A stretch of DNA of 64,000 nucleotides, from NCBI GenBank assembly GCA_020853975.1, contig JADYXW010000045.1, forward strand, positions 62,001-126,000. Direction: 5' to 3'. The translations under genes were made by a program, and so were the position numbers. Shown one piece after another: positions 1-64,000 of this stretch. How positions within the stretch are numbered: position 1 is the first letter of the stretch; every line of letters starts with the position of its first letter. Source of the stretch: Phycisphaerales bacterium. GTDB taxonomy: Bacteria > Planctomycetota > Phycisphaerae > Phycisphaerales > UBA1924. The notes beneath the pieces are model-generated. The model ran no database searches and had not been told where the DNA came from. It was given only the letters and a program-made list of their open reading frames with translations.

Positions 1-653
1 AGGGCGATCATGCCGTCGGCGGGCACGTCGGTGTCTGTGCTCGCCTTGTACTTCATCTTGACCTTGTTGAACGCATCCTCGAAGAGGTCATGGTCGACGC
101 CCATGACCACGTCTCCGAACATCTGGATGAGGCGGCGGTAGGAGTCGTACGCGAAGCGGGGGTTGCCGGTGGAGTTCGCCAGGCCCACGACGGAAGCGTC
201 GGTGAGGCCCAGGTTGAGGATCGTGTCCATCATGCCGGGCATGGAGACCGCGGCGCCGGAGCGGACCGAGACGAGCAGCGGGTTGCTGTTGTCGCCGAAC
301 TTCTTGCCCGTGTCCTTCTCGATGATGGCGATGTTCTTGTGGACCTCGTTCATGAGGCCGTGGGGCAGGCGCTGCCCGTTGCGGTAGTACAGCGAGCAGG
401 TATCGGTGGTGATGGTGAACCCGGGGGGAACCGGCAGGCCGATGGAAGTCATGTCGGCGAGGTTGGCACCCTTGCCTCCCAGGAGCAGCTTCATGTCGGC
501 AGCGCCCTCGGTCTTGGACTTGCCGAAGAAGTAGACCATCTTGCCTGGCTTGTTCCGCATGGCGGGCGAGGGGGCGGCCATGACCTCGATGACGCCGTTC
601 TTGGCGGACTTCTTGCCGGAGGACAGGGAGGGGCGGGACTTCGCGGTGGTCAT
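1..653 (-). CDS. ppdK: Pyruvate, phosphate dikinase, N-terminal part (runs off left edge)
   Basis: Reverse-complement translation from ATG at 653: ...[49 protein letters not shown]...; typical PPDK N-terminus. Confidence 0.9.
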
Positions 654-868
654 CTCGGGCCTTTCGTATCAGTCGGTGGCGAGTCCGGCGATGGTCGGGC
701 GCGTCACAGACGGCAGAGGCGTGCGTGGCCGGGCGGATGTTCGGATCGTGGTTGGTAGCCCGATCGCTCACCTCGCGCGGACGGGTGAAGTCTAGGAATG
801 CTCCGCGCAGCGGGCCAGTTTTGCCCTCGGCCTACGGAGCCGGGCCAGAGGGGGTGTAGCATCCGGGC

Positions 869-2143
869 GTGCTGACGCACGAAGCCAGTTCCGCAGTTGG
901 ACTCTCGGGCCTTTCGCCCGTCGAGGTTCTTTCACGCTGGCCGCAGCACGTCGGCTTGGCGGCGTGGTGGAGCGGGGAGCCGAACGCAGAGAGGCGGTAC
1001 ACCGTGCTCGCGGTGCCCGGGGAGCGGGCCGACGCGATCGTGCCGCCCCCGCGCCAACCCTGCGTCCCCGGGCCGCCCCGCGGCGGGTGGATCGGGGTGC
1101 TGGGGTATGAACTGGGGAATGAGTTTGAGCCCCGGGCGAGGTGCAGACGCGGGGACCGGCCCCGTGCGATGTGGATGAGGTGGGAGGATGCCTGGGTCTT
1201 CGATCACGAGGCCCGGGTCTGGTCGCGCGTGGGGAACCCGCCCGGGCTCGGCCGCCCCGGCCCGGGCTCGTTTCACGCGAGCGGGCGCCGGGGCGTGGGG
1301 GCCCAGGACTACGCCGAGCGGGTTGCCCGGGTGGTGGAGTACATCCGCGCGGGAGACGTGTACCAGGCGAACATCGCCCACCGGCTGGAGTGGGACTTCT
1401 CGGGAAGTGCACGCGGTCTGTTCGCGGCCCTGGCGAAGGCGGCGCCCCGGCACGGCGCGTACCTGGAATGGGACGCGGACGGCGAGCGGCGCGCGGTCGT
1501 CTCGGCAAGCCCGGAGCTGTTCCTGTCGTTCGATGCCGAGAGCCGGCGACTTGTGACGCGGCCCATGAAAGGGACGCGGCGCGCCGGACCCGGAGCGGCG
1601 GAGGCGTTGCGCCACAGCACGAAGGATCGCGCGGAACTGGCCATGATCGTGGACCTCATGCGGAACGACTTGGGGCGTGTGTGCGAGATCGGGAGCGTGC
1701 GAGTGGAGGAGGAACGCACGCTGGAGGTGCACGCGAGCGGCGGGCTGCTGCAGACCACCGCGACCGTGGGCGGGAGGCTCGCGGCGGGGCGAAGCCTGGA
1801 GGACGCGCTCCGGGCGATGTTCCCGTGTGGGTCCGTCACGGGCGCGCCGAAGATCCGGGCGATGCAGATCATCGATGAGCTGGAGCCGGTGGCGCGCGGG
1901 CCATACTGCGGCTCGCTCGGGCTTATCACGGACGCGGGCGACGCGGAGCTGAGCGTCGCGATCCGAACGGCGCTGGTGCGGGGTGGCAGGGGACCGGGGC
2001 GGGGCGATGTGGCCCGGGGAACACTCCAGTACAGCGTGGGGGCCGGGATCGTCGCCGAGAGCGACCCGCACGGCGAGTGGCTGGAGACTCTGGACAAGGC
2101 CGGCGTGATCGAGGGGGCCATCCGCGCGGGCGCGGGCTGGTAG
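869..2143 (+). CDS. pabB: Aminodeoxychorismate/anthranilate synthase component I
   Basis: DVYQANIAHRLEW, PMKGTRRAG, DLMRNDLGRV, GSVTGAPKIRAMQIIDELEP motifs of the chorismate-binding family; GTG start. Confidence 0.9.
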   Translation: MLTHEASSAVGLSGLSPVEVLSRWPQHVGLAAWWSGEPNAERRYTVLAVPGERADAIVPPPRQPCVPGPPRGGWIGVLGYELGNEFEPRARCRRGDRPRAMWMRWEDAWVFDHEARVWSRVGNPPGLGRPGPGSFHASGRRGVGAQDYAERVARVVEYIRAGDVYQANIAHRLEWDFSGSARGLFAALAKAAPRHGAYLEWDADGERRAVVSASPELFLSFDAESRRLVTRPMKGTRRAGPGAAEALRHSTKDRAELAMIVDLMRNDLGRVCEIGSVRVEEERTLEVHASGGLLQTTATVGGRLAAGRSLEDALRAMFPCGSVTGAPKIRAMQIIDELEPVARGPYCGSLGLITDAGDAELSVAIRTALVRGGRGPGRGDVARGTLQYSVGAGIVAESDPHGEWLETLDKAGVIEGAIRAGAGW

Positions 2144-2170
2144 GATGGGCGGGTCCGAAGGGAGGCCCAC

Positions 2171-2671
2171 ATGCCCGGACCAGCGATCCGAACCGACGTC
2201 GTCGACGTGTACGTGTTCCGGAGGCGGGCACAAGGGCCCGGGGGCGCCGCGGACGTCGAGTTTCTGCAACTGCGGCGCGTGAATCCGCCTGCGCCGGGCA
2301 CCTGGCAGCCCGTGATGGGGCACATCGAGGCCCAGGAAACGCCCGACCAGGCCGCCATCCGAGAACTGAGCGAGGAGATAGGCCTCAGGCGAGGGATGCC
2401 GGGCTGGCTGGGGCTGTGGGTGCTGCAGGAGGTAAGGCCGTACTACTTCGCCTCATCGAATGTGGTGATGATGTCCGTGTGCTTTGCGGCGGAGGTGGGC
2501 GAGGAGTTCGAGCCCACCCAGGGGGCCGAGCACGGCGACTATCGCTGGGTCTGGTCGAGCGAGGCGGATCGAGCGTTCCTGTGGTTGAGCCAGCGCGGAG
2601 CGTGCGGGGAGATCCTGCGAGAGATCGTTTCGCCCGCGTCGGCGGTGCGGGAGCTGCTACGGGTGATGTGA
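2171..2671 (+). CDS. NUDIX hydrolase
   Basis: GHIEAQETPDQAAIRELSEEIGL matches the Nudix box. Confidence 0.88.
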   Translation: MPGPAIRTDVVDVYVFRRRAQGPGGAADVEFLQLRRVNPPAPGTWQPVMGHIEAQETPDQAAIRELSEEIGLRRGMPGWLGLWVLQEVRPYYFASSNVVMMSVCFAAEVGEEFEPTQGAEHGDYRWVWSSEADRAFLWLSQRGACGEILREIVSPASAVRELLRVM

Positions 2672-2684
2672 GGCGACGGGCCTC

Positions 2685-4838
2685 TCAGGGCGCCGCGTGC
2701 ACAATGCCCTCGACGCCCTGCATCCAGACCGAGGATCGCACCACGAGCGTGGAGGGGAAGCCGGTGCCGGAGGTAAAGTAGGGCAGGCGCTCGAGGGCCC
2801 GCTGGCCTTGCGGTCCGGTGCCCGCGACCACGCCGACCAAGCCGCCCCCGTTCTGCGGCAGAGCCAGCAATGCTCCAAGGTCGGGACCAGTCCAGGACTT
2901 GTCGCCGATGGAGATAGTTGTGGAGGTGACGGAGACCTTGGAGGCAGGGTCCACGAATGACCACGCGGCGTTGGTCTCCTGGTTGCCGTAGATGATGCGG
3001 TTGCGGGGCTGGGTGTCGCGGACAGCGACCGTGTCGGGGACGAGGGCGGCCGCGCCGTTCGCGCGATAGGCCCACTGCTCGGCGTCGAAGCGCGCCTTGT
3101 TGAAGGAAGCGCGGTTCTGCTCGGGCGTGCCCTTGGTGCCATAGACGAAGACGAAGCGGTTGGCGAAGGCCTGCTTGAAGGAGCCCTTGGGGAGCGAGTT
3201 CTCGTCGAGGAGGTCGGTCGCGAGGCCCTTGGGCGCGGGCGAGTCGAGCTTGCTGCTCGCGAAGAGCCGGAAGATGGGGGGCCAGTCCACGCAGGCGGCC
3301 CCGGGCTTGTCATCGTCCCACCAGTGGCCCGCGCCGGGCTGCTCGTGCCAGGCGTGTTCGATCTTGAGGGACGTGAGGTGCTCGCGCGCCGTGCGGGCCT
3401 GCGCGACGGGCACGTTGTCGTCGGCGTCGCCGTGGAGAATGTAGATGCCCTTGCCCTTGAGGCGGGGGAGGAGCGCGATGGTGTCGCTGGAGGCGGCGGC
3501 ACGGTCGAGGATGGCGGCGGTGGGGTGGTCGGGCTGGGACGGGACCTGGGACTTTGAGCCGCCATAGGTCTCGAACGAGAGCCACCCGGCGCTGGGGGCG
3601 ATGGCCGCGAACCGCTCGGGGTATTGGCACGCGAGCTGCCAGGTGCCGTGGCCCCCCATGCTGTGCCCGGTGAGGTAGGTGCGCAGGGGGTCGGCGCGCC
3701 AGGCGCGAGAGGCATGCGCGAGCGCCTCCATCGCGTCCGTGCGGCCCCAGTCCTCCCAGTCAAAGCCGAAGGGGCGGCGGTTGGTCGGGCACACGATGAC
3801 GAGATCGGGCTTGGCGGCGTAGGACGCGGCCTGGTTGGAGGCCTCGACCGAAGCCCCGTGCAGCGACAGGACCACGCCGGGGGCCTTGGGCGCATTCGCG
3901 GGGGGGACAACGGCGTAGTACTGAACGCTGGCGTCGATGCCGGAGATGAACGTGACGCGTCTGGCGTCGGTGGCGCCCACGGTCCGGAGAATGAAGGTCT
4001 TGCGGTCGGCGTCGCCCCGCCCGTCGTCGGAGAGACGCTCGAGCGTCAGGTCAACGGGGATTTCCGGGCTGTCGTCCTGTGGCGAGAGGTTCAGGGGCAG
4101 CGCCACGGTGCGGACGGACAGGGGCTCCACGGCGAACCGCGAGCCGATGGTGCCCATGCCCGGGGCGCTGTCGGTGTAGCGGATGGAGCAGACCTGGCGC
4201 GTGGTGCTCGCGTTCATGACGCGGGCGCTCATGAGGTATTCGTCGGGCTCCCCCCGCACCGGGGTCGGGAGCGTGAGGTCGCTCTCGAGCATGGAGAGCG
4301 CCGCCGCGGGCGCCGAGAGCGAGGCCCGCACTGGCCCGCGCCCCGCGGACGCGAACAGGAAGCGGTTTTCGCCCTTGCGGACAAGCACGGGGAGCTGAAC
4401 CTGGCCCGTGGCGTATGGGTCGCCCATGCGGGGCGCGCCGTTCTCGTAGAGCATCGCGTGGCCGCTGGCGCTCAGGACCATCACGCGCTCGGCGGCGGAG
4501 TCCACCGTGAGCAGCAGGTACGAGCCCCGTGGGAGGTCAAAGGCGCCATCGGCGTTGGCGGCAGCGGCGGCCCATGCCTTTGGCGGGTTGCGGACGCCGG
4601 GCGGGGATGCCAGCGTCTCGCCCTCCTTCGGCAGAGGCGAGCCGGGCTCGGCGAGGCGACCCGCGACGACCTCGGCAACCAACGAGTCAAGGTTGATCGC
4701 GCGCCGACCCGTGAGCGAGACGGAGTCGATGAACAGGCCCTGCGACAGGGTGAGCGAGGGTGCGCCCGCGTCGAGCGTGTGCTGAGCGAGGGCGGCGGAC
4801 AGGAGGGCGAAGGGGGCGATGAGTGCGAGGGCGCGCAT
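2685..4838 (-). CDS. Secreted alpha/beta hydrolase (prolyl oligopeptidase/esterase-like)
   Basis: Signal peptide MRALALIAPFALLSAALAQ; GHSMGGHGTWQLA nucleophile elbow; HGDADDNVPV; GAGHWW. Confidence 0.8.
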   Translation of the reverse strand: MRALALIAPFALLSAALAQHTLDAGAPSLTLSQGLFIDSVSLTGRRAINLDSLVAEVVAGRLAEPGSPLPKEGETLASPPGVRNPPKAWAAAAANADGAFDLPRGSYLLLTVDSAAERVMVLSASGHAMLYENGAPRMGDPYATGQVQLPVLVRKGENRFLFASAGRGPVRASLSAPAAALSMLESDLTLPTPVRGEPDEYLMSARVMNASTTRQVCSIRYTDSAPGMGTIGSRFAVEPLSVRTVALPLNLSPQDDSPEIPVDLTLERLSDDGRGDADRKTFILRTVGATDARRVTFISGIDASVQYYAVVPPANAPKAPGVVLSLHGASVEASNQAASYAAKPDLVIVCPTNRRPFGFDWEDWGRTDAMEALAHASRAWRADPLRTYLTGHSMGGHGTWQLACQYPERFAAIAPSAGWLSFETYGGSKSQVPSQPDHPTAAILDRAAASSDTIALLPRLKGKGIYILHGDADDNVPVAQARTAREHLTSLKIEHAWHEQPGAGHWWDDDKPGAACVDWPPIFRLFASSKLDSPAPKGLATDLLDENSLPKGSFKQAFANRFVFVYGTKGTPEQNRASFNKARFDAEQWAYRANGAAALVPDTVAVRDTQPRNRIIYGNQETNAAWSFVDPASKVSVTSTTISIGDKSWTGPDLGALLALPQNGGGLVGVVAGTGPQGQRALERLPYFTSGTGFPSTLVVRSSVWMQGVEGIVHAAP

Positions 4839-4866
4839 GGGGCGTGCTCCGTGATGGTGGTCGGTG

Positions 4867-5934
4867 TCAGGCGAGGGTTCGGCGGCCAAAGTCGAGTGAC
4901 ATCGCTTTTTTCGCGAGGTACAGGGTTTCTTCCGCGGTGGCGTTGGCGCGCTTCACGCCGTCCTTGATGATGGCGAGGGCGCGGTCGTCGCCGGCGGGGC
5001 CCTCGAGGGCGGCCCGTCTCTCGCGCATCGGAGCGAGGAGCTTCTGGACGGCGGCGGCGACCTCCTGCTTCACGTGGCCGTCCATGATCACGCCCCGCTG
5101 GTAGCGGTCGCGTAGGTCGGCGTTGTGGGCGGGGTCGGCGATGAAGGCGTCGACGAACGTGAAGAGGGCGCCGGTAGCGAGGTCGGGCACGCCCTGCTCG
5201 TTGCGCGTGGGGTTCTGCACTCGGTTGAGCTTCTTCTGGACGTCCTTCTCGGAGTCGGAGAGGAAGATGGCGTTGCCCAGACTCTTTGACATCTTCTGCT
5301 TGCCGTCGATCCCGGGGAGGCGACCGACGCGGCCGATCAGCGCCCGCGGGATGGGGAAGACGCCGCCCTTGGCGGGGTAGTCGTCGTCCTCGGTGCGGTT
5401 GGGAACGTTGCAGTAGAGCTGGTTGAACTTGCGTGCGGCCTTTCGGCACATCTCGATGTGGGGGGCCTGGTCCTCACCGACGGGAACGAAGGTGGGCCGG
5501 AACGCGAGAATGTCTGCACACTGGCCCACTGTGTACATCGGGAAACCGAAGGGGTATGAGTCCTTGAGGCCCTTGGTCTCCAGTTCGTGAACCAGGGTGG
5601 GGTTGCCCATGACATCGTTGAAGGAGAGGAGCATCGCGAAGAACCAGGTGAGCTCGGCGATGGCGGGGACCTCGGTCTGGAGGACGATCGTGGAGCGGTC
5701 GGGGTCGATGCCCGCCGCGAGCCAGTCCTTCACGATCTCGGTGGTGTCGGCGCGGATGTCCTGGGGTTTGTCGAAGCGGGTGGTGAAGGCGTGCATGTTG
5801 GCGAGCAGGAAGTAGCAGTCGTACTGGTCCTGGAGCGCCACGCGGCGTTCGAGCGAGCCGACCCAGTGGCCCAGGTGCAGCCGGCCGGTGGGGGTGTCGC
5901 CCGTGAGGATGCGCGCGCGGGGGTCGGTGGTCAT
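4867..5934 (-). CDS. trpS: Tryptophanyl-tRNA synthetase
   Basis: ARILTGDTPTGRLHLGHWVGSL (HIGH region), GIDGKQKMSKSLGN (KMSKS). Confidence 0.95.
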   Translation of the reverse strand: MTTDPRARILTGDTPTGRLHLGHWVGSLERRVALQDQYDCYFLLANMHAFTTRFDKPQDIRADTTEIVKDWLAAGIDPDRSTIVLQTEVPAIAELTWFFAMLLSFNDVMGNPTLVHELETKGLKDSYPFGFPMYTVGQCADILAFRPTFVPVGEDQAPHIEMCRKAARKFNQLYCNVPNRTEDDDYPAKGGVFPIPRALIGRVGRLPGIDGKQKMSKSLGNAIFLSDSEKDVQKKLNRVQNPTRNEQGVPDLATGALFTFVDAFIADPAHNADLRDRYQRGVIMDGHVKQEVAAAVQKLLAPMRERRAALEGPAGDDRALAIIKDGVKRANATAEETLYLAKKAMSLDFGRRTLA

Positions 5935-5963
5935 GACCGGGAGGGTACGCGGGGCCGACGCAG

Positions 5964-6911
5964 TCATGCGCCGAGAAGGGCGAGCACGACGTTGGCGGCG
6001 TTGAAGACCACGTGCATGCCGATGGGGACCGCGAGCGAGCGTGTGCGTTCGAAGGCCAGGCCCAGCGCGAGCGACAGCACAAAGATGGGAACGAGCCCGT
6101 ACCACGGGCCGACGCCCACGTGGGCGAGGGTGAAGACGGCGCTCGTGAAAACAATGGACGCGCGGGGGCGGCCCATGAGGCGCAGGAACGCGGACTGCAG
6201 GCAGCCCCGGTAGAGCGTTTCTTCGACGACGGGGGAAATGACGACCGCGACCAGGCCCAGCACCCAGGTCCACGGGTCGGTGCGATGGTCGAGGATGGTC
6301 TGGAGCGACTCGTGCGCGATGGGGTTGTACGTCCCGCCCGCGAGGCGATGGAGCGCCACCGCCGCGAAGGAGGCGCATTGCGTGACCGGGAAAACGCATA
6401 GGCCCAGGATCATCGCGAGGGGCAGGTCGCGGGGCTTGAAGGCCACACCGGCGGCGGGTGCGGACGCGGCGAGGAGGCGGCCGAGCACGAAGGCGGCGGC
6501 GAGGCCGGAGAGGCCCCCCGCCGCCCCGAGGATCGCCATGGAGCGCAGGTCGTCCGGGCTTGTGGAAACGCCCGCGGCGATGGTCATGGCGATGCTGACC
6601 TGCTGCACCAGGAAGATGAGCCCCGCGCACGCAAACCAGATGAACACGGGGTGGTCGGAGACGCGCCGGGCCGGGGGTGGACCGAGCAGTCGCTTGCCCA
6701 TCAGCACGAGCAGGACGAGACCCGCGCCGATGACGTTTCCCCAGAACCACGGGTCGGAGGCGACCGTGTGCTGGGCCTGCTGGAGCGCGTCGGCCCCCGC
6801 GGCCTGGGCGCTGTCGATGGCGGACGAAGCGGCCTGCGACGCGCGGTCTGTCGTGGAGCCTTGTGCGCGGCACGGGTGGGCGAAGCCAACAATCGCCCCG
6901 ATGGAGCACAC
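5964..6911 (-). CDS. CPBP-family intramembrane metalloprotease (CAAX protease-like)
   Basis: Multi-TM protein with ISPVVEETLYRGCLQSAF (EExxxR) and FTLAHVGVG motifs; start uncertain (GTG at 6911 assumed, overlaps trpC start). Confidence 0.75.
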   Translation of the reverse strand: MCSIGAIVGFAHPCRAQGSTTDRASQAASSAIDSAQAAGADALQQAQHTVASDPWFWGNVIGAGLVLLVLMGKRLLGPPPARRVSDHPVFIWFACAGLIFLVQQVSIAMTIAAGVSTSPDDLRSMAILGAAGGLSGLAAAFVLGRLLAASAPAAGVAFKPRDLPLAMILGLCVFPVTQCASFAAVALHRLAGGTYNPIAHESLQTILDHRTDPWTWVLGLVAVVISPVVEETLYRGCLQSAFLRLMGRPRASIVFTSAVFTLAHVGVGPWYGLVPIFVLSLALGLAFERTRSLAVPIGMHVVFNAANVVLALLGA

Positions 6912-7767
6912 TCCAAGCCAACCCGCGGTGCTCGCGGAGATCGTGGCGCACAAGCGTGAGGAGGTCGCGCGCGGGCGAGTGGCCTCTTCGCTGGAGGAAC
7001 TGCGGGCCCGCGTTGCGGGCATGGCCAGGCCCCGCAACTTCTTCACCGCGGTCACGAGGCAGCCCAGGCTCGGCACGAGGATCATCGCTGAGGTGAAGCG
7101 AAAGAGCCCTTCCGCGGGGTGGATGAGGCCCGAGTATGAGGGCGAGGGCTTCAGGCCGGAGGACATCGCCTCACGGTATCACAGGGCAGGGGCCGCGGCG
7201 ATCTCGTGCCTCACCGACGAGCGGTTTTTCGGTGGGCACCTGTCCTATATCGAGCGCATCCGGTCGACGGTGCCCCTGCCCGTGCTCCGCAAGGACTTCA
7301 TCATCGACCCGTGGCAGGTGTGGGAGAGCCGGGCCGCGGGCGCGGACGCGGTGCTGCTCATCGCGGAGTGCCTGACGCTCTCTGAACTCAGCGACCTGCT
7401 GATTCTGTCGCACGAGCTGGGGCTGACGACCCTGCTGGAAGCGCACGGCAAGGAGCAGGTGGAGCGCGTGCTGGACCGCGTTGGATTCCCGCTCCCCTCG
7501 TACGGGCTGCTGGGGATCAACAACCGGGACCTCACGACGATGAAGGTGGACCTGGGCCAGACGCTGCGGATGGCGGAGCTCGTGGAGGACACCACGATCC
7601 TGGTGAGCGAGTCGGGGATCAGGACGCCCGCGGACCTCACGAGACTCCGCGGCGCCGGGGTGCGGATCGCGCTCGTGGGCGAGCACCTCATGAAGGCGGA
7701 AGATCCCGGGCGGGCGCTCTCGGCGCTGCTCGTCAGAGACGTGTCCAAGAATGGGGGCGGGTCGTAG
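6901..7767 (+). CDS. trpC: Indole-3-glycerol phosphate synthase
   Basis: IIAEVKRKSPSAG, PVLRKDFIIDPWQV, LLGINNRDLTTMKVD, VSESGIRTPAD. Confidence 0.95.
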   Translation: MEHTPSQPAVLAEIVAHKREEVARGRVASSLEELRARVAGMARPRNFFTAVTRQPRLGTRIIAEVKRKSPSAGWMRPEYEGEGFRPEDIASRYHRAGAAAISCLTDERFFGGHLSYIERIRSTVPLPVLRKDFIIDPWQVWESRAAGADAVLLIAECLTLSELSDLLILSHELGLTTLLEAHGKEQVERVLDRVGFPLPSYGLLGINNRDLTTMKVDLGQTLRMAELVEDTTILVSESGIRTPADLTRLRGAGVRIALVGEHLMKAEDPGRALSALLVRDVSKNGGGS

Positions 7768-7802
7768 TGCCCGGGGAACGCCCCGGCGGGAGTGCGGCTG
7801 TG

Positions 7803-9158
7803 ATGCGGATGCATTTGGCGGGCGTGTGGCTGCTGGTGCTGACCTCGGGCGTCCGCGCGCAGGACACCAGCACCATCGAGGAGCAGGGCGGAGAGAGCGG
7901 CCAGCCGGAGGCAGTTTCGCCCGAGGTGCCCAAGGTCGAGAAGCAGCCTCCGACGGCGCCCGCAGCGCTGCCGGGGCGGGAGTTCTTCGAGCGGGCGGCG
8001 GCGGCGGTGCAGGCCGCGACGTCGATCTCGTACCGGGCGCGCTCGTTCGCGACGGGCGGGCTCATGGGCTCGATGACCCCCACGATCGAGTCCGACGTGC
8101 AGCAGATCAGGGCCGCGGGCGGCGCGATGCCGGGCTGGAGGGTGCGCGTGACCGGGCGGAGCGTGCCGACCAAGGGTGATCCGACGGAGTTTGACGTGGC
8201 GTGGCTGGTGGGCACGATCGAGGCGGTCGACCACGCGGGCAAGGTCGTGGCGGAGCGGGGCGTGAGCGAGGCCCGCCGCCTGAAGGGCTATTCGGTCGGC
8301 AACATGGGGCGCATGGACGACATGAGCGCTCTGAGGCCCTTCGTGCGAGAGCTCGGCGCCACGGCCTACGAGATCGGGGCCACCGAAGAGGTAGGGGGCG
8401 TGACGTGCGAGGGCGTCACCGCCGTCACCGGGGCCAATGCGAGAACGACGTGGTGGTTCGGCACCGAGGACCACCTCCCTCGCCGTTCAAAGCGTCTGAT
8501 CCCCGGAGGCAAGGGTGAGGACTCGTTCATGGTCTTCGAAGTCTCGGACCTGAGGCTGAATCAGGCCAGCGCCGGGGCCGCCAAGAACCTCCGCGTGACG
8601 GTGCCCGAGGGCTACAGGGAAGAGAGGCCTGTGAGGCCGGCGACGGCCCCGACAGAGCAGTCGGCGAAGCCCTCGGAGGCGGCGGCGGTGACGCCGGAGG
8701 CCGCCCCCGCGCTGCCCGCCGGCCCCGCGCGGGCGCCGGAGTTTGAGCTTGAGGACGAATCGGGCGCCAAGGTGAGCCTGGCGTCGCTGCAGGGGAGCGT
8801 GGTCGTGCTGGAGTTCGCGGGGAGCTGGGCCGTTGCCTGCCGCGAATCCAAGCCGGAGCTTGCGACGCTGGCGGCGGCGAAGGAGCCCCGGGGCGTGAAG
8901 TTTTACTCCATCGCGGTCCGTGAGAAGACAAGGGAAGCGGCGATCTCTGAGCATCGCAAGATCGGCGGACCGGTGAAGCTGCTCGTGGACGGCGACCGGG
9001 TCGCGCGGGACTACGGCGTGAGGGAGTTTCCGTCGTACGCCGTGGTGGACAAGGGGGGGCTGCTGGTGCTGGCACCGAAGGCCTGGGACGGGGCCGCGAC
9101 CAAGGAGGCGCTGGAAAGGGCGGTGGACGCGGCGCTGGCGGAGAGTTCCAAGCCCTAG
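7803..9158 (+). CDS. Secreted thioredoxin-fold/redoxin-domain protein
   Basis: Signal peptide MRMHLAGVWLLVLTSGVRAQ; C-terminal FELEDESGAKVSLASLQGSVVVLEFAGSWAVACRESKPEL redoxin-like; CXXC degenerate. Confidence 0.7.
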   Translation: MRMHLAGVWLLVLTSGVRAQDTSTIEEQGGESGQPEAVSPEVPKVEKQPPTAPAALPGREFFERAAAAVQAATSISYRARSFATGGLMGSMTPTIESDVQQIRAAGGAMPGWRVRVTGRSVPTKGDPTEFDVAWLVGTIEAVDHAGKVVAERGVSEARRLKGYSVGNMGRMDDMSALRPFVRELGATAYEIGATEEVGGVTCEGVTAVTGANARTTWWFGTEDHLPRRSKRLIPGGKGEDSFMVFEVSDLRLNQASAGAAKNLRVTVPEGYREERPVRPATAPTEQSAKPSEAAAVTPEAAPALPAGPARAPEFELEDESGAKVSLASLQGSVVVLEFAGSWAVACRESKPELATLAAAKEPRGVKFYSIAVREKTREAAISEHRKIGGPVKLLVDGDRVARDYGVREFPSYAVVDKGGLLVLAPKAWDGAATKEALERAVDAALAESSKP

Positions 9159-9221
9159 CCGCGGGCGGGCCGACCGCTATACTTCCGCCCCTCTCCGGGA
9201 GACCGGGTGGGCGAACAAGTC

Positions 9222-9295
<74 letters not shown>

Positions 9296-9411
9296 TTGCG
9301 AGAGGTGGGTGGCTCCTCGGCGCAGGCGGGGGGATCAGGACGCAACTATGATGAGGGTTGGTGGCCGGTCCGGTGGAAGCGCGGACTGGTCATGGCTTGG
9401 AAGGAGCGATC

Positions 9412-9714
9412 ATGCGGGTCGAAGTGATCGGGAAGAACTTTGAGGTCTCGGAGCCGATCCGGGCCTATGCGGTGACCAAGGCGAGCAAGCTCACAAAGTA
9501 CTTTGACGGGCTGCAGCTTGTGACGGTGCGGATCACGAAGGTGAACCACAAGGCGAACGCTGAGTACGAGGCGGAGATTATCCTAGACGTGGAAAAGCAC
9601 GACGACTTCGTGTCGCACGCAACTGGACAGGACGCCTACGCCGCCATCGACCTGGTCATGGAGAAGGGCGAGCGGCAACTGCGCGACTTCAAGGAGCAGT
9701 TGAAAAAGCAGTAG
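9412..9714 (+). CDS. hpf: Ribosome hibernation promoting factor (HPF/RaiA)
   Basis: MRVEVIGKNFEVSEPIRAYAVTKASKLTKYFDG...; SD AAGGAG upstream. Confidence 0.9.
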   Translation: MRVEVIGKNFEVSEPIRAYAVTKASKLTKYFDGLQLVTVRITKVNHKANAEYEAEIILDVEKHDDFVSHATGQDAYAAIDLVMEKGERQLRDFKEQLKKQ

Positions 9715-9731
9715 CGCACCCTGGAGCCCCC

Positions 9732-10211
9732 GTGGTGAAACTCCTGGACATGATCGGGCCCGGCGCCATCGTGGCCCCGCTGACGGCGGGGGACCGTGAT
9801 GGGGTCGTGCGCGAGCTCGTGGAGTCTCTGACGGCGGCCGGGGCCTCGCCCGCGTCGCTGAAGGACGAACTGATCACCAAGCTGCTCGCAAGGGAGAAGG
9901 TGCACTCCACCGGCTTTGGGCGGGGAGTCGCCGTGCCCCACGCCAAGCACGCCGGCCTGAGCAGGCTGATCGCGGCGGTGGGGCTCTCGCCCCGCGGGAT
10001 CGACTTTTCCTCCCTCGACAAGCAGCCGGTCTATTCCGTCTTTCTGTTGCTCAGCCCGGAGAGCAGGCCCGAGGAGCACCTGCAGGCGATGGAGGTGCTC
10101 TTCAAGAACCTGACCAAGGATTCGTTCAGGCGGGGCCTGCGTCAGGCGCGGGGCGAGGAGGAGGTGCGGACCATCCTCCGCGAGGCCGATTCGCAGCAGT
10201 TGGCGGGATAA
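9732..10211 (+). CDS. ptsN: PTS EIIA component (nitrogen/fructose type)
   Basis: LLAREKVHSTGFGRGVAVPHAKHAGL contains the EIIA-Ntr/Fru active-site histidine context. Confidence 0.85.
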   Translation: MVKLLDMIGPGAIVAPLTAGDRDGVVRELVESLTAAGASPASLKDELITKLLAREKVHSTGFGRGVAVPHAKHAGLSRLIAAVGLSPRGIDFSSLDKQPVYSVFLLLSPESRPEEHLQAMEVLFKNLTKDSFRRGLRQARGEEEVRTILREADSQQLAG

Positions 10212-10261
10212 GCAGGGTTCGGGCACGGTCGAAGGTCACCGGGCCCTGAAAGGGAGCGTCG

Positions 10262-10537
10262 GTGGCGGACACAGTGTCCATCAAGGTCAAGGTCGTGAAT
10301 CGGCTGGGGCTGCACGCACGCCCCGCGATGGCCTTTGTCGACCTTGCCGCCACGTTTGCAGCCTCCGTCTGGGTCGTGAAGGGCGATACCAGGGTCGACG
10401 GGAAGTCGATCATGCAGATGATGATGCTCGCCGCGAGCCAGGGGAGCGAGCTGGAGGTCATCGCGGAGGGCGCCGACGCCGCGAAGGCGTGCGAGGGGCT
10501 CGCGAAGCTGGTGGCAAACGGCTTTGACGAGGAATAG
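10262..10537 (+). CDS. ptsH: HPr phosphocarrier protein
   Basis: NRLGLHARPAMAFVDLA (His15 site) and GKSIMQMMMLAASQGSELEV. Confidence 0.92.
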   Translation: MADTVSIKVKVVNRLGLHARPAMAFVDLAATFAASVWVVKGDTRVDGKSIMQMMMLAASQGSELEVIAEGADAAKACEGLAKLVANGFDEE

Positions 10538-10551
10538 CGCTACCCTCGCGC

Positions 10552-11748
10552 ATGCCACGCTTGGACTACCTCACCGCCGGTGAATCGCACGGGCCCGGGC
10601 TGCTCTGTGTCGTGTCGGGCATTCCCTCGGGGGTCACGATCGACACCGACCGGATCGACGCGCACCTCGCCAGAAGGCAGGGGGGCTACGGGCGTGGCGG
10701 ACGCCAGAAGATCGAGCGGGACAGGGTGGAGGTGCTCAGCGGCGTGCGTGCCGGTGTCTCGATGGGATCGCCTATCACGCTGCGCGTGGCCAACCGTGAC
10801 GCCAGGCTCGACGACGCCGTCAAGACGCCCCCCGTGTTCCGCCCCAGACCCGGGCACGCGGACCTCGCCGGCGCGATCAAGCATCTGACGACCGACTGCC
10901 GGGGCGTGCTGGAGCGAGCGAGCGCGCGGGAGACGGCGGCCCGCGTTGCGGCGGGGGCGCTGGCGGGCGAGCTGCTCCGCGAGTTCGGCATCGAGGCCAT
11001 GGGCTTCACGCGGAGCATCCTGGGAGAAGCCTGCGGGGTGGACGTGCTCGAATCAAACTGGCGAACGGTGCGCGCGGCGAGCGACGCGAGCGAGACGTAC
11101 TGTCCGGACGCCGACGCGACGGCGAGGCAGGTGCGAGCGATCCACGCGGCGAAGCTGGACAAGGACACCGCCGGGGGCGTGGTGGAGGCGCACGTGTTCG
11201 GCGTGCCCCCGGGCCTGGGGTCGTGCGCGGACTGGCGCGACCGGCTCGACGCGAGACTGGCGTGGGCGGTGATGGGCGTGCAGGCAATCAAGGGAGTTGA
11301 GATCGGGCTGGGCTTTGCGTGCGCCGGGCTGCCCGGCAGCCGCGTGCACGACCCGATCGGTTATGACTCGCAGCAGCGGGAGAGCCACCACGCGATCGGG
11401 TTCGTGAGGCCCTCGAACAACGCGGGCGGGATCGAGGGCGGGATGAGCAACGGGCAGCCGATCGTGGTGCGGGCGGCGATGAAGCCGATCTCGACGCTGG
11501 TGAGGGGCCTGCCCAGCGTGGACCTGAACACCAAGGAGGCCGAGGCGAGCCAGTACGAGCGGAGCGACATCTGCGCCGTGCCCGCGGCGGGGGTGGTGGT
11601 CGAGGCCGTCGTGCTCTTCGAAGTGGCGAGAGCGTTCTGCGACAAGTTCGCGGGCGACTCGCTGACAGAGGTGCGGGGCCAGTGGGAGTCGTACCTGAAG
11701 CTCGCGCGGAACCTGCCCTTGGGCCCGCCCGCGATGACCCTCGCCTGA
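10552..11748 (+). CDS. aroC: Chorismate synthase
   Basis: LTAGESHGPGLLCVVSGIPSGV, RPGHADLAGAIK, SNNAGGIEGGMSNGQPI. Confidence 0.97.
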   Translation: MPRLDYLTAGESHGPGLLCVVSGIPSGVTIDTDRIDAHLARRQGGYGRGGRQKIERDRVEVLSGVRAGVSMGSPITLRVANRDARLDDAVKTPPVFRPRPGHADLAGAIKHLTTDCRGVLERASARETAARVAAGALAGELLREFGIEAMGFTRSILGEACGVDVLESNWRTVRAASDASETYCPDADATARQVRAIHAAKLDKDTAGGVVEAHVFGVPPGLGSCADWRDRLDARLAWAVMGVQAIKGVEIGLGFACAGLPGSRVHDPIGYDSQQRESHHAIGFVRPSNNAGGIEGGMSNGQPIVVRAAMKPISTLVRGLPSVDLNTKEAEASQYERSDICAVPAAGVVVEAVVLFEVARAFCDKFAGDSLTEVRGQWESYLKLARNLPLGPPAMTLA

Positions 11749-11763
11749 TGCCCGCTGCACCCT

Positions 11764-13083
11764 TCATGCGATCGTGAGCCGCCTCAACGAGCTCCACACG
11801 AAGTACGCCGGCACGCCCGCGGCCATGATGCCCACCCACACCAGCGTGCCCTTCCAGTCGTCGGCGATGGTGACCACGGTCATGCCCGCCGCGGCGAGCA
11901 CGAACACCGCCGGCACCACCGGGTAGCCCCAGCACCGGTAAGGACGCGGGCGTTCCGCCTGCGTGTGACGGAGCACGAAGATGGCGGCGGCGGCGAGCGC
12001 GTACCACACCCACATCGTGAATACGAACCCCCCCGCGAGCTTTTCAAAGGTCTTGACAAAGATCGTCGCGAGGCAGGAGAGCCCGAACTGCACCGAGAGC
12101 GCGACCCAGGGCGTCTGCCAGCGCGGATGGACCCCCGAGAGGAACGCGAAGAGCAGCCCGTCGCGAGACTGCTGGTAGGTCACGCGGGCCCCAGTCATGA
12201 TCGAGCCGTGGGTACTGCCCGAGGTCGAGACGATGACGAGCGCCGCAGCGGCGAGGCCCGCGGCGGGGCCGAGCAGCGCCGTGAAGACCGCCGGGGCCAC
12301 CGTTTCCGAGCCACGCATCTTCTCCAAAGGGATCAGCACGAAGAACGCGATGTTGACCAGCACGTAGAGCAAGGTGGTCGCAAGCGTGCCAAGCACAAAG
12401 ACACGGGGGAGGTTCCGCTGCGGGTCCTTGATCTCGCCCGCAATGGCGCCGACGTCGCTCCAGCCGTCGTATGTCCACATGATCCCCGCGAAGACGGGAA
12501 CAAGAGCCTTGGCGAGCGAGCCGGGCTCGAGCGAGCCCGAGAGGTTCGCAAGATTCGCCCGGTCCGTGACCCAGGGCAGGATGACGATCGCGGAGAGCGC
12601 GGCGAACTTGAGCCCGGTCAGGAGTGCGGCCACGCCCGCGGAGAGAACCACGCCCCGGATGTTGATGGCGGTGAGCAGCGCGAGCATGCCGATCGTGGGC
12701 CAGCGCACGTCCCACGTGGTGCCCAGCAGCGTGTTGAGGTGCTCTGCGAAGACCACGGCGATGCCCGCGGCGGCGAGGGGTTTGGCGACGAGCATGTACG
12801 ACCAGCCAAAGACGAACGCAACGCACCTGCCGTACGCCTCCCGGAGGAAGACGTACACGCCCCCGGACTGCGGGTGCAGCGTCGCGAGCTCGGCGTAGGT
12901 CAGCGCCCCCAGCAGCGCGAGGACGCCCCCCGCGAGCCAGAGCGCGAGGATGACGATGGGGCTGGCGAGGTGGCCCGCGATCTGGGGCGGGGTGCGGAAG
13001 ATGCCCGACCCGATGATGATGCCGACCTGCACCGCCGCGGCTCCCCAGACGGTGATGCGGCGGGGCAGCTCTGTGCTGGGCAT
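11764..13083 (-). CDS. APC-family amino acid permease
   Basis: 12-TM pattern; VGIIIGSGIFRTPP...; GALTYAELATLHPQSGGVYVFLREAYG. Confidence 0.9.
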   Translation of the reverse strand: MPSTELPRRITVWGAAAVQVGIIIGSGIFRTPPQIAGHLASPIVILALWLAGGVLALLGALTYAELATLHPQSGGVYVFLREAYGRCVAFVFGWSYMLVAKPLAAAGIAVVFAEHLNTLLGTTWDVRWPTIGMLALLTAINIRGVVLSAGVAALLTGLKFAALSAIVILPWVTDRANLANLSGSLEPGSLAKALVPVFAGIMWTYDGWSDVGAIAGEIKDPQRNLPRVFVLGTLATTLLYVLVNIAFFVLIPLEKMRGSETVAPAVFTALLGPAAGLAAAALVIVSTSGSTHGSIMTGARVTYQQSRDGLLFAFLSGVHPRWQTPWVALSVQFGLSCLATIFVKTFEKLAGGFVFTMWVWYALAAAAIFVLRHTQAERPRPYRCWGYPVVPAVFVLAAAGMTVVTIADDWKGTLVWVGIMAAGVPAYFVWSSLRRLTIA

Positions 13084-13126
13084 GCGCGCAGCGTACCCGA
13101 AACGAGCCGCTCGGGCGTCGCGGTGC

Positions 13127-14245
13127 TCAGGCGACCGAGGCGAAGTACGCCGCGAGGACGTCCCGCGCCGCCTTCAGGTCGGAGAGGTCGATCATCTCGG
13201 TGACGGTGTGGATGTACCGGGTGCCGACGGTGATGCCGACGGCGCGAGCGCCCGCCGCGGCCTGCTGCGCTGCGGCGCCGTCCTGGCCGCCCGCGGCGAG
13301 GATGGAGCGCTGGTAGGGGATCTTGTTCTTCTTCGCGACCGCCTCGACCTCCGCGACGAGCCGGTGGTCAGAGATGAACGACGAGTCCTTGATGTGAAGC
13401 GCAAAGCCCTTGCCGTGGGTTGATACGGCCTCCTCGCCCGGAACTCCGGGGGTGTCGCACGCGAGGGTGACGTCGATGCCGAAGCCGATGTCGGGGAGGA
13501 CTGCGTGGCTGGCGGTCTTGGCACCGCGGAGGCCGACTTCCTCCTGGGTGGTGAAGGCGACAACGATCTCGCAGGCGTGGGCGGCGCCGCTCTCGACGAG
13601 CGACCGCACGGCCTCGATGCCCAGCCAGCATGCCACGCGGTTGTCGAGTGCCTTGCTGACGAACTTGTTGCCCAAGTGGAGCGCGGGCTCGTTCATCACG
13701 ATGTAGTCACCGACGCGGACTCTCTTCTTCACCTCGTCGGCGGGCAGCCCCAGATCAACGAAGAACTCCTTGACCTCCGGCACCTTCTCGCGGTCCTTGG
13801 CGCTGGAGATATGCACGGGCCGGCCCCCGGGGTTCATCACGCCCGGATGGTCGCCCTCGTCGGTACAGACCAACACGCGACGGGAGAAGAGGTTGCGGGT
13901 GTCGAAGCCGCCCGCGGCGTTGGGCCAGATCCACCCCTTGTCGTCCACGAACGCGACGTAGAACCCGATCTCGTCCATGTGGCACAGCAGCATGACGCGC
14001 GTGGGCCGACCCTCAGAGGCGGCGCGAGGCTCGGGGCTCGCCTTCGCCTTGCCCTTCACGCGAGGGTTGCGACGGCAGATGAGGTTGCCCATCACGTCGG
14101 TCTCGACGTGGTCGAACAGGCCGGCGATCTCTGCCTCGATGACGGCGCGGACGCGTTCCTCACGCCCCGGGACGCCCGGCGTCTCGCAGAGGCGCTTGAG
14201 GAGGTTGACGTTCACGGTGTCCTTGCGGGCTTCCTTCTTCGCCAT
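13127..14245 (-). CDS. M42-family metallopeptidase
   Basis: LCETPGVPGREERVR, LLCHMDEIGFYV, DNRVACW, TTQEEVGLRGAKTA. Confidence 0.88.
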   Translation of the reverse strand: MAKKEARKDTVNVNLLKRLCETPGVPGREERVRAVIEAEIAGLFDHVETDVMGNLICRRNPRVKGKAKASPEPRAASEGRPTRVMLLCHMDEIGFYVAFVDDKGWIWPNAAGGFDTRNLFSRRVLVCTDEGDHPGVMNPGGRPVHISSAKDREKVPEVKEFFVDLGLPADEVKKRVRVGDYIVMNEPALHLGNKFVSKALDNRVACWLGIEAVRSLVESGAAHACEIVVAFTTQEEVGLRGAKTASHAVLPDIGFGIDVTLACDTPGVPGEEAVSTHGKGFALHIKDSSFISDHRLVAEVEAVAKKNKIPYQRSILAAGGQDGAAAQQAAAGARAVGITVGTRYIHTVTEMIDLSDLKAARDVLAAYFASVA

Positions 14246-14367
14246 GGGAAAGTGCCTTTCGGTGGTTGAACGGGATGATAGCGGCGGCAGGGACGGGGGC
14301 TTCCTCGGGATCGGGCGCCCGTCATCGGGTCGCGGTCCACCAGATGCCGCGGCCCGTACGATCTGTC

Positions 14368-15576
14368 ATGACGAATCCGAGCCCGCTGCTGGACCTACAC
14401 GCTGACGCGGGGGCCAAGGTCTCTCCCTATGGCGAGGGCGAGGCGGCGCCGCTGGTGGTTCAGACGTTTGGCGACCTGGGAAGCGAGTACGCGGCGCTCC
14501 GCACGGGCTGCGCGCTGCTGGACCTGCCCCAGCGGACGGTGCTGGAGCTCACGGGCCCGGACCGGCTGGAGTTCCTGGGGCGGATGCTCACGCAGGAGCT
14601 AAAGGGCCTGCTGCCGTTCCGGGTAAGGCGGAGCTTCTGGCTCAGCCGCAAGGGAAGGATCGACGCGGACCTCCGGGTGGTCGATCTTCCGAGCCGCACG
14701 CTGCTGGAGGTGGACCTGTTGGCCGCGGAGCGGACGCTTGCGGGGCTGTCGGCGTACATCATCACGGAAGACTGCTCCATCCGGGGCATGCAGGGCCTGA
14801 CACACCGTCTGGCGCTGCACGGGCCGACGGGCATGGATCTTCTCTCGGCGGTGGCGCAGCCCGCGGGCGGCGCGGAGGCGAGCGGGCCGGGTCTGGAGCG
14901 TCTGGAAGCGGGGGCCGCGTGCGTCGCGAACCTTGCGGGGCACGACGTGGTGGTCTTTCGTGAGGATACAGCGGGGACAACGGGGCTGGAGCTTATCGTT
15001 CCGAGCGCGGGAGTTGGGGATGTGTACCGCCTGCTGCTGGAAGCGGGCCGGGTCAAGGAGGCCGCGGAAGGCGAGGCGACGGCACCCAGCCGCTGGCGCG
15101 TGGTGGCGAGCCGCGTGCGCCTGCGGGCTGCCGGGTGGCACGCGTACAACGTCGCGCGTATCGAGGCGGGCACGCCGATCTACAACCTCGACTTTGGGGC
15201 GGAGTCGCTCCCCGCGGAGACGGGCGTGCTGCACGACCGGGTGAGCTTCACAAAGGGGTGCTACCTGGGTCAGGAGATCGTGGCGCGGATGCACGCGCGT
15301 GGGCAGAGCAAGCAGTCGCTGGTGCGCGTGCACTTTGAGAAGCGGGAAGGTCGCGTAGTGCTGCCGGAAGCCGGCGCCGCGCTCGAGGACGAGGCCGGGA
15401 CAGGCGCCGTGGGGCTCGTCACCAGCTCGACGATCGCGCCCTCGCTCGGCTCAGTCGCCGTGGCGCTGGCTCAGGTGAAGTCGGCGTCCGCGTCGGCCGG
15501 CACGGTGCTGGTGGCCCAAACGCCCGACGGTTCTGTGCGAGGGACGGTGCAGGCATCGCTGCGACCCGGGGCCTGA
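14368..15576 (+). CDS. ygfZ: YgfZ/GcvT-like folate-binding protein
   Basis: GcvT-like N-terminus and SFTKGCYLGQEIVARMHARGQSKQSLVRV (YgfZ K-G-C-Y-x-G-Q-E signature). Confidence 0.9.
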   Translation: MTNPSPLLDLHADAGAKVSPYGEGEAAPLVVQTFGDLGSEYAALRTGCALLDLPQRTVLELTGPDRLEFLGRMLTQELKGLLPFRVRRSFWLSRKGRIDADLRVVDLPSRTLLEVDLLAAERTLAGLSAYIITEDCSIRGMQGLTHRLALHGPTGMDLLSAVAQPAGGAEASGPGLERLEAGAACVANLAGHDVVVFREDTAGTTGLELIVPSAGVGDVYRLLLEAGRVKEAAEGEATAPSRWRVVASRVRLRAAGWHAYNVARIEAGTPIYNLDFGAESLPAETGVLHDRVSFTKGCYLGQEIVARMHARGQSKQSLVRVHFEKREGRVVLPEAGAALEDEAGTGAVGLVTSSTIAPSLGSVAVALAQVKSASASAGTVLVAQTPDGSVRGTVQASLRPGA

Positions 15577-15585
15577 CCGGCGTGG

Positions 15586-16728
15586 CTAGAGCTTCTTCCG
15601 GTAGGTAAGTTCGACGTCGCTGCCCAGCGGACGCACCCGCCACAGGTCGAAGATGCGCCCGTGAGACAGCGACGGCGCGACACGGCCCGCGGCGGCGGCC
15701 TTGGCAAGATCATCGCCCAGCACCATCGGCGCGATGTACACCACGGCTTCGTCGATGAGGTCTTGCTCCAGCATCGCACCGAGAATTCCCGGTCCGGCCT
15801 CCACGAGCACGGTCGACACTCGGTGCGCCGAGGCGAGCGCTCGCAGCAACTCGCGCAGGTCGATTCCCCTGGCCCCGCCCACGCTCGGGATTCCAAGCAC
15901 GAGCACGCCCGAGTCCTGGAGTGTGCGCCGCCGGGCCTCGAAGACATCCGACGACGCGACCGTTGAGTCGCACGCGACCGCCGTCGGGGTTTCGTGCGCC
16001 GTGCGGACGAGCTGCGACCTCGCGGGCAGATCGAGGTCCGTGTCCGCGATGACTCGCATCGCGGTGCGCCGAGGCCGCACGCCACGCGCCGTCAGCAGCG
16101 GGTCGTCGGCGAGCACAGTGCCGATGCCGGTGACGATGGCGTCCACCCGTCCGCGCAGGCGGTGCACGCGGGCGCGGGCGAGCTCGCCGCTGATCCACTT
16201 TGACTCGCCGGTTCGGGTCGCCACCCGGCCGTCGATGGTCTGGGCCCACTTGGCGATTACCCAGGGCAGTCCGGTCGCCACGCGCTTCGCGAAGGGGGCG
16301 CCAACGCCCCGGGCGAGCGGGCTGGCCTCGGACTGCTCGCACGCGATGCCCGCGGCGCGCAGCACGGCCGCGCCGCCTCCTTTCTTCGGGTGCGGGTCCG
16401 GCCGGGCGTAGACGACGCGGGCCACGCGGGCGGAGACCAGGGCGTGGGCGCACGAGGGCTGGCGGCCGTCCACGGCGCAGGGCTCGAGCGTGACGTAGGC
16501 AGTGGCTCCCGCAGGGGAGAGGCCACGCCGCGTCACGTCGAGAAGTGCGTGGGCCTCGGCGTGGAGACCGCCGTCCTGCATGTGATGGCCCATACCGATG
16601 ATCTGCCCATCGCGCACCAGCACGCAGCCGACGAGGGGGTTGGGCTCGGCGCGGCCCGCGCCCCGCAGGGCCAGGCGGGCGGCGAGGTCGAGCATGCGGC
16701 GGGGTTCGGCTGGGTCCGGTGCGGGCAT
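15586..16728 (-). CDS. ribD: Bifunctional pyrimidine deaminase/reductase RibD
   Basis: LHAEAHALL, TLEPCAVDGRQPSCAHAL (zinc Cys spacing kept), KWAQTIDGRVATRTGESKWISG. Confidence 0.92.
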   Translation of the reverse strand: MPAPDPAEPRRMLDLAARLALRGAGRAEPNPLVGCVLVRDGQIIGMGHHMQDGGLHAEAHALLDVTRRGLSPAGATAYVTLEPCAVDGRQPSCAHALVSARVARVVYARPDPHPKKGGGAAVLRAAGIACEQSEASPLARGVGAPFAKRVATGLPWVIAKWAQTIDGRVATRTGESKWISGELARARVHRLRGRVDAIVTGIGTVLADDPLLTARGVRPRRTAMRVIADTDLDLPARSQLVRTAHETPTAVACDSTVASSDVFEARRRTLQDSGVLVLGIPSVGGARGIDLRELLRALASAHRVSTVLVEAGPGILGAMLEQDLIDEAVVYIAPMVLGDDLAKAAAAGRVAPSLSHGRIFDLWRVRPLGSDVELTYRKKL

Positions 16729-16741
16729 GGCGCGCGGCAGT

Positions 16742-17749
16742 CTACGCGATGCGGACGAGTGAACTCCGATCCGCGTCGGACATCGTCCGGCCCACTTCGT
16801 CAAGCCAGCGGCGTGCGTCGAGCGCGTAGCCGGCGGTGGGCCTCAGGGGCTTGCCCTCGAGCTGCTGGTGGCACGCGGACCAGAAGTCGTTGAAGCGGGC
16901 CATCAGGAGCTCCCGCGTGTATTTGGCGGCCATCGAGGCCAGGGCGATCGGCAGGTGCGCGTCCTCGCCCTCGGTGAGGAACGCGATGCCTCCGCGGCGC
17001 CCGTCGGGCCCGCTGAGGGCGTACCGGCTGCGCGTCGCCGACTCTTCAAGCGTCGAGACCTCTACGCCGGGCAGGGCCTCGCGGAGCAGATCGGAGTAGT
17101 CGGCACGCCCGCCGAGACGGTCGCAGGCGATTCCCACCCGGTCCTCGGGCGTCGCGAGCGCCCAGACGCGCCGGAGGTGCCGGCCCATCGCGAGGGCAAC
17201 GGTCCGGGCCTTTGACCCCGACTCGCGCACGCACTCGTTGAAAAGGGGCTCCGGCGTCACATCGCAAACCAGGGCCTGGGCTGCGATCTCCGCTCGAACC
17301 AGAGCGCGGGCGAGCAGGTTGGAGGCGATGGCGATCTCTCCCTCGGTCCCGGCGACCGGGAGCCTGCGCGCCGTTCCCTGATAACAGGGGTGCCATGCGG
17401 ACGCCACACCCAGCGCGTCGAAGAGGTCGGTGTCTTGCGCCGGGGTGGAGCCACTGTGCACCCGGAGGAAGGACAGCACGCCCCGTTCGAGGTGTACGAG
17501 TGGGTGCGTGGTCCGCACCGCGTTGGAGAGCTTGAGTTTCTTTGAGTCGGCGATGGCGACGCGCCCCGCGGGGTCATGGGAGCCCCCCCTGCCCGGCTCT
17601 CTGCAGACGCCGGATGAGAGCAGGTCCCACAGGTTCTGGGTGGCGGGGGTGGCCTGGTCGGGGAGGCGAAACGCCGCCAGGCCGACGCAGAGCGGGCCAA
17701 GGGTCGGCCCATACCCGGCTTCGTCGATTCCCGCGAGCAGGAGCGCCAT
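16742..17749 (-). CDS. Divergent ribonuclease HII-like protein
   Basis: LLAGIDEAGYGPTLGPLCVG and IADSKKLK resemble the RNase HII active site. Confidence 0.7.
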   Translation of the reverse strand: MALLLAGIDEAGYGPTLGPLCVGLAAFRLPDQATPATQNLWDLLSSGVCREPGRGGSHDPAGRVAIADSKKLKLSNAVRTTHPLVHLERGVLSFLRVHSGSTPAQDTDLFDALGVASAWHPCYQGTARRLPVAGTEGEIAIASNLLARALVRAEIAAQALVCDVTPEPLFNECVRESGSKARTVALAMGRHLRRVWALATPEDRVGIACDRLGGRADYSDLLREALPGVEVSTLEESATRSRYALSGPDGRRGGIAFLTEGEDAHLPIALASMAAKYTRELLMARFNDFWSACHQQLEGKPLRPTAGYALDARRWLDEVGRTMSDADRSSLVRIA

Positions 17750-17781
17750 GGGCGAGAATACGAGGGGCGGGGGACGGCCAA

Positions 17782-17810
17782 TTGTCATCGAGGGGACGCG
17801 GCGGTACATT
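17782..17810 (+). promoter_or_regulatory. Candidate sigma70-type promoter TTGTCA-N17-TACATT upstream of the SLOG/2TM gene
   Basis: TTGTCA 17782-17787, 17-bp spacer, TACATT 17805-17810, then GGAAGGGGG SD and GTG at 17835. Confidence 0.6.
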
Positions 17811-17834
17811 GAAACTGATCGGAAGGGGGTTCCC

Positions 17835-19658
17835 GTGACGCCGATACACACGGAGAGCGAGCATGACGTCCCGCTGCTGATTGGGGTCGTGGGGCACCGC
17901 GACCTCCGGAACGCGCGCGAGCTGGAGGAACAGGTCACGACGTTCCTCGGGGGCGTTCAGCAGACGATGCCCCACACGCGGGTGATTCTGCTCTCGTCGA
18001 TGGCGGCGGGCGCGGACCTGCTGACGGCGCGCGTGGCCAGGGCGTTCGGGATGGCGGTGGTGCCCGTGCTCGCGGTGCCGCAGGAGATGTTCGAGCGGAC
18101 GTTCCTGCCAGAGTTTGTTAGCGAGCTGGCGGAGTTCCGCGCGATCCTCGCGGACTGCGAGGAACCGATCGTGCTCCCGCTCCCCGAGGGGAAGGCGTAC
18201 GAGGAGGTCATGGCCTCCAAGGCGCTGCTGGAGAGGCAGTACGCCGCGGCGGGCGCGTATGTCGTCAGGCTCAGCCACACCGTCATCGCGCTGTGGGACG
18301 GGGTGGAGACCAGCGATATCGCGGGCACGTCGGCGGCGATCCGCTATGCCGAGCGGGGTGTGCCCGCGGACCTGTGGGAAGAGCGGGACCCGCTGGACCT
18401 CGCGGACGGCGCCGCGGTCCGATGGCTGAAGGCGGAGCGAGTGGCACCGAAGGAAGGTCACGCGCGCGAGGGCTGCGACTGGATCTACCCCCTGAGCTAT
18501 CCTCGGGCTGGCGGCGGTGCTTCGGAGACCGCCGGGCCCGAGGCGGAACTGCAGAAGCTCGCGTCCAGGCTGCGGGAGCGCACGCTGAAGAGGTTGGACG
18601 AGTTCAACCGCGAGGCGCGGGAACTGACTGTGTCGGCACGCGTGTCCGATCGTGTCCGCCGAGCGCTCGCGGGGCACGTGCGGAGCTTGCTCCCCGAAGG
18701 CTCCGCGTTCTCGCCCAGCGCCGCGCAGCGGCGCGTTGCGGAGGTCCGGGCACGGGCGGATTACCTGTCGGGCGTTGCGAAGGGCGAGGGCGAGTGGTAC
18801 CTGCGGTGCGCGCTCGGGCTGGTGGTGGGGGCGGTCCTCGCGCTCGAGCTCTTCGCGCACGTGTGGCACGACCTCCTGTGGGTCCTGGGGCTGTACGCGG
18901 TCGCCCTGACCGTGGCGATGATGGTCCTCGAGAAGCGGGGGGAGTGCTTCATGAAGTTCGTGGACTATCGCGCGCTCGCCGAGGCGCTGCGGGTGCAGTT
19001 CTTCTGGAGCGCCGCGGGTCTGCAGGACTCTGTCTCCAGGCACTTCATGCGAACCCACCGTACCGAGGTGGAGTGGATCCGGCAGGCGGCGGCCGCCGTT
19101 GAAGTGGAGAACGCTCTGTCCTTCACCCCGCCGGCTCACGCGGGCACCGGCATGAACCACGCGCGCACGGTCTGGATTCAGGGGCAGCTCGGGTTTTTCA
19201 GGAGCCGAACGGCCCCGTTGGCGGCAAAGGGCCGGACATTCTCCGAAATGTCGAGCGGGCTCGCCACCATCGGCGCGTGTCTCGTGGCAGGAACAGTCAT
19301 CGTCGGCGGGCTCGTGGGCTGGGGAGCAGCGCACGGCGGGGTTCACCCCGCGGCGTACATCACCGTCACGCTCGCGCTCCTGCTGGTCGGCGCCGAAGTC
19401 GTGCGTGTTTATGGCGACTCCGGGGAGTACGCGACCAACGCAAGACGCTACGTTTGGATGACCTCCGTCTACGAGCAGGCCGAGCGAGTGCTCGCCGAGT
19501 GCGGCCCGGGGAGCACCACCCCCGACCCCGCCCGGGCCGCGGCGACCGTGCGTTCGCTCGGCAAAGCGGCCCTCGCCGAGAACTCGGAGTGGATCGTGCT
19601 GCACCGGCACCGCCCCGTTGAGTTGCCCCACTCGATCGTGAACCCCAATTACCACTAG
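17835..19658 (+). CDS. Predicted SLOG-like nucleotide-sensor domain fused to C-terminal 2TM region (SLATT-like)
   Basis: N-term LLIGVVGHRDLRNARELEEQV...LLSSMAAGADLLTARVARAFGM...VIALWDG; two TM pairs; VDYRALAEALRVQFFWSAAGLQDSV. Family assignment is by recognition only. Confidence 0.6.
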   Translation: MTPIHTESEHDVPLLIGVVGHRDLRNARELEEQVTTFLGGVQQTMPHTRVILLSSMAAGADLLTARVARAFGMAVVPVLAVPQEMFERTFLPEFVSELAEFRAILADCEEPIVLPLPEGKAYEEVMASKALLERQYAAAGAYVVRLSHTVIALWDGVETSDIAGTSAAIRYAERGVPADLWEERDPLDLADGAAVRWLKAERVAPKEGHAREGCDWIYPLSYPRAGGGASETAGPEAELQKLASRLRERTLKRLDEFNREARELTVSARVSDRVRRALAGHVRSLLPEGSAFSPSAAQRRVAEVRARADYLSGVAKGEGEWYLRCALGLVVGAVLALELFAHVWHDLLWVLGLYAVALTVAMMVLEKRGECFMKFVDYRALAEALRVQFFWSAAGLQDSVSRHFMRTHRTEVEWIRQAAAAVEVENALSFTPPAHAGTGMNHARTVWIQGQLGFFRSRTAPLAAKGRTFSEMSSGLATIGACLVAGTVIVGGLVGWGAAHGGVHPAAYITVTLALLLVGAEVVRVYGDSGEYATNARRYVWMTSVYEQAERVLAECGPGSTTPDPARAAATVRSLGKAALAENSEWIVLHRHRPVELPHSIVNPNYH

Positions 19659-19708
19659 CGGGCCGTGCGTTCGGCCTTGTGCTTGGGAACCGTCGGGATA
19701 TGCTGGTT

Positions 19709-19726
19709 TCCGGGGGTTTCCCCGGA
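19709..19726 (+). promoter_or_regulatory. Hairpin overlapping the ribosome-binding site of the repeat protein gene
   Basis: TCCGGGG-GTTT-CCCCGGA perfect 7-bp stem; 3' arm runs into GGAGGTG SD before ATG 19735. Confidence 0.5.
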
Positions 19727-19734
19727 GGTGCCCG

Positions 19735-22700
19735 ATGGCTCGGCGTTGTTCCGCGGCAAGCGCGCTGCTCGTCCTGGTTTCGCTCGCGGCATGCCCGGCG
19801 GGCGCACAGATCATCACCCCGGCCTTCACCTACCAGGGCCAGATCCGCACCGACGGAGTTCCCGGGACCGGGAGCTACGACCTGAGATTCCGGCTGTTTG
19901 ATGCGATGACGGGCGGGGCGCAGATCGGCGCGACCCTGTGCGCCGACAACGTGACAGTCGCGGATGGTCTGTTCACCGTCGACCTGGACTTTGGCATCGC
20001 GTTCCCGGGGGAGAGGCGGTTCCTCGAGATCGAGGCCCGCTCCGACGCGGGCGCGGGGTGCGCCGACCAGACAGGCTATTCGCTGCTCACGCCCAGGCAG
20101 GAGCTGAAGGCGACCCCCTACGCGACGTTCGCCGCCTACTCCGGGTCGTCGGGCAGCAGCGGCACGGCGTTCAGCGCGCTCAACGCGCTCCAGCTCGGGG
20201 GACAGGCGCCCGAGTTCTACCAGAGCGCCTCAAACCTTGCCGCCGGAGTCCTTCCGGGGGCGAGGCTGACGGGCGAGTACTCGTCGGTCCTGCAGTTCTC
20301 CAACCCTGCCAACGTGTTTGCTGGTTCCGGCGCGGGATTGACGGCACTCAACGCGTCAAGCGTTTCGACCGGGACCCTCGACGCGGCGCGACTTCCCGTG
20401 CCTCTCGCCCTTTCGGGCGCGAGCGACACGGCGATCCTCTGGGCCGCCAACTCCAGCCCGCTGGGACGCGCGGTGTATGGCGGTTCGTCGGCGAGCACTG
20501 GTGGGGCACGGGGCGGAGAGTTCTACGCCGCCAGCACCAGCGGGATCGGCGTCTCGGGGTACGCCGGGGCTGCATCGGGGGTCACGTACGGCGTGTGGGG
20601 GGGCACCGCGAGCGGAACGGGAAAGGGCGTGTACGGCGAGGCAACTTCCGCTACCGGCCAGACCGCGGGTGTCGAGGGGCGCGTCACCAGCACCTCGGGC
20701 ACGGCGGTGGCCGCGACAGCCTCGGCCACGACCGGCGTGACCTATGGCCTCTACGCCACGAATCAGAGTTCGCAGGGGCGCGGGCTCCGCGGAGAGGCGC
20801 TCAGCGCGACGGGCGGAACCTACGGCGGCGAGTTCTATGTGGCCAGCACGTCGGGCATCGGGGTGTCCGGATACGCCGGCGCCGCGACAGGCAGCACCTT
20901 TGGGATCTGGGGTGGAACGCCCAGCACCTCGGGGCGGGGGGTCTATGGCGAGGCTACCGCCGCGACGGGCACCACGGCCGGGGTTGAGGGTCGGGCGGCC
21001 AGCACCTCGGGCGTCGGGGTCTGGGCCGCGTCTACCGCAACCTCTGGGCCCACGTGGGGCGTGTATGCCTCCAACCAGAGCACGCAGGGAAAGGCCGTGT
21101 ACGGCGGCGCATTCAGCGCGACGGGGCTCAACTACGGAGGAGAGTTCTTCACAGCGAGCACGGGCGGAACCGGCGTTTCCGGCTTTGCCGGCGCGACCTC
21201 CGGAACGACGTACGGCGTCTGGGGCGGCAGCAGCAGCCCCTCCGGCTTCGGTGGCCATTTCACCTCGCCTGGTGTGGGAGTGAGGGGCGCGAGCACGGGC
21301 AACGATGGCGTTGTCGCGACGACTTCCGCCGCGGGGCGTTCCGGGCTGTGGGCAACCAACACCGCGACCAGCGGAGTCTCCTACGGCGTCGCCGCCAGCA
21401 GCGCCAGCACCTCGGGCCGGGGGGTCTATGGCTCGGCCTCCGCGGCCACTGGCAGCACCTTCGGCGGGTACTTCGACACCGCCAGCCCCGCGGGCAATGG
21501 CGTCGCCGGCTTTGCGAATGCGACCAGCGGTACGACGTACGGCGTGTTCGGGCAGGCGATGAGCCCGGACGGCGCGGGGGTCTTCGGCGGCTCCGAAGCC
21601 GGCTCGGGATTCGCCAGCGGTGTGTACGGGCGCGCAGCCGGGCCCACCGGCCGGGGCGTGCATGGGCTGGGCGCGGCGTTCACGGGCGCGAATCACGGCG
21701 GTTACTTCGAGTCGCGCAGCACATCGGGCACGGGCGTTGAAGCGGTCGCTTCCGCCGCGAGCGGGGACACGGTCGGACTTCGTGCCAGCTCGGCAAGCCC
21801 GACGGGCAGCGCGATCTTCGCTCATGCCACGAGCGGCACCGGCCTGGCCTATGGCGTGTACTCGCAGGCTGATAGCACGGGTGGGGTGGGGGTGCTCGGA
21901 TTGGCCGCCGGCCCCACGGGCCAGTCGTGGGGCGTCTACGGCCTGAACCAGAGCACATCGGGCCGCGGGGTCTACGGCGGGGCGTGGGCCACGACCGGGT
22001 TCACGTACGGCGGCGAGTTCTACGCCGCGAGCAACCGGGGCATCGGCGTCTCCGGGTACGTCAGCCCCACCTCAAATGGCCAGACCATCGGTGTGTATGG
22101 CGAGAGCACAAGCAGCTCGACGGGGTATGGGGTCTACGGCAAGGCGAGCTCCGCCGTGGACTTCAACTACGGGGTGCTCGGCGATGTCACGGCGCCCAAC
22201 AGCTGGGCGGTGTACGCGAACGGCAGGTTCGCCGCGAGCGGCACCAAGAGCTTCCGCATCGACCACCCGCAGGACCCTGAGAACAAATATCTCCTGCACT
22301 ACTGCGCCGAGGGGCCGGAGCCCCAGAACGTGTACAACGGCGTGGCGGTGCTCGACGAGCGCGGTGAAGCCACGATCACTCTCCCTCGGTACTTTCCGCT
22401 GATCAATGCGTCTCCCCGGTATTCGCTGACGCCCTTGGGCGCCCCGATGCCGATGCTGCACATCGCGGAGGAGGTGAGCGAGGAGGCGCTCGAGGCCGGC
22501 CAGGGCGCGGGGTCAGGCGACGAGCCGCCGGGGTGCACGTTCCGGATCGGGGGCGGCGCGCCCGGGGCCCGCGTGAGCTGGGAGATCAAGGCCAGACGCA
22601 ACGACCGCTTCGTGCGCGAGCACGGGGCCCCGGTGGAGCTCGCCAAGCCCGCGGCGGAGGAGGGGACCTACCAGCAGCCCGGGCTGTACGACAAGGGGCC

Positions 22701-22770
22701 CGAGCGGGGCCTGCTCCAGCTGCCCGGGCGTGAGGCGGGGGGTCCGGGCGTGCCGAGCGGCTCGCGTTGA
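19735..22770 (+). CDS. Large secreted Gly/Ser/Thr-rich tandem-repeat protein
   Basis: Signal peptide ...LLVLVSLAACPAGAQ; ~20 copies of STSGxGVxGxAxAxTGxTYGVYGxxx; C-terminal KSFRIDHPQDPENKYLLHYCAEGPEPQNVYNGVAVLDERGEATITLP domain. Confidence 0.85.
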   Translation: MARRCSAASALLVLVSLAACPAGAQIITPAFTYQGQIRTDGVPGTGSYDLRFRLFDAMTGGAQIGATLCADNVTVADGLFTVDLDFGIAFPGERRFLEIEARSDAGAGCADQTGYSLLTPRQELKATPYATFAAYSGSSGSSGTAFSALNALQLGGQAPEFYQSASNLAAGVLPGARLTGEYSSVLQFSNPANVFAGSGAGLTALNASSVSTGTLDAARLPVPLALSGASDTAILWAANSSPLGRAVYGGSSASTGGARGGEFYAASTSGIGVSGYAGAASGVTYGVWGGTASGTGKGVYGEATSATGQTAGVEGRVTSTSGTAVAATASATTGVTYGLYATNQSSQGRGLRGEALSATGGTYGGEFYVASTSGIGVSGYAGAATGSTFGIWGGTPSTSGRGVYGEATAATGTTAGVEGRAASTSGVGVWAASTATSGPTWGVYASNQSTQGKAVYGGAFSATGLNYGGEFFTASTGGTGVSGFAGATSGTTYGVWGGSSSPSGFGGHFTSPGVGVRGASTGNDGVVATTSAAGRSGLWATNTATSGVSYGVAASSASTSGRGVYGSASAATGSTFGGYFDTASPAGNGVAGFANATSGTTYGVFGQAMSPDGAGVFGGSEAGSGFASGVYGRAAGPTGRGVHGLGAAFTGANHGGYFESRSTSGTGVEAVASAASGDTVGLRASSASPTGSAIFAHATSGTGLAYGVYSQADSTGGVGVLGLAAGPTGQSWGVYGLNQSTSGRGVYGGAWATTGFTYGGEFYAASNRGIGVSGYVSPTSNGQTIGVYGESTSSSTGYGVYGKASSAVDFNYGVLGDVTAPNSWAVYANGRFAASGTKSFRIDHPQDPENKYLLHYCAEGPEPQNVYNGVAVLDERGEATITLPRYFPLINASPRYSLTPLGAPMPMLHIAEEVSEEALEAGQGAGSGDEPPGCTFRIGGGAPGARVSWEIKARRNDRFVREHGAPVELAKPAAEEGTYQQPGLYDKGPERGLLQLPGREAGGPGVPSGSR
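20455..22230 (+). repeat. Tandem 78-bp (26-aa) coding repeats with a 312-bp (104-aa) higher-order period in the 5' part
   Basis: Units read directly, e.g. 20533-20610 STSGIGVSGYAGAASGVTYGVWGGTA, 20845-20922 STSGIGVSGYAGAATGSTFGIWGGTP. Confidence 0.88.
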
Positions 22771-22815
22771 ACAGGCAGCGGGCGGGGGCCGGGCTGCCCC
22801 GGGTACACTGGCGGT

Positions 22816-25800
22816 ATGCGCAGTCCCCTGCTCGCTCTGATCGTGGCGGCGACGCCCGCCCTGGCCGACGTCCGACTCCCCGCAGTGATCTCCTCGGGGA
22901 TGGTGCTCCAGCAGTCCTCCAAGGTCCCGCTCTGGGGCTGGGCAACGCCAGGGGAGGAAGTGCGAGTGATGGCGCCGTGGCTCGGGGCGCCCGTGGCGGC
23001 CTCCGCGGACAAGAGCGGTCGCTGGTCGGTCACGCTCGACACCCCCGCCGCGAAGGACTCTCCGGCGGCGGTCACCATCACGATTGAGGGAAAGAACACA
23101 CTCTCCTTGAACGACGTGCTGCTGGGGGAGGTGTGGCTTGCTTCCGGCCAGAGCAACATGGAGTGGCCCTTGTCCGCGTCCGATGGTGCGTCCGAGGCGA
23201 TCGCCGGCGCCAACCACCCGCAGATCCGGCTGTTCAACGTGCGGAACGAGGTCGCCGCCAGGCCCAAGAGCGACTGCACCAGCGAGGCGGGCTGGACACC
23301 GTGCACCTCACAATCGGTCGCGGGGTTCTCCGCAGTCGCGTACTACTTCGCGAGAGACCTGCACGCGGCGCTGGGGGTGCCGGTGGGTGTGATCGAGGCG
23401 GACTGGGGGGGCACCCCGGTGCAGGCGTGGACAAGCGCCGCGGGGCTCGCCAAGTTCCCGGAGTTCGCGGACGCGCTCGCCTACATGGACGCGCTGGACC
23501 CGGACCCGAATGTGCGTGCCGCAAAGGCCGCGGCGTTCGCCGGGGAGTGGTGGGACAACCTCGACACCCGCCGCGACGGCGCGGGCAAGGGATGGATGAG
23601 GCCAGACTTCGACGATTCCTCGTGGAAGGTGATGACGCTCCCCGCGACGCTTGGGCCCGATGGCCTGGACAAGTTCGACGGCGTGGTCTACTTCCGCCGC
23701 ACCGTCACGCTGGCCGGCACGCCCGGCGCGGGCACGATCGAGCTCGGTCCGATCGACGATCGTGACGACGTGTGGGTCAACGGCACGCGCGTGGGGGGTC
23801 TGCGCGACGACGGGCAGTGGAGCAGGCCCAGGTCCTACGAGGTGCCCGCGGGCGTGCTCAAGGAGGGCCCGAACACCATCGCGGTGCGCATGGTCGACAC
23901 CTCGGGTCCGGGCGGGATCAACGGGAAGCCGGAGCAGATGGTGCTGCGAAGCGCAGGGCACTCGGTCTCGCTCGCGGGGGAGTGGAAGCACCGCAGGGGG
24001 TCCGCGATGTCGGCCCTGCCCGCGATCGGTCAGGCGATGAACGTCGGGCCCGGCAGCCCGTCGGCGCTCTACAACGCGATGATCCGCCCTGTGATGCCCT
24101 TCGGTATCCGGGGCGCCATCTGGTACCAGGGCGAGTCAAACCGCGGGCAGAACTACGCCGAGTACTTTCCCGCGATGATCCGACAGTGGCGTGAGGAGTG
24201 GGGCCGGGGCGAGTTCCCCTTCCTGTTCGTGCAGATCGCGCCGTTTGCCTACGGCAACGACCGGGGTGAAACGGCCCTTCTGCGCGAGGCGCAGGCCGCC
24301 ACCTGGCGGACGGTTCCCACCACGGGCATGGCCGTCACCATGGACATCGGCGACCCCAAGGACATCCACCCGCGCAACAAGAAGGATGTGGGCGAAAGGC
24401 TCGCGCGGTTTGCCAAGGCCGGGACCTACAGGGTCGAGGGCGTGGTGGCCTCCGGCCCCGTGTATTCAGGGCTGCGCACGCGCGACTCAGACCTCTTCGT
24501 GACCTTCGACCTCCGCGGGGCCAAGACGCTGCGCCCGGCCGGAGACCTTTCGGGCTGGGCCGTCGCCGGGGCGGACATGAAGTTCTACGACGCGGTCGCG
24601 ACGATCACCGCGCCCGACACCGTGCGGGTCACGTGCCCGAGCGTCGCGGCGCCCGTCGCGGTGCGCTACGGCTGGTGCAACGCCTGCGAGCCGAATCTCG
24701 CCGGTGACGCTGGCCTGCCCGCTGTCCCCTTCCGTTCCGACGCCTGGGACAAGCCCGCGGGTGGCTGGCCCACCCCAGAGGACGGGGGCAAGACGGGGCA
24801 CCTCACGAGCGAGGCCGGGTTTGCGCCGCTGTTCGACGGCAGGAGCCTGAGTGGCTGGGTCAACGTCAATACCGCCCCCTCGACCTTCCGCGCAGAAGCC
24901 GGCATGATCCGCTGCTCGGGCGAGCCCACGGGCGTGATCCGCACCGCGAAGCAGTACCAGAACTTCGTCCTGGAGCTGGAGTGGAGGCACCTCTCCGAGC
25001 AGGGCAACGCCGGGCTCTTTGTGTGGTCCGACGGCCTGTGCGCCAAGGGCGTGCCCTTCACACGCAGCGTGGAGGTGCAGGTGATGGTCGGCTCCGAAGC
25101 GGACTGGTACACCTCGGATGGCGACGTGTTCCCCATCCACGGCGCGAGCATGACGCCCCTCAACCCCAGGCCCAAGGGCGGGCAGCGGTCCTATCCCACA
25201 GAGAAGCGCATGAAGCCCAGCCCGGAGTGGAACCACTACCGCGTGACCTGCGTGGACGGCGAGATCTCGCTCGCGGTCAACGGCAAGGTGGTGACGCAGG
25301 GCAAGGACGTCTCGCTCCGCAAGGGCTACATCTGCCTGGAGTCCGAGGGCACGCCGATCGACTTCCGCAACATCATTATCAAGGAGCTCCCCGGGAAGGA
25401 CATTCCCCCGGAGCAGGTCGCGAACGCCGACGAGGGCTTCGTGCCACTCTTCACCGGCGTGGACTTCGCGGGCTGGAAGTTTGAAAAAGCCCACGAGGGG
25501 CACTTCGTCGCGGGAGGCAACGTCATCCGCCTGGATGGCCAGGGCCCAGAGCTCTGGACGGCGAACGCGTACAAGGACTTTGTGCTCGTCGCCGACTGGC
25601 GCTGGACGCGAAAGCCAACGCCCAGCCAGAGGCCCATTATCCTGCCCAGCGGCGAGGAGAAGAAGGACGCTGATGGCAAGTCCCTGACCGAGGAGATTCA
25701 GGACGCCGGCGATTCGGGCCTCTACCTGCGAGGGTCCTCCAAGTCGCAGGTCAACGCCTGGTGCTGGGGCATCGGCTCGGGCGAGGTCTATGGCTATCGC

Positions 25801-26049
25801 ACCGACGCCTCCATGGCTCCCGAGGTGCGAGCGGGCGTCACGCCCAAGGTGGTCGCGGACGCGCCGATCGGTCAGTGGAACCGCTTCGTCATCACCATGC
25901 GGGGCGATCGCCTGACCGTCGTGCTCAACGGCAAGACAGTGATCGAGAACGCGCAGTTGCCCGGCGTCGCCTCCGAGGGGCCCATCGCCCTGCAGCAGCA
26001 CGGCGACCCGATCGAGTTCACGAACCTGTACATCAAGGAACTGAAGTAG
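22816..26049 (+). CDS. Sialate O-acetylesterase-like SGNH enzyme with two C-terminal DUF1080 (3-keto-disaccharide hydrolase-like) domains
   Basis: LASGQSNMEWPL, GAIWYQGESN; then FAPLFDGRSLSGW...VEVQVM and FVPLFTGVDFAGWKFEK... Confidence 0.88.
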   Translation: MRSPLLALIVAATPALADVRLPAVISSGMVLQQSSKVPLWGWATPGEEVRVMAPWLGAPVAASADKSGRWSVTLDTPAAKDSPAAVTITIEGKNTLSLNDVLLGEVWLASGQSNMEWPLSASDGASEAIAGANHPQIRLFNVRNEVAARPKSDCTSEAGWTPCTSQSVAGFSAVAYYFARDLHAALGVPVGVIEADWGGTPVQAWTSAAGLAKFPEFADALAYMDALDPDPNVRAAKAAAFAGEWWDNLDTRRDGAGKGWMRPDFDDSSWKVMTLPATLGPDGLDKFDGVVYFRRTVTLAGTPGAGTIELGPIDDRDDVWVNGTRVGGLRDDGQWSRPRSYEVPAGVLKEGPNTIAVRMVDTSGPGGINGKPEQMVLRSAGHSVSLAGEWKHRRGSAMSALPAIGQAMNVGPGSPSALYNAMIRPVMPFGIRGAIWYQGESNRGQNYAEYFPAMIRQWREEWGRGEFPFLFVQIAPFAYGNDRGETALLREAQAATWRTVPTTGMAVTMDIGDPKDIHPRNKKDVGERLARFAKAGTYRVEGVVASGPVYSGLRTRDSDLFVTFDLRGAKTLRPAGDLSGWAVAGADMKFYDAVATITAPDTVRVTCPSVAAPVAVRYGWCNACEPNLAGDAGLPAVPFRSDAWDKPAGGWPTPEDGGKTGHLTSEAGFAPLFDGRSLSGWVNVNTAPSTFRAEAGMIRCSGEPTGVIRTAKQYQNFVLELEWRHLSEQGNAGLFVWSDGLCAKGVPFTRSVEVQVMVGSEADWYTSDGDVFPIHGASMTPLNPRPKGGQRSYPTEKRMKPSPEWNHYRVTCVDGEISLAVNGKVVTQGKDVSLRKGYICLESEGTPIDFRNIIIKELPGKDIPPEQVANADEGFVPLFTGVDFAGWKFEKAHEGHFVAGGNVIRLDGQGPELWTANAYKDFVLVADWRWTRKPTPSQRPIILPSGEEKKDADGKSLTEEIQDAGDSGLYLRGSSKSQVNAWCWGIGSGEVYGYRTDASMAPEVRAGVTPKVVADAPIGQWNRFVITMRGDRLTVVLNGKTVIENAQLPGVASEGPIALQQHGDPIEFTNLYIKELK

Positions 26050-26055
26050 CGGGGG

Positions 26056-26805
26056 CTACTTCTTGCCGGGGGCCTCGGGCGCGTCCTTGGATGGCGTCTC
26101 CTTCGCGGGAGAAGCGTCCTTGGCGGCGTTCTTGGCCTTCATGATCTCCGCCGCGACAACCTTGTCGAGTTCCTTCCGCTCGTCCGCGCCGCCCACGGTG
26201 TTGATCCACACCACCTTGCCCTCGCCGCTGACGACGAACGCGGTGGGGATGTACTGTTGCTTGGCGGGCTCCATCCAGGCCTTGCTCATAGAGCGGGAGG
26301 GGTCGAACGCCACGCGGTAGTCCATCTTGGCGCCCTGCTTCTTCACGAAGTCGCGGAGGTTGTCGAGGCGCTTGTCGGGCTGACCCTGGGCCGCGGCCCG
26401 CTCGCTGGAGGCCATGCCGACGATCACCAGCTCGTTCTTGTGCTTGCGCTGAAGCTGCGTGAGGTGCGGGATGCTCTCGCGGCAGGGCGGGCACCAGGTC
26501 GCCCAGAACTCCACGATGTAGACCTTGCCGGACTCAAAGCCGGTCACGGCATCCCCCTTCACCCAGGTCTCGGCGGAGATGGCCGGCGCGGCGTCGCCGA
26601 CCTTGAGCTCGCCCGACTTCGCCGCGGGCTTGTCCGCCTTGGGCTTCTCTTTGGGCGAGGTGCTGGGGGCCTTGGCGGGCTTGTCCTTGGGCGGCTCGGG
26701 CTGCGTGACCTTGAGCTGCGCGAAGCCGGCGGAGGCCGACAGGCCCAAGGCGCAAAGCGCGGGAAGGACGAGCCGGATCAGCGGGCGATTGACGGGGCTG
26801 GTCAT
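26056..26805 (-). CDS. TlpA-like thioredoxin-fold protein
   Basis: Signal peptide; VYIVEFWATWCPPCRESIPHLTQLQRKH. Confidence 0.9.
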   Translation of the reverse strand: MTSPVNRPLIRLVLPALCALGLSASAGFAQLKVTQPEPPKDKPAKAPSTSPKEKPKADKPAAKSGELKVGDAAPAISAETWVKGDAVTGFESGKVYIVEFWATWCPPCRESIPHLTQLQRKHKNELVIVGMASSERAAAQGQPDKRLDNLRDFVKKQGAKMDYRVAFDPSRSMSKAWMEPAKQQYIPTAFVVSGEGKVVWINTVGGADERKELDKVVAAEIMKAKNAAKDASPAKETPSKDAPEAPGKK

Positions 26806-26908
26806 TGGGGCTCCAACGGTTGGTGGTGTGGGGAGGTGGCGACCTTGAGTGTACGGGTTTGGACGCCCGCGGGGTCGCACGGTTCCGAATGCGATATGCT
26901 GGGCCGAG

Positions 26909-28069
26909 ATGCGAGGGCTGCCCACCACCATCGGCGTTCGGTTCCCGCACGGCCCTGGCCGCGAGTGTGACGTGGTCGTGGGGGAGGGTGTGATGGCCGA
27001 TCTGGGGCCGCGTGTCGCGGGGCTTCCGGGAGCCAGTCGGTGCTTCCTGGTCGCGGATTCAGGCCTCCCCCCGGAGGTCGTCGATCGCGTCGAGGCGGCC
27101 CTGCGCGGCGCCGGGTGCGAACCCTCCACCCGGGTCGTTCACGCGGGCGAAGACCATAAGACCTGGCAGGTCGCGGGCGAACTGCTGGGAGACATGGCGG
27201 CCCTTGGGCTTGAACGCCGTCATCCGGTCGTGGCGCTGGGAGGAGGGGTGGTGGGCGACATAGCGGGGTTCGTGGCGTCCGCGTACCGCCGGGGTGTGCC
27301 GATCGTGCAATGCCCCACGACCCTGCTCGGGATGGTTGACGCGAGCGTCGGGGGCAAGGCCGGCGTGAACCTCCCGGGGCCGGCCGGCGCGGGCGCGCTC
27401 AAAAACATGGCGGGGGCGTTCCACCAGCCGGTGTTCGTGCTCGCGGACGTCGAGGTCCTGGAGTCGCTGCCCGAGAGGCATCTTCGCTCGGGCCTCGCCG
27501 AGTGCATCAAGCACGCGATGCTCTGCGACAGTGCGCCCAGGCGTGACCCCGGCCTGCTCGAGGCCACCCGTGCCGCCCTCCTCGCGTGGAAAGGCCGTCG
27601 TCCCGCGGGGGAGGCACTCGCGGCACTCATCGCGCGGAGCGTCGCGCTCAAGGCGGGCGTGGTCGAGGAGGACGAGCGAGAGGAGAAGCCGGCCGGGGGC
27701 CGGGCGATCCTCAATCTTGGCCACACCTTCGGGCATGCGGTGGAGACCGCTCCGGGCTCCACGCTGCTGCACGGCGAGGCGGTGGGCCTGGGCCTGATCG
27801 CCGCGGCGACGTCGGCGGCCTCTCTCGGGCTTGTCGGCGCCGAGTGCGAGCGACTGACGCGCGAGTTGGTCGAGCACGCCGGTCTGCCGCTCGCGATCAA
27901 CGGACTCTCGCCGGCGACCGTCCGGGCCCGCATGGCTCTCGATAAGAAGGTGGTGGGCGGAGGTCTGAGGCTCGTGCTGCCCTGCGGCCCGGGTCGGGTC
28001 ACGCTGGTCGAGAAGCCGCCGGAAGAAGCGGTGCTGGCCGGCATCGCCGCGATGCTCGCACCACGGTGA
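26909..28069 (+). CDS. aroB: 3-dehydroquinate synthase
   Basis: VALGGGVVGDIAGFVASAYRRGVPIVQCPTTLLGMVDASVGGKAGVN; LNLGHTFGHAVE. Confidence 0.96.
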   Translation: MRGLPTTIGVRFPHGPGRECDVVVGEGVMADLGPRVAGLPGASRCFLVADSGLPPEVVDRVEAALRGAGCEPSTRVVHAGEDHKTWQVAGELLGDMAALGLERRHPVVALGGGVVGDIAGFVASAYRRGVPIVQCPTTLLGMVDASVGGKAGVNLPGPAGAGALKNMAGAFHQPVFVLADVEVLESLPERHLRSGLAECIKHAMLCDSAPRRDPGLLEATRAALLAWKGRRPAGEALAALIARSVALKAGVVEEDEREEKPAGGRAILNLGHTFGHAVETAPGSTLLHGEAVGLGLIAAATSAASLGLVGAECERLTRELVEHAGLPLAINGLSPATVRARMALDKKVVGGGLRLVLPCGPGRVTLVEKPPEEAVLAGIAAMLAPR

Positions 28070-28134
28070 CGATCCCCTAACACGGGGAATGTCAAGCTCC
28101 GAGAGCCGAGTATTCAACGCAAGAACCGCGCGGG

Positions 28135-28146
28135 TCCGATATCGGA
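28135..28146. promoter_or_regulatory. 12-bp perfect palindrome TCCGATATCGGA in the aroB-parA intergenic region
   Basis: Direct reading; single copy seen, 68 bp upstream of the parA-like start. Confidence 0.35.
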
Positions 28147-28213
28147 TGGTCGGCGGGGAACGGCAACGCCGGTGACCTGTGTTTTCGGTCCAGGCTCTCG
28201 AGTGAGGCACGCC

Positions 28214-29650
28214 ATGCGGACCATCGCCATCATCAATCAGAAGGGTGGATGCGGGAAGACGACCACCGCCATCAACCTCGCCTCGCAGCTCGCCGCGCAG
28301 GGCCGGAGAACGCTCCTCATCGACATGGACCCGCAGAGCCATTGCGCCGCGGGGCTTGGCGTTCCCGAGTCGCGGATCGAGATGGACATCGGCGATGCGA
28401 TGCTCGCGGTCGGGCCCTCGGGCGTGGACGCGCCCCGGCTGCTGTGGCGCGTGGCCCGGAACCTGGACCTGGCCCCCAGCCGCACGAAGCTGGCGGGCCT
28501 GGAGGCCAGCAGGGGCGGGCTGGCGGACTTGCTGGACCGTGAGAAGCGTCTGGCGGCGGTGGTGTCGCAGTTCAAGCACGAGTACGACGTGGTGTGCGTG
28601 GACTGCCCGCCCACGATCGGCCTGCTGACGTACAACGCGCTCGCGTGCGCGGACCTGGTCCTGATCCCCGTTGAAACAAGCTATTTCGCGCTGCAGGGTG
28701 CGACCAAGCAGGTGAGCACGGTCCGGACGCTTTCGAGGCGTCTTGGCGTGCAACTGCCCGTCTGGATCCTGCCCACGATCCACGAGGCACAGAGCCCGGT
28801 CGCGGAGGACCTGCTGGGCGAGTTGCAGAGGCGCTTCAAGGACCGCGTGGCCCCGGTGGTGATCAGGCGGGACCTGAAGCTGCGCGAGGCCGCGAGCTTC
28901 GGACAGCCCGTGAGGGAATACGCTCCGGACTCCGCGGGCACTGCCGACCACGCGACGCTCGCGAAGTGGCTGGGCGAGCTGCTGGTGGGCCCGCTGGACG
29001 CGGGCGCCGACACGGGCGAGGCGGACGTGACGGTGCCACCGGTTACCGCGAGGTTTCTGGCGGAAAAGAGCCCGGACCGCGCCGCCGACAAGCAGAGCGT
29101 CGAATGCATCGAGGCGAAGGCAGCCCCCAACCGGGCCGAGGATGTTGCCCGCAGAGCGCAGGAGTTCCTGCGTCGCGTGGCGCTGGGCAAGGCGGGGACG
29201 GGCGTGCAGCCCTTCGCGCCCGTGACCGCGCTGACGCCTGAGGGCCAGGCCGCCGAGGCGCCCGTGCCCATGGTCATGCCCACGGGTGCACTGAGGCTCG
29301 TTGAGGCCGAGGTCAAGCCGGTGACGGCACCCGGCACCGCCAGGCTGCTGGGGGCGCGGGAGACGAACCAGGGCGTGCTCTTCGTGCAGCCCCTGGTCAG
29401 CGGTCAGGTCATCTCCATCGCAGGGTCGTTCAACAACTGGTCCGCGACGTCGCACGTGATGAAGCGCAACGTCGCCCTGGGCGTGCACGAGCTCTGCCTC
29501 AGGCTGCCCCCCGGCCGGTTTGTCTATCGCCTTGTGATCGACGGGCAGTGGACGGCGGACCCGTACAACAACGAGTGCGAGCCCAACCCCTTCGGCGGGA
29601 CCAACAGCGTCTGCCGTGTCGGCGAAGGAGCGGTCGTGCAGTCCGCCTGA
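28214..29650 (+). CDS. ParA-family ATPase with C-terminal glycogen-binding (CBM48/AMPK-beta-like) domain
   Basis: MRTIAIINQKGGCGKTTTAINLA (deviant Walker A), LIDMDPQSH, VDCPPTIGLLTYNAL; C-term ISIAGSFNNWSATSHVMKRN..GVHELCLRLPPGRFVYRLVIDGQWTADP. Confidence 0.88.
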   Translation: MRTIAIINQKGGCGKTTTAINLASQLAAQGRRTLLIDMDPQSHCAAGLGVPESRIEMDIGDAMLAVGPSGVDAPRLLWRVARNLDLAPSRTKLAGLEASRGGLADLLDREKRLAAVVSQFKHEYDVVCVDCPPTIGLLTYNALACADLVLIPVETSYFALQGATKQVSTVRTLSRRLGVQLPVWILPTIHEAQSPVAEDLLGELQRRFKDRVAPVVIRRDLKLREAASFGQPVREYAPDSAGTADHATLAKWLGELLVGPLDAGADTGEADVTVPPVTARFLAEKSPDRAADKQSVECIEAKAAPNRAEDVARRAQEFLRRVALGKAGTGVQPFAPVTALTPEGQAAEAPVPMVMPTGALRLVEAEVKPVTAPGTARLLGARETNQGVLFVQPLVSGQVISIAGSFNNWSATSHVMKRNVALGVHELCLRLPPGRFVYRLVIDGQWTADPYNNECEPNPFGGTNSVCRVGEGAVVQSA

Positions 29651-29665
29651 GGAGAGAGACAGCGC

Positions 29666-30955
29666 ATGCACACTCGGCCCACCGGCCCCTTGGGCCTCCA
29701 CGATTGCGGCGTGCTCCCGGAGGCAGCCCTCGACGCGCACGACGCGCTCGCCGACCTCTTCCTCTCCGAGACCGCGCCGGCGCTCAGGCTCGCCGGAGAG
29801 GCCCCGCTCTCGGTGCGCCCAGCGCACGCGAGAATCGAGGGGCTCGTGCTCGGGCACCTGCCCGTGCTGGCTGCGGCGTGGGTCGTGCAGTACGCGAAGC
29901 ACGCGGCGGACGAATCGAATAGCACGGTGGGGCTTGTGCGCGTGCAGGGGGGGCAGGTCTGGGTAGACCTTGTGCAGCCCCGAGGCGCCACGCCACGGAA
30001 CTCCAGCCGCATCGGCGCCCCCGGGGTCGCGACCGACCTGCGGGGCGCCATCTCGGTGGCCGCCCGCGAGGCCGGCCGCTGGCTGGTGCGCGTCGATGAG
30101 ATCGACGAGCCGGAGCTGCTCACGACCCCGGGTGTGGGCGCCGTGACGCTCCTTACCGGCGCCGACATGCCCGCTATCGTCGCGTCGTACCGGACGATCA
30201 AGAACCTCTGCGGCGAGGAGCCGGTTGCGATGGACGCGGTTTCCCGCGTCAGGCTCGCCATCATGGGCGCAGACGACGCCGCGGCGGCGGATGCCGAGGC
30301 TCGCATCGCCAAGGCGTCGCGGACATTCCTGGGCGGCTCGATCGCTTGCGCCGCCCGCGTGGGAAAGATCGCCCCGTCCAGCACGCGAGTGGTCTTTCGC
30401 GGGCAGGGCGCACCGACGCTCGCGGAACTCGTGTCCCTGATCGAGAGCGAGGCCGAGCCCGGACAGCCGGTCCAGGCGATCGAGGCACCTACCCCGGTCG
30501 TGGCGGCGTCCGCTCCGGTCGTGCCGATCGCGGGCGGCGACACCGAGCGGGCGTCTGCTCCTGCCCCTGCCGGCGCCACCGGCGCGGAGCAGGCAGAGAT
30601 CGCCGTGCTCATCGGGCTGCGGCCCCTTGGGGCCGCGTGCCCGGTGGCGCCGGGCGTGGTCCTTGCGCGCGGGAGCGGGGGCGAACTGCATCTGGTGACG
30701 CACGCGACCGAGAAGGGGGCGGACCGCGCCGTGGGCGGTCTGCTCGCCGCGGCGGCGTGGGCGGAGCAGCATCGGACCCTGCTCGAGGCTGCCTTCCCCG
30801 GCGGAACCGCCTGCGAGTCGGGCCCTGCGCTCCACGTGGTGGTGGATGACGCCCGCGGCGCCCGAGGGCTCCTGGACACGGGGGTGCGGGTGCACCTTGC
30901 GGTCGAGGCCTCGCTCGACGGCCGGGCCGTCCGGGTCGCCAGAGAGCTCAACTAG
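29666..30955 (+). CDS. Uncharacterised protein; possible degenerate MinD/ParA-like partner
   Basis: Starts 16 bp after the ParA-CBM gene; central [58 protein letters not shown] resembles the C-terminal half of FlhG/MinD ATPases; no P-loop. Confidence 0.55.
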
Positions 30956-30981
30956 CGGGCTCCGGGGCCTACGCTCCGGGT

Positions 30982-31950
30982 ATGAACAGCCTCGCCACCA
31001 GGCGTCAGATTCTGAAATCCGCGGCTTTGGCCGCCGGCGCACTGGTCGCTGGGCCGCCGGCCCGGGGCATGACGCAGCCGGACACCGCCAAGCCCCTTCC
31101 CGGAGACAAGCCCTTGTTCGAGATCTCGCTCGCGCAGTGGTCGCTGCACCGGGCCCTTCAGAGCAAATCGCTTGATCCGATGGACTTCCCGGCGGTGTCG
31201 GCGCGGGACTACGGCGTCTTCGCCGTGGAGTACGTCAACTCGTTCTACAAGGACAAGCTGCCCGACTCCACGGGCGTTGCGGCGCTCGGCGCGGACCTGA
31301 AGAAGCGCTGCGACGATGTGGGCGTCGCGTCCGTGCTCATCATGTGCGATGGCGAGGGTGACCTGGGCGACCCGGACGAGGCGGGCCGCCTCAAGGCGGT
31401 GGACCGGCACAAGAAATGGGCAGAGCTCGCCAGGGCGCTGGGGTGCCACAGCATCCGCGTCAACGCCGCCAGCAAGGGCACGCGCGAGGAGCAGGCGAAG
31501 CTCGCCGCGGACGGCCTGCGCCGGCTCACCGAGTTTTGCGCCGGGCTCGGACTTTGCTGCATCGTTGAGAACCACGGCGGGCTCTCATCGCACGGCGATT
31601 GGCTGGCGGACGTGATGAAGCGTGTCGGCCATCCGAACGTCGGCACGCTCCCGGACTTCGGGAACTTCTACGAGTACGACCGCTACAAGGGCGTCGAGGA
31701 GATGATGCCCTTCGCCAGGGGCGTCTCGGCCAAGTCGCACGTCTTCGACGACAAGGGCAACGAGACAGGGACCGACTACGCCCGCATGCTGCGGATCGTG
31801 CTGAAGGCCGGGTATAGGGGCCGGATCGGCATCGAGTACGAGGGCGAGAAGACTCCGGAGCCCGAAGGCATCCGCGCGACCAGGAAGCTGCTGGAGAGGC
31901 TGCGGATCGAACTGACGCCGGAGTTTGCCGCGAAGAGCGGGAAGCCCTGA
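30982..31950 (+). CDS. Sugar phosphate isomerase/epimerase (xylose isomerase-like TIM barrel), Tat-type leader
   Basis: [19 protein letters not shown] leader; [39 protein letters not shown]. Confidence 0.85.
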
Positions 31951-31960
31951 TCGCTCCCTG

Positions 31961-33244
31961 CTACCTGGCGGCGTGCGCCGCGAGGCGCCGGATCACCGGA
32001 TCGCCGATGCTCTGCGTCACGACGATGCGCACGCCCTCGCAGCGCACGGGCGTGATGGGGTGGATGCGCTTGTGCCCGATGGCAGTGCCAGTGGCGCAGG
32101 GCGTCCACGTGCCGTCGCTGAGGGTCTCGATGCGGTAGGCTCGGACGCGCTCGCCGAGCGTGATGTCCTCCATGATCGTGACGTCACCGACCGTGCGCGG
32201 GGATGAGAACATCGCCTCGACAACGGTGCCCCGGCCGCTGGTGTCGGTGATGGCGGCGCCGAAGCGGGAGGCGATGGCCTGTCCGAACTCCCTGGCGCGT
32301 TCGTGGTCAGCCCGCGGGATGCGCCCCGTGGTGTCGGGTGTGTGGTTGAGCAGCAGCACCGCGCCGCGCCCGACGCTGTGCTCGTACATGCGGACCAGGT
32401 CCGGCACGGACTTCAGGGTCGTTTCATTGCGGGTGTTCCAGAACCAGTTGGCGCGGATGCGAGCGTCGCACTCGGAGGGGAGCCAGCGGTCGCCCCCGGG
32501 GATGGCGTCGTCGGCGGTAAGCGTGCCCCAGGCTTTGGCGTCGAACTTCGCGCCGTTCCAGCACGGGTCGGGCGCCACGCCGTCTTCGTTGCCCACCCAG
32601 CGGATGTTCGCCTGAGGCCCCTGAAAGACGATGGCGTCGGGCGCGTGGGCTCGCAGGATGTCGCTCACGTCGAAGACCAGGCTGCCATCGAACCACACCT
32701 CGAACATCGTGCCGTAGTTGGAGAGGAGTTCGGTAAGCTGCGCGCGGAACACGGCCTGATACGCGGCTTGGGCGTCGGGAGTTGCGCACCTGCCCCCGAC
32801 AGCGGCGCCGTGCTTGATGTCCTGGGGCGAGAGATACACACCGAGCTTCAGCCCCTTCGCAGCGTAGGACCGCGCGAGGTCCGCCATGACATCGCCCTTG
32901 CCCTGCTTCCAGGGCGTGTGCGCGACGCTGTAGTCGGTGGTGGAGGTGGGCCACCAGCAGAAGCCCCCCGCGTGCTTGGCGACGAAGACCACGTACGCGG
33001 CGCCCATGTCGTCTGCGACCTGCGCCCACTGGTCGGTGTCCAGCGAGACGGGGTTGATCTGGTTCAGGGGAGTAGAGAGGTTGTCGTACTCGCGGTCCTG
33101 CCAGGTGTTGGGGGCGAAGTGGATGAACATGCCCACCTCGGTATCGTGCCACGCGAGCTGCGCGGGCGTGGGCCGGGGCAGGGCGTCCTCGGGGGCCGCG
33201 TGTAGACATGCGAGCAGGGACGCGCAGAGCGTGAGCGCAATCAT
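31961..33244 (-). CDS. Secreted alpha-L-fucosidase-like (GH29)
   Basis: VGMFIHFAPNTWQDREYDN, FVAKHAGGFCWWPTSTTDYSV, LKLGVYLSPQD. Confidence 0.88.
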   Translation of the reverse strand: MIALTLCASLLACLHAAPEDALPRPTPAQLAWHDTEVGMFIHFAPNTWQDREYDNLSTPLNQINPVSLDTDQWAQVADDMGAAYVVFVAKHAGGFCWWPTSTTDYSVAHTPWKQGKGDVMADLARSYAAKGLKLGVYLSPQDIKHGAAVGGRCATPDAQAAYQAVFRAQLTELLSNYGTMFEVWFDGSLVFDVSDILRAHAPDAIVFQGPQANIRWVGNEDGVAPDPCWNGAKFDAKAWGTLTADDAIPGGDRWLPSECDARIRANWFWNTRNETTLKSVPDLVRMYEHSVGRGAVLLLNHTPDTTGRIPRADHERAREFGQAIASRFGAAITDTSGRGTVVEAMFSSPRTVGDVTIMEDITLGERVRAYRIETLSDGTWTPCATGTAIGHKRIHPITPVRCEGVRIVVTQSIGDPVIRRLAAHAAR

Positions 33245-33276
33245 GCGCGGAGCATATCGCCCGCGGGCGCGGTGAA

Positions 33277-33360
33277 TGCCGGAGGAGGGACTTGAACCCA
33301 CACACCTTTAGGGGGTACCGGATTTTGAATCCGGCGCGTCTGCCATTCCGCCACTCCGGC
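33277..33360 (-). tRNA. tRNA-Leu(CAA)
   Basis: Reverse complement GCCGGAGTGGCGGAATGGCAGACGCGCCGGATTCAAAATCCGG...GGGTTCAAGTCCCTCCTCCGGCA; long variable arm; CAA anticodon. Confidence 0.93.
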
Positions 33361-33380
33361 GAGCGGGGCAGGGTAGGCGA

Positions 33381-33785
33381 TCACGGGCAGCCGCCGCCGC
33401 CGATGGCGTTGATGAGCGCGAGGACGTCGTCCTGATCGGCGTTGCCGTCGAGGTTGAAGTCCGGGTCGATTCCGGAGGGGTTGTCGCCGCCGCCGATGAC
33501 GTTGATCAGATACAGCACGTCGTCCTGGTCAACGTTGCCGTCCTGGTTGAGGTCCGGGTCGCAGGGCGGGGCGGGGGTGGAGGCGCCCACCCAGAACCCT
33601 CCCGAGAGGGTGTACGTGCCGCCGCTCATGACGCCGGCGTCGGGCTGGCCGATGGTGCCGCTGAGCGTGTAGGTCCCGCCGGTGGAAGTGCCGCCTCCGC
33701 CGTCGATGGTGTACCAGTCGATGGTGGGCTGGGCGAGCGCGGGCGAGGCCGCTGCGGTGAGTGTGATCAGTGCGAAACGCTTCAT
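33381..33785 (-). CDS. Small secreted protein with C-terminal dockerin-like Ca-binding repeats
   Basis: Signal peptide; DLNQDGNVDQDDVLYLINVIGG and DFNLDGNADQDDVLALINAIGG. Confidence 0.8.
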   Translation of the reverse strand: MKRFALITLTAAASPALAQPTIDWYTIDGGGGTSTGGTYTLSGTIGQPDAGVMSGGTYTLSGGFWVGASTPAPPCDPDLNQDGNVDQDDVLYLINVIGGGDNPSGIDPDFNLDGNADQDDVLALINAIGGGGCP

Positions 33786-33944
33786 CTGAGGGCCCTCCGA
33801 CCCGTGGAGTCTAACGGCGAGTGACTGGAATGGGAACCGGGAAGCCCCACAAAGCGGCGGGGGAACTCAGAAAAGTTGTCGGGCCGAAAAAAGCAGGGCG
33901 AGAACCGGTTGGTCCTCGCCCTGAGGGTTGCCGAGGACGCTGCG

Positions 33945-35336
33945 TTACTGGCAGTCTGCGCCGGCGACGCGGTTGAGGAGATACAGGACGTCGTCCTGGT
34001 CCCGGTTGCCGTCGTTGTTGTAGTCGGGGTTCATGCCGTTGCGGCTGGTGCCCGCGCCGATGTCGGAGCGGAGGGCCTCGACGTCATCCTGGTCGACGTT
34101 GCCGTCGCCGTTGTAGTCGGGGTCCTGGCAGTCGCAGCCGGAGGGGACGTCGATGGCGACATCGACGCTGCTGTCGGTCTTGAAGAGGTTGAGGGTTCCG
34201 GTGCCGGCCACGGGCGGGCGGCTGGAATCAAAGCGGAAGGAGTACGTCGTGCCCCAGCGGAGGGCGTTGGCGTTGGGGTTCTGCGGGAACGACTCGGTGC
34301 AGAGCCACTGCTGACCGGTGCTGGTCTTGCTGGCAGCCCAGTCGATGCTGTTGAAGGGCTCGCCGCTGTGGTAGGCCACGTCGTTGAAGCCGACGTTTGT
34401 GACGTTGATGCAGGAGGAGAAGGAGTCGGCGGGGAAGTTCACGATGAAGCCGGCGACGGCGCGGTCGGAGTTGATGTTGTGGATGGCGTACTCGTAGTGG
34501 TACATACCGCCGGCGATGGGGGTGACCTTGTACGCGAGCTCGACCTTGCCCTCGCCGGGGATGTCGATGACGCGGTAGGTTACGCCGGTCTCGATGGTAC
34601 CCCAGCCGCGGATCGCGCCCTGCGTGCGCTGCGTGGTGGACCCGGTGGCGTTCGTAAAGGTGTAGTTGGGGTTGGTTCCGCCCAGCGTCAGGCGGCGGTA
34701 CGACATGTTGTTGTCGTGCTTGCCGGCCTCGGCGTCGTCGGCGGCGACATAATGGCCCTCGCAGAAGTACACGGCGCTGGGGTTGAGGGCCGGGTCAAGA
34801 TCGGTGGTACGGACCTGGATGCGCCGGGCGATGGACCCGCTGTAGGATCGGCTGGTGAAGGGGTAGGGGAAGTAGCCGGACCAGACGTTGACCTCGTCGC
34901 GCGGGCCCAGGCCCGACTGCTGGCCGTTGAGGCTCGCGCCGTAGGGATCGGAGCAGTGCACGCCCAGGGCGCTGCCGTTGGGGTTGGCGACGCAGTTGGA
35001 GTAGCAGACGGTGCCCTGGAGCGCGGTGAAGCCGTGCTTCAGGTGGCCGCCGCCGATCTGATCAAACTGGCGGGCACCGTTAATGGTTCGAACGCGGAAG
35101 ATGCTCTGGCCGATGACGGGGTGCCGGTTGGTGGACGCGATCCACTGGAGGGGCGCGGTGCCGGCGTTGCAGGAGGTCGTCCCGACGGAGAACGCCCGGT
35201 AGGTCACGCCGTTGATGGTCTGGGCCGTGTAGGACGAGACGCCGGTCAGGTCGCCGACGATGACGTCGGGCTGAGCGAACGCGCTGCCGCAGGCGAGAAC
35301 CAGACCGCACACCGAGATGAGCTTCGAGTGTTTCAC
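33945..35336 (-). CDS. Secreted protein with C-terminal dockerin-like Ca-binding repeats
   Basis: GTG start, VKHSKLISVCGLVLACGSAFAQ leader; DYNGDGNVDQDDVEALRSDIGAG and DYNNDGNRDQDDVLYLLNRVAG. Confidence 0.8.
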   Translation of the reverse strand: MKHSKLISVCGLVLACGSAFAQPDVIVGDLTGVSSYTAQTINGVTYRAFSVGTTSCNAGTAPLQWIASTNRHPVIGQSIFRVRTINGARQFDQIGGGHLKHGFTALQGTVCYSNCVANPNGSALGVHCSDPYGASLNGQQSGLGPRDEVNVWSGYFPYPFTSRSYSGSIARRIQVRTTDLDPALNPSAVYFCEGHYVAADDAEAGKHDNNMSYRRLTLGGTNPNYTFTNATGSTTQRTQGAIRGWGTIETGVTYRVIDIPGEGKVELAYKVTPIAGGMYHYEYAIHNINSDRAVAGFIVNFPADSFSSCINVTNVGFNDVAYHSGEPFNSIDWAASKTSTGQQWLCTESFPQNPNANALRWGTTYSFRFDSSRPPVAGTGTLNLFKTDSSVDVAIDVPSGCDCQDPDYNGDGNVDQDDVEALRSDIGAGTSRNGMNPDYNNDGNRDQDDVLYLLNRVAGADCQ

Positions 35337-35507
35337 GCTGAACCCTTCACTATGAACTGAGCGACAAGTTGAATCCGCCAGACCGTCCGGCGGGGCCATG
35401 TTACCAAACCTTTCCCGTCTGCCAAGGGGAATCCAATCGAGTTTTACGCGCCGGGTTCCGCGACGAGTTACCGGTGGTTACCGAAACGCACCGACTTTGT
35501 CCCGGAT

Positions 35508-37613
35508 TCACGGAGCCCCTGACGATTCGGTTTTTATTTGGTTCTCCAGGGCTTCCGCCTCCCGCCGGGCGCGCTCCGCGAGGTCCATCTGCTGAGCCGC
35601 AACAGCAAGCTCTTCGAGGGCACGCCAATAGTGGATTGACCTGGGCTCGATTTCCGTCGCGCGTTGGAGGGAAGAAAGGGCTTCCGGGAGTCGCCCGGTG
35701 AAGTAGTACAGGCGTCCGAGCGAGGCATGGACGAGCGCGTCCTTCGGGTGCAGCGTCCGCAGCGACTCCAAGGCCTTCCGGGCGTCGTCAGGCTTGTCGC
35801 AGGCCATCAGGACCTCAGCCGCGGCGACTCGGGAGAGGACTGTGGTCGTCCGGTCCGGAGAGGCGAGGACCTCGCCGGCCTGCGCGATGGCGGCGGGAGC
35901 ATCGCCCTTGGCCATGGCGATCTGTGCCAGCGCGACCTTGGGCTCCGCGTAGTCGGGGTACAGGGCCAAGACCTCTCGCTGCGCTGCCTCGATCAGTTCG
36001 AGCGGGGGCTGGGCCGGCGCGGGCTGCCCGGGCGTCGCGGCCCGCAGGAGCCTTGCATGGCGGAGCCCCACCAGGTCCGCAACCACTGACATTGCGGGCT
36101 GCTCCGTCTTGATCGCGCGGACCATGAACTCCTCGGCCGCCTTCAGGTCGCCTGCGACGGCGGAGAGCCACGCGCGGCGGATGGACGACGAGGCGCCCTG
36201 CTCCCACCCGATGCCGCCCTTCGCCGGCGCGTCGGCCATCGCGTAGTAGCGCAGCGCCCGACCGGCCTCCTCGCGATCGAACGGCGAGGGCTTGTACTCC
36301 GGCGAAAAGACCACGGACTGGGGCGTCTCGAGGCCGGCGTCGATGAGCCCCGCGCGCCAGAACTGGAACCGGACCACGCCCGACCAGGTCGCCGCTCCCA
36401 CCAGCACGAGCGTCAGCGACGCAAAGACGAACCCGGAGGGCTTCCAGACTCCCCGCAGCCTAAGCTGCGCGTTCTGGATGCGGACGTTGGGGTCGCGGAC
36501 CATGCGCCACAGCGACCACACGAGGAACGTTGTGATGATCGCGAGCCCCGCGGCCATGAGCAGCGGGATCATGTTCAGCATCTGCCTGAACCCAAGGAAC
36601 AGGGCGATCCCGGCCGCAAAGAGCACGATCTCCTCCCACAGGCGCAGGTCGTACTTGGGCCGAGGGGATGCGGGCGCGTCCGGGTGCGTGCGGCCCGTGA
36701 ACGCCGCGGGAGCCGCGAACCGGAACGAGAGCGCATCGTTTGGGCAGACGCTGACGCAGTCCAGACACTTCATGCACCCAGGGTCGACGATCTTCCCGAA
36801 CTCCTTGATCTCCTGGTGGACGCGCACGTTGCTGGAACACGCGGCAGTGCAGTGCCCGCAGTTATTGCAGGCGTCGCTGACGACGATGCGCCCGACGGAG
36901 ATGCGGTCCAGGGGCGCGAAGAAGCCGCCGTAGGGGCAGGCATAGGTGCAGAACGCCTTGCTCCCGAGGAAATAGACCGTCGCGAACCCGCACACGATGA
37001 GGAACGCGATGGCGACAGGCCAGGGCGCGAAAGTGGCCCAGAAGTCCGTCACGACAAAGTGGCTCGAAAGCCCCGGAAAGTCGGCGACATCCTTGAGGCA
37101 GATGGGGCGGGCAATCCCCAGGCCCTCAAAGACCGGGAAGAGCAGGTGCCTCTTGAATGCCGGCCAAAGGAACATGTAGAAGCCGATGAGGGCTGTCCAC
37201 CATGGGAGCAACCGTGTTCGCCAGGGCTTGGGCCGCACGCCCAGCTTGGACATGACGTGGGCGCACAGGTCCTGCAGAGCGACGACGTGGCACGCCCAGC
37301 CGCAGAAGAAGCGGCCGAAGATCACGGTGGACAGGAGAGCGACGACGAAAGTCACGAACCCCGCGTTGAGCTTGCCCAGCTCGATGGTGTACATCGCCTC
37401 GCTGGGCTCGATGGGCGAGATGGTGGAGCCGGTCCAGAGCCACTGGATGATGTGGGCCGCGATGGCGAGGTGGATGGCGATGAGGACCGCGGCCCTCCAG
37501 CGGCTCATGCGGGAGGCTCGGGCGGTGTTTGGCCTCGGTATGACTGGGAGTGAGAGGTCCGTCCCGCGAGCGCCGGGAGTGCAGGACTTCACTGGCGTGC
37601 TCGGAGTGGACAT
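35508..37613 (-). CDS. Membrane polyferredoxin (NosR/NapH/CcoG-like) with C-terminal TPR region
   Basis: FCGWACHVVALQDL, FCTYACPYGGFFAPLDR, CNNCGHCTAAC...CMKCLDCVSVCP; C-terminal TPR-like helices. Start may be internal ATG 37508. Confidence 0.82.
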   Translation of the reverse strand: MSTPSTPVKSCTPGARGTDLSLPVIPRPNTARASRMSRWRAAVLIAIHLAIAAHIIQWLWTGSTISPIEPSEAMYTIELGKLNAGFVTFVVALLSTVIFGRFFCGWACHVVALQDLCAHVMSKLGVRPKPWRTRLLPWWTALIGFYMFLWPAFKRHLLFPVFEGLGIARPICLKDVADFPGLSSHFVVTDFWATFAPWPVAIAFLIVCGFATVYFLGSKAFCTYACPYGGFFAPLDRISVGRIVVSDACNNCGHCTAACSSNVRVHQEIKEFGKIVDPGCMKCLDCVSVCPNDALSFRFAAPAAFTGRTHPDAPASPRPKYDLRLWEEIVLFAAGIALFLGFRQMLNMIPLLMAAGLAIITTFLVWSLWRMVRDPNVRIQNAQLRLRGVWKPSGFVFASLTLVLVGAATWSGVVRFQFWRAGLIDAGLETPQSVVFSPEYKPSPFDREEAGRALRYYAMADAPAKGGIGWEQGASSSIRRAWLSAVAGDLKAAEEFMVRAIKTEQPAMSVVADLVGLRHARLLRAATPGQPAPAQPPLELIEAAQREVLALYPDYAEPKVALAQIAMAKGDAPAAIAQAGEVLASPDRTTTVLSRVAAAEVLMACDKPDDARKALESLRTLHPKDALVHASLGRLYYFTGRLPEALSSLQRATEIEPRSIHYWRALEELAVAAQQMDLAERARREAEALENQIKTESSGAP

Positions 37614-37666
37614 CCGGACGAAAGCGTAGGGAGCGCGGCGCGAATGGCGGGGCGTACACTGGGCCC

Positions 37667-38188
37667 ATGGCGATCTCGCAGCCCTCGTATCCGGTGAATC
37701 GTTCGACGGGCGTGTGCGCCGCGTCGGGCCGCTCGCTGGCGCCGGGAGAGATCTGCGTCGCCGTGCTCGTGGAGTCGGAGAGCGCCAAGGGGCTGCAGAG
37801 GCTTGACTACTCGGTGGATGCCTGGGAGGCGGGCGCGAGGCCCGAAGCTCCCGCGAGGGTGTTCGGCTTCTGGCGCGCCCGTGTGGGTGCGGAGGCCAAG
37901 CCCAGGGCCGCCATGATGTCCGACCCGGAACTCCTGGACCTCTTTGAAGAGCTCTCGGGCACCTCGGAGCACAAGCAGGTCGTCTTCCGCTACGTGCTCG
38001 CTCTGCTGCTGATCCGCAGGCGTTCGCTGCGGCTCATGGGCTCCCGGCCCGGGATGCTCCTGGTCCTGCCCAAGGGCGCCGAGGGCCCGCCCTTGGAAGT
38101 GACCGACCCCGGCATGGACGAATCCGCCGCGGCGGAGGCTATCGAGCAACTTACGCAGGTTGTCGCTCCAGAGGCTGGTGGAGCATGA
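37667..38188 (+). CDS. Conserved-looking hypothetical protein
   Basis: ATG 37667; zinc-less N-term SYPVNRSTGVCAASGRSLAPGE; downstream gene overlaps by 4 nt. Confidence 0.65.
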   Translation: MAISQPSYPVNRSTGVCAASGRSLAPGEICVAVLVESESAKGLQRLDYSVDAWEAGARPEAPARVFGFWRARVGAEAKPRAAMMSDPELLDLFEELSGTSEHKQVVFRYVLALLLIRRRSLRLMGSRPGMLLVLPKGAEGPPLEVTDPGMDESAAAEAIEQLTQVVAPEAGGA

Positions 38189-39108
38189 GCATCGTCCGCC
38201 GTGTTGTGTGGGCCATGGTCGCCGGAGCGGTTGGCGTGTGCGTCCCCGCGGGGTGCGAATCCCAGCCCTTGGCGCCGGGCGAGATTCCCTCGCCCGCCAG
38301 GCCGGTCGAGGGCTGGAAGAGGCCATTGCCCGCCTGGGCGGAGATCGCAAGGTCGTACAACGCGAGGCTCGAAGGGCTGGATCGCCTCCGGGCGCCGGTG
38401 ACGGTGGTCGTCGAGGCGCCCGACGGCGATGGCGGCAGACGCAAGGACCAGTTGGAGGGCAACCTCCAGATCATCCTGCCGGATCGTGTCGCGCTCCGCC
38501 TGGACAAGGTCGGCCAGACGGTCTTTCAGGTCGGGTGCGACCCCAAGAAGTACTGGTCGTTGGACTTCACCGGGGAGCCAGTGGCCCTCGTGGGCCTGCA
38601 CGCGAAGATCGGCCCCGGGTCCGGGGCGAGGCTGGGGGTGCCCGTGCACCCGTTTGACCTCATCGACCTGCTTGCGATCACCCCCCTGCCCGCGAACGCG
38701 AGGGGCGCTCGGGCCGAGTGGTCCGTGAGCAGGGAGAACCTGATCGTGACTCTCCCCGCCCGCGCCGGGTCCGGAGTCGCACGCCGGCTGACGCTGGACG
38801 CCCGGTCGATGTACCCGACCAAGGTCGAACTTCTGGACGCAAAGGGGGAAGTGCTGGCCCGCGGGGACCTCAGCCGCTATGTGACCGTTGAGTTGCCCGG
38901 CGTTGCCATCAGCCGCACGCGGATCGCAGAACGGTATGAGGTGGTGCTGCCCGGGCAGGACACGCGGGTGACGCTCAGCGTGTACGACCCGAAGAACCCC
39001 GGAGGCTCGATGCGGGCCCAGTCCTTCGATTTCGAGGCGCTTTGCGCGGCCTACGGCGTGGAGAAGGTGTACGACCTTGATAGGCCCGCAACCGGGAGCA
39101 AGCCGTAA
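38185..39108 (+). CDS. Lipoprotein, possibly LolA/DUF4292-like
   Basis: Lipobox-like VCVPAGCESQP; beta-rich body. Confidence 0.6.
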   Translation: MSIVRRVVWAMVAGAVGVCVPAGCESQPLAPGEIPSPARPVEGWKRPLPAWAEIARSYNARLEGLDRLRAPVTVVVEAPDGDGGRRKDQLEGNLQIILPDRVALRLDKVGQTVFQVGCDPKKYWSLDFTGEPVALVGLHAKIGPGSGARLGVPVHPFDLIDLLAITPLPANARGARAEWSVSRENLIVTLPARAGSGVARRLTLDARSMYPTKVELLDAKGEVLARGDLSRYVTVELPGVAISRTRIAERYEVVLPGQDTRVTLSVYDPKNPGGSMRAQSFDFEALCAAYGVEKVYDLDRPATGSKP

Positions 39109-40775
39109 TGCGGTCCTTCGCGGCGGCGTTCCTCGCGGTGCTGTGGCTGGCGGCCTTTCAGGCGGCTTCTCAGCCCCTTGTCACCGCCGGAGGCGTGACC
39201 CGCGAGCCCGAGGATGACTTGGGCGGTTGGGTCGTGCTGCCGGAGGTTCCCGCTCCGCAGGCCACGCTCTTGTTCGTCCCTCCGCGTGGGGCGAGCGTGC
39301 CCCCGGGGCAGGTGATACCAGTACGTTCACTGGTGAGTACGCCCCTGTTCGCAGCAGCCCAGAGGGGGCGAGTGTTCATGGTCTTCGAGGCCACGCAGGC
39401 GAAGGCGTTCCGTGGCGAGGGACAGCCCAAGCCTCGCGGCGTGTATTCGATCTCCGCCGAGCGGGCGGGCAAGGCGGCCTGGGAGTTCCTCCCGCCCGAC
39501 CGGCTGGATGTGCACCCCTCGCTTGGGGGTGACGGGGCCGTGCTGGGACTCGGCGCCACCTCGGATGAGTTGTTCGCGCTGCGCCGGATGCCCGACGGCG
39601 TCCTGGTGCTCGACGTTCTGACCCACGAGGGTTGGAGCCCCGTGCTGCTGCCTGCACCGTGGGTCAAGCAGGCTCCGGAGTCGGTTGTGCTCGTCGGCTG
39701 CGGGGCCGGAATTGGACTTGCCACGGTCGGCGCCGCGTCAATCGAGTGGTGGGTCGGCACGCGACCAACAGCGGATTCGGAAACGGCCTCGCCGACTGCA
39801 CCAGAAGCAGAAGCCAACCCGGCGCCCGAGGCTGTTGTCCCGTTGGTGCCGATGGCCTGGAAGCGGTCGGTGCTGACGCTGCCCTCAGAGCTGCGTGACG
39901 CGGCGGACCTGCAGGTCGCAACCGCGGGGAGGCGGCTCGTCGCCGGTGGCCGTGCCGGGGGCGTGTGGAAGGGCTGGGCCTGGAATCTCTCCGCGGCGGG
40001 CGAGGCGGGATCGCCGCCGATCCGGCTTGCGGACGTGGCCGCTCCCGAGGCCCCAGCCGGTGTGGTGGGCCTGCCCGGGGGCACGGTCGGGGACCGGGTC
40101 GTATTGGTCATGCTGCCCGCGCCGGGGGCCACCGACCCCCGCAAGCGCGTTGAACTCGCGGAGCTCTCGGCAGGGACCGGGCGAGAGCTCTACCGCGGGC
40201 CGGCCTCGATGAAGGGGGCCGTGGGCACGAGGGACTACGCGGTGGTGGGCGTGGCGCTGGTGATGGCGATCGCCATGGTGCTGGGGATCGTGGTCAACCC
40301 GAGCCGCGCGGCGATCTCTCTGCCCGACCATTGCAGCATCGCGGAGCCTCTAAGGCGGGTCGTGGCGTCGCTCATCGACCTGACGGTGGGGGTGTTTATC
40401 GTGGCCAGAGTCCTGCGGGTGGAACTCGGCGGCATCGGGGAGCTCTCGTGGTGGATGTCGCTCGACGGGCAGTGGGCCCTGGTCTCGCTCGTGGGAGTCA
40501 TGATCCTTCAGGGCGCTGTTTTGGAGGGAATGCTCGGGCGCACCTTGGGAAAGTCCCTCACCGGGTGCCTGGTGGTTGACGTGAGAGCGGGCGCTCAGGA
40601 GGAGCCAAGGCCGGCGGGGCTGCTGCGGGCTCTCCTTCGTAACGGGATCAAGTGGGGCGTGCCCCCTCTCGGCCTGACGGGACTCCTGGACGCGGGGGGA
40701 CGGGGGAGGCCGGATCAGTTCGCGGGGTCGGCGGTGGTCAGCCTCGACCCCGACGACGCCGAGGGGGATGAATAA
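39108..40775 (+). CDS. RDD-family membrane protein with long N-terminal extracytoplasmic (propeller-like) region
   Basis: C-term PLRRVVASLIDLTVGVFIVARV...GRTLGKSLTGCLVVD RDD pattern. Confidence 0.7.
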   Translation: MRSFAAAFLAVLWLAAFQAASQPLVTAGGVTREPEDDLGGWVVLPEVPAPQATLLFVPPRGASVPPGQVIPVRSLVSTPLFAAAQRGRVFMVFEATQAKAFRGEGQPKPRGVYSISAERAGKAAWEFLPPDRLDVHPSLGGDGAVLGLGATSDELFALRRMPDGVLVLDVLTHEGWSPVLLPAPWVKQAPESVVLVGCGAGIGLATVGAASIEWWVGTRPTADSETASPTAPEAEANPAPEAVVPLVPMAWKRSVLTLPSELRDAADLQVATAGRRLVAGGRAGGVWKGWAWNLSAAGEAGSPPIRLADVAAPEAPAGVVGLPGGTVGDRVVLVMLPAPGATDPRKRVELAELSAGTGRELYRGPASMKGAVGTRDYAVVGVALVMAIAMVLGIVVNPSRAAISLPDHCSIAEPLRRVVASLIDLTVGVFIVARVLRVELGGIGELSWWMSLDGQWALVSLVGVMILQGAVLEGMLGRTLGKSLTGCLVVDVRAGAQEEPRPAGLLRALLRNGIKWGVPPLGLTGLLDAGGRGRPDQFAGSAVVSLDPDDAEGDE

Positions 40776-40864
40776 AGAGGATTGCGGCAAGGGCGTCAGG
40801 TGCTCAACCGACCCCCCCTCTCGTGCCGATAACACGTCAGGTCCCGGGGCGCGGGTCCTGCGCG

Positions 40865-43390
40865 ATGGCTGCAGAAACGGACAACACCCAGAACGGACTG
40901 CCGGGCACAGGCCGGCCCAGGCCCCTGCGCGAGCTGTGGCAGGTGCCGGCGCTGGTCGCGGGCGTGCTGGTGCTTGGCGGCGCCGTGGTAACGGCGGTGA
41001 TGACCGCCCCCACGCCGGACCTCACGACAGACCTCGAGCGGGCGGCGAAGGCGGTCGAGCGAGCGGACTACGCGGGCGCTCTCGCGACGCTGAACAAGTC
41101 GGTGCTTCCCCACATCGCGGAGGGGCACCTGGGGCGGGAGCAGCTCGCGGAGTTTCACCTGCTGCGTGCCCGCAGCCTGTTTCTGGGCCAGCAGGAGGCT
41201 GGGCTGGACCGCCGCGCAAACCATGAGAACATCCTGAAGGAATACACGAGCGCGGAGCGGCTGAGCGCCGCGCTGAGTGCGGATGACCAGTACTACCTCG
41301 CGCGTACCCGGCTCTCGCTCGGAGAGCTTCCCGAAGCGGTGGGGCACGTCGACAAGCTCCCGGCGGAGGCCGTCTCTCGGCGGGTGGAGGTGCTGAGGGC
41401 GGTGGCGGAGGGGTCGCTCGCGGGCACGCCCCCGAACCACGCGCTGGCGATGGAGATGATCAACCGGATCAACGCGGAGCCCGGCCTGAGCGTTGACGAC
41501 CGGGTGTGGGCGCTGTCGAAGCAGGCGGACGTGTTGATCGCGAGCGGGTTTTCCGCGGACGCCGTCAGCCGGATCGTGCGGACCATCCCGCGCCTGGAGG
41601 GCGCCGGGCGGGAGCTGATGGGCGAGCTTCTGGTGATGCTGGGGCGTGCGTACCTGGCGGAGGCGTCGGCGACGCACGACCCGGCGGTGGCGGCGGACTG
41701 CCTGTACGAGGCCGGCAGGCAGCTCGCGCGGGCGTCGGAGATGATCGGCGCCGACCACGCGCAGTCCTGGCTTGTGACGCTGCTGCGGGCCGAGATCGCG
41801 CACCACCAGGGAGAGCTCGAGCCCGCGCGACGCGGGTATCGAACGGTTCTGGACGACTACGGGTTCTCCGATGGCCGGGCCGCGGCCCTGCTCGGGCTTG
41901 CGGAGGTCGAGGCGCAGCGCAACCTCGAGGGAGGGGACGTTCCCGCGGAGGAGGCGCTCGGGCTATACGAGCAGCTCGTGGACGCGATGGCTGCCCGGGG
42001 GCCCTCGGCCCAGCACGCGGCCCAGTCGGAGAGCGAGTTCGCGATCTCATCGGGTGAAGTCACGCCCGCGCGGGCGGGGTCGAGCCTGCTCTCGAGGTTC
42101 AAGGAGCAGTTCGAGCTGGGCAACCATGAGTTGGCTCAGCGGTACGCGGCACTCGCGGAGCGTGTGTGGGGTGAAGAGCAGTCACCCGCAGAACTGATGC
42201 TGGGCCTGGCGGAGGTGCACAAGCGGCTCGCGGAGGAAGTGCTGGCCGCCGCGGGCGGGGATGGTCTCATGGGGCTGGCCGAGGCCGACGCGGGCACGCA
42301 GCGAGAGGCCCGCTCTCACCTCATGCAGGCGGGCGACTATTACAAGCGGCACGCGGCGAAGGTCGTGCTGACGGACGCGGAGGGATACGCCCGCAGCGTG
42401 TGGGACAGCGCGGACGCGTTCGACCGCGCGGGAGATCTGCAGGCCTCGACCGCTGCGTTCCAGCAGTTTGCCGCCGATTTCCCGAGCGATCCCAGGCACG
42501 CGGAGGCCGTGTTCAGGCTGGCGCAGGCGTCGATGGCGGCGGGGGACGTCGAGCGGGCGGCCGGGCTGTTCCAGGAACTGATCGACTCGCGTGGATCCGC
42601 GACGGGCGCGGGAGAGTTCGCCGACCTGAGCTTTGTGCCACTGGCGCGGGCGCTGCTGCTGGACGCGGACCCGGCCAACGACACCAGGGCGGAGTCGTTC
42701 CTGGTGCGGGTTGTCGATGGCGAGGTGGCGGGTCCGTCGAGCCCGGTCTTCCGCGATGGGCTGCGGGAACTCGCGGACCACCTGCACCGGACTGGGCGGT
42801 TCGCGGGGGCGATCCAGCGGTACACGCAGTATATCGAGGTCATGGAGGATCGGGACACAGTCGTGGAGTACAAGCTGGCGGAGTCGTGCCGGGGCCTCGC
42901 GACGGAGATCGAGCGGGCGCTGCGCACCGGCATGCCGGAGGGGACCAAGCGCGAGCTGGGTGCGCAGCGAGACGGGCACCTGGAGCGGGCCCAGGCGCTG
43001 TACGCCGGTGCGCGGACGGCGCTGGCCGCGAGGAAAACGCGGAGCACGCTCGAGAGCCTCTATCTGCGGAACGCGACGTTCTACGAGGCGGACTGCGCGT
43101 TTGACCTGGGCGACTTTGCCGGTGCCGCGAGGCTCTACGAGGGGGCGAGGGAGCGCTACAGCAAGGAGCCGGCGGCGCTGGTCGCGATGACGCAGATCGT
43201 CTCGTGCCTGCTGGCGCAGGGCGAGACGGCCAAGGCGCAGATCGCGCAGCAGCGCGCCAAGCGGTTCTACGAGTCGCTGCCCGAGTCTGTGTGGGATGAC
43301 CCCACGCTCCCCATGGGGCGCGAGGGGTGGCAGCGATGGCTGGACGCGCAGGCGGCGCTCACCAGCGCGGGGGGCGGCGGGCTGGATTGA
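40865..43390 (+). CDS. Membrane-anchored TPR-rich protein
   Basis: Single N-terminal TM (LWQVPALVAGVLVLGGAVVTAV) then repeated helical TPR-like segments (FQQFAADFPSDPRHAEAVFRLAQASMAAGD...); start uncertain (ORF opens at 40823). Confidence 0.7.
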   Translation: MAAETDNTQNGLPGTGRPRPLRELWQVPALVAGVLVLGGAVVTAVMTAPTPDLTTDLERAAKAVERADYAGALATLNKSVLPHIAEGHLGREQLAEFHLLRARSLFLGQQEAGLDRRANHENILKEYTSAERLSAALSADDQYYLARTRLSLGELPEAVGHVDKLPAEAVSRRVEVLRAVAEGSLAGTPPNHALAMEMINRINAEPGLSVDDRVWALSKQADVLIASGFSADAVSRIVRTIPRLEGAGRELMGELLVMLGRAYLAEASATHDPAVAADCLYEAGRQLARASEMIGADHAQSWLVTLLRAEIAHHQGELEPARRGYRTVLDDYGFSDGRAAALLGLAEVEAQRNLEGGDVPAEEALGLYEQLVDAMAARGPSAQHAAQSESEFAISSGEVTPARAGSSLLSRFKEQFELGNHELAQRYAALAERVWGEEQSPAELMLGLAEVHKRLAEEVLAAAGGDGLMGLAEADAGTQREARSHLMQAGDYYKRHAAKVVLTDAEGYARSVWDSADAFDRAGDLQASTAAFQQFAADFPSDPRHAEAVFRLAQASMAAGDVERAAGLFQELIDSRGSATGAGEFADLSFVPLARALLLDADPANDTRAESFLVRVVDGEVAGPSSPVFRDGLRELADHLHRTGRFAGAIQRYTQYIEVMEDRDTVVEYKLAESCRGLATEIERALRTGMPEGTKRELGAQRDGHLERAQALYAGARTALAARKTRSTLESLYLRNATFYEADCAFDLGDFAGAARLYEGARERYSKEPAALVAMTQIVSCLLAQGETAKAQIAQQRAKRFYESLPESVWDDPTLPMGREGWQRWLDAQAALTSAGGGGLD

Positions 43391-43435
43391 ACGGGGGTTT
43401 CTTGGGCAGCCCGGAGGGCTGCGGCGGAGGTCAGG

Positions 43436-43909
43436 ATGACACGATCGGGCGCCGAGATGGCGGGCACGGGGACGGCGGGTGAGGCGTGGCGGCGTGAGGT
43501 TGAGGACGCGCTTTCGGCGCTGCCGGGGCTGCTCGGTACGCTGGACGCGCTGAGCCGTCGCCAGAAGGATCACATCGACGCGGACGACGCGGAGGCGCTC
43601 TCGACGCTGGTGGAAGACCGCGCGCGGGTGTTGGATGCGCTGGGTGCCGCCCTCGCCGGCATCGAGAGGCGGCGCGCGGACTGGTCCGTCACGGCTCAGG
43701 ACCGTGCCCGGGTGCAGGCGGCGATCGACGGCGTTGCCACTCTCGCGAACCAGGTGGCCTTGCGCGATCGCGACGACGCGGCACGCATGCGTGCCCGCAG
43801 GGACGATCTCGCCCGGCGGCTCGCGGGGCTGGGGACGGCGAGGCAGGCGGCGGGCGCGTACGCGAGTGTGGCACCGGGCGGGCCCCGCTTCCAGGATCGG
43901 GAGGGCTAA
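43436..43909 (+). CDS. FlgN-like flagellar export chaperone (candidate)
   Basis: All-helical ~157 aa protein immediately upstream of flagellar regulators. Confidence 0.5.
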   Translation: MTRSGAEMAGTGTAGEAWRREVEDALSALPGLLGTLDALSRRQKDHIDADDAEALSTLVEDRARVLDALGAALAGIERRRADWSVTAQDRARVQAAIDGVATLANQVALRDRDDAARMRARRDDLARRLAGLGTARQAAGAYASVAPGGPRFQDREG

Positions 43910-43911
43910 AG

Positions 43912-44805
43912 ATGCAGGCACGCACCGAAGCCGGGTCGATGTCCCCCGCCGAGCTGGGCGAACTGATCGGCGCGTTCAACGAGGTCACCTCGCGCCTGCA
44001 GGGCTCGCACGAGGCGCTCCGGGCCGAAGTCTCCCGGCTGCGGGGGGAGCTGTCGGAGGCCAACGCGCAGGTCGCCCGCTCGCAGAGGCTTGCCGCGCTG
44101 GGCGAGATGGCGGCGGGCATCGCCCACGAGGTGCGCAACCCCCTGGGCTCCATCAGGCTGTACGCGCGCATGCTCGTCCAGGACCTGGGCGACCGCCCGT
44201 CGGAGCGTGGCCTTGCGGAGCGCATCGACGCGGCGACACGGACCGTGGACGCCATCGTGCAGGACGTGCTGACGTTCTCGAGAGAGTTCCGAGTGAGGCG
44301 CGAGGGGACGGAGTTGCACGCGCTGGTGACCCGCGTGCTGGAGTCGTGCCGGCACGACGGGGTGCCGGGGTGGAAGCAGGTGGGGGTGGCGTGCGACGTG
44401 GACGAGGAACTGGTGGTAGACTGCGACGAGAGCCTGCTGCACCAGGCGCTGGTGAACGTGGTCCGCAACGCCTATGAGGCGATGGCGGAGTGCCCGGACC
44501 GGGTTCACGAGCTGCGGGTGTCGGGGAGGACCGACGGGAGTGGGGTGATGCTGGCGGTAGAGGACACGGGGCCCGGCGTAAGCCCGGAGGTGGAGGCGCG
44601 GATGTTCAATCCGTTCTTCACCACACGGCACACCGGGACCGGCCTTGGGCTCGCGATCGTGCACCGAATTGTCGACGCCCACGGTGGGCGGATCAGGGTC
44701 AGGAACAACCAGCCCGGGCATGGAGCCAGGGTCGAGATCGAGATTCCCGCGTCGGGGGCGGGAACGGCGGGCGACCAGCCCGCGAGGCAGGAGGCCGTGG
44801 CATGA
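43912..44805 (+). CDS. Soluble NtrB/FlrB-type sensor histidine kinase
   Basis: LGEMAAGIAHEVRNPLGSIRLYARML H-box; GPGVSPEVEARMFNPFFTTRHTGTGLGLAIVHRIV; no TM or PAS evident. Confidence 0.85.
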   Translation: MQARTEAGSMSPAELGELIGAFNEVTSRLQGSHEALRAEVSRLRGELSEANAQVARSQRLAALGEMAAGIAHEVRNPLGSIRLYARMLVQDLGDRPSERGLAERIDAATRTVDAIVQDVLTFSREFRVRREGTELHALVTRVLESCRHDGVPGWKQVGVACDVDEELVVDCDESLLHQALVNVVRNAYEAMAECPDRVHELRVSGRTDGSGVMLAVEDTGPGVSPEVEARMFNPFFTTRHTGTGLGLAIVHRIVDAHGGRIRVRNNQPGHGARVEIEIPASGAGTAGDQPARQEAVA

Positions 44806-46238
44806 AGACCGTGCTTGTGGTGGACGACAAGGACATGATGCGCGACAGCGTGGTGCAGACGCTCACACGCGCCGGCTTCGAGGTGGCGAGCGTGTCGAGC
44901 GGGCAGGCGGCGGTGGACCACTGCCGCCAGAAGAGGCCCGACGCCATCGTGACGGACATGCGGATGCCGGGCATGACCGGGATCGAGCTCTTGGAGCAGG
45001 TCCGCCGGATCGACGACGACCTGCCCGTGATCGTGATGACCGCGTTCGGCACCATCGAGACCGCGGTCCGCGCCATGAAGCAGGGCGCCTTCGACTACCT
45101 CACCAAGCCCTTCGAGGGCGACGAACTGGTCATCACGGTCAAGCGGGCGGTCGAGCACGCCGGGCTCGTGCGGGAGAACGCGCTGCTCAAGGCGGCGGTG
45201 TGCGCGGGCGGGCCATCCTCCGGCGCCCAGGCCTCGCGTCTGGGGGCCGACCGCCTGATCGGCAGCTCGGAGGTCATGGCCGGCGTGCGGGCGCAACTCC
45301 CCGCGATCTCGGCCTCGACCGGCACGGTGCTCGTCACGGGCGAGTCCGGCGTGGGCAAGGAGGTGGTCGCCCGGGCCATCCACGAGTGCGGGCCGCGTGC
45401 GAGCGGGCCCTACCTCGCGGTGAACTGCGCCGCCCTCTCGGAGTCGCTGCTGGAGAGCGAGCTCTTCGGCCACGAGCGCGGGGCCTTCACCGGCGCCGAG
45501 CGCACCCGCAAGGGCCGCTTCGAGCTCGCCGAGGGGGGCACGCTGCTCTTGGACGAGGTCAGCGAGGTCTCGCCCAAGATCCAGGCCAAGCTCCTCCGCG
45601 TGCTGCAGGAGCGGACGTTCGAACGCGTCGGCAGCAGCTCGCCCATCGGCGTCGACGTGCGCGTCATCGCCACCAGCAACCGCGACCTGCCCGCGGCGTG
45701 CGCCAAGGGGGAGTTCCGCCAGGACCTCTATTACCGCCTCCACGTGCTCCCGATCCGCGTGCCCTCGCTGCGCGAAAGGGCCTTCGACGTGCCCGAACTG
45801 GCGGCGCACTTTGTCTCGCTGGTCTGCAGGCGAGAGGGCAGGCCGGCTCCGGTGTGGGACCCCGCGGCCCAGGCGCTGCTCCGCGATTATTCCTGGCCAG
45901 GGAACGTGCGGGAGCTTCAGAACATCTGCGAGCGGGCGGTGGTGCTCTCGGGGGGGGGCGGCGTGCTTACGCCGGAGCTGATCGCACCCTGGCTCGGGCA
46001 CGCCCCGGTCAGGGTGCCGGTGGGTCAGCAGATCGAGTCCAAGCCCGTTGCGGAGCCCCAGGCCCCCCAGGGCCCCCGTGTGCTCGAGGACATCGAGCGC
46101 GAGGCGATCGTCAAGACGCTCCACATGTTCAGCGGGCACCGGCAGAAGACGGCTGGGGCGCTGGGCATCGGTGTGCGGACGCTCGGCCTCAAGCTCAAGA
46201 AGTGGAAGGGGTTGGGCCTGGTCGACGCGAACCTGTAG
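44802..46238 (+). CDS. NtrC/FlrC-type sigma54-dependent response regulator
   Basis: Receiver domain VLVVDDKDMMRDSV; GESGVGKE, ESELFGHERGAFTGAERTRKGRFE (GAFTGA loop), Fis-type HTH HRQKTAGALGIGVRTLGLKLKKWK. Confidence 0.93.
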   Translation: MKTVLVVDDKDMMRDSVVQTLTRAGFEVASVSSGQAAVDHCRQKRPDAIVTDMRMPGMTGIELLEQVRRIDDDLPVIVMTAFGTIETAVRAMKQGAFDYLTKPFEGDELVITVKRAVEHAGLVRENALLKAAVCAGGPSSGAQASRLGADRLIGSSEVMAGVRAQLPAISASTGTVLVTGESGVGKEVVARAIHECGPRASGPYLAVNCAALSESLLESELFGHERGAFTGAERTRKGRFELAEGGTLLLDEVSEVSPKIQAKLLRVLQERTFERVGSSSPIGVDVRVIATSNRDLPAACAKGEFRQDLYYRLHVLPIRVPSLRERAFDVPELAAHFVSLVCRREGRPAPVWDPAAQALLRDYSWPGNVRELQNICERAVVLSGGGGVLTPELIAPWLGHAPVRVPVGQQIESKPVAEPQAPQGPRVLEDIEREAIVKTLHMFSGHRQKTAGALGIGVRTLGLKLKKWKGLGLVDANL

Positions 46239-46253
46239 ACCATTCCCCAGCGT

Positions 46254-46269
46254 GGGCACGGCCTTTGCG
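46254..46269 (+). promoter_or_regulatory. Candidate sigma54 promoter upstream of flgB
   Basis: GGGCACGGCCTTTGCG matches TGGCACG-N4-TTGCW except both end positions; GG-N10-GC spacing. Confidence 0.6.
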
Positions 46270-46281
46270 AGGCGTCTGCCG

Positions 46282-46719
46282 ATGATCAGCGATCTGGCCA
46301 ACTCGGGCGCGATGCCGGTCCTGCAGGAGGTGTTCTCCTTCGCGGGAGCCCGCCAGAGGCTCCTTGCCCACAACATCGCCAACATCCAGACGCCCGGGTT
46401 CCGGTCGCTTGACGTGTCCGTCCGCCAGTTCCGGGACGATCTGGCCAGGGCGGTCGCCGCCAGGCGGGGCTCCACAGGGGGCCAGCAGGGCGAGCTGGAG
46501 CTCGACGACACCGACGAGATCGAGCGGGGCCCCGAGGGGTTCATGCGGCTGACCCCGGTGACCCGCAGCGGGGCGCCCACCCTCAACTCCGGCAATGACA
46601 GCGATGTCGAGCGGCTGATGCAACGTCTCACGGAGAACACCATGGCGTTCCGCCTCGCCTCGGACCTCATCCGGCGCGAGAATCAGCTGCTCCACACCGC
46701 GATTTCCCAGCGGGTTTAG
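46282..46719 (+). CDS. flgB: Flagellar basal-body rod protein FlgB
   Basis: RQRLLAHNIANIQTPGFRSLDVS; position before flgC. Confidence 0.9.
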   Translation: MISDLANSGAMPVLQEVFSFAGARQRLLAHNIANIQTPGFRSLDVSVRQFRDDLARAVAARRGSTGGQQGELELDDTDEIERGPEGFMRLTPVTRSGAPTLNSGNDSDVERLMQRLTENTMAFRLASDLIRRENQLLHTAISQRV

Positions 46720-46742
46720 TCGTCGTTCGGAGGTGACCACGG

Positions 46743-47162
46743 ATGTACGGCACGCTCGACATATCCACCAGCGGCATGATCGCCCAGCGGGACCGGCTCG
46801 CCGCGATCTCGGCCAATATCGCGAACCGCCACTCCGTCGCCGCGGACGGCACGCCCTACCGGGCCCGCACCGTCAGGCTCGCGGTGGGGGACCCCAGCGC
46901 GACGAACCCCGAGGCCCGCGGCAGGGGCGTGCACGTCGCGAGCATCGAGGAAGACCGTTCTGCGTTCGGGCTGCGCTGGGACCCGGGCAACCCCTTTGCC
47001 GTCAAGGAGGGGCCTCAGGCGGGGTACGTGCTCGAATCCAACGTCAACCCGGTCGTCGAACAGATCAACGCCATGCAGGCCTCCCGGGCCTATGAGGCAA
47101 ACGTGGCGGCGGCCGAGGCGACCAAGACAATGATGGCACAGGCGTTGCGGCTTCTGGCCTGA
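46743..47162 (+). CDS. flgC: Flagellar basal-body rod protein FlgC
   Basis: LDISTSGMIAQRDRLAAISANIANRHS; SNVNPVVEQINAMQASRAYEANVAAAEATKTM. Confidence 0.93.
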   Translation: MYGTLDISTSGMIAQRDRLAAISANIANRHSVAADGTPYRARTVRLAVGDPSATNPEARGRGVHVASIEEDRSAFGLRWDPGNPFAVKEGPQAGYVLESNVNPVVEQINAMQASRAYEANVAAAEATKTMMAQALRLLA

Positions 47163-47182
47163 GCGACTTCGGAGATTGACCC

Positions 47183-47494
47183 ATGACCGACCCGGTCGGA
47201 CTGATCTCGGCGAGCAGCGGGGCGTATGACCCAAGGCGGGCCATCCGCACCCCTGAGGCCCAGGACCCCTCGGTCCCCAGCTTCAAGGATACCCTTCTCG
47301 CGAACCTGAACGAGGCCAACCGCCTTCAGCAGGAGGCGACACGCGCGGTCGAAGACCTGCAGACAGGGCAGCGCCAGGACGTGGAGAACGTCCTCCTCGC
47401 CACCACCAAGGCGGACAACGCCTTCAAGATGCTCCAGGCCCTCCGCAACCGCATGATGGAGGCCTACGACGAGATCAAGCAGATGCGCACCTGA
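47183..47494 (+). CDS. fliE: Flagellar hook-basal body complex protein FliE
   Basis: Position; FKDTLLANLNEANRLQQEATRAVEDLQTG...NALRNRMMEAYDEIKQM-like C-terminus. Confidence 0.88.
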   Translation: MTDPVGLISASSGAYDPRRAIRTPEAQDPSVPSFKDTLLANLNEANRLQQEATRAVEDLQTGQRQDVENVLLATTKADNAFKMLQALRNRMMEAYDEIKQMRT

Positions 47495-47603
47495 TGCGCT
47501 CCGGTCTGGTCGCGGACGCCTCCGGTCCTTTCAAGCGAATCCCACCCGCGGGCCGAAGGTAGGGCAGCCCGCTCCTTGCGCCGTTGCGCAGAGATGGCGG
47601 GCC

Positions 47604-47619
47604 TGGCGTAAGGATTGCG
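47604..47619 (+). promoter_or_regulatory. Candidate sigma54 promoter upstream of fliF
   Basis: TGGCGTAAGGATTGCG: TGGC...TTGC with GG-N10-GC spacing; AGGGAGG SD at 47631 and ATG at 47647 follow. Confidence 0.6.
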
Positions 47620-47646
47620 CCACGACGGGCAGGGAGGCCCCCCGCG

Positions 47647-49374
47647 ATGAACGCGCTGCGCCAGACGTCCGACACCGTGCGCAAGGCCCTGGGCGGCATG
47701 AACCTGACCCAGCGCCTGCTCGTGGGTACCATCGTGGTCGTCGTCATCCTGGCGATGGTTGTCGTCTCGCTGCTCACCTCCAAGCCCGACATGGTGGACC
47801 TGGTTGCCGGCAGTGGCGAGGAGGCGCAGAAGGCCCAGGCGGCCCTCGCGCTGGCGGGGATCAAGGCGGTTCAGAGCCCCACGGGCCTCGCGGTGCCCTC
47901 GACCAGAGTGGTTGAAGCGCGGGCGGCCCTCGCACAGGCCGGGGCGCTCCCGGGCGACAAGGCCACGTACTTCGAGGCCCTGATCGCCCGCAACGACTGG
48001 ATGAACTCGAGACAGGTCAACGAACGCAACTACATCATCGCGCTCCAGAACGAGCTGGGGCGCACGCTCGGCGGCTTCCGGGGCGTCTCCAAGGGCTCGG
48101 TCCAGCTCAGCGTGCCGGACCGCTCGGGCCTAGGCAACACGACCAGGCGACCCTCGGCCTCGATCGCGCTCACGAGCGATACCGGGTTGGCCCTGCCACA
48201 GCACGTAGTGGACGCCGCGGCGAAGTTCGTCGCGGGCAGCATCTCCGGTCTCGCGATCGATCAGGTGCAGGTGGTGGATGTCGCCGCCGGAAAGCCCCGG
48301 GTCATTACGACCGAGGAATCCGCGTCGTCGAGCGTGGCGATGGAGCACGCGCAGCGCGTGGAAGAGCAGACCCGGCGCAAGCTGGAAGAGCTGCTCGCGT
48401 ACATCCCCGGGGTCTCTGTCGCGGTGACCGCGAGTGTGGACGTGACGCGGAGCGTCTCGGAGACGCAGGAGTACCTGCCCCTGAAGGCGGGCACGGTGCA
48501 GCTCGAGAAGAAGACCGACGAGACCGAGAACGTGAGCCACGAGGCGGCGACTGCGGACTGGAGCAAGGGCGGGGGGGACCCGGGGTTTGCGGCAAACCAG
48601 TCGGCGGACATCAACCGGGGCGGGGGAGAGGCGGGATCGCGCACGCAGGAAACGAAGGCGACAACCGAGTTTGACAACCGGGTGGGAAGCAAGGTCGAGA
48701 AGGTGGTGGACCCGCGGGGCCAGTCCGTGTCGGTCGCGGTGTCGGTCAATGTGCCCAAGGGGTACGTGTCGAGGCTGGTGAAGGTGGCCTCGGGCGCGGA
48801 CCCCGCGGACGACAAGGCGCCCGCGGAGGCGGACGTGACCAAGCGGTTCGAGGACGACGTCAAGCCCCAGGTTGTCGCGGCGCTCACGCCCCACGTGAGG
48901 GCGATGCTGGCGCGGGCAAACCCGCAGGCGGACGCGAAGGCGGTGCAGGACTTCATCACCGTGAGCATGGTGCCCGTGGAGCTGCCCCCCGCCGCGACGC
49001 AGCAGGCCGGCGCCGGTGGCGGGCTGACGGGGGCCGGCGGGTCGCTGGGCCTCAGCAGCTCGATCATCGACAAGGCCGTGCTCGGGGCGCTCTCGCTGGC
49101 GGCGATGGGCATGATGATCGCGATGCTGAAGCGAGCGGGCAAGAAGACCGAGCTTCCCGCGGCGGAGGAGCTGGTGGGGATGCCCCCCTCGCTCGACGCG
49201 GGCGTGGACGCCGTGGGAGAAGCGGAGGAGTCCGACGCGGCAATGGCGGGCATCGAGGTGGGCGAGGACGAGATGGAGGCCAAGAAGATCCTCGAGCAGG
49301 TGGAGGCGCTGGTGGACAAGGACCCGCAGTCGGCGAGCAAGCTGCTCGGTCGCTGGGTGAGGGTGGAGGAGTAG
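47647..49374 (+). CDS. fliF: Flagellar M-ring protein FliF
   Basis: QVNERNYIIALQNELGRTLGG; SVQLSVPDRSG; membrane anchors at both ends. Confidence 0.93.
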   Translation: MNALRQTSDTVRKALGGMNLTQRLLVGTIVVVVILAMVVVSLLTSKPDMVDLVAGSGEEAQKAQAALALAGIKAVQSPTGLAVPSTRVVEARAALAQAGALPGDKATYFEALIARNDWMNSRQVNERNYIIALQNELGRTLGGFRGVSKGSVQLSVPDRSGLGNTTRRPSASIALTSDTGLALPQHVVDAAAKFVAGSISGLAIDQVQVVDVAAGKPRVITTEESASSSVAMEHAQRVEEQTRRKLEELLAYIPGVSVAVTASVDVTRSVSETQEYLPLKAGTVQLEKKTDETENVSHEAATADWSKGGGDPGFAANQSADINRGGGEAGSRTQETKATTEFDNRVGSKVEKVVDPRGQSVSVAVSVNVPKGYVSRLVKVASGADPADDKAPAEADVTKRFEDDVKPQVVAALTPHVRAMLARANPQADAKAVQDFITVSMVPVELPPAATQQAGAGGGLTGAGGSLGLSSSIIDKAVLGALSLAAMGMMIAMLKRAGKKTELPAAEELVGMPPSLDAGVDAVGEAEESDAAMAGIEVGEDEMEAKKILEQVEALVDKDPQSASKLLGRWVRVEE

Positions 49375-49377
49375 CCC

Positions 49378-50418
49378 ATGCCGCGCAAGCCGAACGAGAA
49401 GCTCCCGAACAAGTCGGAAGAGCTGGAGGGGCTGACGAAGGCGGCGATCGTGCTGCTGGCCGTCGGGTCCGACCGGGCGGGGAAGATGCTGCAGGTGATG
49501 GAGCCCCAGGCCGTTGAAGAGGTGACGCGCGAGCTGGCGAGCCTGGGCCGGGTGCCCCACGAGCTGCAGGCGGAGGTGATCCGGGAGTTCTACAGCGTCT
49601 CGCTCGCGAGCCAGTACGCGAACGAGGGGAATCTGGACTACGCGCGCAAGATCCTGTCGTCGTCGATGGAGTCCAAGGCCGCGGAGCGGATGCTGGGACA
49701 GATCCAGACGCAGGTTCAGCGGACGCCCTTCGCGTTCCTGCAGCGGGCCGAGAGCGAGAACCTGATGGCCTTCATCCAGGACGAGCACCCGCAGACGATC
49801 GCGCTCATCCTGTGCCATCTGGCGCACCACAAGGCGGCGGAGATCCTGAGCGCGCTCCCCATGCAGAAGCAGATCGAGGTGCTCAAGCGCGTCGCGAACA
49901 TGGAGCAGACCAATCCCGAGGTGATCCGGGAGGTCGAGCGTGGCCTGGAGAGCCGTCTGTCGTCCATGCTGACGCAGAGCATGGAGAGCGCGGGAGGGGT
50001 GGAGGCGGTCGCGGAGATCCTGAACCTCGCGGAGCGTTCCGCGGAAAAGGCGATCATGGAGGGACTGGAGGCCGAGGACCCGGACCTGGTGGAGCAGATA
50101 CGGCGCCTGATGTTCGTCTTCGAAGATGTGATGAAGGTGAACGACAAGGGCATTCAGGCGGTGCTGAAGGAAGTGGACAACAGCGAACTGGCGCTGGCGC
50201 TCAAGACCGCGTCCGAGGACCTCAAGGCCAAGGTATTCAAGAACATGTCCGAGCGGGCCGCAGCGCTCATCAAGGAGGACATGCAGTACATGGGCCCGGT
50301 GAAGGTCAGCGACGTCGAGGCAGCGCAGCAGCGGATCGTGGACATCGTGCGCCGGCTGGAAGAGGCGGGCGAGGTGGTCATCGAGGGGCGGGGCGGAGAC
50401 GCCGAACAACTCGTCTGA
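49378..50418 (+). CDS. fliG: Flagellar motor switch protein FliG
   Basis: KAAIVLLAVGSDRAGKMLQVMEPQAVEEVTRELA; FIQDEHPQTIALILCHL; FVFEDVMKVNDKGIQAVLKEVD. Confidence 0.96.
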   Translation: MPRKPNEKLPNKSEELEGLTKAAIVLLAVGSDRAGKMLQVMEPQAVEEVTRELASLGRVPHELQAEVIREFYSVSLASQYANEGNLDYARKILSSSMESKAAERMLGQIQTQVQRTPFAFLQRAESENLMAFIQDEHPQTIALILCHLAHHKAAEILSALPMQKQIEVLKRVANMEQTNPEVIREVERGLESRLSSMLTQSMESAGGVEAVAEILNLAERSAEKAIMEGLEAEDPDLVEQIRRLMFVFEDVMKVNDKGIQAVLKEVDNSELALALKTASEDLKAKVFKNMSERAAALIKEDMQYMGPVKVSDVEAAQQRIVDIVRRLEEAGEVVIEGRGGDAEQLV

Positions 50419-50430
50419 TGGAGTGCGCGC

Positions 50431-51165
50431 ATGCCCGTGCTTCGGGACATCCGGGTGTTGGGCGCGACGCCCGGGCGGGGCGGGCCGGCGCCGCTGGACC
50501 TGGGCGACCTCGCCCGCGAGGGAGAGAGGCTGCTCGACGCCGCACGCAGAGAAGCGGCGGCGATCCGCGCGCGCGCGCTCGAAGAGCGTGGCGCCCTGCT
50601 CGCCGAGGCGAGGCGAGAGGGCTTCGCCCAGGGCCAGGCGGAGGGCCTCGAAGCGGGCCGCCGTGAAGGGTTCGAGAAGGGTCACGAGGCAGCGCTCGCC
50701 GAGCGCCGCCCGGCCCTGGAGCAACTGGAGAAGGAATGGGGCGCGGCCTTGCGGGACCTCACCACCAGGCGGGAGGCCATCCTCGCGGAGGCCCGCGAGC
50801 GGGTGCTCGCGCTGGGGATGGCGATCGCCTCGCGCGTGCTCCGACGCACCGTGGAGTCCGGCGACTCTGTGGTCCTTGATCAGGTGAGGGCCGTGCTGGA
50901 TCAGGTGGGGGGCAGGCTGGGCGCGACACTCGACGTGCACCCCGCGGACAGGGCGCTCGTGGAGAAGGCGCTGCCCGCGATCTGCCGCGAGCTGGGATCG
51001 GGCGGCTCGGTCGAGTTGCGGGACGTGGCGGAGCTCGGGCGCGGGTCCTGCCGGGTCGTCATGGCGGGGGGCGGAGAGATCAGCGGCGAGCTGGGCGTGC
51101 AGCTCGAACGCATCGCGCAGGCGATCGGCGTCGCGCCGGGCTGGAAGCCGGAGGGTCTGCCTTGA
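50431..51165 (+). CDS. fliH: Flagellar assembly protein FliH
   Basis: Ala/Arg-rich coiled-coil with RREGFAQGQAEGLEAGRREGFEKGHEA; between fliG and fliI. Confidence 0.85.
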   Translation: MPVLRDIRVLGATPGRGGPAPLDLGDLAREGERLLDAARREAAAIRARALEERGALLAEARREGFAQGQAEGLEAGRREGFEKGHEAALAERRPALEQLEKEWGAALRDLTTRREAILAEARERVLALGMAIASRVLRRTVESGDSVVLDQVRAVLDQVGGRLGATLDVHPADRALVEKALPAICRELGSGGSVELRDVAELGRGSCRVVMAGGGEISGELGVQLERIAQAIGVAPGWKPEGLP

Positions 51166-52550
51166 CCGCGTGCTCGGTGGCACTGGACGCGCTCTCGCGG
51201 GTGCAGCCCCTCCGGATCACTGGGCGCGTGGAGGCGGTGCGCGGGCTCGTCGTGATGGTTGCGGACCTGCGCGTGCCGGTTGGTTCTCTGGTGACCTTCG
51301 CGGGGAGCGGGCGTGCGGTGCAGGACCCCGCGGGCGGCGTGCTCTCGGGCGAGGTCGTCGGCTTCTCCAGCGAGCACGCGATGGTCATGCTTCTGGGCCA
51401 GAGCACTGGCGTGCGAGCGGGCGACCGGGTCGTCTGCGAAGAGGTGCACCAGACCTGCCCCGTGGGTGAGACGCAGCTCGGACGCGTCATCGACGGGCTT
51501 GGTCGCCCGGTGGATGGCAGGGGGCCCGTGCCCGAGACGACCGCCAGGCCCCTGCAGCCCGAGCCTCTGCGGGCCATGGCCCGGCGACGGATCAGCCGCG
51601 CCCTCCACACGGGCGTGCGCGCCGTGGACCTCATGACGACGCTCGGGAGAGGGCAGCGGATGGGCGTCTTCGCCGGCCCCGGTGTGGGCAAGAGCACGCT
51701 GCTGGGCGCCATCGCGCGGGGCACGGCGGCGGATATCAGCGTGATCGCGCTCATCGGCGAGCGAGGCCGCGAGGTCAAGGACTTCATCGAGCACAGCCTG
51801 GGTGAGCGGGGGCTTGCCCGCAGCGTCATTGTCGTCGCGACCGGCGACGAGTCGCCCCTGCTCCGCCTGCGGGCGGCCAAGGTCGCCTGCTCCATCGCGG
51901 AGTATCACCGCGACGAGGGACGCGACGTGCTGCTCATGATGGACAGCATTACGCGCTTTGCCCACGCGCAGCGCCAGGTCGGGCTGTCGGTAGGCGAACC
52001 GCCCGCGACCAAGGGCTACACGCCCAGCGTTTTCGCGCAGCTCGCCCAGGTGCTGGAACGGGCCGGCTCCGTCGAGGGCCGCGCCAACCGCCCGGGCGGG
52101 TCCATCACCGGGCTTTACTCGGTGCTCGTGGAGGGCGATGACTTCAGCGAGCCCATCTGCGACGCGGCCAGGGGTATCCTCGATGGTCACCTCATGCTCT
52201 CGCGCAAGCTGGCGCAGAAGGGCCACTTCCCGGCCGTGGACGTACTCGACTCCATCAGCCGCGTCGCGGAGGACGTGGTCACCCCGGAGCACTCCGCCGC
52301 CCGGAGGCAGGTGCTCCGGATGCTCGCGCTCTACCGCGAGGTCGAAGAGCTCGTGCAGATCGGTGCGTACGTGCGCGGGAGCAACCCGGAGTGCGACGTG
52401 GCGATCGACTTCCACGGCGCGATCACCGACCTGCTGAAGCAAGGGCGGGGAGACTCGGGGGCCTTCGATCCCGCGCTCGCCAGGCTGGCGAAACTCGCCA
52501 AGGACACGGGTGACAGGGCGCGGGCCGCGATCAAGGGCGGCAAGGGCTGA
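51162..52550 (+). CDS. fliI: Flagellum-specific ATPase FliI
   Basis: GVFAGPGVGKSTLLGAIARGT, VIALIGERGREVKDFIEH, LLMMDSITRFAHAQRQVGL. Confidence 0.96.
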   Translation: MTACSVALDALSRVQPLRITGRVEAVRGLVVMVADLRVPVGSLVTFAGSGRAVQDPAGGVLSGEVVGFSSEHAMVMLLGQSTGVRAGDRVVCEEVHQTCPVGETQLGRVIDGLGRPVDGRGPVPETTARPLQPEPLRAMARRRISRALHTGVRAVDLMTTLGRGQRMGVFAGPGVGKSTLLGAIARGTAADISVIALIGERGREVKDFIEHSLGERGLARSVIVVATGDESPLLRLRAAKVACSIAEYHRDEGRDVLLMMDSITRFAHAQRQVGLSVGEPPATKGYTPSVFAQLAQVLERAGSVEGRANRPGGSITGLYSVLVEGDDFSEPICDAARGILDGHLMLSRKLAQKGHFPAVDVLDSISRVAEDVVTPEHSAARRQVLRMLALYREVEELVQIGAYVRGSNPECDVAIDFHGAITDLLKQGRGDSGAFDPALARLAKLAKDTGDRARAAIKGGKG

Positions 52551-52561
52551 AAGGAAGCGCC

Positions 52562-53017
52562 GTGGCGGTCTTCAGGTTCCAGTTTGAGGCGGTGCTGAAG
52601 CACAGACGCGACCAGGAGCGGCGCGAGCAGATGGTCGTCGCCGAGCTGGAGTCCCGGCGACATGCGCTGGAGGCCACCATCCGCCATCACCAGCGGGGCA
52701 TCGTCTCGGCCCGTGGAGACCTGCGAGACCGCCTGGCGCCCGGCGCATCGGTGGACCTGCGCTCCGTCCGCCTGCAGGCGTCGGCCTCGCTGCACCTCGT
52801 GGGCCTTGCGCAGCGCGCCGTGCTCGAGCTGGCGGGCCTTCACGAGAAGCTCGACCGCGCCAGGCGCGTGCTGCTGCGGGCGAGCGTGAGACGCAAGGCG
52901 GTTGAACTGCTCAAGGAGCGCAAGCAGCAGGAATGGCTGCAGGAGCTGAGCCGGCGCGAGGATCGGGCGCTGGATGAACTGGCCGTCATGCGCATGGCGG
53001 CGGAGGACGCGTCATGA
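52562..53017 (+). CDS. fliJ: Flagellar protein FliJ
   Basis: FRFQFEAVLKHRRDQERREQMVVAELESR; follows fliI. Confidence 0.85.
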   Translation: MAVFRFQFEAVLKHRRDQERREQMVVAELESRRHALEATIRHHQRGIVSARGDLRDRLAPGASVDLRSVRLQASASLHLVGLAQRAVLELAGLHEKLDRARRVLLRASVRRKAVELLKERKQQEWLQELSRREDRALDELAVMRMAAEDAS

Positions 53018-53796
53018 AGATGATCTGGAACGCGATGAGCGTTGTGGCGGTTGCAAACCTGCTGGCGCTGCTGGGGTTCGTGGGCTGGCTGAAGGCCGAC
53101 GATCGGCTGAACGCCGACAGGGCCCGGGCGGTGCGCGCTGTGTTCGGCAAGACCCTCACCGAGGAGGCCACCGAAGCAGCGAAGGCCAAGGCCGATCTGG
53201 AAGCCAGCGAAAAGGCGGCGGCCGAGGCCAAGCGCAAGGACCAGCCCCCGCTCACCGCCGAGCAACGCGTCGCGCTGCGCCTGGAGGCGACGGAGATCGA
53301 CCGCCAGCGCATGGAGCGGCTGCAGCGCGAAGTTGAGGACCTACGGCGCGTGCTCGCCACCGAGCGCACGGCGCTGGACCGAGGCCGCGCGGCGTTCCTC
53401 GCCGAGAAGAGCGCCTTCGAGGCGGCGTCCGCCGCCACGCGTCGGGCGCTCGAGGATGGACAGTTCCAGAAGACCCTGGGCGTGCTCTCGACCATGAAGC
53501 CCAAGGACGCGGTCGGGCTCCTGACGCAGATGCTCAAGGGTTCGAGCTTTGCGCCCACGAGCCAAACCCCAAGCCAAGCCCCGGCGCTCGCCGCGGGCGG
53601 GGCGGCGAGCACGGAGACCGAGGCCGCAGCGGGCGAGGAACAGGTTGTCTCGTACCTGGATGCGATGGACGAGAAGCCCCGGGGGAGGATCATGACGGAG
53701 CTAGCAAAGACCGACCCCGTGTTGGCAACGCGGTTGCTTGGCCGCATCCGGGACCGGGCGCAGTTCGCGCCCGTGCCCGGGAACGCCGGCTCATGA
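53014..53796 (+). CDS. MotE/MgtE_N-like flagellar protein
   Basis: N-terminal TM, coiled coil, C-term GVLSTMKPKDAVGLLTQML...VVSYLDAMDEKPRGRIMTELAKTDPVLATRLLGRI. Confidence 0.75.
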   Translation: MKMIWNAMSVVAVANLLALLGFVGWLKADDRLNADRARAVRAVFGKTLTEEATEAAKAKADLEASEKAAAEAKRKDQPPLTAEQRVALRLEATEIDRQRMERLQREVEDLRRVLATERTALDRGRAAFLAEKSAFEAASAATRRALEDGQFQKTLGVLSTMKPKDAVGLLTQMLKGSSFAPTSQTPSQAPALAAGGAASTETEAAAGEEQVVSYLDAMDEKPRGRIMTELAKTDPVLATRLLGRIRDRAQFAPVPGNAGS

Positions 53797-55007
53797 CGAC
53801 AGTTCAGTCGTTGGCAGCTCACAAGACGCCGCAGGAAGCAACGCCCGACCAGGGTGCGCAGGTGAATGTTGCGCAGTCCGAGGCATTCGGGTCGTTGCTG
53901 CGCTCCGTTGGTGCCCGGCGTTTCACGCTCGAGGCCCCCGCCGACGCCCCAGTAACACGGAAGTCGCGGGCCGCGATGCAGGAGCGCGGGGTGGGCGTGA
54001 AGGACCTGCGGCTGAGCGACGCCGCGAAGTTGGACTATGGCTCGATGACGGCCCTCGAACTGGCGAATCCGGGCCAGTTGCCGACGTCGGAAGGCGGAGC
54101 ACGCCCCCAGGCTGGTTCGGATGGCGGCGACGCGAGCACGAGGTCGGCTGAGCGGGCGACAACCCCCGCCCGGAGCGGTCAGGCCTCATCACGCGCCGGG
54201 GTCGCCAATCCCGAGGCCTCGCGTGCCCCCGCCGGGCAGACCCTGCCCCCCAGCGAGCAGCCTCCGGCACACGCGCCCGCTCAGGCGGAACAGAAGATCG
54301 CCACCCAGCCGGGTCCCGCCGCGAAGGCAACAGCGACGCAGACCACATCGGGCCAGGTGAGGGCCGTGCAGGGGGCGCCGCCCGTCTCGACCAGCCCCTC
54401 ACTCCCCGGCACCACGCGGGGCGAGGCCGGGCGTGTCCAGGTCGCGCCCAGCGGGCCGACGCAGGCACGTGCCAACGCTCAGAAGCTGCTGGGGAAGCTG
54501 GAGACCTCGGCGAGGGAGCCGCGCGAGGTCGCGCCCTCTCCGCACGTGAGGCAGGTCGCGCGGGCCATGCTCGCGGCGGTTCGGCACGGCCAGGGGGACA
54601 TCAGCCTAAAGCTACTCCCCGAGGCGCTCGGTCGTGTAACGGTGCGGCTGTCGCTCGCGGATGAAAGTGTGACCGCGTGCTTTGTGCCCGAGACCGATTC
54701 GGCACGGCGATTGCTTGAAGTGTCCCGAGACGAGCTTCGTGCCGCGCTGGAAGCGCGGGGCCTGCGCGTGGAGCGCATCGAGATCGATACCTCGCGGGTG
54801 GAGCCCGCGGGAACTGCCGGGCCGGAGGCCGGGCTGGGAGCCGAGACCGGACGCCATGAGGGCGGAACGGGCGGCGGGGACCGGGCGGGTGCGGAGCGCA
54901 CGCCGGGCAACAGTGGCGAACCGGTCGTGCCGGAACTCGAAGTTCCGGTGCCGGTGGACGCCTCGTGGATCGACGGCGCGAGCGGTCGGGTCGACACGCT
55001 CGCCTGA
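53793..55007 (+). CDS. fliK: Flagellar hook-length control protein FliK
   Basis: C-terminal DISLKLLPEALGRVTVRLSLADESVTACFVPETDSARRLLEVSRDELRAALEARGL. Confidence 0.85.
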   Translation: MTTVQSLAAHKTPQEATPDQGAQVNVAQSEAFGSLLRSVGARRFTLEAPADAPVTRKSRAAMQERGVGVKDLRLSDAAKLDYGSMTALELANPGQLPTSEGGARPQAGSDGGDASTRSAERATTPARSGQASSRAGVANPEASRAPAGQTLPPSEQPPAHAPAQAEQKIATQPGPAAKATATQTTSGQVRAVQGAPPVSTSPSLPGTTRGEAGRVQVAPSGPTQARANAQKLLGKLETSAREPREVAPSPHVRQVARAMLAAVRHGQGDISLKLLPEALGRVTVRLSLADESVTACFVPETDSARRLLEVSRDELRAALEARGLRVERIEIDTSRVEPAGTAGPEAGLGAETGRHEGGTGGGDRAGAERTPGNSGEPVVPELEVPVPVDASWIDGASGRVDTLA

Positions 55008-55018
55008 GGGAGCCCGGC

Positions 55019-55447
55019 ATGGCGACGATCGACGCGATCAGCGCTTCGGCGAGCGGATCAAGCGCGGGGACCTCCGCATTCAGCGCCCTGTCCTCCGAGG
55101 ACTTCACCAAGATCATCCTCCAGGAGCTTTCGAGGCAGGACCCGCTGCAACCCAGCGACACCAGCACGCTTATCCAACAGCTCTCGGGGCTGCGGAGCAT
55201 TCAGTCCGACATGGACCTGGGCGACAAGCTGCAGGACCTGGTCCGGCAGAACGAGTTTGCATCCGCCACCACCCTGCTGGGCACGCGCGTCACAGGCCGG
55301 TCCATCGACAACATCGAAGTCGAGGGCGTCGTGAAGTCCGTCGTGCGATCGTCCTACGGCGCGGTCGTCACGCTCGAGGACTCGACCCGCATGCTCGTGT
55401 CGGACATCGACCAGATCGTCCGCCCCGAGCCGGAGGACGCGGAGTGA
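55019..55447 (+). CDS. flgD: Flagellar hook assembly protein FlgD
   Basis: DFTKIILQELSRQDPLQPSDTSTLIQQLSGLRSI. Confidence 0.92.
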   Translation: MATIDAISASASGSSAGTSAFSALSSEDFTKIILQELSRQDPLQPSDTSTLIQQLSGLRSIQSDMDLGDKLQDLVRQNEFASATTLLGTRVTGRSIDNIEVEGVVKSVVRSSYGAVVTLEDSTRMLVSDIDQIVRPEPEDAE

Positions 55448-55899
55448 GCACCCCTCTCATCCCCGCGGCACAACTGCTCCGGGCCCTGGGCTCCGTCGTC
55501 AGGCCCGTGGGTGCCGAGAAGCAGCCGACCGACGGCATCTCGACCGTCTCGTTCGACGATCTGCTCGCCAAGGCCCGCTCGGGCGAGCTGCGATCAGATG
55601 CGCCGGTGACCATCGCGCCCGGCTGCGGCGTGGACCTGACCGAGGAGCAGCTCGCCAAGGTCGCCCTCGCCGCGGACCGCGCGCAGGCCCAGGGCGTCTC
55701 GCGGGCCGTGGTTGCCATCGACGGCATGCTCCTCAGGCTCGACGTGAGCGTGCGGACGATCACGGGGGTCATCGAGCCCGGCACGAGCGGTGTGCACACG
55801 GGAATCGATGGCCTGATCACCTTTGCCCCCGAGAGCACGGAGGCGGCGCTGGACCTGCGCGGGCTGGCGCGTGCGGGGCTGAGGCTGGCCGGGGTATAG
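55444..55899 (+). CDS. TIGR02530-like flagellar operon protein
   Basis: GTG start overlapping flgD stop; SFDDLLAKARSG...LTEEQLAKVALAADRAQAQGVSRAVVAIDGMLLRLDVSVRTITGVI. Confidence 0.7.
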   Translation: MSTPLIPAAQLLRALGSVVRPVGAEKQPTDGISTVSFDDLLAKARSGELRSDAPVTIAPGCGVDLTEEQLAKVALAADRAQAQGVSRAVVAIDGMLLRLDVSVRTITGVIEPGTSGVHTGIDGLITFAPESTEAALDLRGLARAGLRLAGV

Positions 55900-55904
55900 A
55901 CGCG

Positions 55905-55922
55905 CGGGCGCGACAGCGCCCG
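55905..55922 (+). other. Perfect 7-bp hairpin CGGGCGC-GACA-GCGCCCG
   Basis: Read directly; immediately after the TIGR02530-like stop. Confidence 0.6.
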
Positions 55923-55959
55923 GCGGAGCTTGGGCGGCTGGGATGCCGCGACGTTGCAG

Positions 55960-55980
55960 GGGCACGGATGCCCGCTTTTT
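55960..55980 (+). terminator. Candidate intrinsic terminator/attenuator upstream of flgE
   Basis: GGGCA-CGGA-TGCCC stem followed by GC then TTTTT. Confidence 0.55.
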
Positions 55981-56006
55981 CCGCCTGACCTGCTGGGGAT
56001 GCGCCC

Positions 56007-57767
56007 ATGCCCTCGACGACCGCGCTGTTCACCGCCATGAGCGGCCTGAACGCCAACGCCCGCAACATCGACGTCATCGGCAACAACATCGCCAACTCGA
56101 ACACGACGGCGTTCAAGTCCAGCCGCCTGCTGTTCTCCACGATGTTCAGCCGCACGATCCGCGGGGGCACCCCCCCGGGCGACGTCACGGGCGGGACAAA
56201 CCCGTACCAGATCGGGCTGGGGGTCGCGACCGCGGGCACGCAGCGGAACACCTCCGGCGGGACAATCAACAACACGGGCGACCAGCGAGATCTGGCGATC
56301 GACGGCTCGGGGTACTTCGTCGTCCGCCGGGGCGAAGATCAGTTCTACACGCGCGCCGGGGCGTTCCGGACCAACGCGCTCAACGAGCTTGTGACAGTTT
56401 CCGGCGAGCGCCTCCAGGGCTTTGGCGTGGACGACAACTTCAACGTCGTCCCTGGGGTCATGATGGACCTCTCCGTCCCGCTCGGGGCGCTCACGATCGC
56501 GGAGGCAACCTCCCGCGTGCGCTTCGCGGGCAATCTCGACGCCGACGGCCCGCTCCCCGCGCAGGGCAGCCGACTCACGCTGGGGGGCACCGCGACCGCG
56601 GGCCTCATCGCCATCGCCGGTGCGAACCCGGCGCCGGCCACGGGGAACAGGGTCGAGGCGACCACACGGCTTGTGGACGTCGAGAGCCCGAGCCTGCCCG
56701 GCAGCGGCACGCCCCGGTTCACCGATGGTCAGACGCTGCGGCTGAGCGGCGCCGAGAAGGGCACGGGCGTCGTACCCACCGCCACACTCGACATCACCGA
56801 CACCACCACGCTCCAGGACCTCGCGGACTTCCTGAGCGAGGCGCTCGGCATCGGCGCTGCCCCCGGGACCAATCCGGACGGCGCGACGCCGGGCGTCTCG
56901 ATCGATCCCGTGACCGGCGTGCTCAGCATCGTGGGTAACCCCGGCGAAGTGAACGATCTGACCATCGAGACCGACGACCTGATCCTGCTCGACGCGGCCG
57001 GCGCGCAGGTCGCGGCCCCCTTCGTCACGGCAAAGGCCGCGTCCGCCGATGGCGAGTCGGTGCGGACCACCTTTGTCGTCTTTGACTCCCTGGGCGCGCC
57101 CGTGACCCTCAGCCTCACCTTGTCTCTGGAGTCGCGGGGCGACCTGGGCACGACCTGGCGGTACTACGTCGAATCCGACGACGCGACGGGGACCGCGCTG
57201 CAGGTCGGAACCGGCACCATCGGCTTTGACACCCGGGGGCAACCTACCGGGACCGCCCCGGAGGTCATCATCATCGACCGCACCGGCACCGGCGCGGACA
57301 CCCCGCTGACGATCGATCTGGACTTTACCGGGAACGGCGAGGGCGGCATGACGGCCCTCGCGGATGCTGACTCCTCTGTCGCCGCGACCTTCCGCGATGG
57401 GTCGCCCATCGGCACGCTGACGGCGTTCGGCGTCGGGGCCGACGGCACGCTCACCGGGGCGTTCAGCAACGGTCTCACTCGAACCTTGGGCCTGGTGGCG
57501 CTCGCCACGTTCTCCAACGACGCAGGGCTCGAGGACGTGGGGAGCAACCTCTTCCGCGTGACGGGCAACTCGGGCACCGCCGCCATCGGGAACCCCGGCG
57601 AGTTCGGCGCGGGCCGGATCGTGGGGGGCGCGCTCGAGCAGTCGAACGTCGATCTGAGCGAGGAGTTCATCAAGCTGGTGCTGTCTTCCACGGGCTTCTC
57701 GGCGAACAGCCGTGTCATCCGGACGACGGACGAGCTGATGCAGCAGCTGCTCGTGCTGGGCCGCTGA
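56007..57767 (+). CDS. flgE: Flagellar hook protein FlgE
   Basis: MPSTTALFTAMSGLNANARNIDVIGNNIANSNTTAFKSSR; C-term LEQSNVDLSEEFIKLVLSSTGFSANSRVIRTTDELMQQLL. Confidence 0.94.
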   Translation: MPSTTALFTAMSGLNANARNIDVIGNNIANSNTTAFKSSRLLFSTMFSRTIRGGTPPGDVTGGTNPYQIGLGVATAGTQRNTSGGTINNTGDQRDLAIDGSGYFVVRRGEDQFYTRAGAFRTNALNELVTVSGERLQGFGVDDNFNVVPGVMMDLSVPLGALTIAEATSRVRFAGNLDADGPLPAQGSRLTLGGTATAGLIAIAGANPAPATGNRVEATTRLVDVESPSLPGSGTPRFTDGQTLRLSGAEKGTGVVPTATLDITDTTTLQDLADFLSEALGIGAAPGTNPDGATPGVSIDPVTGVLSIVGNPGEVNDLTIETDDLILLDAAGAQVAAPFVTAKAASADGESVRTTFVVFDSLGAPVTLSLTLSLESRGDLGTTWRYYVESDDATGTALQVGTGTIGFDTRGQPTGTAPEVIIIDRTGTGADTPLTIDLDFTGNGEGGMTALADADSSVAATFRDGSPIGTLTAFGVGADGTLTGAFSNGLTRTLGLVALATFSNDAGLEDVGSNLFRVTGNSGTAAIGNPGEFGAGRIVGGALEQSNVDLSEEFIKLVLSSTGFSANSRVIRTTDELMQQLLVLGR

Positions 57768-57837
57768 CGGGCTCAAGTCCGCCGGGTATTGGTCCGATCA
57801 CCAGCTTCACCCGCGCTGCGGGGCCGGAGTGCCGACC

Positions 57838-58197
57838 ATGACGACCCTGATCACTGCTCTTGCGCTGCTTGCCGCCTCGGCGATGTGCGTTGCTCTGTCG
57901 CTGGTCGCGGGCAAGGCGCTGGGCGCCGAGCGCCTCGCCCTCTGGATGGGCGGGCGGAACCTGGGGCGGGCTCGGTTGGCGGTGGGCGTCGGGGCCTTTG
58001 CCGCGGGTCTTGTGACCTTGGGTGCGCTTGTTGGGCTCATCCCCGCGAACCTCACGGTCTCCGGGGTGCCGTTGTGGACGTTCGCGGGCCTGTGCGCCTC
58101 CGTCATCGGGGTTGCGATCGCGGGCGACGCCGCGTCCGTGGGCTCGGCGGTGTCCACCGGCCAGACGGCTCCCGTCTCCTCAAAGCGGGCCGCCTGA
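57838..58197 (+). CDS. Small uncharacterised integral membrane protein
   Basis: ~3 predicted TM segments (LITALALLAASAMCVALSLVAG; VGVGAFAAGLVTLGALVGLIP; LWTFAGLCASVIGVAIAG). Confidence 0.6.
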   Translation: MTTLITALALLAASAMCVALSLVAGKALGAERLALWMGGRNLGRARLAVGVGAFAAGLVTLGALVGLIPANLTVSGVPLWTFAGLCASVIGVAIAGDAASVGSAVSTGQTAPVSSKRAA

Positions 58198-58353
58198 TCA
58201 GGCGACGTCCGGAAACACACCGCGCGGATCGAGAGTGGCGGATCAGCGGGCGTCGCAACGCACTCGTGACGCCGAAGCCTGTCTGCGACTCAACGATCGG
58301 GGAGGCCCGGCCGATGGTCCGCGTGGAGCGTCCGCTCCGCGAGGAACCCGACC

Positions 58354-58905
58354 ATGGCCGACAAGGACGCCAAGAAAGCCCCCGCCCCAGCCGCGGAAGG
58401 TGAAGCCGCTCCCGCGAAAAAGAAGGGCGGCCCCAAGACCGCGATGATCGTGGCCGCGCTGATGGCGGTGGAAGCCGGCGCGGTGTTCATGGTGGCAAAG
58501 ATGACCTCCCCAAAGGCCGCCCATGCCGAGACCGAGGTCACGACCGAGGGACACGGCGAGGTGAGCGAGGACGCGACCGTCGAACTGCCTTTGATCGAGG
58601 AGCGGTTTCAGAACATGCAGACGGGGCAGATCTGGGTGTGGGACACCGAGATCGTGCTGAAGGTCAAGAAGAAGAACGAGGCAGCGGTGGCGGCGGTGCT
58701 CGAGTCCAAGGCGGCCGAGATGAAGGAAGGTCTCTCGGCGATCTTCCGGCGTGCCCAGCTCGGGCAGCTCAAGGAGCCCGGGTTGGAATCCCTCAACCGG
58801 CAGCTCTTTACGTTCGCATCGCAGATGGTCGGCAAGGATGCCGAGGGCCGCGAGCGCATCGACCGGGTGCTGATCCCCAAGTGCCGCGGATTCGCCGCGA
58901 ACTGA
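58354..58905 (+). CDS. fliL: FliL-like flagellar basal body-associated protein
   Basis: Single N-terminal TM, position before fliN, periplasmic [39 protein letters not shown]. Confidence 0.7.
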
Positions 58906-59047
58906 TCGAGAGGCCGGACGGCGCACGGCTTGCGCCCGTTTATCGGACGCTGCGCGTCCACGCGCAATCTCTGTGGTACTCGCGATGGAAGGGCCGATGA
59001 TGCCGGTTGACGGTGCGCCCACGGACGGGCCCCGACAGGAGGCCAGG

Positions 59048-59488
59048 ATGGCCGACGACACGACTCAACCCACGCCGGCCGAAGGTGCGGGAGATACCCC
59101 GGCCGAGGCCGCGCTGCACGCGGCGAAGGACGCGATCGACGGGCTCGGTGCCATGGCGGCCAAGGCCGCGGGGGGAGCCCCGGCGCCGCTGCCGGACTTC
59201 ACGCCCTCGCTCACGCCAGCGCAGGCCAAGACGCTCGGGCTTCTCTCCGACGTGCAGCTCAATGTCAAGATTGAGCTTGGCCGGGCCAGAATGCTCGTCG
59301 ATGACGTCCTCCAGCTCGGTGAGGGCTCGGTGGTTGAGCTCGACAAGCTCGCGGGCGACCCCGTGGACCTGTACGTCAACGATCAGCACGTCGCCCGGGG
59401 CGAGGTGCTCGTGCTGAACGACAACTTCTGCGTCCGAATCAACGAAATCCTGACGCCCGGTTCGGGCGCGAAGGCCAAGTCGGCCTGA
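59048..59488 (+). CDS. fliN: Flagellar motor switch protein FliN
   Basis: [71 protein letters not shown]. Confidence 0.93.
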
Positions 59489-59534
59489 GTCCTCGCGGCG
59501 GCGGAGCCGACCGCGTCCTTGCCAGGATGGTGCC

Positions 59535-60227
59535 ATGTCCGTTCGAGCACGTGCGCTGGTTGTCGGGGTGGTGTTGGCGGCGGTGACGCCCCCAGGCATC
59601 GCCCAGCCCGCGGGCGGCCCGGAGGGCGCGAACCCTCCACATCGGAGCAACGAACTCAGGCCTCTGGGCCCCGGGCCCCGCACCGAGAGCGCCGCCAAGG
59701 CCGCGCCGGGCGAGAAGCCGCTGTGGTCGCAGTCGCTGCAGACCGGTGCGGCTCTTGCCGCGGTGCTGACGTTGGTGTGGGGCGGGGCGAAGCTCGCGAG
59801 GCGGCTGAGTATGCGCGGCGGCGGGGGCCTGCTTGCGGCGCTGGGACCGGGCGGGCGGGCGCCCTCCGGGGTGCTTGAGGTGCTGGGGCGCTTCCCCGCA
59901 GGGCGGGGCACGACGCTGGTGCTGCTGAAGCTCGACCGTCGCGTGCTGCTGGTGTGCCAGACACACGGGCGTGGGAACGCGGGGATGTCCACGCTGTGCG
60001 AGGTCACGGATCCGGACGAGGTGGCGGGCCTCCTCCTCCGCACGCGGGATGAAGCGGGCGAGACGATCGCCACGCGGTTCCGTGAGCACCTGGAGCGAGA
60101 GGGAGCGGAGCCGGAAGGCCCCGGGAAGGAGCCGCCCGGACGTCAACCCAGGGCGGATCGGGAGGGCGTGAGCGCCCTGCGCGGGCGGCTGGAGACGATG
60201 CGCGGGCGCGGGGAGGTCGTCGCATGA
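59535..60227 (+). CDS. fliO: Flagellar biosynthetic protein FliO
   Basis: Between fliN and fliP; TM then LEVLGRFPAGRGTTLVLLKLDRRVLLVCQT. Confidence 0.82.
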   Translation: MSVRARALVVGVVLAAVTPPGIAQPAGGPEGANPPHRSNELRPLGPGPRTESAAKAAPGEKPLWSQSLQTGAALAAVLTLVWGGAKLARRLSMRGGGGLLAALGPGGRAPSGVLEVLGRFPAGRGTTLVLLKLDRRVLLVCQTHGRGNAGMSTLCEVTDPDEVAGLLLRTRDEAGETIATRFREHLEREGAEPEGPGKEPPGRQPRADREGVSALRGRLETMRGRGEVVA

Positions 60228-61228
60228 GTCGCGTCTGGCTCGGCGTGATCCTTGCGCTGCTCGCCTGTGCGCCCGCGTGGGGGCAGGGTGGGCTGGGCCC
60301 GTCGCTCCCGGACGCGGAGCCGGCGTCCGCGGCCCCGGCAGAGGCCCCGGTGCTTCCCGCGCTTTCGGAGTCCGACCCCTACAACCCGCTGGCGATCCTC
60401 GCGGGCGCGGGAGAAGCCCTGCCGGGGGCGGGCGCGGGGGCGAAGCCCACGGGCGAGGCCCCCCGGGGCGGGCTGTCGGTGGCGATCAACATCCTCGTGG
60501 TCCTCACGGTGCTGTCGCTGGTGCCGGCGATCATGCTGATGACCACGTGCTTCATGCGGATCCTGATCGTGCTGGGGCTGCTGAAGCAGGCCCTGGGGGC
60601 CCAGAGCGTGCCGCCACCACAGGTGGTGACGGGCCTCGCGCTGTTCATGACGCTGCTGGTGATGACGCCGACGCTGGAGCGGATCAACAAGGAAGCGATC
60701 CAGCCTTACCGGGCGGGCGCCGTGTCGGACTACGACGACCTGTGGATGCGGACCCGGCAGCCGATGCGGGACTTCATGTTCGCGCAGATCGAGGCGACGG
60801 GGAACTGGTCGAGCGTGTACATGATTATGGAGTACCGCGGGCAGGACCTGGCGGACCCCTCGGCGCTCACGCGGGCGGACGTGGACATGGTGACGCTGGT
60901 CCCCGCGTACATGCTGAGCGAGCTGAAGGTCGCGTTCCTGCTCGGGTTCAAGGTCTACCTGCCCTTCCTGGTCATCGACATGGTCGTGAGCACCATGCTG
61001 ATCTCGATGAGCATGATGATGCTCCCGCCGGTGCTGATCAGCCTGCCCTTCAAGCTGCTGCTCTTCGTGCTGGTGGACGGGTGGGTGCTGATCGTGGGAG
61101 GACTCATGCAGAGCTTCGCGGTCTCGCCCGCGGAGGTGGCGGCGATGGCGCCCTCGTCGGCGGATGTGCTCGCGCTCGTGCACGCGCTCGCGCCCGAAGG
61201 CTTCGTGCGCGCCCAGGGGCTTCTTTGA
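60224..61228 (+). CDS. fliP: Flagellar biosynthetic protein FliP
   Basis: LVPAIMLMTTCFMRILIVLGLLKQALGAQSVPPPQVVTGLALFMTLLVMTP; AYMLSELKVAFLLGFKVYLPFLVIDMVV. Confidence 0.96.
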   Translation: MSRVWLGVILALLACAPAWGQGGLGPSLPDAEPASAAPAEAPVLPALSESDPYNPLAILAGAGEALPGAGAGAKPTGEAPRGGLSVAINILVVLTVLSLVPAIMLMTTCFMRILIVLGLLKQALGAQSVPPPQVVTGLALFMTLLVMTPTLERINKEAIQPYRAGAVSDYDDLWMRTRQPMRDFMFAQIEATGNWSSVYMIMEYRGQDLADPSALTRADVDMVTLVPAYMLSELKVAFLLGFKVYLPFLVIDMVVSTMLISMSMMMLPPVLISLPFKLLLFVLVDGWVLIVGGLMQSFAVSPAEVAAMAPSSADVLALVHALAPEGFVRAQGLL

Positions 61229-61485
61229 TGCAGTACGACGAATCAGCGGTCGAACTCGTGCGGGAAGCGCTGATCATCACCCTCAAGATCGCGGCGCCGA
61301 TCCTCCTCGCGGGGCTCGTCGTGGGCCTGGTCGTGAGCCTGCTCCAGTCCGTCACCTCCATCCAGGATCAGACGCTCTCGTTCGTCCCCAAGATCGTCGT
61401 CATGGTTGTCGCGGCGGCGCTGCTCATCCCCTGGGTCGCGCAGCGCCTCGTCGACTACGCCTCGGAGCTCTTCAGGCTCATCTAG
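61228..61485 (+). CDS. fliQ: Flagellar biosynthetic protein FliQ
   Basis: LVVGLVVSLLQSVTSIQDQTLSFVPKIVVM. Confidence 0.95.
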   Translation: MQYDESAVELVREALIITLKIAAPILLAGLVVGLVVSLLQSVTSIQDQTLSFVPKIVVMVVAAALLIPWVAQRLVDYASELFRLI

Positions 61486-61490
61486 CGGGA

Positions 61491-62306
61491 GTGCCTCGCG
61501 TGGACACGGGCGGCGACATCTCCCCACTCCTGCGGCACGCGGTGCCCTACACCCTTGTGGCGTTCCGCCTCGCGGGGCTCTTCCTTGCGGCGCCGGTGCT
61601 CTCCAGCCAGGGCGTGCCCGCCCGGCACAAGGCCCTGATCGCGCTCACCCTCGCGGGCGCGACCTACCCCATCGTCGCCGCCCGCGCGTGGAACCCCATC
61701 GAGACCGACCTGGTCGGGCTGATCCCGCTCGTGCTCGCGGAGTCGCTCATCGGCCTCACGGTCGGTCTGCTCGCGTCGATCCCGATCATGGCGATGGACA
61801 TGGCGGGCTCGGTCGCGGGCCAGACCATGGGCTTTGGGCTGGCCAAGGTCTACAACCCCGAGGTTGACACCGACGCCGACGTGCTGGGCCAGTTGCTCAT
61901 GTTCCTCGCGTCAGGCATCTTCGCGGCGGTGGGGGGCCTGGACCAGATGTTCAGGGGCGTGCTGGGCACCTTCGACCGCGTGCCCATCGGAGCCGCGGGG
62001 CTGGAGGGCCACGCGCCCCTGGACCTGTTGCTCGGGGTCCTGGGTGGCGGGCTGGAGCTCGCGCTGCGGGTTGCGCTGCCCGTGGTAGGCATCTGCATGC
62101 TGCTCATGATCGTGCTGGGCGTGATCGGCAAGGCGATGCCCGCCTTCAACGTGATGACCGTCGGGTTCATCATCAAGCTCATCGCGGGTGTGATGGTGCT
62201 GGCGCTCGCGGTGCCGGCGGTCGCGGAGGCGTCGGGCGACGAGGTGCGGCGGGTGATGAGCGAGGTGTCCGGCTGGCTCTCGACGCTCACCGGGAAGGGG
62301 GCCTGA
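61491..62306 (+). CDS. fliR: Flagellar biosynthetic protein FliR
   Basis: FRLAGLFLAAPVLSSQGVPARHKALIALTLA; position; GTG start. Confidence 0.92.
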   Translation: MPRVDTGGDISPLLRHAVPYTLVAFRLAGLFLAAPVLSSQGVPARHKALIALTLAGATYPIVAARAWNPIETDLVGLIPLVLAESLIGLTVGLLASIPIMAMDMAGSVAGQTMGFGLAKVYNPEVDTDADVLGQLLMFLASGIFAAVGGLDQMFRGVLGTFDRVPIGAAGLEGHAPLDLLLGVLGGGLELALRVALPVVGICMLLMIVLGVIGKAMPAFNVMTVGFIIKLIAGVMVLALAVPAVAEASGDEVRRVMSEVSGWLSTLTGKGA

Positions 62307-62309
62307 TCC

Positions 62310-63374
62310 GTGGCGGAGGACATGGGCGACAAGACAGAGGCGCCGTCATCGAGGAAGCTCGAAGAGGCGAGGTCGCGCGGGCAGGTCGCCAAGAGCCAGG
62401 ACCTCGCGGGCGCCATCGAGCTTGTCGGGGCGCTCGTGGTCTTCGTCGTCTTCGGGGCGATCATGGCACGCTCGATGCTGACGATCCTGCGGCGGGTGTT
62501 CGAGGACGGCTATGGCGTGCCGGGTGTGGAGGGCCTTGGGACCCTGCTCACGGCGATCGCGGTGGACGCGGCGCGGGCGGTGCTCCCGGCGCTGGGCGTG
62601 CTCGCGGGTGTCTGCATCCTGGCCCACTTCGTGCAGGTGGGTCCGCTGCTGACCGGCCAGCCCCTGATGCCAAAGCTCTCGAAGCTGAACCCCATCGCCG
62701 GGATGCAGCGGCTGTGCGATAGGCGCAACGCGGTCAAGACTCTGACCCAGATCGTGAAGATTGGGGTGGTTGCCGCCGCGGGCTGGGTTTTCCTGGTTTC
62801 TCGGGCGGCGCAGGTGACCTCGCTCCCCAGGCTCGGGCTGTGGGGGGCGCTCAGCGAGCTCGGGGGCATGGCTCTTGAGCTGGCGTTGTGGCTCCTGGCG
62901 ATTCTCCTGGTGCTGGGGGTGGCGGACTGGGCGTTCCAGAAGTGGCAGCACACCCAGGACCTCAAGATGACCAAGGAGGAAGTGAAGGACGAGCGCCGGA
63001 GCATGGAGGGCGACCCGGAGGTGAAGGGCCGCCGCCTGCGGCTGGCGAGGCAGATCGCGATGCAGCGCGTGGGCATGGCGGTGCCGGAGGCGGACGTGGT
63101 GGTCACCAACCCGACGCACTTCTCGGTGGCCATCAAGTACGACGCGCAGACCATGAGGGCCCCGAAGGTGGTCGCGAAGGGTGCGGACTTCCTGGCGCTG
63201 CGGATCAGGCAGGTGGCCGCGGCGAGCGGCGTGCCGATGGTCGAGCGCCCGCCTCTGGCGCGGGCGATCTTCGCGGGTGTGGAAGTGGGCGAGGAGATTT
63301 CCCCGGAGTTCTACCAGGCTGTCGCGGAGATCCTGGCGTTCGTGTACAGGCTTGACCGCGAGGCCGCGGCGTGA
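62310..63374 (+). CDS. flhB: Flagellar biosynthetic protein FlhB
   Basis: GDKTEAPSSRKLEEARSRGQVAKSQDL; VVVTNPTHFSVAIKYD (NPTH autocleavage site). Confidence 0.96.
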   Translation: MAEDMGDKTEAPSSRKLEEARSRGQVAKSQDLAGAIELVGALVVFVVFGAIMARSMLTILRRVFEDGYGVPGVEGLGTLLTAIAVDAARAVLPALGVLAGVCILAHFVQVGPLLTGQPLMPKLSKLNPIAGMQRLCDRRNAVKTLTQIVKIGVVAAAGWVFLVSRAAQVTSLPRLGLWGALSELGGMALELALWLLAILLVLGVADWAFQKWQHTQDLKMTKEEVKDERRSMEGDPEVKGRRLRLARQIAMQRVGMAVPEADVVVTNPTHFSVAIKYDAQTMRAPKVVAKGADFLALRIRQVAAASGVPMVERPPLARAIFAGVEVGEEISPEFYQAVAEILAFVYRLDREAAA

Positions 63375-63384
63375 GTGAGGCGTG

Positions 63385-64000
63385 ATGGCGAAGGCGGGCG
63401 CGAGCAGAAAACCTGTGGTGAAGCCCGCGGCGGCCGCCGTAGCGGCGGAGGCGCCGCTGGTGCTGCCCGCGTGGCTCCGGGCGGTCCACAAGTTCCGCGG
63501 GTACATCGCGCCCCTGGGCTTCATCCTGCTCATGGGGGTGCTGCTTGTGCCCCTGCCGCCCGCCGCGATGGACATCCTGATCGTTGCGAACATCAGCCTG
63601 TCGGTGGTCATCCTGCTCACCACCATCTACATGAACCACCCGCTGGACTTCAGCGTGTTCCCCTCCCTGCTCTTGGCGACGACGCTCCTGAGGCTGGTCC
63701 TGAACGTCGCGAGCACCAGGCTGATCCTGACCGCCGACGCCGCCACGCCGGAGGAGGCGGCGGGGGTCGCGGGCCACGTCATCATGGCATTCGGCCAGTT
63801 CGTCGCGGGCGACTCGCTCTTCGTGGGCGTCGTGATCTTCCTGATCATGGTCATCGTGCAGTTCATGGTCATCACCAAGGGTGCCACACGCATCTCCGAG
63901 GTCGCCGCCCGCTTCACCCTGGACGCGATGCCGGGCAAGCAGATGGCCATCGACGCCGACCTGAACGCGGGCGTCATCGACGACGTGGAGGCCCGGCGCA
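63385..64000 (+). CDS. flhA: Flagellar biosynthesis protein FlhA (N-terminal part, runs off right edge)
   Basis: [58 protein letters not shown]...[36 protein letters not shown]-type sequence. Confidence 0.95.

Follow-up and report, generated by a model that had tools for sequence, protein, structure and literature searches.

In a window of 64,000 nucleotides, the whole stretch of DNA analyzed here, two adjacent genes encode a ParA-type ATPase that ends in a carbohydrate-binding domain (P0001, the product of a gene that we call parA-CBM) and a second protein, P0002 (Table 1). The host genome is 3.1 Mb in size and 95% complete. The parA-CBM gene begins with an ATG at 28214, in agreement with the N-terminal pattern of its homologues, MRTIA(I/V)xNQKGGCGKTT, and a stop codon closes it at 29650; the coordinates, frame, and start given in a preliminary description of this DNA were therefore correct. 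On the upstream side, aroB was present at 24 of the first 35 loci inspected and at further loci once more of the flank was seen, and it also accompanies gene copies that lack the carbohydrate-binding domain (CBM). Apart from aroB and the P0002 gene, no conserved neighbors were found near the parA-CBM gene, neither glycogen genes nor genes for any other cargo.

Table 1. Features of the parA-CBM locus, with positions in the window
Feature	Position	Strand	Remarks
aroB (3-dehydroquinate synthase)	26849..28069	+	Pfam DHQ_synthase, E 8e-39; conserved upstream neighbor
parA-CBM gene	28214..29650	+	ParA/Soj ATPase, linker, AMPK-beta-type carbohydrate-binding domain; 478 aa (product P0001)
ATPase domain, residues 1-256	28214..28981	+	Deviant Walker A QKGGCGKTT, D37/D39, Walker B D130
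Disordered Ala/Pro-rich linker, residues 257-378 (~120 aa)	28982..29347	+	pLDDT mostly <50
AMPK-beta/CBM48-type domain, residues 379-470	29348..29623	+	PF16561, 1z0n match, pLDDT >90
W409 codon (= AMPK-beta1 W100)	29438..29440	+	W in 52/55 CBM-bearing relatives; 1z0n alignment
R439 codon (= AMPK-beta1 K126)	29528..29530	+	R in 54/55 CBM-bearing relatives
W446 codon (= AMPK-beta1 W133)	29549..29551	+	W in 50/55 CBM-bearing relatives
N464 codon (= AMPK-beta1 N150)	29603..29605	+	N or D in 43/55 CBM-bearing relatives
P0002 gene	29666..30955	+	429 aa; starts 15 nt downstream of parA-CBM
P0002 N-terminal acidic amphipathic helix, residues 19-33	29720..29764	+	Motif DALADLFL
P0002 middle domain, residues 54-265	29825..30460	+	Putative FlhG/MinD-like Rossmann fold without P-loop; pLDDT ~90
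P0002 C-terminal alpha/beta domain, residues 305-429	30578..30952	+	Usually ends LN; dN/dS 0.13

The ATPase domain of P0001 is a member of the ParA/Soj deviant Walker A family. It matched AAA_31 (E 3e-43) and CbiA (3e-18) in Pfam and, among PDB sequences, ParA 8ray (E 1e-44) along with the Soj proteins 6iub and 1wcv, and in Foldseek comparisons its model aligned with Soj/ParA chains at TM scores of 0.85 to 0.93 (normalized to the target). The signature lysine K10 and residues K15, D37, D39, and D130 are invariant across 29 homologues, and the intact ParA core claimed in the preliminary description was thus borne out. A basic DNA-contact strip (R218, R219, K222, and R224) is present in P0001 and, according to column counts, partly conserved among the homologues. 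P0001 shares its catalytic core, fold, and basic strip with the Soj/ParA partition ATPases (8ray, Thermus 1wcv and 2bek, and H. pylori 6iub) but differs from them in carrying a C-terminal CBM on a long linker, in having no adjacent ParB, and in having a non-ParB partner of its own. ATP-dependent dimerization and binding to nucleoid DNA are predicted from its sequence.

Median identity is 62% in the ATPase domain, 22% in the linker, and 52% in the CBM. The linker includes a short predicted helix (residues 307 to 323) with the motif RAEDVARRAQ; the idea that this motif tracks the occurrence of P0002 was dropped, the pattern not being clean. The preliminary description had assigned a CBM48/AMPK-beta-like fold to the C terminus, and several lines of evidence upheld the assignment. 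Residues 397 to 470 matched the AMPK1_CBM family PF16561 at 37.7 bits (E 2.4e-9; 41.4 bits in a second search), for which the curated cut-off is 26.8 bits, and the score against Pfam CBM_48 was slightly below cut-off. The AlphaFold2 model of the domain is all beta, with pLDDT values of 91 to 97 for blocks 381 to 470. The best solved relative found by phmmer was AMPK-beta1 (1z0n, whose ligand is beta-cyclodextrin), which was matched at an E value of 1e-7 with GSFNNWS and DGQWTxDP aligned, and the family profile matched AMPK-beta2 (2f15) at 4e-12.

The sugar-binding site of the AMPK-beta domain could be followed into P0001 residue by residue. In AMPK-beta1 numbering, the glycogen-contact site comprises W100, K126, W133, and N150, and the alignments placed these opposite W409, R439 (a conservative change), W446, and N464 of P0001. 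The AMPK-beta1 substitutions W100G and K126Q abolish glycogen binding, and W133L weakens it (PMC6274970). Both features on which the preliminary description had staked its reading of this domain, an E-set fold and the aromatic residues of the site, are hence present. P0001 and AMPK-beta proteins share the domain family and the W, K/R, W, N contacts, but P0001 has R in place of K126, and its domain is fused to a ParA ATPase rather than belonging to a kinase subunit or a glucan enzyme. The same site, with K or R at the position of residue 439, is common to most bacterial PF16561 domains of other proteins, which shows that the fused copies kept a working-looking family site and not a special adaptation. 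Sugar binding by the P0001 CBM is predicted on these grounds.

The fusion is widespread and is maintained across the order. A ParA match was obtained in 61/61 related genomes searched, although only a weak one in G031, from whose assembly the parA-CBM gene is probably missing. A CBM is recognizable on the ParA orthologue in 54 of the 60 relatives other than G031; it is lost in five and reduced to a ruined remnant in G012, and in G023 a contig end interrupts the gene. The preliminary description had proposed a search for the same architecture elsewhere in the phylum, and beyond the relatives it recurs in other families of Phycisphaerae (G112, G189, G203, G247, G288, and G307) and in one genome of another class (G113). 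In a comparison of the host genome with G002, dN/dS was lowest in the ATPase domain (0.05), followed by the CBM (0.10) and the linker (0.15), and the fusion is under purifying selection. An assembly chimera or a decaying fusion was ruled out by these ratios and by the presence of the fusion in nearly all relatives. Two highly divergent, long-branch ParA copies were seen, one in G041 (L109), where the frame spans 719 aa and the CBM is eroded, and one in G021 (L098) that groups away from its own family; replacement or transfer is possible in both. A further locus (L036:4259-6139) encodes a 626-aa ParA-CBM with a much expanded linker, adjoining a 604-aa P0002.

The preliminary description did not mention P0002, which probably makes up half of the system. 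Its gene lay downstream on the same strand in 30/30 of the relatives' loci first examined, with a 4-nt overlap in five. In a wider survey it was found in 12/244 genomes of the phylum, each time beside a ParA of the parA-CBM type, a count that may miss weaker relatives; one such weaker relative adjoins the ParA-CBM of G112. P0002 represents a partner family that matched nothing in Pfam, NCBIfam, PHROGs, PADLOC, or the PDB sequences, and membership in a known family was rejected on that basis. The AlphaFold2 model has a mean pLDDT of 79. The N terminus is predicted to be helical and in most cases carries a net negative charge (-2 to -10), and the strict DALADLFL motif occurs in 20/32 called P0002 N termini. 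The middle domain carries the motifs GHLPV..W.xQYA and LLTGAD..AxVxxYRTIKNL, and GHLPVxxxxWxxQYA stands where the P-loop KGGxGKT would be expected. In Foldseek, P0002 matched FlhG 4rz2 (E 1.6e-5; TM 0.42 to 0.44, a match that sequence comparison did not reproduce), FleN, and, more weakly, TadZ 3fkq (E 0.011). The middle domain may thus resemble these MinD-like, partly atypical ATPases in fold, but P0002 differs from them: it lacks a P-loop, shares only about 12% identity, has an additional domain at the C terminus, and does not match them at the sequence level. A profile comparison with the ParA family was not significant; P0002 as a diverged copy of ParA was therefore rejected, and the term pseudo-MinD describes a putative likeness of fold.

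The CBM of the ParA is unrecognizable or ruined in six lineages, at least four of which retain P0002; in G021, G029, G042, and G054, the P0002 kept beside the CBM-less ParA includes the N-terminal helix. The ATPase pair therefore works without the CBM; the core consists of the ATPase together with P0002, and the CBM is an add-on. P0002 would be a dedicated partner of the P0001 ATPase.

We searched for the enzymes of glycogen metabolism as a guide to the ligand. The host genome encodes a glycogen synthase of the GT3 type (C43, L113; E 1e-179) and, on C52, a GT35 glucan phosphorylase, both away from parA-CBM; neither a GT5-type GlgA nor a GlgB scored over threshold, and a secreted-looking GH13 protein was left out of cytoplasmic glucan metabolism. 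Among the relatives, a GT5 GlgA was found in 1/61, and no GlgB was found in the genus. An organism without glycogen, as the GT5 and GlgB searches had implied, was a view overturned by the GT3 search, which was positive in 37/61 genomes, the host genome included. Glycogen synthesis in the group rests on eukaryote-type GT3 synthases, and GT3 synthases were already known from the PVC group (PMC11046441).

The integrity of the sugar site (W409, R/K439, W446, and N/D464) was scored in 60 genomes and compared with the presence of a GT3 or GT5 synthase, the site residues and the gene set having been fixed in advance of reading the remaining genomes. An intact site occurred together with a synthase in 32 genomes and without one in 10; for an eroded or lost site, the numbers were 5 with and 13 without (Fisher p 0.001), counts to which draft genomes add noise. 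The association is suggestive. With one genome per genus, p was 0.025, and with permutation within families it was 0.2. A correlated-evolution likelihood test on the ParA tree gave p 0.08, with site loss faster where a synthase is absent; values of 0.01 to 0.02 were reached only after post hoc removal of two aberrant long-branch genomes. Scored simply as present or absent, the CBM showed no association with synthase genes (p 0.65), and no significant association with site integrity was seen when phosphorylase, GH13, or any-GlgB definitions were used. The analysis is partly post hoc, since the association appeared only once site integrity was scored. In family f2, G046 alone has a synthase, and G046 alone has an intact site. 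The lineages from which the sugar site has disappeared mostly have no glycogen synthase and amount to a natural experiment. The signal supports, without proving, an alpha-glucan as the ligand of the P0001 CBM, and P0001 is probably an alpha-glucan-directed variant of ParA.

The preliminary description had proposed that P0001 positions or partitions glycogen or couples carbon status to spatial organization, and we infer a role of this kind. The reading that we prefer, and hold tentatively, is that of a ParA-type spatial-organization ATPase with a built-in ligand module, serving either the placement and sharing of alpha-glucan or the switching of the ATPase. The N-terminal domain of P0001 would dimerize on ATP and bind the nucleoid nonspecifically, the C-terminal CBM would bind alpha-glucan (glycogen or maltodextrin) from its flexible tether of about 120 residues, and P0002 would either regulate the ATPase or join it to other cell structures. 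An ATPase layer tied in this way to alpha-glucan bodies could place them along the nucleoid or share them between daughter cells; in the alternative outcome, glucan binding would switch the P0001 ATPase. We favor either recruitment to alpha-glucan bodies or glucan-dependent switching, between which the sequence does not distinguish. A more specific claim, namely, a dedicated system for actively positioning glycogen bodies or partitioning them equally by means of a ParA with its own glycogen-binding domain and a pseudo-MinD-like partner, seems rather doubtful. Several observations speak against a role in glycogen positioning or in coupling to carbon status: the lack of synteny with glycogen genes, the ten genomes with an intact site in which no synthase was detected, the five in which the site is gone and a synthase is present (G012, G019, G021, G041, and G048), and the loss of the CBM from lineages in which the other parts of the module persist.

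In E. coli, glycogen gathers at the old pole and is inherited passively (PMC12706056), so that an active glycogen-positioning system would be a first. We found no precedent in the open-licence literature for a ParA fused to CBM48, for a ParA associated with glycogen granules, or for active positioning of glycogen. ParA-type ATPases are responsible for the positioning of chromosomes and plasmids, of carboxysomes and chemotaxis arrays, and of division sites, and to our knowledge the link to the cargo in the described systems is always made by the partner protein. A conserved glycogen-binding fusion on the ATPase itself would add a storage polymer to this list or, alternatively, would show a direct coupling of spatial organization to carbon status. 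In known cargo-positioning systems, the ATPase coats the nucleoid and the partner links the cargo via a positively charged N terminus (PMC10241942). The McdAB carboxysome-type systems likewise pair a ParA with an unrelated, linked partner, and the cargo of P0001 may similarly be a carbon-storage body. However, the partner links the cargo there, whereas here the ATPase carries the carbohydrate-binding module and the N terminus of P0002 is acidic and predicted to be helical, rather than positive and disordered; the layout therefore differs from that of known ParA systems. Cargo genes, a mark of McdAB-type loci, do not lie near parA-CBM. Another point of comparison is offered by the PTST1-type starch-targeting proteins of plants, in which a CBM48 domain brings another protein to an alpha-glucan body; they resemble P0001 in having a CBM48-type domain on a recruiting protein but are plant proteins without an ATPase.

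The CBM might instead be a sensor of glucan or of a metabolite and not a hook for cargo, switching the ATPase, and with it P0002, so that chromosome segregation or division would follow carbon status. The AMPK-beta CBM is a textbook regulatory glucan-binding domain (PMC6274970), the dispensability of the CBM in lineages that keep the ATPase and P0002 is what would be expected of a regulatory add-on, and the evidence from the sugar site (W409, R439, W446, N464, and the synthase association) serves this explanation equally. The long, flexible tether, however, is no less suited to recruitment than to allostery, and no target of regulation was identified. On balance, we regard sensing as somewhat unlikely.

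It is unlikely that the E-set domain binds a protein (P0002 or a synthase, for example) or a sugar other than glucan, with the module positioning some other cargo. E-set domains can act as protein-binding modules, 18 CBM-bearing genomes have no GT3, GT5, or GlgB, and two CBM-bearing genomes, G013 and G036, are without all five of the alpha-glucan enzyme families tested. Exactly those two genomes, however, have lost N464 (to I and T), and the aromatic pair W409/W446 is nearly invariant. P0002, for its part, is an unlikely ligand of the CBM because it persists beside CBM-less ParAs.

Could P0001 belong to the ParAs that act on the chromosome together with an orphan ParB? The only ParB over threshold in the genome (G000:C15:113890-114411, L116) has the canonical N-terminal motif LGRGLNSLL and lies beside no ParA match, unlike the parB adjacent to parA in a ParABS locus. 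A generic Soj-like ParA on contig C33 (G000:C33:27705, L112) is flanked by a glycosyltransferase-4 gene and a sigma-54 response regulator, and neither it nor its homologues in ten other genomes had a ParB-like gene alongside. The preliminary description was right that no parB adjoins parA-CBM, the next gene being that for P0002, but its argument from this against chromosomal parAB carries little weight: since the ParB is next to no ParA and the C33 ParA likewise has no parB neighbor, adjacency discriminates little and cannot exclude a chromosomal role. Such a role is nonetheless very unlikely for P0001, which has its own strictly linked non-ParB partner in a genome with a separate Soj-like ParA of the type that is widespread in the phylum. 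A third ParA-like family (NQKGGVGKTTTAVHLA ... DLDPSAGATKHLG), represented in the host genome at G000:C51:5492-6010 (L148) and elsewhere by L142-L147, recurs in relatives.

In a BcsQ-like reading, P0001 would regulate the synthesis or export of a polysaccharide, with a ParA/MinD protein paired with a pseudo-NTPase-containing partner as in BcsQ-BcsE. Such a role is suggested by a Pfam CBP_BcsQ match (E 4e-17), by BcsQ among the structural matches, and by the putative nucleotide fold of P0002 without a P-loop, but it is highly improbable, as Soj/ParA proteins match far better, the BcsQ equivalog cut-off was missed (93.9 of 157.85 bits), and no bcs or exopolysaccharide genes lie nearby. A defense system was rejected, the matches being weak and of the generic P-loop kind.

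Elsewhere in the window, positions 22816-26049 encode a secreted protein of 1077 aa with a sialate O-acetylesterase-type domain (SASA) and 3-keto-disaccharide hydrolase domains. Two genes on the minus strand, at 33381-33785 and 33945-35399, encode secreted proteins ending in dockerin-like repeats (DxNxDGNVDQDDVxxLxN).
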